Part shown: positions 1-45,928 of the stretch, in pieces | How the letters are laid out: every line of letters starts with the position of its first letter | How positions within the stretch are numbered: the stretch's first letter is position 1 | IMG/VR virus record: IMGVR_UViG_3300036760_000512 | Location: 1 to 45,928 of that record | Reading direction: 5' to 3' (one strand) | Source: a virus | DNA length: 45,928 bases | Program-made: the position numbers and the translations under genes | Notes under the pieces: model-generated | The model's database searches: none | The model's input: the letters and a program-made list of their open reading frames with translations, nothing else | Told to the model about the DNA's origin: nothing

Positions 1-127
1 GGGGGGTGGGTCGGAGGCCGTACATCCACGGCATGGATGGATGGCTGTATGGATGGATGGCTGGATGGATGTACCACAGGAATCAAAGCGAGTCTGGAAA
101 CAGGGTAAGCGTGGGCGGGCTTCATGC
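1..127. repeat. Terminal direct repeat, left copy
   Basis: Bases 1-127 are identical to 45802-45928. A length of exactly 127 equals a common maximum assembler k-mer, so this is most simply the overlap of a circularly closing contig, not a biological terminal repeat. The overlap lies in the right arm of the large palindrome, a plausible place for an assembly graph to break. No gene is supported in 1-300: the reading frames there translate the ATGG tetranucleotide tract and are not protein-like. Confidence 0.95.
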
Positions 128-300
128 GATCCTGGCACCATACACCAGCAGCTCTGGCTGGCGCGGGAAAGATCTGCTAACCGCGCACTCGCTGCACTCT
201 GCACCACCCCACCTCAACAAAGGATCGACACCGTGTTTACAACAGACGAACATTTCATGTACGCTGGATCTTTCACGTTGCAAGATCAAGGAGGCACACA
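128..300. other. Non-coding leader before the small-gene cluster
   Basis: Together with 45496-45801 and 1-127 this completes a gene-free block of about 600 bp on the circle. Besides the palindrome it holds the dyad at 270-284 and a weak promoter-like TTTACA (236-241). No convincing -10 box follows at the expected distance. Confidence 0.6.
270..284 (+). promoter_or_regulatory. Dyad element copy 1 (CTTTCACGTTGCAAG)
   Basis: This 15-bp dyad has the form NTTKCA-N3-TGMAAG and is extended to GATCTT...AAGATC. It is followed at once by the AAGGAGG Shine-Dalgarno (288-294) of the gene at 301. It is one of eight related intergenic copies. Confidence 0.75.
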
Positions 301-498
301 ATGTGGGCAGTCGTCCGACTCGACCAGGTGCTAGCACTCTTCCAGCTCCTCAATGATGCAGAAAAGTACCGGAACGCACATAGTGTTTGGGAGTTGCTCT
401 GCATCGAGCGCATCCCTCAGCTCAGCGGTTCCAACTATGTCACAGGCAAGACGCTCAAGCAGATTGACAACCTCACCTTCTTCGTGGAGGCACAGTGA
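301..498 (+). CDS. Small hypothetical protein, first gene of the early cluster
   Basis: A 65-residue protein I do not recognise. The ATG lies 6 nt after a strong AAGGAGG (288-294), itself directly downstream of the dyad at 270-284, which fixes the start. The N terminus (MWAVVRLDQVLALFQLL) looks like an amphipathic helix; no signal peptide or convincing membrane segment is visible. Its TGA overlaps the GTG of the next gene by four bases (GTGA), so translation is probably coupled. It opens the run of small early genes. Confidence 0.75.
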   Translation: MWAVVRLDQVLALFQLLNDAEKYRNAHSVWELLCIERIPQLSGSNYVTGKTLKQIDNLTFFVEAQ

Positions 499-677
499 AC
501 TCAGAGCTGATCGTCCTCGAATACTACGAGACCGACGACTACTGCGGACTCCACCGCATCAGCTTCGACCCCGAAACCCGCGAACTTCACGTCGAGTACG
601 AGACGCTGAGTGGCTGGTATCTGTGCAACAGTTCTGCGCACCTCCCCACCATCAACGACGAGGAGCGCAAGCCGTGA
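495..677 (+). CDS. Small acidic hypothetical protein
   Basis: A 60-residue protein with a GTG start in a GTGA overlap with the preceding stop. It is acidic and aromatic-rich (motif EYYETDDYCGLHR near the N terminus) with alternating polar and hydrophobic residues suggesting a small beta-rich fold. No family is recognised. Its stop again overlaps the GTG of the next gene in the GTGA arrangement that marks real genes in this cluster. Confidence 0.7.
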   Translation: MNSELIVLEYYETDDYCGLHRISFDPETRELHVEYETLSGWYLCNSSAHLPTINDEERKP

Positions 678-1255
678 GTCCACTGCCCACGCCCGACCTT
701 GACGAGCGCTGGTTTGAAGCCCTGCGTCTCGCCAAGCCCCACCTCGGCCCTCTCGCATTCTGGCGCGTTGTACAGCACACCGTAGTCATGCCCTGTGTAC
801 CCCTGGGTGTGCATTCCAGTCATCCGTTAATCATTCGCTATATCACCTCTCCTAAGCCGACCATCGAGCTGGTTGTCAGTAGCTTTGCGCTGAGCTGGAC
901 ACCAGCTGAACAGCGTGAACTCCTACTGCTGGGCGTAGTCATAACCCATACTTGGCTGTCCGGAGAGGGAACGTATAACCAGCTCGCCCTGCATCCAGCA
1001 CACAAAGCACTGGCTAAACGAGTCGGGTGCTGCCCGATGCTCTACGCCAGCCCAAGCGACCGCTGGAACAACATCACGATGCACGGAGGCAGTGTCGAAC
1101 GCTTCCTCGACGCAGACGCACCACGCTGCGCACTGTGCGACCGACCGCTCAACTCAGATGATCCACCGAAGGGACACACCGCGTGTCAACTCTACGCCAA
1201 GACTGTGATAGCACAGTCCTACCTCAACGACCTACGAGTCACGGAGAACAATTGA
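674..1255 (+). CDS. Hypothetical protein with C-terminal Cys/His zinc-binding motif
   Basis: A 193-residue protein. The frame is open further upstream, but GTG at 674 overlaps the previous stop (GTGA) as its neighbours do, so I use that start. The first half is hydrophobic and unrecognised. Near the C terminus a CALCDRPL...HTAC pattern has the spacing of a small treble-clef or HNH-like zinc bead without the catalytic histidines. It ends in a TGATG overlap with the next gene. A nucleic-acid-related role is only an inference from the zinc motif. Confidence 0.75.
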   Translation: MSPLPTPDLDERWFEALRLAKPHLGPLAFWRVVQHTVVMPCVPLGVHSSHPLIIRYITSPKPTIELVVSSFALSWTPAEQRELLLLGVVITHTWLSGEGTYNQLALHPAHKALAKRVGCCPMLYASPSDRWNNITMHGGSVERFLDADAPRCALCDRPLNSDDPPKGHTACQLYAKTVIAQSYLNDLRVTENN

Positions 1256-1443
1256 TGTCACGCCGCACACGCAGGATTCGCAAGCTCGCCATCCAATACC
1301 TCTCCACGCACACAGACCGTGCGCCCGACGCACTAGCCACGGCCAGTCGCATCGTCGCTCCCTATCGAGCGAGACAGATCGAGCGTGTCCGTCAGCGCGA
1401 AGCCACCGCAGCGCAGCGTATCCGGGATACTCGCCATGCATAG
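1255..1443 (+). CDS. Small Arg-rich hypothetical protein
   Basis: A 62-residue, strongly basic, helical protein (N terminus MSRRTRRIRKLAIQYL). The ATG shares one base with the preceding stop (TGATG), and the end overlaps the next gene by eight bases. No family is recognised. Charge and size would fit a nucleic-acid-binding or host-takeover peptide, but nothing in the sequence proves it. Confidence 0.65.
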   Translation: MSRRTRRIRKLAIQYLSTHTDRAPDALATASRIVAPYRARQIERVRQREATAAQRIRDTRHA

Positions 1444-1762
1444 GCCACTTCCTATCGACACGCTTCGGGAACTCGAGAAGTATCGTACTGGTCAGCACCC
1501 GCACCCACTCGGCTCGTTCCTCACTGCCATCCTCGCCAACGATCTGGTTGGCGCGTTTAGGCATGCAGACGGCGACAATATCGACCTGATCGAAGCGTAC
1601 GCCTCGTACCTCTACAATCAGATGCCCTGCAGATCACACAACCCTGTTGTAGACATGTGGGGAAGCTATAAGGCAGTCTCGAACACGATTGCTCGACAGT
1701 GCAGGGCACTGACCTGCACTGACACGGCGTGTCCCATCGAGCCGAGCGTGTCCGATGAGTGA
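1436..1762 (+). CDS. Hypothetical protein
   Basis: A 108-residue protein. ATG at 1436 gives an eight-base overlap with the upstream gene; the frame is open further upstream but only as a shadow of that gene. It is mainly helical and has four cysteines near the C terminus (MPC, RQC, LTC, TAC), possibly metal binding. No family is recognised. Its end overlaps the start of the next gene by eight bases. Confidence 0.7.
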   Translation: MHRPLPIDTLRELEKYRTGQHPHPLGSFLTAILANDLVGAFRHADGDNIDLIEAYASYLYNQMPCRSHNPVVDMWGSYKAVSNTIARQCRALTCTDTACPIEPSVSDE

Positions 1763-1997
1763 CCTCGGCCTCATCCTCCTCCTCAGTGTAGCGTGTCTCA
1801 TCGCTTGGGACATCATCCTCCACAAATCAACCCACACCTGCAAACACACAGGCAAACGCCTCTACTGCTGTCCTTTCTGCGACGAGTCGATGGGCAGGCT
1901 GGCTGTCGAGCGTGGAGTCTGTCCACATTGCAGGGAGGTGTCAGCGTTCTACCAGCGCTGCGCTACGTGTGGTGTCGACCTTGACAAAGAGTGGTAG
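1755..1997 (+). CDS. Membrane-anchored zinc-ribbon protein
   Basis: An 80-residue protein with one N-terminal hydrophobic segment (about residues 4-20), then a cytoplasmic domain with three CxxC pairs (CPFC, CPHC, CATC) and an isolated Cys/His region, as in small treble-clef or rubredoxin-like zinc ribbons. No enzyme motif is seen. The arrangement suggests an inner-membrane-tethered zinc protein, perhaps acting on host or incoming DNA, but this is inferred. Confidence 0.75.
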   Translation: MSDLGLILLLSVACLIAWDIILHKSTHTCKHTGKRLYCCPFCDESMGRLAVERGVCPHCREVSAFYQRCATCGVDLDKEW

Positions 1998-2290
1998 CGC
2001 AGAGGACTCGCCTTCGGGCGAGCAATGCGGCAGTCAGGTTCCAAGCCCTGACCAAACGCATCACCGACAACACCAGCGCTCTCGCCCGAGACACGCTGGC
2101 TTGTCACGCACTACGGAGTCTCGATGACCACGCTTACACAGGCTTCCCACGAATGGGCCACTCGGCCAGCCGACGAGCGCTTTACCACGCTCGCAGACCT
2201 GCACGCGCACACCTCCGGCATCCGCACCATCTCCCGCGAGTCCTCACACATTGCACTCGAGGACCTGCGGGTAGTGACCAGCGAGTCTGA
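1991..2290 (+). CDS. Doubtful reading frame between two clear genes
   Basis: The 126-nt gap between the zinc-ribbon gene and the DUF932-type gene contains an open frame from GTG 1991, overlapping the previous stop by seven bases. It runs 167 nt into the DUF932 gene in another frame. The first 45 or so residues look protein-like (SNAAVRFQALTKRITDN); the remainder is a shadow. A shorter alternative frame (TTG 1981 to TGA 2127) would give the usual ATGA coupling but has poor composition. The gap may be non-coding. Confidence 0.25.
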   Translation: MVAQRTRLRASNAAVRFQALTKRITDNTSALARDTLACHALRSLDDHAYTGFPRMGHSASRRALYHARRPARAHLRHPHHLPRVLTHCTRGPAGSDQRV

Positions 2291-3239
2291 CGGACACACC
2301 AGCCCCCGGCTCATTGGCAAGGCCGGAATCCCCGCCGCCTTCACGCACCACAGCTTTGGCCAACTCTGCCGTGTCGTCGGCGCTCCCGCCGCGTACATGC
2401 GCACCCTCCCCGCCCAGCTCGTCAAGACCAACCTCAGCTACGCCCTTGCAATGGGCGAGCACACCCTGCTCAGTGAGCTCGGAGAGGATGGCAAAACCGC
2501 GAAGCTTCTGTTCGCACAGAACGGGGACTACAAACTTCGCGCGCTGACGGGCAACGGATACGCCAGGATCTGGAACGCTGACATCAGTTCCCGCCTCCTC
2601 CGCCTCGTCGAGGAGCGTCCCGAGTGGCAGCCAGCACCCGCCGCATACGACGGCAGCCGGGGACTCTACGCTGGCGACACCAACATGTTCGCCTTCCTCG
2701 TGGACAGTGACCGTCGCATCTTCGAGACTGACTCGCACGGTGGGCTGGGCAGGGGGTTCTTCGTGAGCAACTCCGAGGTCGGTGATGCCAGCTTCAGACT
2801 GACCACGTTCCTGTACAACTACATCTGCGGCAACCATATGGTCTGGGGAGCCAAGGGTGTGCGCGAACTGCGCATCCCGCACATCGGCACGGCGAACACT
2901 CGCGCATTCCGTGAACTCACCATCGAGCTCAAGGCGTACAGCGAGTCCTCCGGTACCGAGGACGAGCTGAAGATCGTCGCTGCTCGGCGCTACCAGATCG
3001 CCGCGACCAAAGATGCTGTGCTCGACGCCGTGTTCGGGCTGCGTGTCCCGAACTTGAGCAAGGGGCTGATCGAGGATAGCTACGACAAGGCCGAGCTTCA
3101 CGAAGGATGGTACGGCAGTCCTCGCACGGCGTGGGGATTGGCCAGTGGCCTGACCGAGATTGCGCGTGACCTGCCCCAGGCCGACGAGCGCGTCCTTGTC
3201 GAGCGCGCGGCGGGTCGGGTGCTGCAGATGGCATTCTGA
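2124..3239 (+). CDS. DUF932-type phage/plasmid protein
   Basis: A 371-residue protein. The N terminus (HEWATRPADERFTTLADL) and the central stretch GGLGRGFFVSNSEVGDASF followed by YICGNHMVWG match my recollection of the DUF932 family, common on phages and plasmids and of unknown biochemical role. Length is typical. The ATG sits at the end of the preceding small-gene run. A roughly 180-nt intergenic region with structured element A follows, so this gene probably closes a transcription unit. DUF932 members often sit near replication or recombination genes; function here remains unknown. Confidence 0.85.
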   Translation: MTTLTQASHEWATRPADERFTTLADLHAHTSGIRTISRESSHIALEDLRVVTSESDGHTSPRLIGKAGIPAAFTHHSFGQLCRVVGAPAAYMRTLPAQLVKTNLSYALAMGEHTLLSELGEDGKTAKLLFAQNGDYKLRALTGNGYARIWNADISSRLLRLVEERPEWQPAPAAYDGSRGLYAGDTNMFAFLVDSDRRIFETDSHGGLGRGFFVSNSEVGDASFRLTTFLYNYICGNHMVWGAKGVRELRIPHIGTANTRAFRELTIELKAYSESSGTEDELKIVAARRYQIAATKDAVLDAVFGLRVPNLSKGLIEDSYDKAELHEGWYGSPRTAWGLASGLTEIARDLPQADERVLVERAAGRVLQMAF

Positions 3240-3278
3240 TCGGCGGAGGTCGGGCGAGTCAGACGCGCTGGGCATCCC

Positions 3279-3390
3279 GCGAGTCTTGCTTCCGCACCGA
3301 TGCTGAATGGCGAGCGTGACTCGCCCGGTCTCTGTTCTTTCTTGCCTCACGTAGTTGCAGTTGCTTTTGCTTTTGCTTTTGCAGTTGCTG
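3279..3390 (+). repeat. Dispersed structured repeat, copy A
   Basis: One of three homologous intergenic elements. In the transcribed direction it has GCGAGTC (3279-3285) pairing with GACTCGC (3318-3324), an alternative hairpin GGCGAG/CTCGCC (3309-3325), the conserved loop word TGCTGAATGG, the conserved CTGTTCTTTCTTGCC, then CGTAG and six TTGCNN hexamers (3355-3390). The next start codon (3421) lies 30 nt downstream. The T-rich tail after the hairpin would allow terminator or attenuator activity. This copy has no adjoining NTTKCA dyad. Confidence 0.8.
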
Positions 3391-3420
3391 TTCCACCTCG
3401 CCCACAATCCTGGAGTAACG

Positions 3421-3669
3421 ATGACCCCGCAGATTACGAATGGTGTAGCACGCAATGAGATGGCAGCGCATCTTGCACTCCATCACGGCATCGGAACGTA
3501 CTTGAGATCCGGTGAACTGCTCAATCCACACTGGACAATCGTCGCAATGACAGCTGCTGTCGCCAGGCGGACTGGTGTGAAGTACCAGCGTGGCTTCAAT
3601 GGACTCAAGGTTGCATTTGCTGACCTTGATGCACTTATCAATGCGCTTCGTGCGCAGGAGCCACAGTGA
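3421..3669 (+). CDS. Small hypothetical protein downstream of element A
   Basis: An 82-residue protein. ATG 3421 is preceded by GGAG (3412-3415). The frame is also open through the hexamer tract, where a TTG start would add a leucine-rich leader, but the ribosome site supports 3421. The protein is mixed alpha/beta with no recognised domain; a central stretch (HWTIVAMTAAVARRTGVKY) may be a helix-turn-helix, weakly. The GTGA overlap with the next gene starts a new coupled series. Confidence 0.7.
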   Translation: MTPQITNGVARNEMAAHLALHHGIGTYLRSGELLNPHWTIVAMTAAVARRTGVKYQRGFNGLKVAFADLDALINALRAQEPQ

Positions 3670-4133
3670 CCCCCACGCGCCCCACCGAGCCGACGATGAC
3701 GGCGGGGGATGTGAAGCAGGCTACTGACGCACTCGTCGGCGGGCGTGGCCTCACGCATGACGCCGGTTTCTACGAACGCATCCTCGCCACTTACGCCGCC
3801 CTCCGTGCCCGTGTCGCGCAGGGGGAGAAGCGGATACGCTGGCCGAAGATGAAGCGCGATCTTGCGTGGTTACGTCGGTGTGCGGACGACTCGGATGGCC
3901 CAACGCAGACCAGTGCATCGGCCAAGCGCGTGATTGCCGCCCTCTCTGCCCCCGCCGCCACACCAGAGACGGACACGGAGTGCCTGAAGTGCGAAGACGG
4001 TGCAATCGAGTATCTCATTGACGGGAGCGCGAGTAAGACGGCGCGCACGTTCTGTTCTTGCCCGCGCGGTGTGGAACTGCGGGCCAGTTACCATAAGGCC
4101 CTTGAAGCGAAGGGCGAGGAGCGCGCACGATGA
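3666..4133 (+). CDS. Hypothetical protein with Cys-rich C-terminal half
   Basis: A 155-residue protein with a GTG start overlapping the previous stop (GTGA); ATG 3696 is a possible alternative start. The N-terminal half is helical and basic (FYERILATYAALRARV). The C-terminal part holds ECLKCEDG and later CSCPRG, a likely zinc ribbon. Its helical motif resembles one in the gene at 5171, hinting at shared ancestry. It ends in an ATGA overlap. Function unknown. Confidence 0.75.
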   Translation: MTPTRPTEPTMTAGDVKQATDALVGGRGLTHDAGFYERILATYAALRARVAQGEKRIRWPKMKRDLAWLRRCADDSDGPTQTSASAKRVIAALSAPAATPETDTECLKCEDGAIEYLIDGSASKTARTFCSCPRGVELRASYHKALEAKGEERAR

Positions 4134-4480
4134 CCGATAAGATGGCACCCGAAATGGAACGCACCCTCCGCGCGCTGTACCCGAAGGCGATGAGGTGGCG
4201 TGTGCAGGATGCGGAGAAGAACGTAGAACGGAACGCGGCGGTGCTCGCTGAGCTTGAACTGATGACCTCGGACGCCGACACCGAAGAGGCCGCGCAATGC
4301 GACAAACGATGGCACCCTTGGGCGATGCGGCAGGCGAGTGTTTGCCACGGCGGCAACGCCACGGAGACTGTTGCCTCTGCTCTCGCTTGGGCGCGTGGCA
4401 TTGTAGACGGGAAGCGTGCGTCGCGACCACTTACCACCCCGTCCCCCACCACGAGCGAGGGAACGCAGGATGCCGACTAA
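4130..4480 (+). CDS. Hypothetical helical protein
   Basis: A 116-residue protein, ATG in ATGA overlap with the upstream stop. It is highly helical and charged at the N-terminal side (MERTLRALYPKAMRWRVQDA) with a Ser/Thr/Pro-rich low-complexity tail. No family is recognised. The end overlaps the next gene by 11 bases. Confidence 0.7.
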   Translation: MTDKMAPEMERTLRALYPKAMRWRVQDAEKNVERNAAVLAELELMTSDADTEEAAQCDKRWHPWAMRQASVCHGGNATETVASALAWARGIVDGKRASRPLTTPSPTTSEGTQDAD

Positions 4481-4970
4481 AGAATGTCCACGCGCACGCT
4501 CTGACATGACACCGTGCGCTCTGAAAGACGGGAAGATGGCGCTGTCCGATGATGGCTATTGTGTCGGTTGCGACCAGAAGATTCAACCGTCGCCTAACCT
4601 CCCGCCGTCCACCGGACGGGCACCAGAGCCGCTACCGTGTCCGTTCTGCGGCGCGGAGCCTATCGTCTACCAGAGCCACCGTCCGGCGATGCAATGTCCG
4701 ACTGATGGCTGTCCGGCGCACAACGACGGAAGTAGGTACTTCTGGATCGAAATGTGGAACGCACGCACGTTTGATGTGAAGGTCTCGGACGTTGAAGAGT
4801 GGAACCGTCGCACCCTTCCCCCAGCGCCCGACCCCGCTGTAGTCGAAGCGGCGATAGACGAACTGGAGGAAGCCGCGATGGCCTACGAGTCCAATGACCG
4901 CCGCGACGCTACTTCGATCATCGCCGCCCGCGCCGCCCTCCTCTCCCTCATCCGAGGCACCAATGGCTAA
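4470..4970 (+). CDS. Lar-like restriction alleviation protein
   Basis: A 166-residue protein starting at ATG 4470 in an 11-base overlap with the gene upstream. After an N-terminal Cys motif (YCVGC) comes the hallmark of the Lar family: PCPFCG (about residues 56-61), a second Cys pair with CPTDGCPAH, and a terminal WNAR. The E. coli Rac prophage Lar protein modulates type I restriction-modification so unmodified DNA survives. A second WNRR occurs 20 residues on. The C terminus is an Ala-rich helix. Family assignment is from motif spacing; anti-restriction activity is inferred. Confidence 0.75.
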   Translation: MPTKECPRARSDMTPCALKDGKMALSDDGYCVGCDQKIQPSPNLPPSTGRAPEPLPCPFCGAEPIVYQSHRPAMQCPTDGCPAHNDGSRYFWIEMWNARTFDVKVSDVEEWNRRTLPPAPDPAVVEAAIDELEEAAMAYESNDRRDATSIIAARAALLSLIRGTNG

Positions 4971-5181
4971 GAAGATGCTAAAAGCTCCTATGAACCAGTT
5001 GGAGCATGACATCATCGCCACGTTGCGCGCGGGACATAAAGAGTGGCGTCCCGATCTAGCGTATCCTGAGAGCTATTCTGATATGCAAGGTGCGGTGCGC
5101 GGGCTCCTGCGAATGTTTGACGTGCAACGACTTCCGTTGCCGCGTGATCTCGAATATGAGGACAACTCCTATGTCGCCTAA
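4963..5181 (+). CDS. Small hypothetical protein
   Basis: A 72-residue protein, ATG 4963, overlapping the Lar-like gene by eight bases. It is basic at the N terminus (MAKKMLKAPMNQLEHDI) and acidic at the end, probably two helices and a short strand. No domain is recognised. It overlaps the next gene by 11 bases, so the run 3421-7471 is probably one translationally coupled operon. Confidence 0.65.
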   Translation: MAKKMLKAPMNQLEHDIIATLRAGHKEWRPDLAYPESYSDMQGAVRGLLRMFDVQRLPLPRDLEYEDNSYVA

Positions 5182-5668
5182 CTCCCCGCAGGCGCAGGGC
5201 GTCACGGCGGAAGACATCGCGCAACTTGAACAGCTACGCGACTCTACACCGTTCCCGTCATTCCGCGAGTTCTATGTTCGCATCCTCGCCGCCCTCCGTG
5301 CAGGACCGCAGAGTGAGGGGGAGCCGTTTGCGTGGTTCTTCCGGCACACTGGGTCGGGCGTGGAGGCAGTCTACTGCGACAAAACACAAGCCGCTGGTGC
5401 GCGAGCCATCTTTGGGCGGGATGGTGGATGGGTCGAAACGTTGCTGTACCCCGCCCTCTCCGTTCCCCCCGAGCGGGAGCGGAGGGATACGGAGAGGCTG
5501 GATAGTGTCAGGGATGCGGTGGCGAACGTCGAGTTTCGTGACAGCCGAGACTTGCCGTTCTCGCTGCTCGATGTAGCGGAAGATGGATTCAATGACGGCA
5601 TTGCCGCCGCCCTTGCCGCCATCGACGCCGCGCTGTCTGCCACAGAGGAGGCGCGGAACGATGGCTAA
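5171..5668 (+). CDS. Hypothetical protein
   Basis: A 165-residue protein, ATG 5171. Its N-terminal helix (FREFYVRILAALRAG) resembles that of the 3666 gene, and its tail (GIAAALAAIDAAL) resembles the end of the 6126 gene. A central beta-like segment (PFAWFFRHTGSGVEAVYC) has the look of a small adaptor or inhibitor. No recognised family and no membrane segment. Overlaps both neighbours by 8-11 bases. Confidence 0.7.
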   Translation: MSPNSPQAQGVTAEDIAQLEQLRDSTPFPSFREFYVRILAALRAGPQSEGEPFAWFFRHTGSGVEAVYCDKTQAAGARAIFGRDGGWVETLLYPALSVPPERERRDTERLDSVRDAVANVEFRDSRDLPFSLLDVAEDGFNDGIAAALAAIDAALSATEEARNDG

Positions 5669-5885
5669 AGATTGGCGGAGCGGTACACTCGTCGGCTCAG
5701 GCTACGCGATCATGGCGCAGGGTAAGGCGCAGATCACCGCCCGCGACAAGGAGACGTTGCGGAAAGTGTGGGCGGCGACCGGCAGTACGGTGGAACTGCC
5801 CGAGCACTTCATCAAGCAAGTATGCTTCGTGCTGCCGCCGTGGGAGGCCACCCCACCGGCCCCGAGCGACAGGGAGGAGACGTGA
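5661..5885 (+). CDS. Small hypothetical protein
   Basis: A 74-residue protein, ATG 5661, in an eight-base overlap with the gene upstream. Short basic N terminus, one amphipathic helix (KETLRKVWAATGSTVEL) and a Pro-rich tail. No family is recognised. The stop overlaps the following GTG. Confidence 0.65.
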   Translation: MAKDWRSGTLVGSGYAIMAQGKAQITARDKETLRKVWAATGSTVELPEHFIKQVCFVLPPWEATPPAPSDREET

Positions 5886-6133
5886 CCAAGATCACGGCAG
5901 GCCAAGTACGCGCCGCCACGAAGGAGCGGTGTTACGACTACAACGTGATTGCGATGGCGCTCAGCGACCCCGCGATCCAGCGCCTCGTCGTGACGGCGTT
6001 GGCCGATGCGGTAAGCATCGCTGACGGGAACCGCCCCCGCATTGTTTGGATACGGCACAACAAGGCAGTACGCTCTATCGTGCGAGTAGATGAAGTCATC
6101 GCCACCCTCTGCCGGGAGCCGAGCAATGCCTGA
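5882..6133 (+). CDS. Small hypothetical protein
   Basis: An 83-residue protein, GTG start in GTGA overlap. Compact, with alternating helix and strand and no low complexity (YDYNVIAMALSDPAIQRLV). No recognised motif. Its end overlaps the ATG of the next gene by eight bases. Confidence 0.65.
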   Translation: MTKITAGQVRAATKERCYDYNVIAMALSDPAIQRLVVTALADAVSIADGNRPRIVWIRHNKAVRSIVRVDEVIATLCREPSNA

Positions 6134-6404
6134 CCTCACCCCACTAGACGACGCCGTGCGGGAAGCGGCGTGGGCGTATGGCGCTCGCGCTCACTTGTGG
6201 GGAGAGGACAGTTGCTCCGCACTGGAAGCTCTCTCCGACCTTACAGCCGCAGTCGCCGCCGTCGAGCGCCGGACGGTGACGCGGTGCCGAGCGGCTATAT
6301 GCAAGATCATCGCGAAGCGACCCCCGGCCATCTACCCAGAGCAGCGGGCCTACGACGAGGGACTGGACGACGCCCTCGCCGCCATCGACGAGGTGACACC
6401 GTGA
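6126..6404 (+). CDS. Small hypothetical protein with Ala-rich helical tail
   Basis: A 92-residue protein, ATG 6126. The C-terminal motif YDEGLDDALAAIDEV is a pattern frequent in small phage proteins of unknown function and recalls the end of the 5171 gene. Mainly helical, soluble. GTGA overlap with the gene downstream. Confidence 0.65.
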   Translation: MPDLTPLDDAVREAAWAYGARAHLWGEDSCSALEALSDLTAAVAAVERRTVTRCRAAICKIIAKRPPAIYPEQRAYDEGLDDALAAIDEVTP

Positions 6405-6622
6405 GCGCCCTTAAAGAACAGACGCTAACGGTGGAGGATGTGAATATCTATTCCTGGCCCCGTATCACAGCAACCTACGCTGATGCGCGTGTCCTTACTG
6501 CACTCGTTGACGCAGCTGAGCGCTTGCGCAAAGCCTCCGACCCAGCCGACACCGAGCTCTACCTTGGAATGCTACACGCCCGCAGGATTCTTCTTACCTT
6601 CATCATGGAACGTACACAGTGA
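6401..6622 (+). CDS. Small hypothetical protein
   Basis: A 73-residue protein, GTG start. Helical C-terminal half (YLGMLHARRILLTFIMERTQ) with enough hydrophobic surface for dimerisation but not a membrane anchor. Base usage becomes less GC-biased from here toward 8542 than in 3666-6404, perhaps a separately acquired block. GTGA overlap with the next, very short gene. Confidence 0.6.
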   Translation: MSALKEQTLTVEDVNIYSWPRITATYADARVLTALVDAAERLRKASDPADTELYLGMLHARRILLTFIMERTQ

Positions 6623-6738
6623 TCGTCCATCTAGTCTGGCTCGGCATTGGTATCTTACTTGGTGTTTTTGGCAGTATATTTGTCATCATCGCGCACGAAG
6701 CTGCGCGTATCGGACGTCCACCAAGGCCTCGCCCATGA
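6619..6738 (+). CDS. Tiny single-pass membrane protein
   Basis: A 39-residue reading frame placed exactly between two overlaps: its GTG overlaps the previous stop and its TGA overlaps the next ATG. The translation starts VIVHLVWLGIGILLGVFGS, continues as one hydrophobic helix to about residue 26, then a basic tail (AARIGRPPRPRP). That is a classic N-out/C-in micro-membrane protein. The perfect fit in the coupled series is the main evidence. Possible roles are superinfection exclusion or membrane perturbation; neither is proven. Confidence 0.65.
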   Translation: MIVHLVWLGIGILLGVFGSIFVIIAHEAARIGRPPRPRP

Positions 6739-6953
6739 ATAAGCTTCGCTGCTCGCACTGCAATCTTTCAGGCTACTGGAATAAAGAGCGCACGAATGTT
6801 CACAACATCGCCTGTGCCAATGGTGGTGAGCGTGCGTATCGACGGCTTCTGAATCCACCCGCGCCACCGAAGGTTATGTTCTTCGCCAAGCCTGTGAAAA
6901 AGGCGCGGCGCATCTCAGCAACGCACATCCAACTTCCTCTGGGGGATCTGTGA
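6735..6953 (+). CDS. Small zinc-finger protein
   Basis: A 72-residue protein, ATG in ATGA overlap. N terminus MNKLRCSHCNLSGYWNKE has a CxxC, followed by a lone His and Cys (VHNIACANG), giving CxxC...HxxxC as in CCHC-type knuckles. The C-terminal half is basic (FAKPVKKARRIS). Probably a small nucleic-acid-binding protein; no named family. Confidence 0.65.
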   Translation: MNKLRCSHCNLSGYWNKERTNVHNIACANGGERAYRRLLNPPAPPKVMFFAKPVKKARRISATHIQLPLGDL

Positions 6954-7471
6954 GCTACAGTACCAATCCCGCTACGCTTCGTCGGATCGAGCGTAGCTTC
7001 GTTGAGCTCCTCGAGACCGGGCGATGTCGTTGGCGCACGCCCTCGAACAAAGCAGGGAACTGGGCGTACCGTTTGCGTGAGGGACTGAGCATTGCCAAGC
7101 AGTATCCCGATCAGTTCCCGCGCCTTGCACGTGTGGCGGCGCGTATCCAGATCCGTGTCATCAGTAGCCAGTGTGTTGAGGCTACGATCCAGGACATTCC
7201 GCTTGAGCTTCCGTTCGTTACAGACTGGTCTGACACCGTGCCAGATCTCGGGGAACATGTTGCGCTCACGCCACTGCAAGTTGTGATGCAGTATCACGGT
7301 ATGTCTCCGATAGTCATGCACAACGTAGACATGACGCCGGAGCTAGCACACAACCTGCGTGTTGAGGCACTCGCGCACGAAACGCCGCTGATGCTGCTGT
7401 ATGCGGCGTCTCAACGGACGCTCACCATTGCACTGGAGGATGCGAATGTTCCAGCGGAGGCCCGCCTCTAG
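6950..7471 (+). CDS. Hypothetical protein, last of the coupled series
   Basis: A 173-residue protein, GTG start. The first third is basic and helical (ATLRRIERSFVELLETGRC) with an RWR motif, the middle acidic. No recognised domain. It is followed by the dyad at 7479-7493 and the HNH gene, so the coupled series ends here. Before insertion of the HNH gene it was probably adjacent to the 8111 gene. Confidence 0.7.
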   Translation: MSYSTNPATLRRIERSFVELLETGRCRWRTPSNKAGNWAYRLREGLSIAKQYPDQFPRLARVAARIQIRVISSQCVEATIQDIPLELPFVTDWSDTVPDLGEHVALTPLQVVMQYHGMSPIVMHNVDMTPELAHNLRVEALAHETPLMLLYAASQRTLTIALEDANVPAEARL

Positions 7472-7478
7472 CCTTGAT

Positions 7479-7493
7479 CTTGCACGATGAAAG
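7479..7493 (+). promoter_or_regulatory. Dyad element copy 2 (CTTGCACGATGAAAG)
   Basis: NTTKCA-N3-TGMAAG dyad flanked by GAT and AT, followed directly by AGGGAGG (7498-7504). It is the inverted form of the half-site order seen at copy 1. It precedes the HNH gene. Confidence 0.75.
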
Positions 7494-7583
7494 ATACAGG
7501 GAGGTACCAACCCTGGTTTGACTTTTGGCGTACCGGATGGTATATTGAATGCGGATGCCAACACCAACCTGAGCTGGTACTGT

Positions 7584-8114
7584 ATGATAGATTATACTAA
7601 TCTTGCAACACGGGAAGAAGTAACAATAGCACAGCGAAAGTTGTACGACCGATTCATTGCAAAGTATTACGTTGATAGCGAGTCTGGTTGTTGGATATGG
7701 ACTGCTGCGCGTAACAGTAGTGGCTATGGACAATTCAGTATTGGTTCATTCAAGACACAGCCTGCTCATCGTGTTGCATGGATGATGTATCGTGGAGCAA
7801 TTCCTGCTGGTCGCTCTCTAGAGCATATCTGTCGCGTACGCCATTGTATCAATCCGAATCACTTGCGCATAATTACACCAGCACTAAATGCACTTGAAAA
7901 TAGTGTAAGTCCTATCGCACTCAACGCAGCATTGCGTATGTGCCGTAAGTGTGGTGGGCCGCTCAAGGAAAAGGTTCGTCGCAAGTGTACACGTTCGCGC
8001 CGATATTGTCCTGTCTGTTACTATGCACAGCCTCGGTATAAAACACTCAATGCAGTACTACATCCACGAAAGCCATTTCGCTTTTATCATCCACATATCA
8101 GGCATAATCCATGA
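7584..8114 (+). CDS. HNH homing-type endonuclease
   Basis: A 176-residue protein from ATG 7584; TTG 7518 would add 22 residues and lies 13 nt after the AGGGAGG. The HNH_3-type core is clear: SGCWIW (about 35-40), AHRVAWMMYRG, then SLEHICRVRHCINPNHLRI with H81, H87, N92 and H93 as likely catalytic and metal ligands. A C-terminal zinc ribbon (CRKCGG...YCPVC) probably aids DNA binding. Base composition is markedly richer in A+T than its neighbours, and it sits between otherwise coupled genes, so it looks like a mobile insertion. It still ends in an ATGA overlap with the next gene. Confidence 0.9.
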   Translation: MIDYTNLATREEVTIAQRKLYDRFIAKYYVDSESGCWIWTAARNSSGYGQFSIGSFKTQPAHRVAWMMYRGAIPAGRSLEHICRVRHCINPNHLRIITPALNALENSVSPIALNAALRMCRKCGGPLKEKVRRKCTRSRRYCPVCYYAQPRYKTLNAVLHPRKPFRFYHPHIRHNP

Positions 8115-8542
8115 CCCGACGCAACGCTGGCCACGATACCATTGGTCTGGACGCCAACGTGCTGGCGGCAGACTTGGATAAGTTCGACCGACTCATCCCC
8201 ATTCGAGGTGCATACACCGCCCTCATTGTCACGGGTCTTACAGAGTTTCTCCGTGAGATTCGCCGGACACCCGAGCTCATCCCACTCATCAACGCTGATA
8301 TCGAGTACCATCTGCATACTGAGTTTCGTGATGGCCCCCAGCGCACGATTGCGATTCGGATTCCAGCAGCGCTCCAGACCACCTTGTTCACGATCTTTCC
8401 ACAGTGGGGTGCGACCTCGTGGTTTGTCCGTCGCCTCCTTGCCAACTTCGTTGCCGTTGCAGAGGAGCACAGCTTCTCGGGAGATATACAACAGGCAATG
8501 AGCAAATTTACCGCAGCACTTATGCAACCCAACCTGTTCTAG
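8111..8542 (+). CDS. Hypothetical protein
   Basis: A 143-residue protein starting at ATG 8111 (ATGA overlap with the HNH gene). Mixed alpha/beta with a basic N terminus (MTRRNAGHDTIGLDANV) and no recognised domain. A 12-nt gap and an AGGGAG site separate it from the nuclease gene, so it may be the last of the small early genes or the first of the recombination block. Confidence 0.7.
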   Translation: MTRRNAGHDTIGLDANVLAADLDKFDRLIPIRGAYTALIVTGLTEFLREIRRTPELIPLINADIEYHLHTEFRDGPQRTIAIRIPAALQTTLFTIFPQWGATSWFVRRLLANFVAVAEEHSFSGDIQQAMSKFTAALMQPNLF

Positions 8543-8554
8543 GGAGCATTGCCC

Positions 8555-9532
8555 ATGTCCAGTACCACACCAGACTCTACCACGACTCCGGGATACAGTC
8601 CACACATCCCGCGTCCGGTGGACAACACAGCACTCAGCACCTACAACGAGTGCCCAAGGAAGTACTACTACTCGATGGTTCTCCATCGCAGGCGCATTGG
8701 TGCGCAGAAGGCAGCACTTGCCTACGGTACAACGTGGCACAAGATGCTGGAGATTCACTACAAGACTGGCGGCGACCGCGATCTCGTCGAGGCGATTGCT
8801 ATGCACTCATGGCAGGATCACGCCAACCCTGACGATCACCGTACGCTTGATCGTGTGCTTCGGGAGTACGATGCCTATGTCAAGCGTTACGGAAGCGTGG
8901 ACGAAGAAGCGGTGGGCTGGGGCAGTACGGTGGGGTATCCTGACCAGCCTGCAATTGAAATCTCCACCGAAGTCTCGTGGCAGAGCGCGTACCATCCGTA
9001 CACTGTGAAGATCGACCGCATCTTCCAGCATCAGGGTCTGTTTTATGTGGAGGATCACAAGACGACCTCAGCGATGGGCGCGTACTACTTCAAGCAGTTT
9101 GATCCCTCCGCACAGATGATGGGCTATGCGTGGATAGCGCAGCTTGTCACGGGCCTGCCCATCGCCGGGGTGCGCATCAATGCCCACGCCGTGCTCAAGA
9201 CACAAGGCAAGTTCGAGCGGCAGACCATCCCGTACTCACCCGACCGTCTGCGGGAGTGGGCCGCTAACTACAATGTGCAGGTCAAGCGTCTCGAAGCCTC
9301 GTATCAGCGGCTTGCACTTGCGCAAAAAGCGATTGAGGGAACCGGACTTGACATCTCCAGCGACGCCCTCCTTGATGCGTTCCCCCACAACTACGCTGCG
9401 TGTGCCGCGAAGTACGGCCAGTGCCAGTACTCTGAGGTGTGCGCCACACCTGTCCACATTCGCAAGCGTGTCCTCGAGATGGACTTCACGAAGGATGAGT
9501 GGAATCCGCTGGCTGCCGACGATGCCGAGTAG
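8555..9532 (+). CDS. PD-(D/E)XK (RecB/Cas4-like) nuclease with Fe-S cysteines
   Basis: A 325-residue protein; ATG 8555 sits 8 nt after AGGGAG. Family hallmarks in order: STYNECPRKYYY (first Cys, about 33), HKMLEIHY, KIDRIF, VEDHKTT (the D...E-x-K core) and Q...MMGYAWIA. Three C-terminal cysteines (AACAAKYGQCQYSEVC) complete a four-Cys set like that binding an Fe-S cluster in Cas4/AddB-type nucleases. It would make 3' single-stranded ends for the annealing or recombination proteins encoded downstream (Sak4-like ATPase, DUF669 protein). The end overlaps the next gene by 11 bases. Confidence 0.88.
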   Translation: MSSTTPDSTTTPGYSPHIPRPVDNTALSTYNECPRKYYYSMVLHRRRIGAQKAALAYGTTWHKMLEIHYKTGGDRDLVEAIAMHSWQDHANPDDHRTLDRVLREYDAYVKRYGSVDEEAVGWGSTVGYPDQPAIEISTEVSWQSAYHPYTVKIDRIFQHQGLFYVEDHKTTSAMGAYYFKQFDPSAQMMGYAWIAQLVTGLPIAGVRINAHAVLKTQGKFERQTIPYSPDRLREWAANYNVQVKRLEASYQRLALAQKAIEGTGLDISSDALLDAFPHNYAACAAKYGQCQYSEVCATPVHIRKRVLEMDFTKDEWNPLAADDAE

Positions 9533-10004
9533 TGTACTCTTTCTCACGCCGGAGGAACTGGACGACCTCATCCTCGATGAGATCTCGCCCACCAAAGCTG
9601 TCGATCTAATCCGCCGGCTCAATGCAGTACTTCCAAAGACTGGTCACCCAACGCACCTAGATGATAACGCCTATGCTAGGTTTGCGTTCATCCTAAAAAT
9701 GGCGTTATTCCCTGAGGAGGGATTCGAGATGGCACCCGAAGCACCTGAAGCAACATGTAGCAACTGCGATCAGATACTTGGCGTCGATGGTGTGTGTACG
9801 AATTCAGAGTGTCCGAACAGTGAGGACTTCGTTGTGCCAACAAAGGAGCTGACTGACGCCGAAGTTGACGAGGATGAGGATGAGGATGAGGACGAGGACG
9901 AGGACGAAGACGATGAAGATGACGAAACGCTCGACTGGGGCGACGACGATGAAGAGGATGACGAGCCGCCTGTACCTGATAATATTCGTCGGAGTCTCGA
10001 ATGA
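9522..10004 (+). CDS. Zinc-ribbon protein with long poly-acidic tail
   Basis: A 160-residue protein, ATG 9522. Residues 1-75 are helical and unrecognised. A four-Cys ribbon follows (CSNCDQILGVDGVCTNSEC), then an uninterrupted Asp/Glu tract of more than 20 residues encoded by GAG/GAT repeats at about 9868-9930, and a second acidic cluster. Such tails mimic DNA or bind basic proteins; a DNA-mimic or histone-like-protein-binding role is conceivable but not shown. ATGA overlap with the GroES-like gene. Confidence 0.75.
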   Translation: MPSSVLFLTPEELDDLILDEISPTKAVDLIRRLNAVLPKTGHPTHLDDNAYARFAFILKMALFPEEGFEMAPEAPEATCSNCDQILGVDGVCTNSECPNSEDFVVPTKELTDAEVDEDEDEDEDEDEDEDDEDDETLDWGDDDEEDDEPPVPDNIRRSLE

Positions 10005-10306
10005 CTACGCTCTCTTACACGCGAGTCAAGCCCTCAGTTGGGCGTATCGCCGTTGAGTTGGTGAAGTCCGAGGAGATCATGAGCGGTGGTATTATCCTGC
10101 TCAGCGGTGGTACGATCACCACTTGCGGCAAGGTCATCGAGCTTTGCGATGAGTACGATGGCCCAGATGGAGCGGGTCCGATGTTCACCCTGGGTGATAT
10201 GGTTGTGTTCGGCAAGTACTCAGGCAGTGAGATCACAGTCGGACGAACGAAGGTTGTTGTAATGAATGAGCGCGATATCCTCGGCACTCTGCACGAGGGA
10301 GCGTAA
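10001..10306 (+). CDS. GroES-like co-chaperonin
   Basis: A 101-residue protein, normal length for a 10-kDa chaperonin. Family landmarks: N-terminal YTRVKPSVGRIAVE, mobile-loop region SEEIMSGGIILL, GKVIELCDE, LGDMVVFGKYSGSEI and ERDILGTL, which correspond to RVxPxxDR...GGI...GxVxxVG...GDxVxfxkYxGxEi...xxxDIlg. Phage versions (T4 gp31 is a functional analogue) replace host GroES so GroEL can fold the capsid protein. ATGA coupling to the acidic zinc protein. Confidence 0.88.
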   Translation: MTTLSYTRVKPSVGRIAVELVKSEEIMSGGIILLSGGTITTCGKVIELCDEYDGPDGAGPMFTLGDMVVFGKYSGSEITVGRTKVVVMNERDILGTLHEGA

Positions 10307-10326
10307 ACATTTTAGGAGGTAGCCCA

Positions 10327-10557
10327 ATGAAGATCAGCGGAAAGAAGTCCATCGTTGTACACATGGACACTGGCGCAGTCGTGTATGAAGGTTCATACGA
10401 GGAGTGCCATGCGTACGCTGTAGGTACTGTGAATGTCCTGGCGAGTTATGCAATCTTCACAACACAGAATATCGTGTCTCTCCTGCCACAGCCGGCGAAG
10501 ATTCACTGTATGTTCACGGGCGAGCGGGCGCAGCCTGCGAAGCGGGGTCGGCGTTAG
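10327..10557 (+). CDS. Small hypothetical protein
   Basis: A 76-residue protein. ATG 10327 follows TTAGGAGG (about 10313-10320), one of the strongest ribosome sites in the window. Beta-rich N terminus (MKISGKKSIVVHMDTGAVVY), basic C terminus. It lies between the co-chaperonin and the Sak4-like ATPase. No family is recognised. Confidence 0.75.
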   Translation: MKISGKKSIVVHMDTGAVVYEGSYEECHAYAVGTVNVLASYAIFTTQNIVSLLPQPAKIHCMFTGERAQPAKRGRR

Positions 10558-10561
10558 ACTT

Positions 10562-11347
10562 ATGAATACTGCAAACATCACCAGTGCGTCATCGAACATT
10601 CTCCTTGTCGGAGATTCTGGAACCCACAAGACTTGGTTTTTGGGCGACATTCCAGGCCTGTTTGTGTTTGACTTCGACCGTGGGATGACAGTACTGAGGG
10701 GCCGTGATATCGAGTACGACATTTTCAAAGAGGCGCCGCGAGGTGTCAAGGTCAGCAAGGAACAGACTGCGCGTGATGGGTTGTATCCGTGGGCCGAGGC
10801 GTGGGCAGCATTCACGCTTCGTCTCAACCAGCTCGGCGCAGAAATTGATGTTGGACGTGGACCCAAGGCAATCGCACTGGACAGCCTCACGTTTATGAGC
10901 GACATTGCTTTGACCAAGGTACTCAAGGACACCGATCAGACACTTCCCCATCAGGGTACGTGGGGCGCGCAACAGCAGTACCTGATGACTGTGCTCAACC
11001 AGCTCACGGCGTGGCCAGTCCAGTTAGTTTGCACCGCACACCTTCAGCGCACCGACAACGATCTCACCGGGGTGGTGGAGAAGCTCCCCCTGCTTACGGG
11101 AAAGCTGGCAGGTCGAATCAGCGCGTACTTCGACGAGGTGTACTTCTGCGACTCGACTGTAGATGCGGCAGGTGTACAGAAGTTCACGGTCAAGACCAAA
11201 GCAACACCGGTGATGCGTCAGGCCAAAAGTCGTTGGGGTGTGCCGGATGGGACTGAGACTTCGTGGGGTGCAGTCTCGAAGTTCTACAATGCGGCTGCTG
11301 TGCCACCGACACCCAAGGCTGTGTTGCCACCGGCGAGGAAGAGCTGA
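10562..11347 (+). CDS. Sak4-like / AAA_24 RecA-fold ATPase
   Basis: A 261-residue protein, ATG 10562, four bases after the previous stop. Walker A is GDSGTHKT (residues 17-24); FVFDFDRGMTVLRG follows, typical of AAA_24/Sak4 proteins; Walker B is AIALDSLTF with D107. Sak4 proteins are RecA-core single-strand annealing proteins that usually pair with a phage single-strand-binding protein. Here a DUF669 gene and a PD-(D/E)XK nuclease lie nearby, supporting a recombination module. The tail is Pro-rich. Confidence 0.85.
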   Translation: MNTANITSASSNILLVGDSGTHKTWFLGDIPGLFVFDFDRGMTVLRGRDIEYDIFKEAPRGVKVSKEQTARDGLYPWAEAWAAFTLRLNQLGAEIDVGRGPKAIALDSLTFMSDIALTKVLKDTDQTLPHQGTWGAQQQYLMTVLNQLTAWPVQLVCTAHLQRTDNDLTGVVEKLPLLTGKLAGRISAYFDEVYFCDSTVDAAGVQKFTVKTKATPVMRQAKSRWGVPDGTETSWGAVSKFYNAAAVPPTPKAVLPPARKS

Positions 11348-11448
11348 TGGAGGTGCTCGCAATCCTTTGCGTTGCTGCACTCGCGCTCCCTGTTGTTGCT
11401 GTGTTCATTGGATTGTTCACTGATAGCCCACCGAGGAAAGGAAAATGA
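11347..11448 (+). CDS. Tiny single-pass membrane protein
   Basis: A 33-residue peptide whose ATG overlaps the upstream TGA by one base and whose stop overlaps the next ATG (ATGA). About residues 3-25 form one hydrophobic helix (LAILCVAALALPVVAVFIGL), followed by a basic tail (PPRKGK). It directly precedes a coiled-coil protein gene. The two may form a membrane complex, but the role is unknown. Confidence 0.65.
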   Translation: MEVLAILCVAALALPVVAVFIGLFTDSPPRKGK

Positions 11449-11849
11449 AATGGTTTTGGCCGTGGCAAACAGCGAAGGTGACAGAGGTGCTCGTCGCTCT
11501 TGAGCTGGCGAATGAAGTCATTGCGCTGAAGCGTGAAAAGATTCAACTCACGGATCGGATTGCTGAGCTCAAGGTCGACTCGATTCAGCAAACACGTGAG
11601 ATCGAGCACAAGGTTGGACTGCACAGGATTCAAGTGCAGGCTGAGACAGACATTGCGCTGCGGAAGGCGCGTCTGGATGTGGATCAGGCCAACCTTACGG
11701 CAGACAAGACTCGCTTCGAGGAGAATCTCAAGTTCACGCGCGATCAGATGAATGGACAGCTGACCGACATGAAGGATATTCTCAAGTCGATCATTGCGCG
11801 TCTGCCGGAAGAGAAGGTTAGCACTACGCTTACAGGTAAGAGGCGCTGA
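11445..11849 (+). CDS. Coiled-coil protein with Trp-rich N terminus
   Basis: A 134-residue protein, ATGA overlap with the tiny membrane protein. It begins MKWFWPWQT, a Trp-rich membrane-interacting tip, then is almost continuous charged heptad-like helix to residue 120. No enzyme motif. A membrane-associated scaffold for replication is a guess based on its location and tip. Confidence 0.7.
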   Translation: MKWFWPWQTAKVTEVLVALELANEVIALKREKIQLTDRIAELKVDSIQQTREIEHKVGLHRIQVQAETDIALRKARLDVDQANLTADKTRFEENLKFTRDQMNGQLTDMKDILKSIIARLPEEKVSTTLTGKRR

Positions 11850-12097
11850 TGGAAAACGATATGTTCAACACACTAACAAACCAACGGTATGGTGAGCAGC
11901 AGCAGATGTCGCAGTCTTCAAGATTTGGTGGTGGATTCTACGCGCCGAACAGCATAGTTGTAGGTTCACTAAGTAATAGTGGTGGATTTGCAAGCACACT
12001 TACTATTTCGCCGAGCTATCAGCTCCAACAGGGTATCCTGATCACTAACCAAGCTTGGCTTGACGCTGAGCTCAAGCGCGTTTGTATTTCTCTGTAG
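11849..12097 (+). CDS. Small hypothetical protein
   Basis: An 82-residue protein whose ATG shares one base with the preceding stop. N-terminal half Gln/Ser/Gly-rich (QQQMSQSSRFGGGFYAPN), C-terminal half likely beta. No recognised family. A 72-nt gap with a CTGG/CCAG hairpin and an AAAGGAG site follows. Confidence 0.65.
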   Translation: MENDMFNTLTNQRYGEQQQMSQSSRFGGGFYAPNSIVVGSLSNSGGFASTLTISPSYQLQQGILITNQAWLDAELKRVCISL

Positions 12098-12169
12098 CGC
12101 GTGGTGCGACAGCACTCCCTCCTGTCGTCAGTCGGACTGGCTGAACCAGCCCTTGAAAGGAGTTTTTGT

Positions 12170-12598
12170 ATGCCGCGTTTGGACGCTGACTTTAGTGCCA
12201 TCAGTTCCAGCTTCGAGCCCCTCGCACCGGGCGACTACCGTGCGCGAGTTGTCGAGATCAAGGATGGTGCGACGAAGAAGAACAATCTGCCGCAGCTCAC
12301 ATTTAGCCTCGAGGTCACCGATGGCGAGTTTGTTGGTCGCAAGATCACGGACTTCGTGGTGCTGAAGCAGAACGATGGCAAGGTCAACAACATCGGACTC
12401 GGGCGCGTCAAGGCGTACGCCGAGGCAATCCTCGGTGCCGAGGCTGCGAACGGCAACTCCATCGATACGGACGAGCTGGTTGGTGGCGAGTGCATCCTCG
12501 TCGTCAGTTCGCGCACCTACGAGAAGAAGAACGAGGACGGGTCCAGTGGCGGCCAGGCCACGTCGTCGGACATCAAGAAGGTGCTTCCGGTAGGCTAG
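12170..12598 (+). CDS. DUF669-like single-stranded-DNA-binding-type protein
   Basis: A 142-residue protein, ATG 12170 after AAAGGAG (about 12156-12162). FEPLAPGDYRARVVEIKDG, LTFSLEVTDGEFVGRKITDF and a Gly/Ser-rich tail fit DUF669, a family widespread in phages and typically encoded beside Sak/Sak4 annealing proteins, thought to act as an OB-like ssDNA-binding protein. The upstream Sak4-like gene supports this. Directly after its stop lies the tRNA-like minihelix. Confidence 0.78.
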   Translation: MPRLDADFSAISSSFEPLAPGDYRARVVEIKDGATKKNNLPQLTFSLEVTDGEFVGRKITDFVVLKQNDGKVNNIGLGRVKAYAEAILGAEAANGNSIDTDELVGGECILVVSSRTYEKKNEDGSSGGQATSSDIKKVLPVG

Positions 12599-12603
12599 TC
12601 CTT

Positions 12604-12634
12604 TGCGGGCAGGGGTTCGACTCCCTTGTCCGCA
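12604..12634 (+). other. tRNA-like acceptor/T-arm minihelix
   Basis: Six bases after the DUF669 stop the sequence forms a continuous 12-bp helix: TGCGGGC pairs with GTCCGCA (7 bp, one G-U) and AGGGG with CCCTT (5 bp, one G-U), closing the 7-nt loop TTCGACT. The 7+5 stacking and the T-loop are those of a tRNA acceptor/T-arm. I find no D-arm or anticodon arm upstream and no CCA. It could be a tRNA remnant, a tRNA-mimic RNA, or an attachment-like core; no integrase gene was seen. Confidence 0.6.
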
Positions 12635-12655
12635 AGTCTCTTACGGAGTATGCAG

Positions 12656-13027
12656 ATGCAAATTGAGCTTCCACTTCGGATGGCACAGTGTTCTAAGCAG
12701 GGCTGCTCGGGACGCTATACTCATCGCCATCATCGGGGTTGTGAGTTCATGTGGGTGCGGCATTTCAAGTGGCGCTCACGCACGAAGAAGTACAAAGCGT
12801 TTCTGGCACGGTATCAGGAGTTTCGCGTTGAGGACTGTGTCGAGCTGTGCGGCGATTGCCACAAAGAAATCCACCGTATCTACTACCAGAAGATCTACAC
12901 TACGTTTCGGCGCGGTGGACTCGTGCGGATGTGCAAGTGGTCTTGGGGCGATGCCAACCGCTTGATGGCACGACTACGCAAAGCCTGTGATCGGTGGGTT
13001 GCCAAGCCACTGAAGTCTCGTCCTTGA
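12656..13027 (+). CDS. HNH-like zinc endonuclease
   Basis: A 123-residue protein. ATG 12656 lies 7 nt after GGAG (12645-12648); ATG 12650 is too close to it. An N-terminal CSKQGCSGRYTHRHHRGCE region and a later CVELCGDCHKEIHRIYY give the HNH/treble-clef pattern (His-His, two Cys pairs, HxxxH). Basic overall, with a helical basic tail. Unlike the 7584 gene, its base composition matches the neighbourhood, so it may be a resident phage nuclease. The stop is followed by dyad copy 3. Confidence 0.75.
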   Translation: MQIELPLRMAQCSKQGCSGRYTHRHHRGCEFMWVRHFKWRSRTKKYKAFLARYQEFRVEDCVELCGDCHKEIHRIYYQKIYTTFRRGGLVRMCKWSWGDANRLMARLRKACDRWVAKPLKSRP

Positions 13028-13028
13028 T

Positions 13029-13043
13029 CTTTCACGTTGCAAG
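13029..13043 (+). promoter_or_regulatory. Dyad element copy 3 (CTTTCACGTTGCAAG)
   Basis: Identical 15-mer to copy 1, in the same extended CCTTGAT context, placed between the HNH-like gene and the ParB-methyltransferase gene. It is followed by GTTGCAG and not by GATMMAGG, and no strong Shine-Dalgarno is visible before ATG 13072. Confidence 0.75.
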
Positions 13044-13071
13044 TTGCAGTCCCACATTCAACCCCTGGCTC

Positions 13072-14376
13072 ATGCGTATTCCAATAGATTCAATCGCCAC
13101 ACTCCATCGCCAGCGTACTGGAATGGATATGGACAAGCTGACTGAGCTTGCCGCCTCTATCCAACTCGTCGGGCTGATCAGTCCCATCTGTGTACGCGCA
13201 CCACACGACTCAGAGCTTACCGACTATCCCGGCAAGTCTTTCGTGCTTGTGGCAGGTGGGCGCAGGATGGCAGCACACGTTATACTCGGTCGGGAAGAGA
13301 TCGAGGCCATTGCATTCGAGACGCTCGATCCGATCACCGCCGAGATTATGGAGCTCGACGAGAACATCCGGCGGGCTGAACTATCGTGGGCAGACGAAGT
13401 GACTGCAAAAGCGCGTATCCACGCCCTGCGTCACAGCCAAGACTACACCCAGACAGCGGATAAGACTGCCGCTGAGATTGGCGTATCCGCTGCAACACTC
13501 AGTCGTGACCTCAAGCTCGCCACGATGCTCAAGATAGATCCCACACTCAAGACGATGAGCAGTCGGCAATCTGCCATTCGGCATTCGGAGTTCACGGAGA
13601 ACATCAAGAATCGGCTAGCCGATGGCGTGATCCAGACGCGCGCTGCTTCCGCACGGAAGCTACTGTATACGGCGGATGCGCTTGAGTGGGCTAAGACACT
13701 CCCTGATGCAAGTGTAGACCTCGTGTTTACGGATCTGCCCTACGGGATTGACCAGTTCGAGAACCAGTCCACGGGTGAAAACCACGCCGTGCACTCGAAG
13801 TTCGACGACAGTGCCGCCACTGTGCTGCCCTTTGTCAAGGCGCTTGTGCCTGAGATGGCGCGTGTCGTGAAATCAACGGGGTGGATTGCACTGTTCATGA
13901 GCTGGGAGTATCATACCTGGCTGATGGCTCAGTTCGAGCAAACGATGCTTCGCCCTGAGACTCCACCGTGGATCTGGAACCGCGCCGATGGCCCAGGGAA
14001 TTGGGGCCACTACCCAGATCGACACGCAGGCAATCGTTACGAGATACTCGTTATCGTGCCGGGAGGACTGGATGCGCGTTTCTTCAAGAAGCCCATCGCC
14101 AACGTGCTGACGTTCAGTGCGCTCGTGTCGAGTGAAAAGACGCATAATCACCACAAGCCTCCAGAGCTCTGTGCTGAAATCATCAGCCGCTTGAGTACTC
14201 CCGGTGGACTGGTCGTGGACTTCTGCTTCGGCTCGGGCCAGCACCTCGCGACAGCTGCAGCGATGGGGCGCAACATCCTTGGGTGTGAGCTCAATCCCTT
14301 GCTACTGGATGCCGCGCTTGTGCGTGTGGCTGAGGCAGCGCAGACCTTCGTCTTGGAATCGGGCAATGGCAGCTAA
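13072..14376 (+). CDS. ParB-domain/DNA methyltransferase fusion
   Basis: A 434-residue protein; ATG 13072 begins the ParB-like homology. Residues 1-200 are ParB/Srx-like: VGLISPICVR, AGGRRMAAH (box II), ENIRRAELSW and a helix-turn-helix (AAEIGVSAATLSRDLKLA). Residues 205-430 are an N6/N4 methyltransferase: DLPY at about 221 and FCFGSG at about 384, with the catalytic motif before the SAM site (beta-class order). Such fusions methylate phage DNA at specific sites and may protect it from restriction. Position 2 of the catalytic motif is Leu (DLPY), an accepted variant. The end overlaps the polymerase gene by 11 bases. Confidence 0.9.
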   Translation: MRIPIDSIATLHRQRTGMDMDKLTELAASIQLVGLISPICVRAPHDSELTDYPGKSFVLVAGGRRMAAHVILGREEIEAIAFETLDPITAEIMELDENIRRAELSWADEVTAKARIHALRHSQDYTQTADKTAAEIGVSAATLSRDLKLATMLKIDPTLKTMSSRQSAIRHSEFTENIKNRLADGVIQTRAASARKLLYTADALEWAKTLPDASVDLVFTDLPYGIDQFENQSTGENHAVHSKFDDSAATVLPFVKALVPEMARVVKSTGWIALFMSWEYHTWLMAQFEQTMLRPETPPWIWNRADGPGNWGHYPDRHAGNRYEILVIVPGGLDARFFKKPIANVLTFSALVSSEKTHNHHKPPELCAEIISRLSTPGGLVVDFCFGSGQHLATAAAMGRNILGCELNPLLLDAALVRVAEAAQTFVLESGNGS

Positions 14377-16846
14377 CCCTGTCCTTGGCCTTGGACCAAC
14401 GCCAACACGTGTGATGGTCATCGGGGATATCCCTGATGCTAACTCAGTGCGAATGGGCCAGCCCTTCATCGGCGCGTCTGGCGATCTGCTCAAGGGCGTG
14501 CTCGCATCCGTGGGCATCGCACCTGACAGTGTGTACTACACCAACCTCTCAAAGTATCGGCCATCAGCAAGCAACATCTCCCTGCTCTTTGATCGGGATG
14601 GAATGCCACAGGACTTGCTCCTCGATGAGCTTGCATCTCTTGCAGGAGAAATTGCGCGTGTCAACCCTACCATCATTGTCCCCCTTGGAAGCTACGCCCT
14701 TAAGTTCCTCACCGGAAAAGGAAAGTGGCACAAGCCAACCAAGACAAAGCCCGGTGGCTATACAGGTATTGACGATCATCGTGGTACAATCATTGCAGGG
14801 AACGGACTTACGGGACGTAGAAAGTGTGTGCCAGTCTACCATCCATCAGCTGTGCTCCGGAGCTACTCGCTTAAGGCCATCCTCCAAATGGACCTACGGC
14901 GTGTGGTTTCCCAGGCCAAGTTTGCTGAAATTCGTCCTGTCGAGAAATGTATTGTGGTCGCTCCCACTGGACCCGAGCGTCAACTTTGGATTGAGTGGCT
15001 TAAGTCTCCCGCCGGAACACCTGCCCCTTGTGTTAGACAGTATCTTTCCGACGCCTTCATGTCAGCGGATATCGAGTACATCGGCTCTCGATTGCTTTGC
15101 TTGGGGGCTACTCGCCACGCTGATGTCGCAGTGGTGCTGGATACCCCAGGCACCACTCAGGTCGAAGAGTGTCGAGATCTCTTGTTGTGCGGCATTCCGC
15201 TCTGCTTCCAAAATGCTATGTTCGACTGCTCTATACTCGAGTGGTTCTACGACATCCCCTGTGTACAACATCTGCGCCACGACACTATGATAGCAATGCA
15301 CGCTGCGTATACAGAGATGCCCAAAGACCTCGGGTTCATTGGGACTATGTTTACAGAGCTGCCAGTATGGTGGGATAAGATCAACTGGGAGAAGATCAAG
15401 TCAGGTGAGCAGCCAATTACGGACGTGCTGAGGTACAACGGCGATGACGTTTGGGTGACACACAGTGCAATGACGCAGATGCTCGCGGACGAGCTTACCG
15501 AGCCTGCAGTACTAGTCACCTACGAGCACGAGATGGCACTCATTGGACCACTGTGGGAGATGAGCAAACGAGGTGTGCGGGTGGACACGGCTCAGCTTGG
15601 ATCACTGCGCAACACGCTTGAGGCAACAATTCTGGACGGGACCGACGTTCTCAACGCACTGAATGGCAAGGTACTCAATGTGAAGTCTGGGCCACAGGTT
15701 GCGACATTCATTTACGAGAAGCTTGGTGTGCCGAAAAAGGGACCCAAGACGCCGACAGGTACGTGGAAGATGGACGACACAACGCTCGCCCTCCTCCTGC
15801 TGCTGTGCGCGACCAAGGTCCAGCGCGAGGGCATCAAGCTCATTCGCAAGGTTCGCGAGTCACGCGATCTGATCTCGAAGTTTTGTGAGATCGAGCTCGA
15901 TGATGATGGCCGGATGCGCTGTCACTACGACCCCGCCAAGACAACAACAGGACGATTGAGCAGTCGCAAGTTCTACCCTACGGGTCACGGTGCAAATCTG
16001 CAGAACATCCCTAAGGATACGCGCATTCGTCGACTTTTCATCGCTGATCCAGGTATGGCATTCGGATATGCTGACCTCAAGTCAGCTGAGAGCTTCATTG
16101 TAGCGCACAAGACTGGCGATCTCGAGATGCTCCGCTTGCACAGCGACGAGTACATGACGGGTGGTAAGGATGGACACAAGTTCGTAGCGAGCTTCTTGCT
16201 TGGCAAGCCCATTGAGGAAATCACCTCAGATGATCGATATCTCGGAAAGCGAGTCCGACACGCTGGGAACTACGGGATGAGCTGGATGAAGCTGATGAAC
16301 CTCATCAACACAGACGCGCAAAAGACTGGCGTGGCTGTGTCAGCGGCTCAGGCGAAACAACTCATCGGGCGCTATCGTCAACTACACTTTGGATTGCAGC
16401 GCTGGTGGGATAGTGTGATGCAGCAACTTCGAGCTACACATACGCTTTACACTTGCCACGGTCGCAAGCGTGTGTTCTATGATCGACCAGACAACACGCT
16501 GCTTGAGGCGATTGCATATGATCCACAAGGTACGATTGCGCAGACACTGAATATGGGTCTGCTCAACGCAGCGGCGGATCCCGCCCTGAATTACCTCGGC
16601 TTCCAGATGCTGATGCAGGTCCACGATGCCATTGCGTTTCAAGCGCCAATCTCTGTGATGAACGAGGTGTGCCGACGTCTGCGTAAGGTGATGGATGTTC
16701 CTGTGCCAATCACTCGTACGGGAGTCGAACCGTACATCATCCATATTCCGGTTGAAATTCAGACTGGAGCAAACTGGGGAGAGGCAGATGATGAAAATCC
16801 GAACGGACTCAAATCATGGCGGGATAAGCCAAGCTCATCTGTCTAG
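14366..16846 (+). CDS. Uracil-DNA-glycosylase-like domain fused to DNA polymerase A
   Basis: An 826-residue protein. Residues 1-190 resemble family 4/5 uracil-DNA glycosylases: GQPFIGASGDLLK, YYTNLSKYRP and VPVYHPSA, without the family's Fe-S cysteines and with GDIPDANS where a catalytic acid is expected. Then a 3'-5' exonuclease (QNAMFD and YNGDDVWVT; ExoI is the degenerate VVLDTPGT). The polymerase has TTTGRLSS, motif A YADLKSAES (D570), motif B ending NYG (635-637) and motif C QVHDAI (D754). The position matching E. coli F762 is Tyr, as in T7 polymerase. Replicative polymerase; the glycosylase-like part could proofread uracil or be structural. Confidence 0.9.
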   Translation: MAANPVLGLGPTPTRVMVIGDIPDANSVRMGQPFIGASGDLLKGVLASVGIAPDSVYYTNLSKYRPSASNISLLFDRDGMPQDLLLDELASLAGEIARVNPTIIVPLGSYALKFLTGKGKWHKPTKTKPGGYTGIDDHRGTIIAGNGLTGRRKCVPVYHPSAVLRSYSLKAILQMDLRRVVSQAKFAEIRPVEKCIVVAPTGPERQLWIEWLKSPAGTPAPCVRQYLSDAFMSADIEYIGSRLLCLGATRHADVAVVLDTPGTTQVEECRDLLLCGIPLCFQNAMFDCSILEWFYDIPCVQHLRHDTMIAMHAAYTEMPKDLGFIGTMFTELPVWWDKINWEKIKSGEQPITDVLRYNGDDVWVTHSAMTQMLADELTEPAVLVTYEHEMALIGPLWEMSKRGVRVDTAQLGSLRNTLEATILDGTDVLNALNGKVLNVKSGPQVATFIYEKLGVPKKGPKTPTGTWKMDDTTLALLLLLCATKVQREGIKLIRKVRESRDLISKFCEIELDDDGRMRCHYDPAKTTTGRLSSRKFYPTGHGANLQNIPKDTRIRRLFIADPGMAFGYADLKSAESFIVAHKTGDLEMLRLHSDEYMTGGKDGHKFVASFLLGKPIEEITSDDRYLGKRVRHAGNYGMSWMKLMNLINTDAQKTGVAVSAAQAKQLIGRYRQLHFGLQRWWDSVMQQLRATHTLYTCHGRKRVFYDRPDNTLLEAIAYDPQGTIAQTLNMGLLNAAADPALNYLGFQMLMQVHDAIAFQAPISVMNEVCRRLRKVMDVPVPITRTGVEPYIIHIPVEIQTGANWGEADDENPNGLKSWRDKPSSSV

Positions 16847-16991
16847 TGTTGCTGATGCACTGATCTTCGAAGGACTTCCACTTGAAACACAGCTGGCGGT
16901 GCTTCGCTACCTGCGAACCTTTGACCTTGGAGATCGTAATGAGTTCGAAGCACTTCGCACTCAAGCGATCCTCTGTGCGCTACAGTTCTGA
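16788..16991 (+). CDS. Small hypothetical protein overlapping the polymerase end
   Basis: A 67-residue protein. ATG 16788 is preceded by GGGGAGAGG (about 16776-16784), inside the polymerase reading frame; the two genes overlap by 59 bases in different frames. Mostly helical (LPLETQLAVLRYLRTFDL). The stop overlaps the next ATG by one base. No family is recognised. Confidence 0.7.
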   Translation: MMKIRTDSNHGGISQAHLSSVADALIFEGLPLETQLAVLRYLRTFDLGDRNEFEALRTQAILCALQF

Positions 16992-18232
16992 TGCCCAAGA
17001 TCACGCCCGATGGAGTAATCATTCGCACAATCTCAGCACCAGTTGTGCGACCTATGACCGATGGGAAGCGACGACTGCGTGACTGGCTTGCAGCGTTTAT
17101 GGATTACACAGCGCAACTCGAGTCCCCCGCCTGCTATTTGAGGTGGGCTGGACTCTCGACAGTTGCTGGTGCAGCACAGCGAAAAATCTACGCTGAGTCG
17201 ACAGCCTACCTTGCGTATCCGAATCTCTACATCACACTTGTTGGGCCACCGGGAGCCAAGAAGTCTACGGCCATCCGGATGGGGAAGCGGCTTCTCCGAC
17301 AGGTGCCGGGGATCAACTTCACCTCGGATGCACCCTCAGTCGCTGGCATTATGCTTGAATTCAAAGACATAGCATCGAAGGAACATCAGTCCCTTAACGC
17401 GTTCATCGGAGAGCTGAGTACAATCTACGAGAATGCTGCAGATACGATGACCGGATTCCTCACAGCCATCTACGACGGAGACGATGAATATATCAAACGT
17501 ACGCGAATCGGGGGAGTCGAAGCAATCTCCAAGCCCTGGTTCAATCTCATCGCAGGTACTACACCTACATGGCTGGGGGATAACCTCAGTCGAAGTGCCG
17601 TCGAGGGAGGTTTGGTCGCTCGGACTCTCTACGTGTACTCGGATGAGATCATACTCCAATCACCTTTCCCCGAATACTCCGAAGCACTTCGTGTATTAGA
17701 GAAGGATCTCGTCCATGACCTCGCACACATCTCTAACCTTTACGGGTGCTTCACTTTTGAAGGCGGAAAAGGAGGAGCTGCTTACAAGTGGTACTCGGAA
17801 TGGTACCTTGATCGGACGCGACTTCCTCGCGTTGCTGATAACCGAACAGCGGGATACTTTGTTCGGAAGCCACAGCACCTCCTTAAGGTGGCCATGCTTG
17901 TCAGTCTATGCTACAAGGACGAGCTTCTGTTCACGGTCGCAGATTTCGAAGTTGGACTCGCGCTGCTCGAATCTTTGGAACCTGGTATGATACGCGCGTT
18001 CAGCGCCGTTGGCGGCAATACCTATGCCTCTGATCTTGAGCGTATTATCGGACAAGTGCGAGGATGTGGGACACTTGGGATGACCTACGGAGAGCTCATC
18101 GCGTCGAACTACCACCAATTGCAGCAGCGCGATATCGACGCCAGCCTCCAGTCGGCGTGTTCAATGGGACGGATCAAGCTGATGCACACTGACAAGGGCA
18201 AAGTGTACATAGGCACGGAGTTCATCCGCTGA
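16991..18232 (+). CDS. DUF3987-like P-loop ATPase (helicase/primase-associated candidate)
   Basis: A 413-residue protein, ATG 16991. Residues 40-65 (CYLRWAGLSTVAGAAQRKIY) precede a P-loop GPPGAKKST (85-93), a pattern of DUF3987/YfjI-type proteins. Downstream are SLNAFIGELSTIY, NLIAGTTPTWL, a winged-helix-like C terminus (SDLERIIGQV...GMTYGELIAS). Relatives often stand in for a replicative helicase. No other helicase or primase was recognised, so it may fill that role. It is the last gene of the + arm, followed by element B and a terminator. Confidence 0.75.
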   Translation: MPKITPDGVIIRTISAPVVRPMTDGKRRLRDWLAAFMDYTAQLESPACYLRWAGLSTVAGAAQRKIYAESTAYLAYPNLYITLVGPPGAKKSTAIRMGKRLLRQVPGINFTSDAPSVAGIMLEFKDIASKEHQSLNAFIGELSTIYENAADTMTGFLTAIYDGDDEYIKRTRIGGVEAISKPWFNLIAGTTPTWLGDNLSRSAVEGGLVARTLYVYSDEIILQSPFPEYSEALRVLEKDLVHDLAHISNLYGCFTFEGGKGGAAYKWYSEWYLDRTRLPRVADNRTAGYFVRKPQHLLKVAMLVSLCYKDELLFTVADFEVGLALLESLEPGMIRAFSAVGGNTYASDLERIIGQVRGCGTLGMTYGELIASNYHQLQQRDIDASLQSACSMGRIKLMHTDKGKVYIGTEFIR

Positions 18233-18244
18233 GTGGGCGAGTGG

Positions 18245-18381
18245 CAACAGCAACAGCAACAGCAACTACAACTGCAACTGCAACTGCAACTACGCTCGGC
18301 AAGAAAGAACAGTGAAGCGGCGAGTCCGGTCCACCATTCAGGCATCGGCCACGGGCCAGACTCGCAATTGCACGATGCAAG
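18245..18381 (-). repeat. Dispersed structured repeat, copy B
   Basis: Second copy of the element at 3279-3390, here reading on the - strand. It has seven CAACNN hexamers (18245-18286), CTACG, the conserved GGCAAGAAAGAACAG, paired heptamers GCGAGTC (18320-18326) and GACTCGC (18359-18365), the loop word CCATTCAGGCAT, and the NTTKCA dyad at 18367-18381. The 7-bp stem is identical to copy A. It lies between the converging arms. Confidence 0.8.
18367..18381 (-). promoter_or_regulatory. Dyad element copy 4 (ATTGCACGATGCAAG)
   Basis: NTTKCA-N3-TGMAAG dyad adjoining element B, followed on the + strand by ATACAG and then the convergent terminator. No start codon follows on the + strand. Confidence 0.7.
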
Positions 18382-18388
18382 ATACAGC

Positions 18389-18424
18389 ACGCCCCACCAG
18401 CCGACTGAGTGACTGGTGGGGCGT
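18389..18424 (+). terminator. Strong hairpin terminator between converging arms
   Basis: A perfect 12-bp stem, ACGCCCCACCAG paired with CTGGTGGGGCGT, with a 12-nt loop. On the + strand it is followed by TTTACTACTTT, a fair U-tract. It lies three bases from the stop of the convergent - strand gene (18428). It should stop + arm transcripts and may also stabilise the 3' end of - arm transcripts, which lack a U-tract here. Confidence 0.88.
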
Positions 18425-18427
18425 TTA

Positions 18428-18901
18428 CTACTTTATCCAAGGTGCGGCAAGTTTCACGGGCTTGATCTTTGTGTCGCTCTCCTTCTCGGCCAGCCACATT
18501 GCCAGCTCCACGGGATCGAAGCTTGTCAGCGGTGTGTCCGCCGATGCGCCGAAGCGCTTCACCGTCTGGCGGATGTAGAGGGCCGTGTTGTTCTCGTGCG
18601 GTGGTGCAAACTTAGCGATGAATGCGCCGAGAGGCAGGCCACTCCTCTGATCCTTCTTGACCTGCCGAATTAGGGCGTGCCAGCCATCCTCAGGTGTTGG
18701 GAAGAGGGCAAACCCTCCGTATCCAGGAACTGAATTCGGCTGCTCCCGGTACTGCAGGTTGCCTGGGTTGTTGTTGCGAAACGCGAACTGTGCGTGTCCT
18801 GTACCCATCGGGTCTTCAGGGATCTCAACCTTGACGAGTGGGGCGGCTGACATCATCTGTTGCATGTCGATGCCAACTGCTGGGTTCCAAGGTGCGGTCA
18901 T
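18428..18901 (-). CDS. Virion-associated or endolysin-like peptidoglycan hydrolase candidate
   Basis: A 157-residue protein whose ATG overlaps the large protein's TAA (TAATGA). The central FRNNNPGNLQY, GYGGFALFPTPEDGWHA and QTVKRFG pattern is one I associate with phage lysozyme/transglycosylase-like virion proteins, where the RNNNPGNL segment is a hallmark. No signal peptide. Its place at the end of the internal-virion genes suggests it travels in the particle and opens the cell wall during DNA entry; an M15 peptidase elsewhere is the likelier lysis enzyme. Catalytic residues were not assigned with certainty. Confidence 0.7.
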   Translation of the reverse strand: MTAPWNPAVGIDMQQMMSAAPLVKVEIPEDPMGTGHAQFAFRNNNPGNLQYREQPNSVPGYGGFALFPTPEDGWHALIRQVKKDQRSGLPLGAFIAKFAPPHENNTALYIRQTVKRFGASADTPLTSFDPVELAMWLAEKESDTKIKPVKLAAPWIK

Positions 18902-21900
18902 TAGTACTGTGCCCCTCCTCCGGGCTTATTGGGATCGAAGGGCATCGGAGTGACGGGTGGGGTGCTGGAACCCGTTAGGGGCGAACGTGGCGCAACCGTG
19001 GGGCCATTTAGGGGCGAGGCTGGCTGCGAGATCGTTGGGTTGTAGCCTCCGGCCTGTGGATATGCGATGCCCTGTGGTGTCGCCATTTCAGGTGGCATCA
19101 CGGGAATTCGCTGTGGAACCGTGGGCAGACCGTAGACACCGATGCGCGTCTGACTCTCGAGTTGCTGGAGACTCTGCATGTAGTCTGCCTGAGCCTGCGG
19201 CATGAACGCGGCGGTCCAGTCCTTCTGATTGCCACGCTCCCCGGTGAGGAGTAGTCGTGCAGCAGCTACGCCTGGCCGGGGACTGTCCATTGCACCAGCG
19301 AGTCCGGTAACCATCCGTTCGGCACCCCGCAGAGGGTTGAAGAGGTTGGCGGCTTGCCCACCGATCTGCCCCCAGCCTGGACCGTACTGTCCACCAGTGC
19401 CCATGTCCTGACCCGTGAGGTCGCGTACGTCTTGGCCAACCCGCTGAGCGGTACCGACTGCGAGCTCTGCGACTGGGCCAGCCGTAGGCACAAAGCTGGT
19501 GAATGGGATCATCTTCATTACATTGAAGCCAGTCTGCTTCGTGACGAGTGCGGCAGCACCACCGAGCATTCCCATATGGACGAGGGCGCGTGTCTTGTCT
19601 GCAACCGTACCGTTGGCCGCAGTCTCCGCAATCCAGTTCATGATGTAGATCGGATATGTGCTAAGTTGACCAGCCATCTTTCCAGTAAGCGACTGCATCA
19701 CCTGCATGCCCTCGCCCACGCCGTACTTGAACTGCGTTACATCGGCAAGCTGCCGGCCCATATACATCGCAGCTTCCGCGTCTTGCCCCTGTGCGACAAG
19801 GCGCATGAACTCACGCTGAGTTGCAGGATCGTAGGTGCGAACCCGGCTGTCACCCAGCAGTTGCTCGATGTTGCCCGTCATCCCCTGCTTGCGATAAACC
19901 ACGAGCGCGTCAGTCGCCAGCTCCTTCTGTGCTGTGCCCACGATCATCCGCGAGATTTCGCTCTGCTTCCCGTAGTAGTACAACGGGCGCAGCTTCTCGT
20001 GCTTCATCCAACCGGGGATCAGATCCTGAAGCTCAGTGCTGAGTTCACCCATTACACGCTGACGCCTTGTCGTCTGACTGGTCACAGCGCTGAGGTCGAA
20101 TGCGCTCTGGTCCAGGCCTGCCTGCGCGCCGATTGCTTCGCCGCGATGGTGAATGGGCGAGACAAGCTTTGCTTCGATTGCGTCCTCAAACATCTGGTTA
20201 CGGACAGCGGACCCGCCTGTCATAAAGCGGCGTTGAACATCCAGCAGGCGTGTGCCAACCTTCGGCAGGGCGAGCCACTGCTGCTGTGTGTCTCGGACGA
20301 TTGCCGCAGGGTTCCACCCGAGGAGTGCTGAGTACGTCGAACTCATACCCGAGGACACGAGTCTGTAGGTCTGGGCGCGCGTAATGTCCGGGCCGATGAG
20401 GACTCGGGCCATTGCGTGGGCTGCACTTAGAGCAATGTCATCCTGCGGCACGTAGCCATAGCGAATCTTCTTCAGCCACGCGTCCATCAGTTTCGTCGCA
20501 TCTTCGAGCTCGGGGATCTCTCCCTTGATTGCGTTGACGTGCTCGACCGCCACCTTATAGGGCTCGGCAAGCGTCTGCTTCCATGCGTGTGCGTGAATAT
20601 ACTTGTCCGCAAGGACCTGCGGATTCAACTCACGTGCATTGACCTCCCCACCACGCACGAACTCGAAGAATGTCTCAGTCTCAGGACTCACTTTCCAATT
20701 TCGCGACGCGCTGAAGTCGCCCCGGCTCTGCATCTTCTGAAGCATCGGCATGTACTGCTTGAGCTCACGCTCGATCTGGATGCCCGTCTCCCCGAAGATA
20801 TTGTGCCAGAATCCCTGCATCTCATCCATTGCGGCCATCTCAGCCTTTGTCAGTCCCTTCGCTGCGCCCATTGCGGCACGCTTCACGGGGTCCAACTCCA
20901 AGTAGACCTGCGTCCACAGGCCTGAGTGCTGATGCTTCTGCCGCACGTTCTCGAGAATGTCCCCGAGGCGTCGATCCCAAGGAGTACGCACGCCTTCGTA
21001 GGCGGTGAGGCCTTCGGAGACTGGGCGATAGACCTTGTTCACTGGGCTGAAGTCAAGCCCGAACTTGTAAAACGTGTTGTCGAGGCTGTTCATCACTCGG
21101 CGCATTGGCAACCAATTCATGAATGCGCTCCGGAACTCGCTCTGCATTATTCCGAGCGTGTTCTTGTCCTTGTGCAGGCGCATCGACGCGGCAAGACTCT
21201 GCAACATCGGGTCGAGCGGGCCAGCCTTCGAGGGCTGTGCCATCGCCTCCACCGTAGCGATTAGGCCTTCCGCAGCCTGGTAGCTATCGTTCGGCATCTG
21301 CTCAACAATGCTGGGCAGATGCGCGACAACCTCGAGAGGAACACCACCCGTCGCTGGCGTAATCGGCGGAAGGCTGCGGTCGAAGGTTGTGAGGAACTCG
21401 TGCGCCTCGGACATCGAGCCGAAGCGCATCGAAGCGGGCGCTGCACCCGCAACTGGTGGAACCGTGTCTTCGAGGATAAACCCGATACCGTCCGGGACCA
21501 CCCGATAGCCCTTCGTCGATGCGTGCTGATCGAGGAGACCCACCGGACTGATTCCAGGAGACGCTGCTTCTTCCATCGTCGCGGCAAGTGTCTCAGCTTG
21601 CATCGACTCAGCCGGCGCCAGCGAACGGAACTGGTCCACGTAACGACGGTCGAAGTAATTGGTAATGCGAGCACGCAGGCCAGGCTCTCGTACCCCTGCC
21701 TTGTCGAGGAACGTCTCGAGATAGAGGCCAAGATTCTGCTGGCGTGTGGATGCGATCATCTCAGGTGTGAGCTCAGTCCCCGCCTGGGTCATCGCCTGTG
21801 CACCAGCGCGTGCTTGTTGATCCGCGAACGTGTCGAATGCGTTCCACAGCTCCGGCGACTCAAGCGTTCCTGTACTTGTGACGCGCGGCTGAAGATTGGC

Positions 21901-23406
21901 GGCTGGCGCACGAAAAGCGACAGTGCCATTCTCTGGCATCACCGACGCCACACCCAGCTCGTCCATCTTGAGGACAGTGCCAACCTTGCCGTTGCGCGTG
22001 ACTACGCTTTGCCCTTCGTAGATGCCGAAGGACTCGTACTGAACAAGGTGCGCGTCAGTGAGGGGCGTATCGCTGATGAGCACGTCAAGGCGAGTCTGAC
22101 CCCGGCGCGTGGCAAAGCGCGTAAAGCTCGCACCCCCATACGGGGAGTCGAGGTTTTGGAGGATCTGAACAGGGTCAGCCACACCCTGGATGATATTGCT
22201 TCCGCCAGGATTTCCCGCCCGCGCTGCATTGAGCACGGTCACGTCGTTCATTACCGGACTCGCTGCAATCTCCGGAAGTGTTGGTGATTCCATGATGATA
22301 CCGACTTTGTTCAGTCCGGCGGCGGTTGGCTCAGCAGACTGTGCCGGGCCGAGTACCGCCTGAATTACGTAAGGGCTGTCGTCTGCGTAGGGGCTGACAT
22401 CTGCCCAAATCGGAGATGGTCCCTGTTGTGGTGGTGTCGGACCGCGAGGAAATCCCCCCGAAACTTCCGGAGTGTATTCACCGATTATTGCCGGAGACGC
22501 ACTCGATGCTGGCAGTCCACCACCTCCCCCACCACCGAGGCCTGGCGAAGTCGAGGGGGACATCACATTTGAGGGGGGGACAAACGCTTTCTCGGCACGC
22601 GCACCCACGGTCTGTGCCGCCTTACGCGCCTCAAGCCAACGGATTGTGAGTAACCCACCCGCGCCAAGCACAGCACCTGCACCAAGCGTCAGTGCCTTAT
22701 TCTCTTCCCAATCAGGACTGCCACCCTCGAGCAACCAAGCTGCGCCGGCGCCCTGTGCAGCACCCCGCGCAATAACACCTGCCGTACCGGGAAGCATCCC
22801 AGGAATCATCCCTGCGACTCCCGCAACCTTGAAGGCCGCATTAGCTGGAAACCACATTGCCGCGAGGTTGCCCGCAACGCGCGCTGCCGCATTCCCGAAG
22901 TCATCCACCTCAGGTGTTACGGCGCGGACACCCTCAGTCAAACTATGCAACCAGATGTCCGCCTTCTGTGCAGACTGAATCCGACCAAAGGCTGGGCCAA
23001 GCACAGGGAGGTTTCGGATACCATCCATAATTCCCGTCACCGCTCCGACACCGAAGGAGGAAACTGGAGCAATTGCACGCGCAACCATCGACGCCTCACG
23101 ATCTGAGGGTCGCACCTCCTGCCGCATGGACTCAACCGCGCCGACAAGCTGCTCACGACTCATCTGCGCTACAGCGGTGCTGGGAATACCCCAGAACTTC
23201 GCTTGCGCGATGAGATCGTTGTCACCCCAGTCTGTGCGAATGGGTGTGCCTGCTGGCGCGATTGTCTGTGGAAGCTGACCTGTGAGTACGTCGGGCTTGA
23301 GTAAGCCGAACTGTGCCATCTTTTGCTGGAGCATTGCATCGTGCAGTGCGTTGTACTGATCCCACTGATGCTTTGCCACCTCACTCAATGGATAGGGCGC
23401 GGTCAT
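18901..23406 (-). CDS. Very large internal virion (ejection) protein candidate
   Basis: At 1501 residues, the largest gene. The N-terminal third is helical with an Ala/Gly-rich segment (about 190-255) that could insert in a membrane. A Gly/Pro/Ser-rich linker (about 275-350) follows, and the C-terminal half is helical (residues about 800-1350, including NSLDNTFYKFGLDFSPVNKV). No enzyme motif recognised. Three large genes in a row just before a cell-wall-active gene recall the gp14-gp15-gp16 order of T7-like podoviruses, where such proteins form the DNA-ejection channel. I infer the same role; sequence similarity is not claimed. The start overlaps the previous stop (ATGA). Confidence 0.65.
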   Translation of the reverse strand: MTAPYPLSEVAKHQWDQYNALHDAMLQQKMAQFGLLKPDVLTGQLPQTIAPAGTPIRTDWGDNDLIAQAKFWGIPSTAVAQMSREQLVGAVESMRQEVRPSDREASMVARAIAPVSSFGVGAVTGIMDGIRNLPVLGPAFGRIQSAQKADIWLHSLTEGVRAVTPEVDDFGNAAARVAGNLAAMWFPANAAFKVAGVAGMIPGMLPGTAGVIARGAAQGAGAAWLLEGGSPDWEENKALTLGAGAVLGAGGLLTIRWLEARKAAQTVGARAEKAFVPPSNVMSPSTSPGLGGGGGGGLPASSASPAIIGEYTPEVSGGFPRGPTPPQQGPSPIWADVSPYADDSPYVIQAVLGPAQSAEPTAAGLNKVGIIMESPTLPEIAASPVMNDVTVLNAARAGNPGGSNIIQGVADPVQILQNLDSPYGGASFTRFATRRGQTRLDVLISDTPLTDAHLVQYESFGIYEGQSVVTRNGKVGTVLKMDELGVASVMPENGTVAFRAPAANLQPRVTSTGTLESPELWNAFDTFADQQARAGAQAMTQAGTELTPEMIASTRQQNLGLYLETFLDKAGVREPGLRARITNYFDRRYVDQFRSLAPAESMQAETLAATMEEAASPGISPVGLLDQHASTKGYRVVPDGIGFILEDTVPPVAGAAPASMRFGSMSEAHEFLTTFDRSLPPITPATGGVPLEVVAHLPSIVEQMPNDSYQAAEGLIATVEAMAQPSKAGPLDPMLQSLAASMRLHKDKNTLGIMQSEFRSAFMNWLPMRRVMNSLDNTFYKFGLDFSPVNKVYRPVSEGLTAYEGVRTPWDRRLGDILENVRQKHQHSGLWTQVYLELDPVKRAAMGAAKGLTKAEMAAMDEMQGFWHNIFGETGIQIERELKQYMPMLQKMQSRGDFSASRNWKVSPETETFFEFVRGGEVNARELNPQVLADKYIHAHAWKQTLAEPYKVAVEHVNAIKGEIPELEDATKLMDAWLKKIRYGYVPQDDIALSAAHAMARVLIGPDITRAQTYRLVSSGMSSTYSALLGWNPAAIVRDTQQQWLALPKVGTRLLDVQRRFMTGGSAVRNQMFEDAIEAKLVSPIHHRGEAIGAQAGLDQSAFDLSAVTSQTTRRQRVMGELSTELQDLIPGWMKHEKLRPLYYYGKQSEISRMIVGTAQKELATDALVVYRKQGMTGNIEQLLGDSRVRTYDPATQREFMRLVAQGQDAEAAMYMGRQLADVTQFKYGVGEGMQVMQSLTGKMAGQLSTYPIYIMNWIAETAANGTVADKTRALVHMGMLGGAAALVTKQTGFNVMKMIPFTSFVPTAGPVAELAVGTAQRVGQDVRDLTGQDMGTGGQYGPGWGQIGGQAANLFNPLRGAERMVTGLAGAMDSPRPGVAAARLLLTGERGNQKDWTAAFMPQAQADYMQSLQQLESQTRIGVYGLPTVPQRIPVMPPEMATPQGIAYPQAGGYNPTISQPASPLNGPTVAPRSPLTGSSTPPVTPMPFDPNKPGGGAQY

Positions 23407-24371
23407 GGGCGGAGTCCCATTGCGTCAAACCACGCAGGCTGTGGGCGCGGTGCAGCAGCATCTGTTGCGCCATTGATCCCCGTCAATGCCTGCGAGCGTG
23501 ACTGGAGAATCCTGAGTTGGTTCTGCTCCGTCATGAGCATGAGCTTCGATGCATCGTCCAGTTTCGGATTGCCGAGTGCCTTGGCAATATCGATCAGTCG
23601 TGCCGAGATTGCCACCAGATCCGCCGCAGTCGGTACCTTGTTCTGCGAAAGCATCATCTGAACTTCCTGATTGCTCAGTTGCTGTGTCGTTGCCCACTGA
23701 CCAAAGCGCTGACCCTCAACACCCAGCGCATTCGCCGCAACCTGTGGTGCACTCATCTGTGTCCCACCCTGGATGCGCGCCATCACACTGAGTACTTCAG
23801 GGGAAAGCGCTCCCCCGGCCATCTCCACACCACCGCTCAGTGGCTTGGCCTGTTGGCCGAGAACGCCAACACCGAGCTGGTTCTGGCCCTGCGGTGTAAG
23901 CTGACTGAACACGTTCCGAGCGTTACCCATCAAGTCACCCTGCAGACCTGAGGCTGCGATGCCACCCCGAGTCATCCCCGAAGCAGCACCGCTATACGAC
24001 TCGGCCTGTGCCTGTGCGCGCGCCTCGGGCGTTGCGCTGGCGAGTCCGGCCCACGCCTCCTGATCGCGGAGGCGTGTTGTCGAGGGCGCACCAGCGGCGG
24101 CACCAGCGAGTCCCTCGGCCTGTCCGCCCCGGATGTCGAATGCCGCAATGACTGGCCCCAAACGCGCTTTGAGCTCAGGTGAGCCTTCGTCAAAGAGTTT
24201 GGCCAGATCCATGAAGGTCTTGAACTCCTGGCTCTTGACGTTGAACCCCAGCTGCGCCGCGGCTTGCTCCTTCTGAGTCTCGTGTTCCTTAACGCGCTGC
24301 TCCCGATTGAGCCGACTCTCCTTCAAACTCCCGAGAGTTGAGATCATCTGCATCATCTTGCCTATATCCAT
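23403..24371 (-). CDS. Internal virion protein candidate
   Basis: A 322-residue protein, ATG 24371 after GAGGTAAC, six bases from the stop of the gene before it. The N terminus is charged and coiled-coil-like (LNREQRVKEHETQKEQAAA), the middle Ala/Gly/Gln-rich, the C terminus helical (AADLVAISARLIDIAKAL). No family recognised. It overlaps the 1501-residue gene by four bases; the pair plus the 24378 gene are probably co-packaged internal proteins. Confidence 0.65.
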   Translation of the reverse strand: MDIGKMMQMISTLGSLKESRLNREQRVKEHETQKEQAAAQLGFNVKSQEFKTFMDLAKLFDEGSPELKARLGPVIAAFDIRGGQAEGLAGAAAGAPSTTRLRDQEAWAGLASATPEARAQAQAESYSGAASGMTRGGIAASGLQGDLMGNARNVFSQLTPQGQNQLGVGVLGQQAKPLSGGVEMAGGALSPEVLSVMARIQGGTQMSAPQVAANALGVEGQRFGQWATTQQLSNQEVQMMLSQNKVPTAADLVAISARLIDIAKALGNPKLDDASKLMLMTEQNQLRILQSRSQALTGINGATDAAAPRPQPAWFDAMGLRP

Positions 24372-24377
24372 GATCTG

Positions 24378-27101
24378 TTACCTCGTCTGTTGAAGGAGCC
24401 ACGGAAGCATTCCCAGATCAGCGGCACCACTTACTGCCTGTCCGTAGGTATTCGGCTGTGCCTGTGGAACCGCAAGACCTGCAAGAAGCCCGATGAGGCC
24501 GGTGTTCCCAGCCGTCTGCGTAGCCTGCATTCCAGCACCCTGCCCAAGGAGACTGGCGATGAAGTTGTTGTACTGCTGTTGCTGTGCAATGTTCGAGGCC
24601 TGCGCGTTCGTCTGCATGCCAGCGTTGAACTGACCTGCCGTATTCTGCGCCGCCTGATTCGCAAGGCCATATTGCGCACCTACTTGCTGATTGGCCAGCG
24701 CACCTGTGTTCGCACTTGATTGATTTGCGAGGAGCGACTGAAGCAATGCCTGAAGATTGGCTTGTGAAGTCTGTGCGCCAATCTGCTGGTTCGCGAGCTG
24801 GCCTGTGTTCGCACTCTGCTGATTCGCAAGTGACGTTTGCAGTGCGCCACCGTAGTTTGTCTGCGCTGCCTGAAGCGCAGCCTGAATCAGCGCTGATTGA
24901 TTCATGTTACCCATCTGACTATTAGCGAGCGCCGCCTGCAGTGCTGCCTGCTGGTTCGCAAGCGCGGCCTGATTCGTGCTGGCCTGATTCGCCAATCCTG
25001 CTTGCTGACTGTAACCCGCATTCGCAAGTATCGTCTGAAGCTGCGCCTGTAGATTTTGACTTCCTGCAGCCAACATATTACTAGCATTCGTCTGCCCAAC
25101 CTGAAGGCCAGCCGACTGGTTCGCCAGTTGCGCTTGAAGCTCAGACTGTTGATTCGCCTGGCCTATCTGCAAGCCAGCCGACTGATTAGCAAGCCCCGCC
25201 TGCTGTCCATAACCTGCATTTGCCAACGCCGCCTGTAGCTGTGCTTGCAGATTCTGCTGACCAACAGCTAGCTGGTTGCTAGTGTTCAGCTGCGCGCCCT
25301 GCATTCCAGTCTGCTGATTTGCCAATGCCGCCTGTAGCTGATTCTGTGCGTTAGCCAGACTCGCCGCTTGGTCAATACCCTGACCCTGAAAGTAGTTATT
25401 GGACAACGCCTGACCAGCAGCGAGATTCTGCGCACCACCCGCGAGGTTTGCCTGATTCTGTCCCTGTTCTCGTTGAAGCCCCATCCCCTGTGCCGCCAGT
25501 CCGCGTTGTGCAGCCTGCTCAAAACTCTGAGCGCCAATCTGCTGATTTTGCGCCTGCAGATTAGTTAGAAAGTCTCCGCGAAGATTCGCCTCATTCTGAT
25601 TCATCGCAGTACCAAAGCGCTGACCAAGACTTCCCGCGCTCCCCTGAAGCTGCGCAACTTGCTTGTCCAGTCCGCGCAGCCCCTGCTGATTCAGTGCATC
25701 AAACAGACCACTATTGTTGTACTGACCGCCACTCTCAAATTGCAGTGACGGGTCTTTCACGTAGCTGTTATCGCGCCGTGCAGCCTGCATCAACGCATCC
25801 TGTCCCGCATTCACACCCTGTGTACCAGTCACCGTGCCAAAGTTGAATGACTGAGGTCCCGCAGCTTGTGTCGCGCCAATCTGTGGCGCATTACCTACTT
25901 GAACACCACCAAATTGTGGTGCGTTGAATGCCTGTGGACCTGAGACTTGTGCGCCTCCAACCTGCGGGGCGCCGCCGACCTGTGTTCCGCCAAACTGTGG
26001 AATATTGAATGCTTGCGGCCCAGCTGCTTGTGTCGCGTTGATCTGAGGCGCACCACCAACCTGCGCGGCTTGTGCGAGAGGCGTATTCATCTGTCCCGCT
26101 TGAACTTGCTGAGGCATATACTGTGCAAGCGACTGCATCAACTGTGGAAGTTGCACCTGCGCAGCTCCTGCCTGAGGTGTACCCAACTGCTGAGCACTTA
26201 TTGACTGTGGCGTACCAAGAAGCATTGCCTGAAGTGCTGCAGGCAAACCAGCTTGCATTGCCTGTGTTTGCGCCCCGCCAATCTGCTGAGCACCAACAAC
26301 TGTCGAGGGAGCGAATGACTGAAGTTGTGACAGCAACGATGCGATATCGATGCTTGCGGGCGCACCAGCTTGCGCACCCTGGATCTGCATGTTCGATGCT
26401 TGCGGAGCCACACCAATCTGTGCACCTTGTACATTCACAGGCTGCTGACCCATTGCCGCCTGGTACAGTTGTGCAATCATACTCTGAGGCTGATACATTC
26501 CACCATTCGCCACACTAATATTCGGATCTGCCGGTACAGGCAGAGCACCATAGGTTGGAGGCCGGGGCACAACCGTCCGAGGTGTGCCATCTGGATTTGT
26601 CTCAGTTGGTGGTGGACCGCGTCCATCTGAGCCAGGAATCCATGTGTATCCCCCTGGAGTTGCGGCGTAGTGACCATTTGGTGGATCTGTATATTGTGGA
26701 GTTGTGCCCTGATCACCGTATGCAGTTGCAGTTCGAGAAGCCAACGTTACATCACTGGCCGTAGGCGGTGCAATATTTACTGGCATCGTCCCACGCCAAG
26801 GAGCCGCAACCTCGGACGGTGCAATATTCACAGGCATTGTCCCACTCCAAGGAGCTGCAACCTCAGTTTTTGGTAGCGGCGTCTTGGTATTGTTCATAAA
26901 ATTCATCAGCGCATTGCTATAGGGGCTGGCTGCTGGCTGCATTTGCTGGTTGATATACTGCTGAATCAGCTGATTGCGCTCTCGAGCTGCGTCAAAATTC
27001 TGCTGATTTGCATTAGCTGCTTGATTTGCTCCGTATATATCGCCAGCTGTACCAGCAAGAACCGACCCGAGTGCTGTGAGGGTGATTGGATCTAGTCCCA
27101 T
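24378..27101 (-). CDS. Ala/Gln/Asn repeat-rich internal virion protein candidate
   Basis: A 907-residue protein. ATG 27101 lies 8 nt after CAGGAG, better than GTG 27125 upstream. The N terminus (LGSVLAGTAGDIYGANQAAN) resembles DNA-transfer/internal virion proteins of podoviruses. Two repeat zones follow: residues about 260-430 with a Gly-Ala-Pro-Gln pattern (GGAPQVGGAQVSGPQ), and about 560-850 built of LANQQ/GLQ units. It has almost no charged residues in the repeat zones. The dyad copy 5 precedes it. Function is inferred from position and composition. Confidence 0.7.
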   Translation of the reverse strand: MGLDPITLTALGSVLAGTAGDIYGANQAANANQQNFDAARERNQLIQQYINQQMQPAASPYSNALMNFMNNTKTPLPKTEVAAPWSGTMPVNIAPSEVAAPWRGTMPVNIAPPTASDVTLASRTATAYGDQGTTPQYTDPPNGHYAATPGGYTWIPGSDGRGPPPTETNPDGTPRTVVPRPPTYGALPVPADPNISVANGGMYQPQSMIAQLYQAAMGQQPVNVQGAQIGVAPQASNMQIQGAQAGAPASIDIASLLSQLQSFAPSTVVGAQQIGGAQTQAMQAGLPAALQAMLLGTPQSISAQQLGTPQAGAAQVQLPQLMQSLAQYMPQQVQAGQMNTPLAQAAQVGGAPQINATQAAGPQAFNIPQFGGTQVGGAPQVGGAQVSGPQAFNAPQFGGVQVGNAPQIGATQAAGPQSFNFGTVTGTQGVNAGQDALMQAARRDNSYVKDPSLQFESGGQYNNSGLFDALNQQGLRGLDKQVAQLQGSAGSLGQRFGTAMNQNEANLRGDFLTNLQAQNQQIGAQSFEQAAQRGLAAQGMGLQREQGQNQANLAGGAQNLAAGQALSNNYFQGQGIDQAASLANAQNQLQAALANQQTGMQGAQLNTSNQLAVGQQNLQAQLQAALANAGYGQQAGLANQSAGLQIGQANQQSELQAQLANQSAGLQVGQTNASNMLAAGSQNLQAQLQTILANAGYSQQAGLANQASTNQAALANQQAALQAALANSQMGNMNQSALIQAALQAAQTNYGGALQTSLANQQSANTGQLANQQIGAQTSQANLQALLQSLLANQSSANTGALANQQVGAQYGLANQAAQNTAGQFNAGMQTNAQASNIAQQQQYNNFIASLLGQGAGMQATQTAGNTGLIGLLAGLAVPQAQPNTYGQAVSGAADLGMLPWLLQQTR

Positions 27102-27118
27102 GTGACGTTCTCCTGGGT

Positions 27119-27133
27119 CTTGCACGATGAAAG
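27119..27133 (-). promoter_or_regulatory. Dyad element copy 5 (CTTGCACGATGAAAG)
   Basis: Same 15-mer as copy 2. On the transcribed - strand it reads CTTTCATCGTGCAAG and is followed within 4 nt by the CAGGAG ribosome site of the 907-residue protein gene, as at copies 1 and 2. Confidence 0.75.
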
Positions 27134-27134
27134 A

Positions 27135-27575
27135 TCAAGGAACAAACACGAAGCCTACGGTATCGCCATTCTCGGTTACTGGAATGAAGCCTACGCGCTT
27201 TGCGAATGCAATCACCGTGCGCAGACGTGCGGGAATCGCTGTGTAGAGATAGTGGAAACCGTACTGACGAAGTACCATCTGTGCAAGTTGGCGACACAAC
27301 TGCTCTCGCCCTCGAAGCCTGCGATCCCAGAATGAGATGTGTACGTGGGCAGAAGTCAGCGAGTCTGGTATCGCAAAGAGCGCACCGACATCATCCACCA
27401 GTACAATCAGCGTACGGGGGTCTATGATCTCAGCCATTCCAATTTTCGTTGCTGTGCGATCAGCCACACTCACGTCTACGAGGGCGGCAAGCTGTATGAT
27501 ACTTTCGGGTGTTCGGATGAATGGCTGGATCTCACGCCAACGCGCCTGGCCCTTCTCAGTTGATTGAAGTTTCAT
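27135..27575 (-). CDS. GNAT-like acetyltransferase-fold protein
   Basis: A 146-residue protein from ATG 27575; an upstream in-frame ATG would overlap the previous gene by 40 bases. The second half (HVHISFWDRRLRGREQLCRQ, then YLYTAIPARLRTVIAFAKRVGF) follows the GNAT beta4-alpha3...alpha4 pattern, with the RRLRG stretch where the acetyl-CoA loop would be. GNAT-like proteins are common in podovirus structural operons, often of unknown substrate. Identification is moderate because the acetyl-CoA signature is not textbook. Confidence 0.65.
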   Translation of the reverse strand: MKLQSTEKGQARWREIQPFIRTPESIIQLAALVDVSVADRTATKIGMAEIIDPRTLIVLVDDVGALFAIPDSLTSAHVHISFWDRRLRGREQLCRQLAQMVLRQYGFHYLYTAIPARLRTVIAFAKRVGFIPVTENGDTVGFVFVP

Positions 27576-27585
27576 GGATTCACCA

Positions 27586-27789
27586 TTAGTTCGCAACAAG
27601 AAGGATGTGAAACCCTGCATCACACCGTGGACTGCTCGTCGTCGCCTTGGGTAGGACCGATATCTTCATATCCACACCCGCTGGACACTTCGCATAGTGC
27701 AGGCCATCGGACGCGCCGTCTCCTGTCATCGCCAGCTGGAGTTCTGGTGACAACGTCCCCATCGGATTGACGAATGGAGTGTAGGTCAT
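27586..27789 (-). CDS. Small hypothetical late protein
   Basis: A 67-residue protein, ATGA overlap with the gene before it. Composition Pro/Ala/Gly with two Cys; likely a short beta structure (MTYTPFVNPMGTLSPEL). No family recognised. Position between fibre-type and internal-virion genes suggests a small virion protein. Confidence 0.65.
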   Translation of the reverse strand: MTYTPFVNPMGTLSPELQLAMTGDGASDGLHYAKCPAGVDMKISVLPKATTSSPRCDAGFHILLVAN

Positions 27790-28148
27790 ACAATGTACCA
27801 GTTAGTGCCATCAGACTGGATTGTCAAGCTGACTTTCGGTGTCAGAATCTGAAGATTGACCGTGCCATCTACTGTGCCAACAAGCGTGATTGCATTTGCG
27901 GTTGCGTCGATCTTCTTCACTGTGAAGGATGCATATGGCAAGTCTAGGGCTGTCGGCAACGTGAGGCTGATGGCTCCTCCAGTGCAATCGACGAAGAGAA
28001 ACTCACCATCAGCCTCAACAGCCGCACTTGTTGTGACCTGTACAATCGTCGGCACACCCGCCAGATTCACATAGCGCTCAACATCTTGGAATGCTTTGCT
28101 TGCCGTGTTGATGTCGATCACAGCACCTAGCCGAAGTTGCCCACTCAT
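27786..28148 (-). CDS. Beta-rich virion protein
   Basis: A 120-residue protein; ATG 28148 overlaps the preceding stop by four bases. The C-terminal part (LTIQSDGTNWYIV) is a motif common at the end of phage fibre, spike or baseplate-decoration proteins. Mostly short beta strands with Thr/Val/Ala repeats. Likely a minor tail or fibre-tip component. Confidence 0.65.
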   Translation of the reverse strand: MSGQLRLGAVIDINTASKAFQDVERYVNLAGVPTIVQVTTSAAVEADGEFLFVDCTGGAISLTLPTALDLPYASFTVKKIDATANAITLVGTVDGTVNLQILTPKVSLTIQSDGTNWYIV

Positions 28149-29764
28149 GGGAGACTCGTCTGAACTGGACCAGCCGGCCGAACAAGCTGACGAATGCGCA
28201 TGATCTCAGGGTTTCCACTTGTGATCTTGATCTCCAGCGCCGCATTCATGCCCGTTGCGTTTGTCCAGCACCGCATACGCGAAATCTCACCAATCGTTGC
28301 GGGAAGCGTTTTAGTTACTAGGCCACCACTGAATGCGCCAGTACTATCAGTAAGACGCAGCGAAACAACAGACGATTCCTGCGAAGTATACTCAATCTCA
28401 TAGCCAAGCGTCGTGTACTGATCCGTGATCTGATCACGACCAGCAAAGTACGTTCGCCAAGTCGGAACATAGGCAGTGCCGAAGTTCGTTACTGTACTTA
28501 TGTCCTCTCGTCCAAGCTTTGTGCCATGCGTTGCGTAGAGCACTGCAGCCGCATCGCTCTGACCTTGAACCATTTCTGCCCATGTACGTGTCTGTGCGGC
28601 CCAGGTACCAACAACCGCATCCCAATAGATATTGCCGCTCTGGTCAATGAACGCAACAAGCTTATCAGCCACAAACGAGCGCCGAAGCCAGCGTTCCTTG
28701 ATTGAGCCGCGTGGAAACTCGTAAATCCAAATCCCCATTGGCGTGTTCAAGTAAAGACGTTGCTTTGCCGCCATATAGATCAACTGATAACGATCAAGCT
28801 GCGAGTAGTTGAGCGGAAGCAGTTCAGCATTGATCTTCGCTGAGATTGTTCGCACATCATTGATACTGTAAATCATTACACCCTCATCACTGAGGAATGC
28901 AATCCCTTCAGGCACAGCACATGCGGCTTGCTGAGTTACGCAACCGACACTCATGACGCGTGGACGAAAATCAGCGGGTCTGTTTGATACACCTGTTGGA
29001 TACCCCGCCCACAGACTGTGGCGACAAAGGATGCCCAGAATATCGTAGCCGATTGCATTCATACTGACAAGCTTATCAGCACTTGTTGAATCCGCAATCA
29101 ACAACTCGCTACCTGAGCCAGCCCCTGCCCAATCATCTACGTTACCGTTTGCTGCGTTCCAGGAAATTCCCAGTGCCTGATATGTACCAGCCGGTGGCGT
29201 AACACCACCCGCAAAGATTCGACCAAACGCTGTGGCAAATGACTTCGCAATGATATCAGATGACAGATCGGTTACTACAATTGCCGCTGGTTCACGTGTG
29301 TATGTAGCGGTCACGCCATTCGAGAACAGAAGTGTTCCTGCGATACTCAGTCCATGCCACGTACCGCCAGTTCCAGTTGCACCAAGACTAACATTCACAA
29401 ACAGCATATCTCCAGCACCCTTGAATCCGATATACGGAGGATCGATTGCAACAAGTTCAGTACTGTAGTCTAGACTGATCTGTTGCATGATATAGCCGGG
29501 TGTCCGTGCTGTACAATCCTGAACTTCCAGGAATCCTGGACTTCGCACTAGATCACTCGAACGGCTCAACTCCATATCCAGTGCGTAGATAGCATCATTT
29601 TCAGAAACATCCTCAGGATTATCACTGACGTTGATGCCGCCAGCAAAGTTGGAATATGGAACACTGACTACTGGCCCAGGCTGATTCTGGGGTCCTTGCG
29701 AAATCCCCGCACCTACGCGTGGTCGTCCGTTTGAGCCAAGACTCTCACCAATCGAGTTTGCCAT
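28145..29764 (-). CDS. Tail nozzle/hub beta-propeller protein (P22 gp10-like)
   Basis: A 539-residue protein. The N-terminal motif FAGGINVSDNPEDVSENDA with later LVRSPGFLE matches the start of P22 gp10-type packaged-DNA stabilisation and related podovirus tail-hub proteins (Gly-Gly-Ile...Asn...Gly-Phe). The rest is repeated beta-strand blades with Trp/Tyr motifs. Length is close to the family norm of about 470-600. It would close the tail tube and hold DNA in the head. Start at ATG 29764. Confidence 0.75.
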   Translation of the reverse strand: MANSIGESLGSNGRPRVGAGISQGPQNQPGPVVSVPYSNFAGGINVSDNPEDVSENDAIYALDMELSRSSDLVRSPGFLEVQDCTARTPGYIMQQISLDYSTELVAIDPPYIGFKGAGDMLFVNVSLGATGTGGTWHGLSIAGTLLFSNGVTATYTREPAAIVVTDLSSDIIAKSFATAFGRIFAGGVTPPAGTYQALGISWNAANGNVDDWAGAGSGSELLIADSTSADKLVSMNAIGYDILGILCRHSLWAGYPTGVSNRPADFRPRVMSVGCVTQQAACAVPEGIAFLSDEGVMIYSINDVRTISAKINAELLPLNYSQLDRYQLIYMAAKQRLYLNTPMGIWIYEFPRGSIKERWLRRSFVADKLVAFIDQSGNIYWDAVVGTWAAQTRTWAEMVQGQSDAAAVLYATHGTKLGREDISTVTNFGTAYVPTWRTYFAGRDQITDQYTTLGYEIEYTSQESSVVSLRLTDSTGAFSGGLVTKTLPATIGEISRMRCWTNATGMNAALEIKITSGNPEIMRIRQLVRPAGPVQTSLP

Positions 29765-29774
29765 AAGTTCAGCC

Positions 29775-29864
29775 CTAGACTACAAGTGAGCCGTCAGGCC
29801 GAAACAGCCGCGACGGGAAGAAGCGCGGGAACAGTCCACGCAGGAAGGCGAGGAGGCGGCGCAT
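29775..29864 (-). CDS. Very small basic amphipathic peptide
   Basis: A 29-residue open frame (N terminus MRRLLAFLRGLFPRFFPSRL) whose ATG overlaps the fibre gene's stop (TAATG) and which ends 10 bases before the hub gene. Five or more Arg and many Phe/Leu make it cationic and amphipathic. The coupling is the main support; composition could be by chance. It may be a coupling leader peptide. Confidence 0.4.
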   Translation of the reverse strand: MRRLLAFLRGLFPRFFPSRLFRPDGSLVV

Positions 29865-31222
29865 TACGACACGTAGGTCAGAGCATTGCTGTTGGCGGCA
29901 TTCACCCACACGTCGCCCGCGACCAGGCCCGCCGCAGAGGTCGGGAATCCCGTCACACGAAGGGGCGACGTGCCACCCGACGAATCGGCACCGCCGAGGC
30001 CAAGGCCTCCGCGCACGTTAACACATCCGTTTACGCCCTTGAGCGACATAAAGATGTTCCCGTTGGTATCGGAAATGATCAGGGCGAGCGTGGCGCTGCT
30101 GCTGAAGAGGACGCCGTCGTGCGTGCCGTCGGTGAATCGGGCGATACACCCACTCGCCACGGCATCCACCGCGAAGGGATAATATAGCGTCCCACCCCCC
30201 ACGGCGACCTTCGCGTTGCGGAAGGCGACATCGCCGCCGTCGCTATAGAGCGCCCAGTTGGCCGTGCCACCGATGGCGCGCTGGTCGTAGATGTGGATGC
30301 CATAGTTCGTGCCAATCGTCGCCCCGCCCGTCAGATACGGCGTATCCACGCGCAGGCCGCGATGCGTGCCGATTGTGGACGCGGCGCTGGCGTTCAACCC
30401 GGCAAAGAGCGACTCGGACGTGGTCACGGCACCCACCGCCGAGACCACGTTGTTCGCCCATGCGCCACGCAGCATCGTCACCGTGCCCGTACCATTCTGG
30501 ATCGGCTGGAGGATGATGCCCGTCAGATAGCCGATGGTTCCACCGGCACTGTTCTGTGGCTCGGCCACGTAGCCATACGACAAAGCGATATTGCCCGCCC
30601 CATTGTGGAACGAGTTGGACATCACGCCGTACAACCGCTCCAGCGCCGCCGCCGAGTTGTAGTTGATCTGCGAGTGAAATCCCGTCACAGAACCGGAAGA
30701 GATTGCGGAGGCTGAGGTGTACGTGGTGTTTACGACGTGCGGCTGGGGGGCGTCCGTCGTCCCGTAGGTCCCCGAGAGCGTGGTCTGGGTGATGAGCGCC
30801 GTGCTGCTCGTGCTCGTGAACAACCCCGTCGTAAACGAGGCCGCGCCGCCACCTATCGCCCCAACGACCGACAGCGACCCTGGGATATTCACGACTGTCG
30901 TGTTCGGCCCCACACCCAAGCAGACCGTACCTGCTCGATTCATCAGCGCCACATCATTCGTGGTGCCATAACCCATCAATACTGCCCCGCTAACCGTCGA
31001 GGCAAACGCCTTCATCGTCGTTACAGTCATTGCCGCCGGTGTCGCAAGTGCCGTGATCGACGTAGCTGAGAGAATAGTCCATGGGTCAGCATCAATATCA
31101 AGGACCATCGACTCGATACGCTCAATCAGTGCAGCCTTGATTTCACGAATGCGGTCATCTCCCTGCGAAACTAGATTTGCGCCAGTCGGCGTAGTAGGAT
31201 CGAAGGTATTTATGTATGCCAT
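29864..31222 (-). CDS. Tail fibre-like protein
   Basis: A 452-residue Thr/Ser/Gly/Ala-rich beta protein. The N terminus (MAYINTFDPTTPTGANLVSQGDD) is a common start of podovirus fibre proteins. Residues 73-122 carry a module (FASTVSGAVLMGYGTTNDV) shared with the 32660 protein. The middle is a long low-complexity beta region of the type forming trimeric fibres; the end (AGDVWVNAANSNALTYVS) is a usual fibre tail. ATG 31222 follows GGAGA. Host-receptor binding is the expected role. Confidence 0.8.
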   Translation of the reverse strand: MAYINTFDPTTPTGANLVSQGDDRIREIKAALIERIESMVLDIDADPWTILSATSITALATPAAMTVTTMKAFASTVSGAVLMGYGTTNDVALMNRAGTVCLGVGPNTTVVNIPGSLSVVGAIGGGAASFTTGLFTSTSSTALITQTTLSGTYGTTDAPQPHVVNTTYTSASAISSGSVTGFHSQINYNSAAALERLYGVMSNSFHNGAGNIALSYGYVAEPQNSAGGTIGYLTGIILQPIQNGTGTVTMLRGAWANNVVSAVGAVTTSESLFAGLNASAASTIGTHRGLRVDTPYLTGGATIGTNYGIHIYDQRAIGGTANWALYSDGGDVAFRNAKVAVGGGTLYYPFAVDAVASGCIARFTDGTHDGVLFSSSATLALIISDTNGNIFMSLKGVNGCVNVRGGLGLGGADSSGGTSPLRVTGFPTSAAGLVAGDVWVNAANSNALTYVS

Positions 31223-31225
31223 ATC

Positions 31226-31963
31226 CTATCGTCTCCATACCCGAGAGCCCATCCCGGATTTGACAGGGGAAACTACCGCATTCTGCGTAGAAAGCTCAAT
31301 CGCATCTGTGTTGATCAGTGGACGCATCACAACGAGGAAGTCGTTGAGTGCTGTTGCGGCGTCTGCGTATAGTTGAAGACTGCGAAGTCCGCGATACCGC
31401 GCGCTCAAGAGGATGGGCTCGTGAAACTCTTGAGGAAGAAGTGGACTGTGTGTATCAGCTGTCATATCATCCGGGCGAACTCGGAAGTCCAGCGGTGCGG
31501 TATAAAAAGCATCAGGCGCAGGATACACAACGATCATTCTACGCCAGCGAAAGTACGCAGTCGGCGATTCATCATCGACTACCGGAAACGTCCGATAGCT
31601 TGCTTCGTCAATCATTTCCAACTCGCGACCCTCAGTCACAGGATAGTTTGTTGTATCACTAATGCTCAGCCGAATAACCGATGCAACCTGGACAGGAAGC
31701 AAGTAAAAGGGCTGGGCTGATACAAGACTGAGAGCCACTGAACCACTGAGTTCTTTGAGTGTGAGCATTCCCGCCACGTTCCGATAGGCCTGGTTGATCC
31801 AGCCATTATAGCGGGCTGCTGCTAGATCATCACGCGAACCAAGCTCAAGCGCGAGTTCTGTGCGGAGACTGAGGAGTGTCTCACCTACTGACGTAAGCGG
31901 AGCACCAGCCGTAGTGGATGGTGCTGTCGCTGCCGTCGCGGGATTCAGTACATTGAATGGCAT
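31226..31963 (-). CDS. Tail adaptor / head-tail connector protein
   Basis: A 245-residue protein. ATG 31963 overlaps the upstream TGA by one base. The helical core LLSLRTELALELGSRDDLAA, RYNGWINQAYRNVA then a beta region with a YPVTEGRELEMI stretch is the pattern of podovirus adaptor (gp4-like) or tail-tube A proteins that attach beneath the portal. It lies in the right part of the operon. Assignment is moderate. Confidence 0.65.
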   Translation of the reverse strand: MPFNVLNPATAATAPSTTAGAPLTSVGETLLSLRTELALELGSRDDLAAARYNGWINQAYRNVAGMLTLKELSGSVALSLVSAQPFYLLPVQVASVIRLSISDTTNYPVTEGRELEMIDEASYRTFPVVDDESPTAYFRWRRMIVVYPAPDAFYTAPLDFRVRPDDMTADTHSPLLPQEFHEPILLSARYRGLRSLQLYADAATALNDFLVVMRPLINTDAIELSTQNAVVSPVKSGMGSRVWRR

Positions 31964-32229
31964 CAAGCCGCCTTGGAGATAATGGCACAGATGAGAGACT
32001 TTGTTGCGGTGAGACAGCTTATGCGAATCCAATTTGTGCGTGGCAGAGGGTAGATTCCATCACCCTCGAAATCAATGTACCGTACTTCATCGTCTGTGCT
32101 GATGCGAAAAGAAACACGAACGCACTGTCCCTTTGCGCCATCAATACGAACGGCAGGATGGTGCAGATGAGCCGTGTGTATCCACGGCCCATGCTGCGTT
32201 CCAATGAGAGCGAGCCGCTTACTCGCCAT
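31963..32229 (-). CDS. Small late hypothetical protein
   Basis: An 88-residue protein. ATG 32229 overlaps the end of the gene upstream by 11 bases, a better start than the upstream in-frame ATG at 32283. Beta-rich, with a Trp/His-rich N terminus (QHGPWIHTAHLHHPAVRI). No family recognised; probably a minor virion or connector component. Confidence 0.6.
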   Translation of the reverse strand: MASKRLALIGTQHGPWIHTAHLHHPAVRIDGAKGQCVRVSFRISTDDEVRYIDFEGDGIYPLPRTNWIRISCLTATKSLICAIISKAA

Positions 32230-32635
32230 CCTTCGCATCTCCGACAAGCTCCATCGCACGCTTCTTCGCTTCAGGTCGAGCATCCGGTTTCAGCGAACCT
32301 ACGTGCTCCTTTGCGCCCTCGACCTTCTTCACAAGCTCCTGAATCTGCTCAATCACGTGAGGTCTCCAGATGGGCTGCTTCAGGTAATCCACCAGCAACC
32401 GCTGCTCGCCACGCTCCAGGTAGATCGGGCCGTCGCGGTCGAGAATGAACACCGGCGCTCCCCCCACAGACTCGCCACTGTCCTTGCCAATGGACTTCAG
32501 CGCCTTGATCAGACCTGCCACATCAGCCCACTCAGCAACAGCCGTCTGCCGCTGAGTGAGGTTGATAGCCGAAAAGATCGTGGCGTACTCCCGCTGTGAA
32601 TCTTCGCTTGAAGCTTCGAAATCGAGCTGGAACAT
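32219..32635 (-). CDS. Late hypothetical helical protein
   Basis: A 138-residue protein, ATG 32635 preceded by AGGGAG in a leader (CTAGGGAGATGCCCA) nearly the same as that before the 38299 start. Charged helices dominate (EQIQELVKKVEGAKEHV). It fits the size of a small head or connector protein. No family recognised. Confidence 0.65.
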   Translation of the reverse strand: MFQLDFEASSEDSQREYATIFSAINLTQRQTAVAEWADVAGLIKALKSIGKDSGESVGGAPVFILDRDGPIYLERGEQRLLVDYLKQPIWRPHVIEQIQELVKKVEGAKEHVGSLKPDARPEAKKRAMELVGDAKDGE

Positions 32636-32659
32636 TTGGGCATCTCCCTAGAGGTTGAC

Positions 32660-34066
32660 CTACGCGGACACAGACTTGATAACAGTAATACGCAGAACGA
32701 TCGCTTCAGTAAGATTGCCAGCAGTGCGATTTGCAACACTGATGACGGCTGAGCCAGCGCCTGGGAACGCGTTGCACACATACGCGCCACTTGTGCCAGC
32801 AGACTCATGCGTCACAATCACCGTATCCGTAGCGGCAATCGTCGAGTTCGTGAACGTGAATCCGGTGATGACACCTGCATTCAGCACCTGGTTGTGCATC
32901 GTGATTGCGGTCGTCAGCGTGTTCGAGACCACCGTCGTCTGCTTGTTCGTCGCCTGCGTCACAGCACCACCCGCACCCGTCGCGTAGCCGATACCGCCAG
33001 TCGGACTCGCAGACAGGAACGACAGACCAGTCACCGCACCAACGAATGCACCAGCGCCAGCAAACGTAACGCCAGTTGTGTTCGACGTAACTACAATGAC
33101 GTCAGTCCCAGCGCGATTCTTGAGCGTTACATCACCAGTCGTGCCAAAACCCTGGAGCGTAGCGCCACTGACAGTCGAGGCGTAGAACGAACCCTGCGTG
33201 GCAGACAACGCCCCGAGAGTAGCCTGGGCTGTGACTGATTTGACCGTCGTGGTGAATGTACCACCCGTGAATGAAACTGTCGAAGCAAAAGCAACTACGC
33301 CTGTCACGAAGAGCTTCTTCGCAATGCCTACACCACCAGCAACGATCACTGCACCATCAGCCGCCGACGTAGAATCAGTGGCGTTGGTGAGAGTCAGAAT
33401 ACCACTCGCTGCTAGCGTGGTCACACCACTCAACGCACCCGTCATCGCCAGCGCGCCAGCCATCGTTACACCAGTCGTGTTACTCGTTACGACGATGACG
33501 TCAGTGCCGGCACGATTCTTCAGTGTGACATCGCCTGTCGTACCAAAACCCTGAAGCGTAGTACCACTTACTGTCGATGCATAGACCGAAGCCTGCGTTG
33601 CCGCAAGCGCACCCAGCGTTGCCTGCGCCGTCGTGCTGATCAGCGTCGTTGTAAACGTCCCACCAGTGAACGCAACGGTTGCCGCCGCTATTACTGCGCC
33701 AGCCTTCGACACACTGAACTTCGAGCTTGCGCCAACAAGGAAGTCGAGGAACAGAGACGCCGCAGCACTCGCGGTATCCGTGATCGTCAGCGACATTCCC
33801 TTGAACGTGACTGCACCATCATTCCACGTCTGTGTGGCGGCAATCACTGGCGTCGACGTAACAACGGTGGTTCCACCAAGCGTAATGGCAGCAATCACCA
33901 GTCGATCACCAGCGGTGTAGCCAGTGCCACCGAGCATCAGCGCTGTACGCAACGCCGTGATCGTGCTCTTGTACGACTTGTCACCAGGCCTGCCAATTGC
34001 CGTGAGGTCGGTCGCCGGAGCGATCGTCACCATTGCATCATAGGCAGACCACATTTCGCCAGCCAT
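32660..34066 (-). CDS. Repetitive beta-rich virion (fibre/decoration) protein
   Basis: A 468-residue Ala/Thr/Gly/Val-rich protein with almost no Lys/Arg in the middle. An internal repeat of about 73 residues occurs at 132-204 and 265-337 (each containing LQGFGTTGDVTLKNRAGTDV). The same module occurs once in the fibre protein at 29864-31222. The C terminus (residues about 360-468) is a beta sandwich-like segment (FTNSTIAATDTVIVTHESAG). ATG 34066 immediately follows TAG with CAGGAGG upstream. Probably a head fibre or tail-fibre base. Confidence 0.75.
   Translation of the reverse strand: MAGEMWSAYDAMVTIAPATDLTAIGRPGDKSYKSTITALRTALMLGGTGYTAGDRLVIAAITLGGTTVVTSTPVIAATQTWNDGAVTFKGMSLTITDTASAAASLFLDFLVGASSKFSVSKAGAVIAAATVAFTGGTFTTTLISTTAQATLGALAATQASVYASTVSGTTLQGFGTTGDVTLKNRAGTDVIVVTSNTTGVTMAGALAMTGALSGVTTLAASGILTLTNATDSTSAADGAVIVAGGVGIAKKLFVTGVVAFASTVSFTGGTFTTTVKSVTAQATLGALSATQGSFYASTVSGATLQGFGTTGDVTLKNRAGTDVIVVTSNTTGVTFAGAGAFVGAVTGLSFLSASPTGGIGYATGAGGAVTQATNKQTTVVSNTLTTAITMHNQVLNAGVITGFTFTNSTIAATDTVIVTHESAGTSGAYVCNAFPGAGSAVISVANRTAGNLTEAIVLRITVIKSVSA
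33056..33274 (-). repeat. Internal protein-module repeat, copy 2
   Basis: Encodes residues 265-337 of the same protein, with few substitutions relative to copy 1. A third, more diverged version (about residues 73-122 of the fibre protein) lies at 30857-31006. Confidence 0.8.
33455..33673 (-). repeat. Internal protein-module repeat, copy 1
   Basis: Encodes residues 132-204 of the 468-residue virion protein. Similar in DNA and protein to 33056-33274, including the shared core LQGFGTTGDVTLKNRAG. Confidence 0.8.
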
Positions 34067-34531
34067 CTAGACCTCCTGAAGCATGTGAGTGTCCTGTTCA
34101 CTTGACATCTGATTCCCAAGTTCATCAAACATCGAGAACGTCCAGCCTTCCTGCATCATCGCTACGTTGTCCTCGTCGTGCATGGTCAACGCATCTTCAG
34201 ACTGCATCTCGTACGAACGACTCTCGGAGTACATTCCCTGGCCCGCGGAGATGGAGTGCTCAGACCACATCGTCCCCTGCTCACCTGCCATATCCACGCC
34301 AGCTTCATCCCACATTGCAGCATTCGCTTCTGTCAACATGGAAAGAACGTACTCCGACAGCATATCCGTACCGAACTCATCCAGCATCGTCGGGTCTGAC
34401 CCAACTTCATCATCCATCTCGTTGCCAGCCTCGTCAAGCATCAGCTGGCTGAAATGCTCTGCTGGTGGTCGCGTCCCCTCGTCTACCAACTCGCGCCGTC
34501 GGCGTCGAGTAGCTCCACCGAAGTCTTTCAT
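34067..34531 (-). CDS. Met/Glu octad-repeat protein
   Basis: A 154-residue acidic protein. After a basic head (GGATRRRRRELVDE), residues 31-154 are about fifteen imperfect eight-residue repeats: Met at 31, 39, 49, 57, 65, 73, 81, 88, 100, 109, 117, 125, 134, 142 and 150. Glu stands three residues after every one of those Met, so M-x-x-E is invariant in all fifteen units. The third position is usually Asp or Ser (MLDE, MWDE, MYSE, MFDE). This is the signature of a small beta-solenoid or zipper; I know no named family. ATG directly follows the TAA of the gene before, in the late operon downstream of the capsid gene. Confidence 0.75.
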   Translation of the reverse strand: MKDFGGATRRRRRELVDEGTRPPAEHFSQLMLDEAGNEMDDEVGSDPTMLDEFGTDMLSEYVLSMLTEANAAMWDEAGVDMAGEQGTMWSEHSISAGQGMYSESRSYEMQSEDALTMHDEDNVAMMQEGWTFSMFDELGNQMSSEQDTHMLQEV

Positions 34532-34849
34532 TTAGCCCTCGATGAATTCGATGGCCCCTGGGCAAGATGCAACAGTCGCGTCCGTGCGCCGTGCGCGAAC
34601 AGCGTAGTATGCAGGAATATCTGACCATGCGGTGACACTTGGACCCTGGACTTGGGAAACATTTGCCTGTGCTTCAGGATCGTACAGACCAATGGAAATC
34701 CACTCGTCTGCGTATCCATTCACTTCCACAACCACAACTGCAGCAGGGTCAGCTGCAGCCCCGAGCGTGACCTGAACCGCACCATTACGGTATCGGGGCA
34801 GGTTGATTTGGCAGGTTGCATCCTGCGTTGAAAGATTAAAGCTCGGCAC
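34532..34849 (-). CDS. Small beta-rich virion protein downstream of element C
   Basis: A 105-residue protein. GTG 34849 is 7 nt after GAGG; the frame is open far upstream (through the hexamer tract into the capsid gene), but that part is shadow. The sequence (VTLGAAADPAAVVVVEVNGY, AWSDIPAYYAVRARRTD) is a compact beta sandwich-like pattern. Possibly a head-completion or decoration protein; no family recognised. Confidence 0.65.
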   Translation of the reverse strand: MPSFNLSTQDATCQINLPRYRNGAVQVTLGAAADPAAVVVVEVNGYADEWISIGLYDPEAQANVSQVQGPSVTAWSDIPAYYAVRARRTDATVASCPGAIEFIEG

Positions 34850-34881
34850 GTGTGATCCTCGGAAACCTACGGTTGGATGCA

Positions 34882-35020
<139 letters not shown>

Positions 35021-35039
35021 GTCTGCGCCCCCGACACGC

Positions 35040-35954
35040 TTAGCCCGCGCCTTCCGAGCCATACGTACCACGCCAGTCGCCGAAGCCCACGGAGTGACGC
35101 TGGCGAATGCTGTGGAACGTAGCGTTCGCGTTGTTGTCATCCCAGGTCATCGTGTCCGGCATCTCGCGCCAGAAGAAATTCAGGTCCACCTGCGAAGACT
35201 CGGCAAACATTGCCCAACTGTCCGCATCCGTGATCCACGGATCGCTCACAGCCTGCAAACCCTCGTCCTTCAGGGGGTTCACATCGTTCGGCTGGGACGT
35301 GAAGGACACGCCTGGCAGGCCCTCGGACTTGAGCAGGCGCTTCGCCAGCATCCGGTTCGACGGATGGATCAGAAGCGTCTTGGGCTGCAGCAAGATCGGC
35401 ATGCCCCGCTCGTTTACCTGCAGGTCGAACGCCAGAATCGCCGCCTCCAGCCCCGCCTCGCTGAGGTCCGTCGACACCTTGTTCGACACCGTTGCGCCCG
35501 TACCCTGGATCGGGTGATCCGTGGCAAAGAGCGCCTTTCCATCCCGGCCAGTGTACTTCGTCGTCCCGAAGCCGGTGTTGAAAACGTCGTGCCCGTAGAG
35601 CTCGGTCGTCCAGTACGAGGACTGTCCGAGCATCTCCGCCAGCGCCAGGATCTCAGGATACTGCGCGTCATCCCGCATCTCCTTCGAGATGGCGATGCCG
35701 AGCGCGTACGTGAGATTGGTGTAGCGCTGTCCACCGATCTTCAGCGGCTCGTCAAGGATCGTCGTGCCGAGTTCAGTCTTCTTGGCCAACGGTCCCAGAC
35801 CCGCAATCCTGAAGTCGTCTTCGAATGCCTTCTTGGAGTTCTTCACATTCATGAAGCGCCGATACAGCTCTGGATGCTGCCGATAGGCCGTGAAGGTCTT
35901 CATGTTCAGGCCAGGAGCGAGAAGCTCGGCCCACTGTCCGCGTGCAACTGGCAT
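35040..35954 (-). CDS. Major capsid protein (Mu gpT-like / HK97 fold candidate)
   Basis: A 304-residue protein. ATG 35954 follows TAGGAG. YRRFMNVKNSKKAFEDDF, then TTILDEPLKIGGQRYTNL, YALGIAISKEMRDDAQYP and HDVFNTGFG...ALFATDHP match my memory of the Mu gpT-type major head subunit (strong DDxxYP motif and ALFATxHP motif). Length is typical. It lies after the duplicated head protein and before element C, a place where attenuation between capsid and later genes is usual. Confidence 0.82.
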   Translation of the reverse strand: MPVARGQWAELLAPGLNMKTFTAYRQHPELYRRFMNVKNSKKAFEDDFRIAGLGPLAKKTELGTTILDEPLKIGGQRYTNLTYALGIAISKEMRDDAQYPEILALAEMLGQSSYWTTELYGHDVFNTGFGTTKYTGRDGKALFATDHPIQGTGATVSNKVSTDLSEAGLEAAILAFDLQVNERGMPILLQPKTLLIHPSNRMLAKRLLKSEGLPGVSFTSQPNDVNPLKDEGLQAVSDPWITDADSWAMFAESSQVDLNFFWREMPDTMTWDDNNANATFHSIRQRHSVGFGDWRGTYGSEGAG

Positions 35955-35969
35955 CTTGGTCTCCTAGAC

Positions 35970-36440
35970 CTAATTGTCAATAACGGCTGCCTGATCGAAC
36001 GTGACCAACACCCGATTCTGCAACTCCGGATCACCCGTCAGCAACGCGCCGACGTAGACCACTGCATCGTTGTCCGTATCGGTGAAGTCCACCCGATACT
36101 TCGCGTCCGCACTCCGAACGAGCGCGTACTTCGCTCCAATCGTTCCCAGCGAGCCAACGTACTCTGCCGAGAAGAGAATGCCTGGCCCAGGCCACACAGC
36201 CTGAACCACCAGCGCGGGAAATTCCTTCCGCGCCGTGATATTGAATCCAGATGTATCCGCACCACCCGGTCCGATTGCTACGCCAGTGATATCCGCCGAC
36301 GCATTCGTCCCTGCCCCAACATAGGCACCCGCAGTCGTCTTGAGAACCGCACCTGCCAGTTCAGCGTAGCCAACCGCAACGGGCCTCTCTACAATGCGCG
36401 GCAGTTCATCTCCTACCGCAGAAGCCAGCATGAAGCTCAT
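35970..36440 (-). CDS. Head decoration protein, paralogue 1
   Basis: A 156-residue protein, ATG 36440 with CGGAG upstream. About half identical to its upstream neighbour 36453-36917: both share VERP, GYAEL, IGPGG-DTSGFNIT, KEFP, AVWPGPGI and end NRVLVTF...DN. Beta-rich; the position just before the capsid gene is the usual place of decoration or cement proteins. Duplication is visible; function is inferred. Confidence 0.7.
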   Translation of the reverse strand: MSFMLASAVGDELPRIVERPVAVGYAELAGAVLKTTAGAYVGAGTNASADITGVAIGPGGADTSGFNITARKEFPALVVQAVWPGPGILFSAEYVGSLGTIGAKYALVRSADAKYRVDFTDTDNDAVVYVGALLTGDPELQNRVLVTFDQAAVIDN

Positions 36441-36452
36441 TGCAACTCCGTG

Positions 36453-36917
36453 CTAATTGTCAACTACCACAGCTGGCAGGAACGTCACCAGCACTCGATT
36501 CTGGCTCTCGGGAACACCAGTGCTCAGCGCGCCCACATAGCGCACCGCGTCATTGCCTGTGTCCGAGAAGTCTACCTTGTACTTGTTGTCCGTGTCCTTG
36601 ATCAGCGCGTACTTCTCTCCAATCGTGCCAATCGTGCTGACGTACTCGCAGCTGAACACGATTCCCGGTCCCGGCCACACCGCCTGCCCGGTATGCTCAG
36701 GGAACTCCTTATGCCCGGTGATGTTGAAGCCAGACGTGTCAGTCCCGCCTGGTCCAATCATCACACCTGCAATTGCCGCCACGGCATCAGTTCCCACTCC
36801 CTCATACTCGCCCGATGTGACCTTGACAACTGCCCCTTCCAGCTCAGCGTAGCCGCTAATCAGTGGACGTTCAACGACTCGCGTGTTGAGCTGTCCAGGC
36901 GCCAGTTGAAAGCTCAT
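36453..36917 (-). CDS. Head decoration protein, paralogue 2
   Basis: A 154-residue protein, ATG 36917 after TAGGAG. Tandem duplicate of the 35970 gene with the same blocks (GYAELEGAVVKVTSGEYEGV; IGPGGTDTSGFNITGHKEFP). The divergence suggests two related proteins on the head, possibly on different capsid sites. Confidence 0.7.
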   Translation of the reverse strand: MSFQLAPGQLNTRVVERPLISGYAELEGAVVKVTSGEYEGVGTDAVAAIAGVMIGPGGTDTSGFNITGHKEFPEHTGQAVWPGPGIVFSCEYVSTIGTIGEKYALIKDTDNKYKVDFSDTGNDAVRYVGALSTGVPESQNRVLVTFLPAVVVDN

Positions 36918-36926
36918 ACTTGACTC

Positions 36927-37343
36927 CTAGAGTGAATCATTCGTATCCTGGATCAATGCGATCCCTTTCTCCTTTGCCATCCGTTTCGTCTCCGCTGAGG
37001 TCGAAGCCAACGTCGCCTCCTGACGCGCCAGACGATCTGCAACACGCTGCTCGTAGAGGTCCCGAGGACAGCTCATGAGCATCACATCCCCAACTACAAT
37101 GTGACCATCCCCTCGCTTATCAGGTTCAGCGATTGTCTCGATGCCTCCTGTGCTGATCTCTGCCACGTAGCCACGCAGACGGTGCTTCACGACAGAGGTA
37201 TTGTAGCGGTCAACCCGCACCCACCTATAGTGCCGGTTCGGGTCCTTCGACATCTCAACGAGGTCGAGGATCTCCGCATCGTTGCGCTTTCGGTCCCGCA
37301 CTTCTACCGAAGGCACGCTCGGTCCTGCCTTTGCCGCACTCAT
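36927..37343 (-). CDS. Late hypothetical protein
   Basis: A 138-residue protein, ATGA overlap with the scaffold candidate. Basic-acidic mixture with a HYRWVRVDRYNTSVVKHRLR segment and helical tail (QRVADRLARQEATLA). Pattern is seen in small phage proteins encoded between scaffold and capsid genes; function unknown. Confidence 0.65.
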   Translation of the reverse strand: MSAAKAGPSVPSVEVRDRKRNDAEILDLVEMSKDPNRHYRWVRVDRYNTSVVKHRLRGYVAEISTGGIETIAEPDKRGDGHIVVGDVMLMSCPRDLYEQRVADRLARQEATLASTSAETKRMAKEKGIALIQDTNDSL

Positions 37344-38299
37344 CGTCTCACTCCCCCGCCACTCCAGGCGAAATACTCGTCAACCGTCATTCCCATCTGT
37401 CCCCGCACCCACTCCTGTTGCGCAGAGAGCTGGGCCGGAGCAACCGGAGCCGCTCCCGTATTCGGTGCCTCTGTGAAGAACCCGTTGAGGTTCGGCATGG
37501 GCTGGCCCTGGACCCGCATCTGCGGCACCGCAGTCTGGGCGACCTGCGCCACCGCACCCTGCTGTTGTGCAGACCGGAGCGCGAGCTGGCCAACCACAGC
37601 CTCCGTCGCTACGCGCCAGATCATCGGGTTCTGCAGCGCCTCCGCATCGGCACCCGCCAGCCGCTGCTCCACCATCGGGGCAAGCTGGTTCCACGCACCG
37701 CCGAACTCCTGCACCATCTGCGCCCGAGCCGCCTGGACATTGTTCTGTGACTCGCGCTGCAGGAGCGGAGCAAGTCGCGTGTCGAGCTCGCGCCCCACAG
37801 CGGCGGAGATCGCAGCCTGTGGATAGCGCCAATCCCATTCAGGAACCGCACCCGCAGGCGGGCCAGCAGGCTGTGCAACCGGAGCCGCTGGCCGTGGCTG
37901 AGGGACCGGCGTCGGAAGCGCGGGCAGGGCTGGCTGCTGCGGTCCCGGCACCATCTGAAGCACGACCTGTCGCATTCCTGCGTACGTCTGAAGTGCTTCA
38001 CCGATTGTCTTGCCCTGCAGTTCGGGCGGGATGTTCGGCCCGCTGAGGCGCGTATTGACGTCGGCGCCAGCGGAAATCTGCGGCGTCTGTGGAGTGCCCT
38101 GCGGCGCCTGCGGCATGGGGATCGTATTCCCCTCCATCGGTGCGCCTACTGGGCCGGGATTCGGAGCAAACTGAAGCATCTGCGGAGGGGTCTGTGTGGT
38201 TGCCGGTGCCGCAGGAGCGGCTGGCTGGGGCTGTCCCGGTACGGGATAACCTCCCGGTAGTTGCACGAACCCTGTGTTTGGCATAGCTGGGCCTGTCAT
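37340..38299 (-). CDS. Scaffolding protein candidate
   Basis: A 319-residue protein with very Pro/Gln/Ala-rich N terminus (GGYPVPGQPQPAAPAAPATT), a helical middle (about residues 170-250), and a conserved-looking C terminus (GQMGMTVDEYFAWSGGG). Composition and position between portal and capsid genes fit a scaffold or assembly chaperone. The start overlaps the previous stop (ATGA). No protease gene was seen nearby. Confidence 0.65.
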   Translation of the reverse strand: MTGPAMPNTGFVQLPGGYPVPGQPQPAAPAAPATTQTPPQMLQFAPNPGPVGAPMEGNTIPMPQAPQGTPQTPQISAGADVNTRLSGPNIPPELQGKTIGEALQTYAGMRQVVLQMVPGPQQPALPALPTPVPQPRPAAPVAQPAGPPAGAVPEWDWRYPQAAISAAVGRELDTRLAPLLQRESQNNVQAARAQMVQEFGGAWNQLAPMVEQRLAGADAEALQNPMIWRVATEAVVGQLALRSAQQQGAVAQVAQTAVPQMRVQGQPMPNLNGFFTEAPNTGAAPVAPAQLSAQQEWVRGQMGMTVDEYFAWSGGGVRR

Positions 38300-38577
38300 C
38301 TGGGCATCTCCCTAGGTTGATCCTGCGTAGTTACATCGGCAATCATACTGAACACCTTCTCGAGCGCATCGAGGTTACCCCGGAGCCATGCTGCCTTGAG
38401 GGGGTCCACCTCCTGGCGCAGACGTTGCAAGGCCGGCTGGAACAGGACCTGTGCCACCCGCTGATGGAAGCATTCCCATCCCGGCTGGCCCTGAAGCGCC
38501 CATAGGTGGTGGTGCTCCTCCGGACTGAGTTCCGACGGCTCCCTGCTGTAAGAGTTGAAGCTGCGCATTCTGGGCAT
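38296..38577 (-). CDS. Small protein overlapping the portal gene in another frame
   Basis: A 93-residue protein. ATG 38577 is 6 nt after AGGGAG, both inside the portal gene; the overlap is 203 nt. LSPEEHHHLWALQGQPGWEC and LKAAWLRGNLDALEKVF read like a real helical protein, and its stop couples (ATGA) to the scaffold gene. In the same DNA the portal frame encodes a Gly/Pro/Ala-rich tail, so one of the two is flexible. Real double-coding is likely; an alternative start at ATG 38568 is possible. Confidence 0.65.
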   Translation of the reverse strand: MPRMRSFNSYSREPSELSPEEHHHLWALQGQPGWECFHQRVAQVLFQPALQRLRQEVDPLKAAWLRGNLDALEKVFSMIADVTTQDQPREMPR

Positions 38578-40330
38578 CTACCGCTCCCTGGACAATCGGC
38601 AACATCGACGCTGTGTCTTGTACGCCGTAGAGGTGAAGAAGCTTGGCCATCAGCTCGGTCGAACCATTGGCCATCTGAAGTGCAGCGGCCTTGATCTCGG
38701 GCGGCATCTGCGGATTCACCGCGTAGCTCATCGCGTTCATGTAACCGCTGTAGTACTGCATCAGTTGCTGGAGGACGAGTGTGGTCGTCCGAATCTGTGC
38801 ATCCTTCGAAGTCTGCGTGTCAATCGCGGTCACTCCTACGAGCATCCCGCGCCGAATCAGGTCCATCGGAAAGTGGAGGACCTGCGAAACAAGCTCACCC
38901 TCTTTCTGCCCAACGGCCATATATTCCTTGCCACGCGGATTGTGCTGCTGGTAGAGTTCAAGCACGCGAGTGCCGGTCTCCCCGAGCGCTACGCGAATCT
39001 CCCGCAGGGTCTCCCCGAATCGCTTCGAGGACGCGAGGATCATCTGCTGCGTGGTGTAGGCCGAGCCGTAGGCCGTGGCGGGGCCAGCCTGTGCCTGCAC
39101 ATAGTCGCTGACGCCAGTGCGCCGCTGAGCTTCGTTCCGCGTCACGCCCTCCGCCTCGATGGAGGGGGCTGTACCAGGCGTACCGAAAGCGAGGGTCTCC
39201 ACATTATTCATGTCGGCCACACGCCACTGCTTGCCCGGATACATTGGCTCGTCTTTGCGAATGCCCGTCTCATCGCTGCGCACCTTCAGCATCGTCGAGT
39301 TACCCACGGTGCCGGAGTCGATGCGCTGATTGTGCATTGCGGTGATCTCCTCCTGGAAATAATCGAGCATCTCCCCGAGGCCGATCCCGTAAAACCCATT
39401 CGTGTCGCGCATGAAGCGAGCAGCAGAATAGGGCTTGTCTTGATTGAAGAACGGATTGAAGTCCAGGCGCACGTACGTCTGCGACTCGAGATGGACAGTG
39501 CAGACCAGTGCCTCGTCCCATCCGTCGCCATCGATGTCGAAGTCCACCCAGAACTCGTAGAACTCCATCTGCTTGTTCTGTGAGGGCACGAAGCCGGTGA
39601 TGGCATCGAGCTGGCGCTGGAGCGTGTTGACAGGAGGCGTACTGAACCATGCACCGATCTGATCGCTTCCGGTGTAGATGCCGGCCTTGACCCGATTCAT
39701 ATACTGCTGCCACGTCAGTCGAATCCGCTCCGCCACCCACGGGGCAGACTGGATGTCACGGAAGCCGGCTGGGATGTAGAAGTCGATGAGCCGCGTGTTG
39801 TGGATAGCGGGCTTGTCCTTGAGAAGGATGACCGCTTGCTGCTGCCACGTCGTGCCGTCCTGCAGCTCACGCCACTCGTAGACCTTCTTCATCTCACGCG
39901 TGTAGCGTTGCTTTATGATGCCTGTGCCGAGCTTATGAAGCTCAAGAATCCAGTCTCCTACCGGGCCGTGAATATCAAGCTCATTGTGCTGAGCCCACTC
40001 GAGGAAGTCTTCCGTCGCTGCGGCCATCTTTGCGAACTCGGGCCGCTGAGGAGTCACGCTCCACAGGTTGGAAGGTTCCATGAGCAGACCCATCAGACGC
40101 GCAAAGAGTGTGTCCACGTCAGTGGCTGCCACAGGGATGACCAAGTTTGATGCATTTGCGAAGGGAAACGTTTTCTCCGCATTTACCGGACGCGCTCGGT
40201 AAACTTGCTCATACCGCATCCAATCACTCTCGATGTTTCCTCGATCCGTCATGGTACGCCGAAGCTCCTGGATCAAATACCAAAGAAGATCCGTTGCACG
40301 CTTTGGATCGTATCGGTCTTGCGGAATCAT
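38375..40330 (-). CDS. Portal protein
   Basis: A 651-residue protein, ATG 40330 after ACAGGA. The N terminus (RATDLLWYLIQELRRTMTDR), the block FPFANASNLVIPVAATDVDT with LFARLMGLL, then helical segments (LGEMLDYFQEEITAMHNQRI) and a Gly/Pro-rich tail are the pattern of large podovirus portals. Length is in range. It forms the dodecameric head channel. The last 203 bases are also read in another frame (38296-38577). The dyad copy 7 precedes it. Confidence 0.88.
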   Translation of the reverse strand: MIPQDRYDPKRATDLLWYLIQELRRTMTDRGNIESDWMRYEQVYRARPVNAEKTFPFANASNLVIPVAATDVDTLFARLMGLLMEPSNLWSVTPQRPEFAKMAAATEDFLEWAQHNELDIHGPVGDWILELHKLGTGIIKQRYTREMKKVYEWRELQDGTTWQQQAVILLKDKPAIHNTRLIDFYIPAGFRDIQSAPWVAERIRLTWQQYMNRVKAGIYTGSDQIGAWFSTPPVNTLQRQLDAITGFVPSQNKQMEFYEFWVDFDIDGDGWDEALVCTVHLESQTYVRLDFNPFFNQDKPYSAARFMRDTNGFYGIGLGEMLDYFQEEITAMHNQRIDSGTVGNSTMLKVRSDETGIRKDEPMYPGKQWRVADMNNVETLAFGTPGTAPSIEAEGVTRNEAQRRTGVSDYVQAQAGPATAYGSAYTTQQMILASSKRFGETLREIRVALGETGTRVLELYQQHNPRGKEYMAVGQKEGELVSQVLHFPMDLIRRGMLVGVTAIDTQTSKDAQIRTTTLVLQQLMQYYSGYMNAMSYAVNPQMPPEIKAAALQMANGSTELMAKLLHLYGVQDTASMLPIVQGAVDAQNAQLQLLQQGAVGTQSGGAPPPMGASGPAGMGMLPSAGGTGPVPAGLATSAPGGGPPQGSMAPG

Positions 40331-40345
40331 CGGCGCGTCCTGTGA

Positions 40346-40360
40346 ATTGCAACGTGAAAG
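40346..40360 (-). promoter_or_regulatory. Dyad element copy 7 (ATTGCAACGTGAAAG)
   Basis: On the transcribed - strand CTTTCACGTTGCAAT precedes ACAGGA and the portal ATG; GATC adjoins as at copy 1. Lies in the 39-nt gap between the small membrane gene and portal. Confidence 0.75.
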
Positions 40361-40369
40361 ATCGAGGGA

Positions 40370-40555
40370 CTACTTCGTCTTGCTGATTGCAGACTTCACA
40401 CCAACTGCGCCGAGGATGATGCCGACGCCCATCGTGATGCCCCGCACCTTTGGGCCAAGCAATCCGCTGTTGGCGAATACAGCGAACTGCTCCAGAATGT
40501 GCGGCACGCCTACGATGATGCCAGCCCAGATGGTCTTGCTCTTGAGGAACTGCAT
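40370..40555 (-). CDS. Holin-like small membrane protein
   Basis: A 61-residue protein. ATG 40555 follows CAGGAGG. Two hydrophobic segments (about 9-30 and 38-54) flank a short polar loop; N terminus MQFLKSKTIW and basic C terminus (KSAISKTK). This matches a class II-type holin by size and topology. With the gene at 40583 and the M15 endolysin at 42392 it forms a lysis group around the terminase gene. Confidence 0.7.
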   Translation of the reverse strand: MQFLKSKTIWAGIIVGVPHILEQFAVFANSGLLGPKVRGITMGVGIILGAVGVKSAISKTK

Positions 40556-40582
40556 TGTGTCCTCCTGTCCTACGGTGATGGA

Positions 40583-40891
40583 CTAGCGCTTCCCGAGGGA
40601 TTGAAGCACTTTGTCCTGATTAGCCTCGATGCGCTGCAGGCGACTGTTATTCTGCAGAAGCTGCCCTTGCATCTCAGCCACAAGCTTTCCGTTTGTAACT
40701 ACCTCGGTACGAACTTCCGTGAGACTCTCCGAGACTGTGTGCATCTCAAACCCAACAACCGCTGTGAGAAGTCCGAGCAGAATACCTGCCAACCACCTGA
40801 AGGTCAGCGTGTCCAGCGTACCAAGAGGCAATAGTCGATCCTCGCTATCGGTGAAGAGTGAGTGGGGATCGTCGGACATAGCTGGAGCCAT
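40583..40891 (-). CDS. Membrane-anchored coiled-coil protein (spanin or holin partner candidate)
   Basis: A 102-residue protein, ATG 40891 after GGAG, overlapping the terminase end by 47 bases. Acidic N terminus, one hydrophobic helix (WLAGILLGLLTAVVGF, about residues 33-48), then a coiled coil (SLTEVRTEVVTNGKLVAEMQ). Resembles small phage lysis-region proteins; no lipobox seen, so a lipoprotein spanin is not supported. Confidence 0.65.
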   Translation of the reverse strand: MAPAMSDDPHSLFTDSEDRLLPLGTLDTLTFRWLAGILLGLLTAVVGFEMHTVSESLTEVRTEVVTNGKLVAEMQGQLLQNNSRLQRIEANQDKVLQSLGKR

Positions 40892-42395
40892 AACCAGTCA
40901 CTCCCCGAATGGCTAGAAGTTTGGATTCTGCGTCTGCTTCTTCCTCAGCGGCAGACTCTTTGCGCCCTGTCCGATAGAGCTGTGCGCCGTGTGCTAGTGC
41001 ATCAATTTCATCCCAGTTATGTTCCGCAAGTTGCGGGAAGAGTTGAATCTGGCCGATGAGGGTGATGTGACTAGCTAGGACAAACAACCGCTTGGATCGG
41101 AGAGGCGTATCAAGTGCGGTGCGTATCCGGTGCTCTTTCCGAACATTCTTATGCTTTAAGTGCTCAAGGCGGTAGAATCGCTGCTCCTTGTGGCACTTCT
41201 TCTCGAAGTAGTACATCGTGTTCTGCTGTCCAGCGTCCTCGAGTCCAACGCAACGTGGGTGCCAGATCGTGCAGAGCGCCCAGATTGCGTCAATGAGCTG
41301 ATCGGGCGAAGGGCGTCCAGAGTAAATGTCAAGCACGAAGATCTCATTCGTCGGTGAGACTCCATGCACGATGACTGCAGCCTTGTCGGGTGCGAGCTTC
41401 TTTCCCGAATTGGGGTCCACTGTGATGATTACATCGAGCTCACTGAGTTTCCACTTCTTGTGCTCTCCGGTAAGCGAGTCCACAAAGTGCACTGAGCGCT
41501 CAGCATCGAACACAAAGTTCTGCAGAAGTCCGGTCGGCCAGTCAAGTCCGCCCCGCCCTATGGGGTTGTTCATATAGTCGTGCGCCCAAGTCTCGGGCGT
41601 TTCTGCCATAATGCGGAGCAGACTCTCGGTGCTGATCTTCGGAAAGATCGTCCGACCATCCTCGAAAGGCTCACGCACGAACACCTTGAGTTGATCCCCG
41701 AAGCGTGTCATCACAGCGGCGTACACATCACTCATCGTCTTGCGGGTACCGTAGAAATCGAGCGGCCCATCTGGGCGGTCGAGGAGTCCGACGAGATCCT
41801 CCGTCCAGCGAATTGCCTTTTTCATCTCTACGTCGGACTCTTTCGCTCGGTTCCCCGCAAGGTCGTCGCACTTGATGTGCGTAAAGTGTTGCGAAACCTT
41901 CGTACCACCCACGCCAAGGACCGTCCACGTTGACTCTTTGTATGCGGAGGAGCGGCTGACGGATGCGCTGTCGATTGACCAGTCTGCTCCTGGACCCGCC
42001 CGTCGCTCCGGTAGCAATTCGGGGAAGAGCATCGCCAGGAGGCTGCCGTTGTCCCAATGTGCTTTGATCTCCTTCAGGAACCCTGCTGCATTATCGAAGA
42101 CTTCATTCGCAATGAGAATTCGCGTGTGTTCGGGATTCGCTACGGTGAGACGAATGCTGTCACTAATGGTGCAGATTGTTGACTTCAGGAACCCACGCGG
42201 CATCAGCACCATACGCCGATTGGCTGGCTCATCCGTAATGAAGTGACAGAGCGCACCGTGCGTCGTCTCTGCCACTTGATCGTAGCCCAGGACTGTCTGA
42301 GACATGAAGAACAGATCCGTCTGTGCTAGCCGGCGAAGGTGCTCAAGTTGGGCAGGGCTGAGTTCTTGAAACCGTTCGACAGCTTCGCCCGTCAT
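40845..42395 (-). CDS. terL: Terminase large subunit
   Basis: A 516-residue protein. ATPase: Walker A-like LMPRGFLKST (64-73) and Walker B HIKCDDLAGN (D177/D178). The nuclease domain has VIITVDPNSGK (D327 as the first metal acid), GLEDAGQQN and EIDALAHG as the second and third acids. Length fits. It pumps DNA into the prohead and cuts it. Start ATG 42395 overlaps the endolysin stop by four bases. The N terminus has an SPAQLEHLRRLAQTDLFFM run typical of this terminase type. Confidence 0.92.
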   Translation of the reverse strand: MTGEAVERFQELSPAQLEHLRRLAQTDLFFMSQTVLGYDQVAETTHGALCHFITDEPANRRMVLMPRGFLKSTICTISDSIRLTVANPEHTRILIANEVFDNAAGFLKEIKAHWDNGSLLAMLFPELLPERRAGPGADWSIDSASVSRSSAYKESTWTVLGVGGTKVSQHFTHIKCDDLAGNRAKESDVEMKKAIRWTEDLVGLLDRPDGPLDFYGTRKTMSDVYAAVMTRFGDQLKVFVREPFEDGRTIFPKISTESLLRIMAETPETWAHDYMNNPIGRGGLDWPTGLLQNFVFDAERSVHFVDSLTGEHKKWKLSELDVIITVDPNSGKKLAPDKAAVIVHGVSPTNEIFVLDIYSGRPSPDQLIDAIWALCTIWHPRCVGLEDAGQQNTMYYFEKKCHKEQRFYRLEHLKHKNVRKEHRIRTALDTPLRSKRLFVLASHITLIGQIQLFPQLAEHNWDEIDALAHGAQLYRTGRKESAAEEEADAESKLLAIRGVTGYGSSYVRRSPLTLHR

Positions 42396-42832
42396 GCGGG
42401 GTTATCTACAGCCACCCAGATACAACGAGCGGGCCGTACATCCTCTGTGCGGTCAATATGAAGTGAACCGTTCTTATACATTCCGATGCGCTGACAGCCG
42501 AGGGCTCGCGCCGCATCCATGATCTCGAAGCGCGCGGCGTTCCAGTTCCGATCCTCTGGCGTTGGCTTTATGCCAATGTCTACGGCATTGCAGATCGCAT
42601 CGGTGTGTGCAGAGTCCATGGCGCCTCCGACAGCCTTGTTGTGTGCGGCTGTGCGGTAGCTGGAACTAATATGCATCGGCACACCTGCAGCCTTCCGCAC
42701 TTCCACGAGCCAAAGCATAAACTCCCAACCCATGCGAGTGGGGACTGTGAACTCGCCCGGTAGGAAGTAGTCTGCAATGGCATCCCAGTCTGCCTTGCCC
42801 ATTACCCGGGAGGAGAATTTGCTCGGCTTCAT
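42392..42832 (-). CDS. M15-type peptidase endolysin
   Basis: A 146-residue protein. SSSYRTAAHNKAVGGAMDSA, H76, NAVDIGI (D85) and GSLHIDRTE (H125) are the H...D...H zinc ligands of the peptidase M15A/VanY-like endolysin family; the C terminus ends in the usual RPARCIW. It cuts peptide stems of peptidoglycan. No signal peptide, so export needs the holin candidate. ATGA-type overlap with the small-terminase candidate. Confidence 0.85.
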   Translation of the reverse strand: MKPSKFSSRVMGKADWDAIADYFLPGEFTVPTRMGWEFMLWLVEVRKAAGVPMHISSSYRTAAHNKAVGGAMDSAHTDAICNAVDIGIKPTPEDRNWNAARFEIMDAARALGCQRIGMYKNGSLHIDRTEDVRPARCIWVAVDNPA

Positions 42833-43731
42833 GCGACACGCTCCTGAGTTGAGGGCTGCGGGGCTGCCACTGGATAGGTACTGAGGGAGGTTCCAGCAGT
42901 CGTTTCGGGGTGCCCAGTCCCTGACGGCAGGCCCAATGGGGCAGCCTCACTATCCAGCAGCACGGGCACCTGAGCCGCGATGCCCGAAGGCGTCAAGACT
43001 TGGGTGCCGTCCTGTACAAAGCTTGTGTAAGGAATCTCACGCCGAGACGCCGCCGCAGCGAGTCCGGCACCCAGGCGCTCTGCGAGATTCGCCGGCATCT
43101 GAATCGAGTGTTTCGTATCGATCTCAATGTGCTTCCGCTCTCCATAGCCTGCGCGGTCGAGCAAGTCCGTGGCGATAGCGTTTCGGAGGCCCGCCTTCTG
43201 GCCGGGATCCCGGACAAGCCCGACTTTGAGGTCAAGCATCTCATGCGCGTAACCCTCGATGCGCTTGCGCGGATCGCTCATGCCGTCGGCGGTATCGCTC
43301 AGCAGGCTGACGTAGAGCTTCGTGGAGTCGGGATGGTTGAGGATGATCCCTACGCGAGTTGTCGTGATATCGTACTTCTCGGCGATCTCGCTCGGCTTGA
43401 GTCCGGCTGCGCGATCGAGAATCATATTCACGTGAAGAGGACTGAGCCGTTGAGGCTCGAAGCTTTTGAGGGCACGTGTCCGAGGCGCTGTCCCTTCGAT
43501 GATCTGTTCCATGAGGGCGGCAGTGCGCGTCGAGACCGGGAGGCTGCGCTCACCGGGAAGCGAGACTGGCTCGCCCAGCTCGCCCGGGGCGTTGAAGTCG
43601 AGCTCGGCATTGGTCCAAATCCCGTCGCTATCGGTGATGAGTCGGCCCGAGGGTCGTGAGAACGACGAAGGTGCCAGGGTCGCTGTTGGCCCTGGGTCCT
43701 CGATCCGACCATCTTCCGGGCTGAGTCTCAT
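42829..43731 (-). CDS. Terminase small subunit candidate
   Basis: A 300-residue protein from ATG 43731; the frame is open to GTG 43800 but no ribosome site is clear for either. The central part (RLSPLHVNMILDRAAGLKPS, EIAEKYDITTTRVGIILNHP) is a helix-turn-helix like those of small terminases, followed by helices, and the last 60 residues are Pro/Ala/Thr-rich. As the first gene of the late arm, before the endolysin and TerL, it most likely recognises the packaging site. Function is inferred from position and HTH. Confidence 0.65.
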   Translation of the reverse strand: MRLSPEDGRIEDPGPTATLAPSSFSRPSGRLITDSDGIWTNAELDFNAPGELGEPVSLPGERSLPVSTRTAALMEQIIEGTAPRTRALKSFEPQRLSPLHVNMILDRAAGLKPSEIAEKYDITTTRVGIILNHPDSTKLYVSLLSDTADGMSDPRKRIEGYAHEMLDLKVGLVRDPGQKAGLRNAIATDLLDRAGYGERKHIEIDTKHSIQMPANLAERLGAGLAAAASRREIPYTSFVQDGTQVLTPSGIAAQVPVLLDSEAAPLGLPSGTGHPETTAGTSLSTYPVAAPQPSTQERVA

Positions 43732-43880
43732 CGTGTGGGGCCAGTGGCGAGGGTGCAAGGGGTGGCGTTGTTGCCGCCCCCTACTCGTGAAATATGGCAC
43801 AAAGGAGGGCGGGACGCAAGGTGGCGGGTGCGAACTCCGGCATGAGCCAACGTGTAGAGGCCTGGAACCTAGAAAATATA

Positions 43881-43895
43881 GGGGATACTATCCCC
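43881..43895. promoter_or_regulatory. Perfect palindrome GGGGATA-C-TATCCCC
   Basis: Two 7-bp arms around one base: operator-like. It overlaps the -10 of a possible - strand promoter, so it could regulate the late arm. Confidence 0.55.
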
Positions 43896-43912
43896 CCGCT
43901 GGGCGCGATCAA
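43885..43912 (-). promoter_or_regulatory. Putative late promoter
   Basis: On the - strand TTGATC (43912-43907), 16 bp spacer, TAGTAT (43890-43885), about 150 bp before the late arm's first start codon. Matches to the sigma70 consensus are 4/6 at each box; a guess only. Confidence 0.3.
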
Positions 43913-43973
43913 GTTTTCCCCTCGGGTCATTCAAATCCAGCGTGGGCCGAGGGGCGTCGAGCATTGGCGCAAA

Positions 43974-44040
43974 GCGAGTCATTCCAACAGAATCGCTCGG
44001 CATTGCGCGAGGCGTTTCCGACAGAATCGCTCGCAATTGC
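43974..44040. repeat. Two tandem 33-34 bp repeats
   Basis: Unit 1 (43974-44006) and unit 2 (44007-44040) both start GCGAG, share ACAGAATCGCTCG and end with ATTGC. A degenerate third unit (about 44041-44072) keeps GATTTGCTCGCAA. Inside each, GCGAG...CTCG gives inverted half-sites. Operator array or iteron-like. Confidence 0.7.
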
Positions 44041-44511
44041 GCCACCCCGCACCGATTTGCTCGCAAACACAGCCAGCGAACAAACCCCGAAGCGCGGCGC
44101 GTAAGGCGCGAACGCCGCCCCGCAGGTCACATTGCCCATCCCGCTGAAACGCCGTCCCTAACTCGTTGCGCCACAACAACTTACAAATATGCAAGATTTC
44201 CCGACAAGCCCGCTCAAGCCCAGCCAGACCCCTCTTTTCCCCGAATACAGGCCGAAGCACCCCTCGATATGCAATCCGTTATGCAGAAAAGAATGCGAGT
44301 AGTGGCAAAAAAGCAACCACCGTCACATTCCTGCTCACTGCCAATCTGTCGTAGGTAGTCGGTGCCAGTTTGACACAACCTGTCCACCATTGGGGACACA
44401 AGGCCTGTCATATTGGCCAGCTTTCGTGGCACAATTCTCGCTGTGCTATAGGGCGTACAGGGCGACGGAAATCGGCTCACGCGGGGTCCACCCCGACTTG
44501 ACAACGGAATA

Positions 44512-44553
44512 GGTACTCGAAACCGAGCCAATTGAGGCTCGTACCTCGATACC
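44512..44553. promoter_or_regulatory. 42-bp dyad symmetry element
   Basis: CGAGCC-AATTGA-GGCTCG forms the core (44524-44541), extended outward by GGTACTCGA (44512-44520) against TCGATACC (44546-44553) with one offset. It lies nine bases after a TTGACA (44498-44503). Operator or cruciform. Confidence 0.6.
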
Positions 44554-44556
44554 GAA

Positions 44557-44585
44557 TTGTAATCTGATCGTAATTGTTACGTAAT
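44557..44585 (+). promoter_or_regulatory. Putative early promoter
   Basis: TTGTAA (44557-44562), 17-bp spacer, CGTAAT (44580-44585) in the AT-richest piece of the control region, 120 bp before the first + gene. Each box matches sigma70 at 4/6. Confidence 0.3.
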
Positions 44586-44660
44586 GATCTTGCAATGAAA
44601 CCCTAATGTTCAGGGTGTAAATTGCGGGGTCGGAGGGGCGGCCATTTGGTCGCCGACGCA

Positions 44661-44676
44661 GGCCGACGTTTCGGCC
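44661..44676 (+). other. Leader hairpin GGCCGA-CGTT-TCGGCC
   Basis: A 6-bp perfect stem with a four-base loop 30 nt upstream of ATG 44706 and 18 nt before its GGGAGG. Could be a transcript 5' stabiliser. Confidence 0.45.
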
Positions 44677-44705
44677 ACAGTTGTTTGACAATTCGGGAGG
44701 TAGTT

Positions 44706-45122
44706 ATGAAGCAGGAAGCTTTCGCCCTTACTCGCAAGGAAATTCCTGATGTCCTCAAGGGTAAGGAAATCCAGATCCATGTTCCGGAAAACGACGAGGA
44801 CTGGGTAAAGTGTCTCGAAAACGGCGATCTGAACCGTCGCAACGAGCTTGCTCGTCGTCAGTACGTTCTCGATCAGCAGCGTGAAGCAGTCGCTGTTGCA
44901 ATCGATGAAGAGGTGGCAAAGTTGCTTGCCACCGGAGACGTGGCTGGCGCGCTCAAAATGGCGCAGGACGCCGCTGACACCTACGTTTCGTCTGGTCGGA
45001 AGGCAGGCGATGGTGGCACCAAGAAGCGCCAAGCGGCGCTGGGCGCGAAGATCGAAGCAGCAGCACTGGACCCAGCGCGGGCGGAAAAAATCCGCAAATT
45101 CCTCGCCAGTCTCGAAGCGTAG
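44706..45122 (+). CDS. First early gene, hypothetical helical protein
   Basis: A 138-residue protein. ATG 44706 is 5 nt after GGGAGG (44695-44700); upstream in-frame codons at 44622 are shadow. Basic and helical (RRNELARRQYVLDQQREAVA; KKRQAALGAKIEAAALDPAR), soluble, no known domain. As the first + gene after the control region, it is likely among the earliest expressed: a host-takeover or regulatory protein is plausible. Confidence 0.75.
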   Translation: MKQEAFALTRKEIPDVLKGKEIQIHVPENDEDWVKCLENGDLNRRNELARRQYVLDQQREAVAVAIDEEVAKLLATGDVAGALKMAQDAADTYVSSGRKAGDGGTKKRQAALGAKIEAAALDPARAEKIRKFLASLEA

Positions 45123-45132
45123 TCGACGGAGG

Positions 45133-45160
45133 GGCCGGGGACAGAACATCGTCTCCGGCC
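45133..45160 (+). terminator. GC-rich hairpin after the first early gene
   Basis: GGCCGGGGAC pairs with GTCTCCGGCC (10 bp with one G-U) around an 8-nt loop, 10 bases after the stop. No U-tract follows, so it may slow or stabilise transcripts and not end them. Confidence 0.5.
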
Positions 45161-45233
45161 TCGCCGTGCTGGTGTGTGGCGGATGTTGCGCCCGCAGGAT
45201 CACACCTGCCACCAGACTGGAGTAGCTGAACAG

Positions 45234-45260
45234 CCAGCACGGTAGATGCCGTGACGCTGG
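45234..45260 (+). other. Leader stem-loop upstream of the small gene
   Basis: CACGG/CCGTG with TAGATG loop, extended by CCAG/CTGG after a small bulge. It ends three bases before dyad copy 8, so the two elements form one structured leader. The rest of 45123-45291 holds no gene. Confidence 0.5.
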
Positions 45261-45262
45261 AA

Positions 45263-45277
45263 ATTACACATTGCAAG
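45263..45277 (+). promoter_or_regulatory. Dyad element copy 8 (ATTACACATTGCAAG)
   Basis: A diverged copy with K replaced by A in the first half-site; the second half-site and following ATACAGGAGG are intact. It places the ribosome site 4 nt from the dyad. Confidence 0.7.
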
Positions 45278-45291
45278 ATACAGGAGGTAGG

Positions 45292-45495
45292 ATGGGATAC
45301 GTTCGCAGACCCTACATCATTGTGCGGATTGGACAGGGCAAGTTTCAGGTTGCCCTGTTCGGCGCATACGTTATGGACAAGCATTTCGACACTCGCGCAC
45401 ACGCTCGCGCATTCGTGGCAAGCGTGCTCCGGGACGCTGATCAGACTCGTCTCTATAAGCTGTACGCTGAACGTGCGCGGGATCAAGTCGAATAG
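45292..45495 (+). CDS. Small basic hypothetical protein
   Basis: A 67-residue protein. ATG 45292 follows AGGAGG (45282-45287). Beta-alpha pattern: VRRPYIIVRIGQGKFQVALF, then a helix with HARAFVASVLRDA and a basic tail. Soluble, unrecognised. It is preceded by dyad copy 8 and followed by a terminator. Confidence 0.75.
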   Translation: MGYVRRPYIIVRIGQGKFQVALFGAYVMDKHFDTRAHARAFVASVLRDADQTRLYKLYAERARDQVE

Positions 45496-45517
45496 TCGGT
45501 ATGCTGGGCAGAATGAA

Positions 45518-45533
45518 CCCCGCGAGAGCGGGG
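45518..45533 (+). terminator. Terminator-like hairpin with GAGA tetraloop
   Basis: CCCCGC-GAGA-GCGGGG, a stable hairpin with a GNRA loop 22 bp after the stop, followed by ACATTTCT. Weak U-tract; it probably ends the first early transcript before the large palindrome. Confidence 0.65.
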
Positions 45534-45556
45534 ACATTTCTACTGCGCGCACCTTT

Positions 45557-45869
45557 CCATCCATCCATCCATCCATCCATCCATCCATCCACGGCGTGGA
45601 TGTACGGGATATCCCCCCCACCTCATCGCCCAAAACCCATCCCACTCTCTCACCGTCGCCCTCTCCGACCATCCCTCTCCGACCACCACTCTACCACTAC
45701 TACTGTCTATATATATAGTGTATATGTAGTAATAGGGGGGGTGTCAGGCAGGGGGAGGTTGGCAGGGGGAGTGGTACAGAGTGGGATGGGTATTCGGCGA
45801 TGGGGGGTGGGTCGGAGGCCGTACATCCACGGCATGGATGGATGGCTGTATGGATGGATGGCTGGATGG
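45557..45869. repeat. Large imperfect palindrome with AT-rich centre
   Basis: The centre is the perfect 12-bp palindrome CTATATATATAG (45707-45718). Left-arm blocks recur inverted on the right at matching distances: the CCAT tract 45557-45590 against ATGG-rich 45834-45869, GTGGATGTACG (45596-45606) against CGTACATCCAC (45820-45830), and CCCATCCCACTCT against AGAGTGGGATGGG. The midpoint of the second pair falls at 45713, on the AT core. The left arm is pyrimidine-rich and the right arm purine-rich with G runs at 45735-45741, 45751-45755 and 45765-45769 (possible G-quadruplex). No gene lies inside. It could be a replication origin, a telomere- or resolution-like site, or a very large terminator. 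Confidence 0.85.
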
Positions 45870-45928
45870 ATGTACCACAGGAATCAAAGCGAGTCTGGAA
45901 ACAGGGTAAGCGTGGGCGGGCTTCATGC
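45802..45928. repeat. Terminal direct repeat, right copy
   Basis: Exact second copy of bases 1-127. It joins the contig ends into a 45801-bp circle and lets the + arm (44706-45495) continue into the gene at 301. Confidence 0.95.

Follow-up and report, generated by a model that had tools for sequence, protein, structure and literature searches.

A fifteen-unit methionine-glutamate octad array in a phage late protein and its possible kinship to octad triplets of virion proteins

Genomic context of the octad gene

The window analyzed is a stretch of 45,928 nucleotides, positions 1 to 45,928 of IMG/VR virus record IMGVR_UViG_3300036760_000512. The gene under study (P0001, from here on the octad gene) lies in the minus-strand late operon of this record. 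In order, the operon carries the terminase (phrog_38), the portal (phrog_1216), a pair of tandem paralogues, the gpT-like capsid protein and an ORF without matches; the octad gene comes next, followed by a 468-aa protein, an SU10-type adaptor and then an Hc3-like protein. A similar gene order is found in Roseobacter phage CRP-902, as well as in other phages of the gpT type. The relevant features are listed below; those within and next to the octad gene were read from the sequence, the upstream ORF comes from the ORF list and family searches, and accessions indicate the family matched.

35040..35954, minus strand: major capsid protein, Mu gpT-like (PF25209, PF10124)
34532..35140, minus strand: upstream ORF, up to 202 aa, without family match
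34532..34545, minus strand: GAGG Shine-Dalgarno-like stretch and TAA of the upstream gene, abutting the octad ATG
34067..34531, minus strand: octad gene, 154 aa, ORF with M-x-x-E repeats
34493..34507, minus strand: five consecutive Arg at residues 9-13 of a protein otherwise acidic
34478..34489, minus strand: degenerate unit L-V-D-E, residues 15-18
34070..34441, minus strand: array of 15 M-x-x-E units, residues 31-154
32660..34066, minus strand: 468-aa downstream protein, C-terminus matching phrog_18251
31226..32032, minus strand: SU10-type tail adaptor (PF24175)

The octad gene abuts same-strand neighbours at both its start and its stop, with Shine-Dalgarno-like sequences: on the downstream side, the ATG of the 468-aa gene abuts the octad TAG, and its AGGAGG falls within the last octad codons. 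The listed start of the upstream ORF overlaps the capsid gene, so that its true start is probably internal. The product had been described in an earlier note on this DNA as a 154-residue acidic late protein: size and acidity (net charge -27) hold, and a late, virion-related role is supported by the position between the gpT-like major capsid protein and the SU10-type adaptor.

Repeat structure and nucleotide divergence of the array

The M..E tetrapeptides start at residues 31, 39, 49, 57, 65, 73, 81, 88, 100, 109, 117, 125, 134, 142 and 150, with spacings of 8, 10, 8, 8, 8, 8, 7, 12, 9, 8, 8, 9, 8 and 8: nine of the 14 intervals are exactly 8, the extremes being 7 and 12, and linkers of 3 to 8 residues are left between tetrapeptides. 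Met at position 1 and Glu at position 4 are present in 15 units out of 15. Position 2 is hydrophobic in 11 of the 15 (Leu in 5), position 3 is polar in all, while Gly at position 6, found in 6 of 14 units, is missing from most. The degenerate L-V-D-E at residue 15 precedes the first Met unit by 16 residues, i.e. twice eight. Met makes up 11% of the protein, versus 1.3-5.5% among the other late proteins listed; 16 of its 17 Met residues are either the initiator or the start of a unit, the remaining one, M126, being residue 2 of unit M125.

When the protein was shuffled 200,000 times with its composition preserved, at most 9 M..E tetrapeptides were obtained; no shuffle reached 15, and none matched the observed count of exact octad neighbours. 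The array is therefore confirmed as genuine: the fifteen units with Met and Glu, the preference for an eight-residue spacing and the span 34070-34441, all claimed by the earlier note, are borne out.

At the nucleotide level the units have fully diverged. Outside the Met and Glu codons, unit-to-unit identity is 0.31, versus 0.29 for random codons, and in the first 14 units Glu is encoded equally by GAA (7) and GAG (7). No tandem DNA repeat was reported by TRF over the array, which, along with the saturated divergence between units, rules out DNA-level slippage as its origin. Saturation outside the Met and Glu codons and the equal use of the two Glu codons indicate that Met and Glu are under protein-level selection: drift to saturation everywhere but at these two residues is the pattern predicted under purifying selection on the protein. 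This is an old repeat, maintained at the protein level.

Octad triplets in phage virion proteins

Pattern scans revealed tandem octads of the form [L/I/M]-L-x-E-x-G in many virion proteins of uncultivated phages, as a rule grouped three by three. Stretches of three consecutive octads (hydrophobic-Leu/Phe-x-Glu-x-Gly) number 69 in the viral_contigs collection, versus 0.01 to about 1.4 expected from the frequency of single units, if the collection is assumed to hold about 8e10 strand-bases. A few of them (L246, L266, L275) are simple low-complexity runs; most are diverse, their units sharing about 50-60% of their nucleotides. Leu at position 2 and Gly at position 6 are partly imposed by the search pattern. 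In four unrelated virion families the triplet is cleanly inserted and homologues lack it; hosts, insertions and the homologues used for comparison are as follows.

Head closure protein Hc3 (phrog_578), L137 and L289: insertion at L289 residues 96-120, versus phage DSL-LC05 (70% identity)
T7-gp12-like tail (nozzle) protein, L131-L143: insertion in L142, versus phage MEP301
Lambda gpL-like protein (PF05100), L249 and L282: insertions at the same site, L282 residues 84-108 and L249 residues 187-211, versus Xanthomonas phage Kintu
Distal tail protein (phrog_1302), L285: insertion at residues 116-140, versus Roseobacter phage CRP-406

The tail family phrog_376 also hosts the module. Its hosts include families annotated as virion parts, and the module itself may be located in the virion. 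The presence of such clean insertions in four or more unrelated families of virion proteins suggests a common function, repeatedly gained and lost by phages.

In some triplets all three units start with Met: MLTEDGEEMLTEDGQVMLAENG in L137 and MLYEAGDEMLFEDGSTMLYEDG in L129 are examples, and others are found in L035, L421, L426, L436 and L348. Two further octad proteins were observed. One, at L278:8381-8920, is a 180-aa phage protein with proline-rich linkers between several triplets, well suited as a minimal target for structural study. The other, at L138:2124-2429, is a stand-alone protein of 101 aa comprising about eight octads of the Leu type; the nozzle protein of the same phage also carries the triplet.

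Against Pfam, PHROG and PDB the module gave no family match; ankyrin matches to the octad profile were rejected, being due to a chance LLLEAG in consensus ankyrins. No match was found in 385 bacterial genomes, a sample of about 1 Gb, too small to judge enrichment in phages. No description of the LLxExG octad in phages was found in the literature; preprints and subscription papers fell outside the scope of this search, so one may exist.

Relation of the array to the triplets

The octad protein and the LLxExG triplets share a period of 8, a hydrophobic residue at position 1, a mostly hydrophobic position 2, Glu at position 4, Gly at position 6 in some units, a virion gene context and the existence of Met-only examples. 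They differ in size and setting, the triplets being 24 aa long and located within larger proteins or at one end of them, while the 15 units of the array make up an ORF of their own. They also differ in sequence: position 1 of the triplets is normally Leu or Ile, position 2 almost always Leu and position 6 almost always Gly, while the array has Met at 1.

A close resemblance is seen with L284, which carries ILDEAGSDIDDELDDPILDEAGG, near to MLDEAGNEMDDEVGSDPTMLDEFG of the octad protein; the first units of the array, MLDEAGNE-MDDEVGSDPT-MLDEFGTD, nearly repeat ILDEAGSD-IDDELDDP-ILDEAGG of L284. Residues of the array outside the fixed Met and Glu fit an 'ILDEAG' octad profile better than in 100,000 permutations out of 100,000, a figure to be read with the fact that this subset was picked post hoc, partly for the Asp that the octad protein has at position 3, and that the search pattern had already fixed positions 2 and 6 of the profile. 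Restricted to positions 3, 5, 7 and 8, the fit gives a P of about 0.008, position 3 having helped to define the subset. By a profile HMM of Leu-type triplets, the octad protein was not recovered at E<=1, and its score was equalled by 310 of 2,721 scored shuffles in which Met and Glu were kept fixed. With a profile of Met-only triplets, agreement is found only at positions 2 and 6, where hydrophobic residues (P about 0.003) and Gly (P about 0.001), respectively, are enriched in the array over permutation; there is no agreement overall (P 0.33). From these comparisons, the array probably derives from the octad module, or is built like one, and it is not filed as a member.

Searches for relatives of the entire protein gave no useful direct homologue in phages, viral contigs, PDB, Pfam or PHROGs. 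No M-x-x-E array was present downstream of the capsid gene in any of 86 loci related to the major capsid protein (80 viral loci and 6 named phages). Scans for three ATG..GAR units returned mostly low-complexity runs of the MDMDME or MEEENGDD kind, set aside by eye, and pattern scans found no second diverse Met array of this length. The earlier note's remark that few phage proteins have a Met-based repeat holds for diverse arrays as long as this one, but not for Met-only octad triplets, which occur in several phage proteins. Such arrays are overlooked by the low-complexity filters of BLAST and by family databases.

Predicted structure and metal binding

The AlphaFold2 model of the octad protein, obtained from the single sequence with no alignment, has a pLDDT of 48, no strands, and coil in its second half; the model of the L278 protein shows three short strands per triplet, at a pLDDT of 33. 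At such unusable confidence, neither model lends support to any fold, and the Met-lined stack or beta-solenoid proposed in the earlier note, for which structure prediction had been suggested as a check, is left without support from it. In the charge-hydropathy test the octad protein falls on the disordered side, unlike the L278 octads, which lie on the folded side; composition suggests disorder for the octad protein.

Metal binding, also proposed for the repeat, found no specific support in the sequence and is highly improbable. Thioethers and carboxylates that might bind Cu(I) or Ca2+ are plentiful (16 non-initiator Met, 35 Asp or Glu). The protein has, on the other hand, no Cys and only 4 scattered His; a single MM pair is present (125-126), with no MxM or MxxM, and the other Met residues are 7-12 apart, too distant for the known Met-rich copper motifs. 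Met-rich copper-binding proteins feature clustered MxM or MxxM, or clusters of Cys or His, none of which is seen here. RTX repeats, which form beta-rolls with Ca2+, are nonapeptides of consensus GGxGxDxUx: like the octads they are short, acidic and include turn residues, but their period is 9 rather than 8, and neither an RTX-like GGxGxD nor any Pfam match was found in the octad protein. Nor do the annotated neighbours include a metal-handling gene.

Possible role of the octad protein

Ig-like domains are folded accessory modules of about 90 residues, present in unrelated phage structural proteins and probably involved in weak binding. Octads are likewise add-ons to unrelated virion proteins, and may be compared to them, although far smaller: they come as 24-residue triplets or, here, as a string of 15 units. 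A discussion of Ig-like domains is given in, e.g., PMC9022992.

Phage proteins built of short repeats are already known: gp54 of mycobacteriophage Tweety contains tetra- and octapeptide repeats of Ala-Ala-x-x units, encoded by near-identical DNA repeats, and a 24-bp repeat, VR2, is described for a Bordetella phage (PMC2884959). The octad protein resembles them in being a phage protein of many short tandem peptide repeats. It differs from Tweety gp54 in that its DNA is fully diverged and its invariant residues are Met and Glu.

The explanation we propose, about as likely to be right as wrong, is that the octad protein is a virion-associated accessory protein of the head or neck, built from a Met variant of the octad module. 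It would consist of a short basic leader followed by about fifteen tandem Met-version octads, the consensus of the module being hydrophobic-Leu-x-Glu-x-Gly-x-x. In other phages, head-closure, tail-tip, distal-tail and nozzle proteins, unrelated to one another, carry whole triplets inserted into loops or added terminally, which points to an accessory, probably surface-exposed add-on, rather than to a core fold; in the octad protein, the add-on would have turned into a free-standing protein. Each unit would probably form a minimal strand (Met-hydrophobic-polar-Glu), followed by a loose turn or linker, and the array as a whole might act multivalently, through repeated weak contacts either on the particle or with the host or its surroundings. 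The broader view, that tailed phages share a transferable octad module, mostly as 24-aa [L/I/M]LxExG triplets, of which this protein is the methionine-only, 15-unit extreme, is held tentatively, at slightly less than an even chance. As two indispensable residues are marked in each unit, the function of the module could be tested with one small protein.

The main rival of this accessory, strand-and-turn reading is that the protein is an acidic and disordered chain of short linear motifs, in which every Met-hydrophobic-polar-Glu docks in a pocket of a multi-copy partner (capsid, portal or host protein) and the linkers stay unfolded, its likeness to the octad module being due to convergence. That only two positions are invariant, with linkers varying from 3 to 8 residues, is as expected for such a string; composition on the disordered side, the low pLDDT with coil in the second half, and a match to the octad profile that beyond Met and Glu is weak, except for the 'ILDEAG' flavour, point the same way. 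The enrichment at positions 2 and 6 and the strong preference for period 8 are, however, harder to reconcile with it, as is the existence of closely similar octads in virion proteins, and we regard it as unlikely, if well worth keeping in mind. The idea of the earlier note, that the repeat forms a beta-solenoid or a Met-lined stack within the virion, is distinctly doubtful: stacked short strands would accord with a period of 8 in which one invariant residue is hydrophobic and the other acidic, and the related L278 array was modelled with strands, though at very low pLDDT; but spacing is irregular (7 to 12), Gly at position 6 is infrequent, no strands were predicted in the octad protein itself and its composition is disorder-like.

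A scaffold-like or internal assembly protein, whose Arg-rich leader and acidic repeat would bind capsid or DNA, could be imagined from the operon position and from the contrast between the five-Arg leader and the acidic body. It is very improbable, since the place of scaffold-like proteins in syntenic phages is held here by another protein of about 300 aa (37340-38299) and the octad protein has no scaffold signature.

Other features of the late operon

At 34064-34069 the octad TAG is followed by the in-frame ATG of the 468-aa gene, so that read-through would fuse the two proteins; the start of the 468-aa protein, MAGEMWSAYDAM, is reminiscent of the octad units MAGEQGT and MWSE. Ordinary initiation of the 468-aa gene is favoured by the perfect AGGAGG before its ATG and by the TAG stops of several other late genes; amber recoding is ruled out, as TAG ends several of these genes. 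Just upstream of the capsid gene, the tandem paralogues (35970-36440 and 36453-36917) are separated by an in-frame TAG, where syntenic phages have one protein in place of two. The ORF upstream of the octad gene opens with a low-complexity stretch, (VA)n with a Cys run, at 34836-34967.
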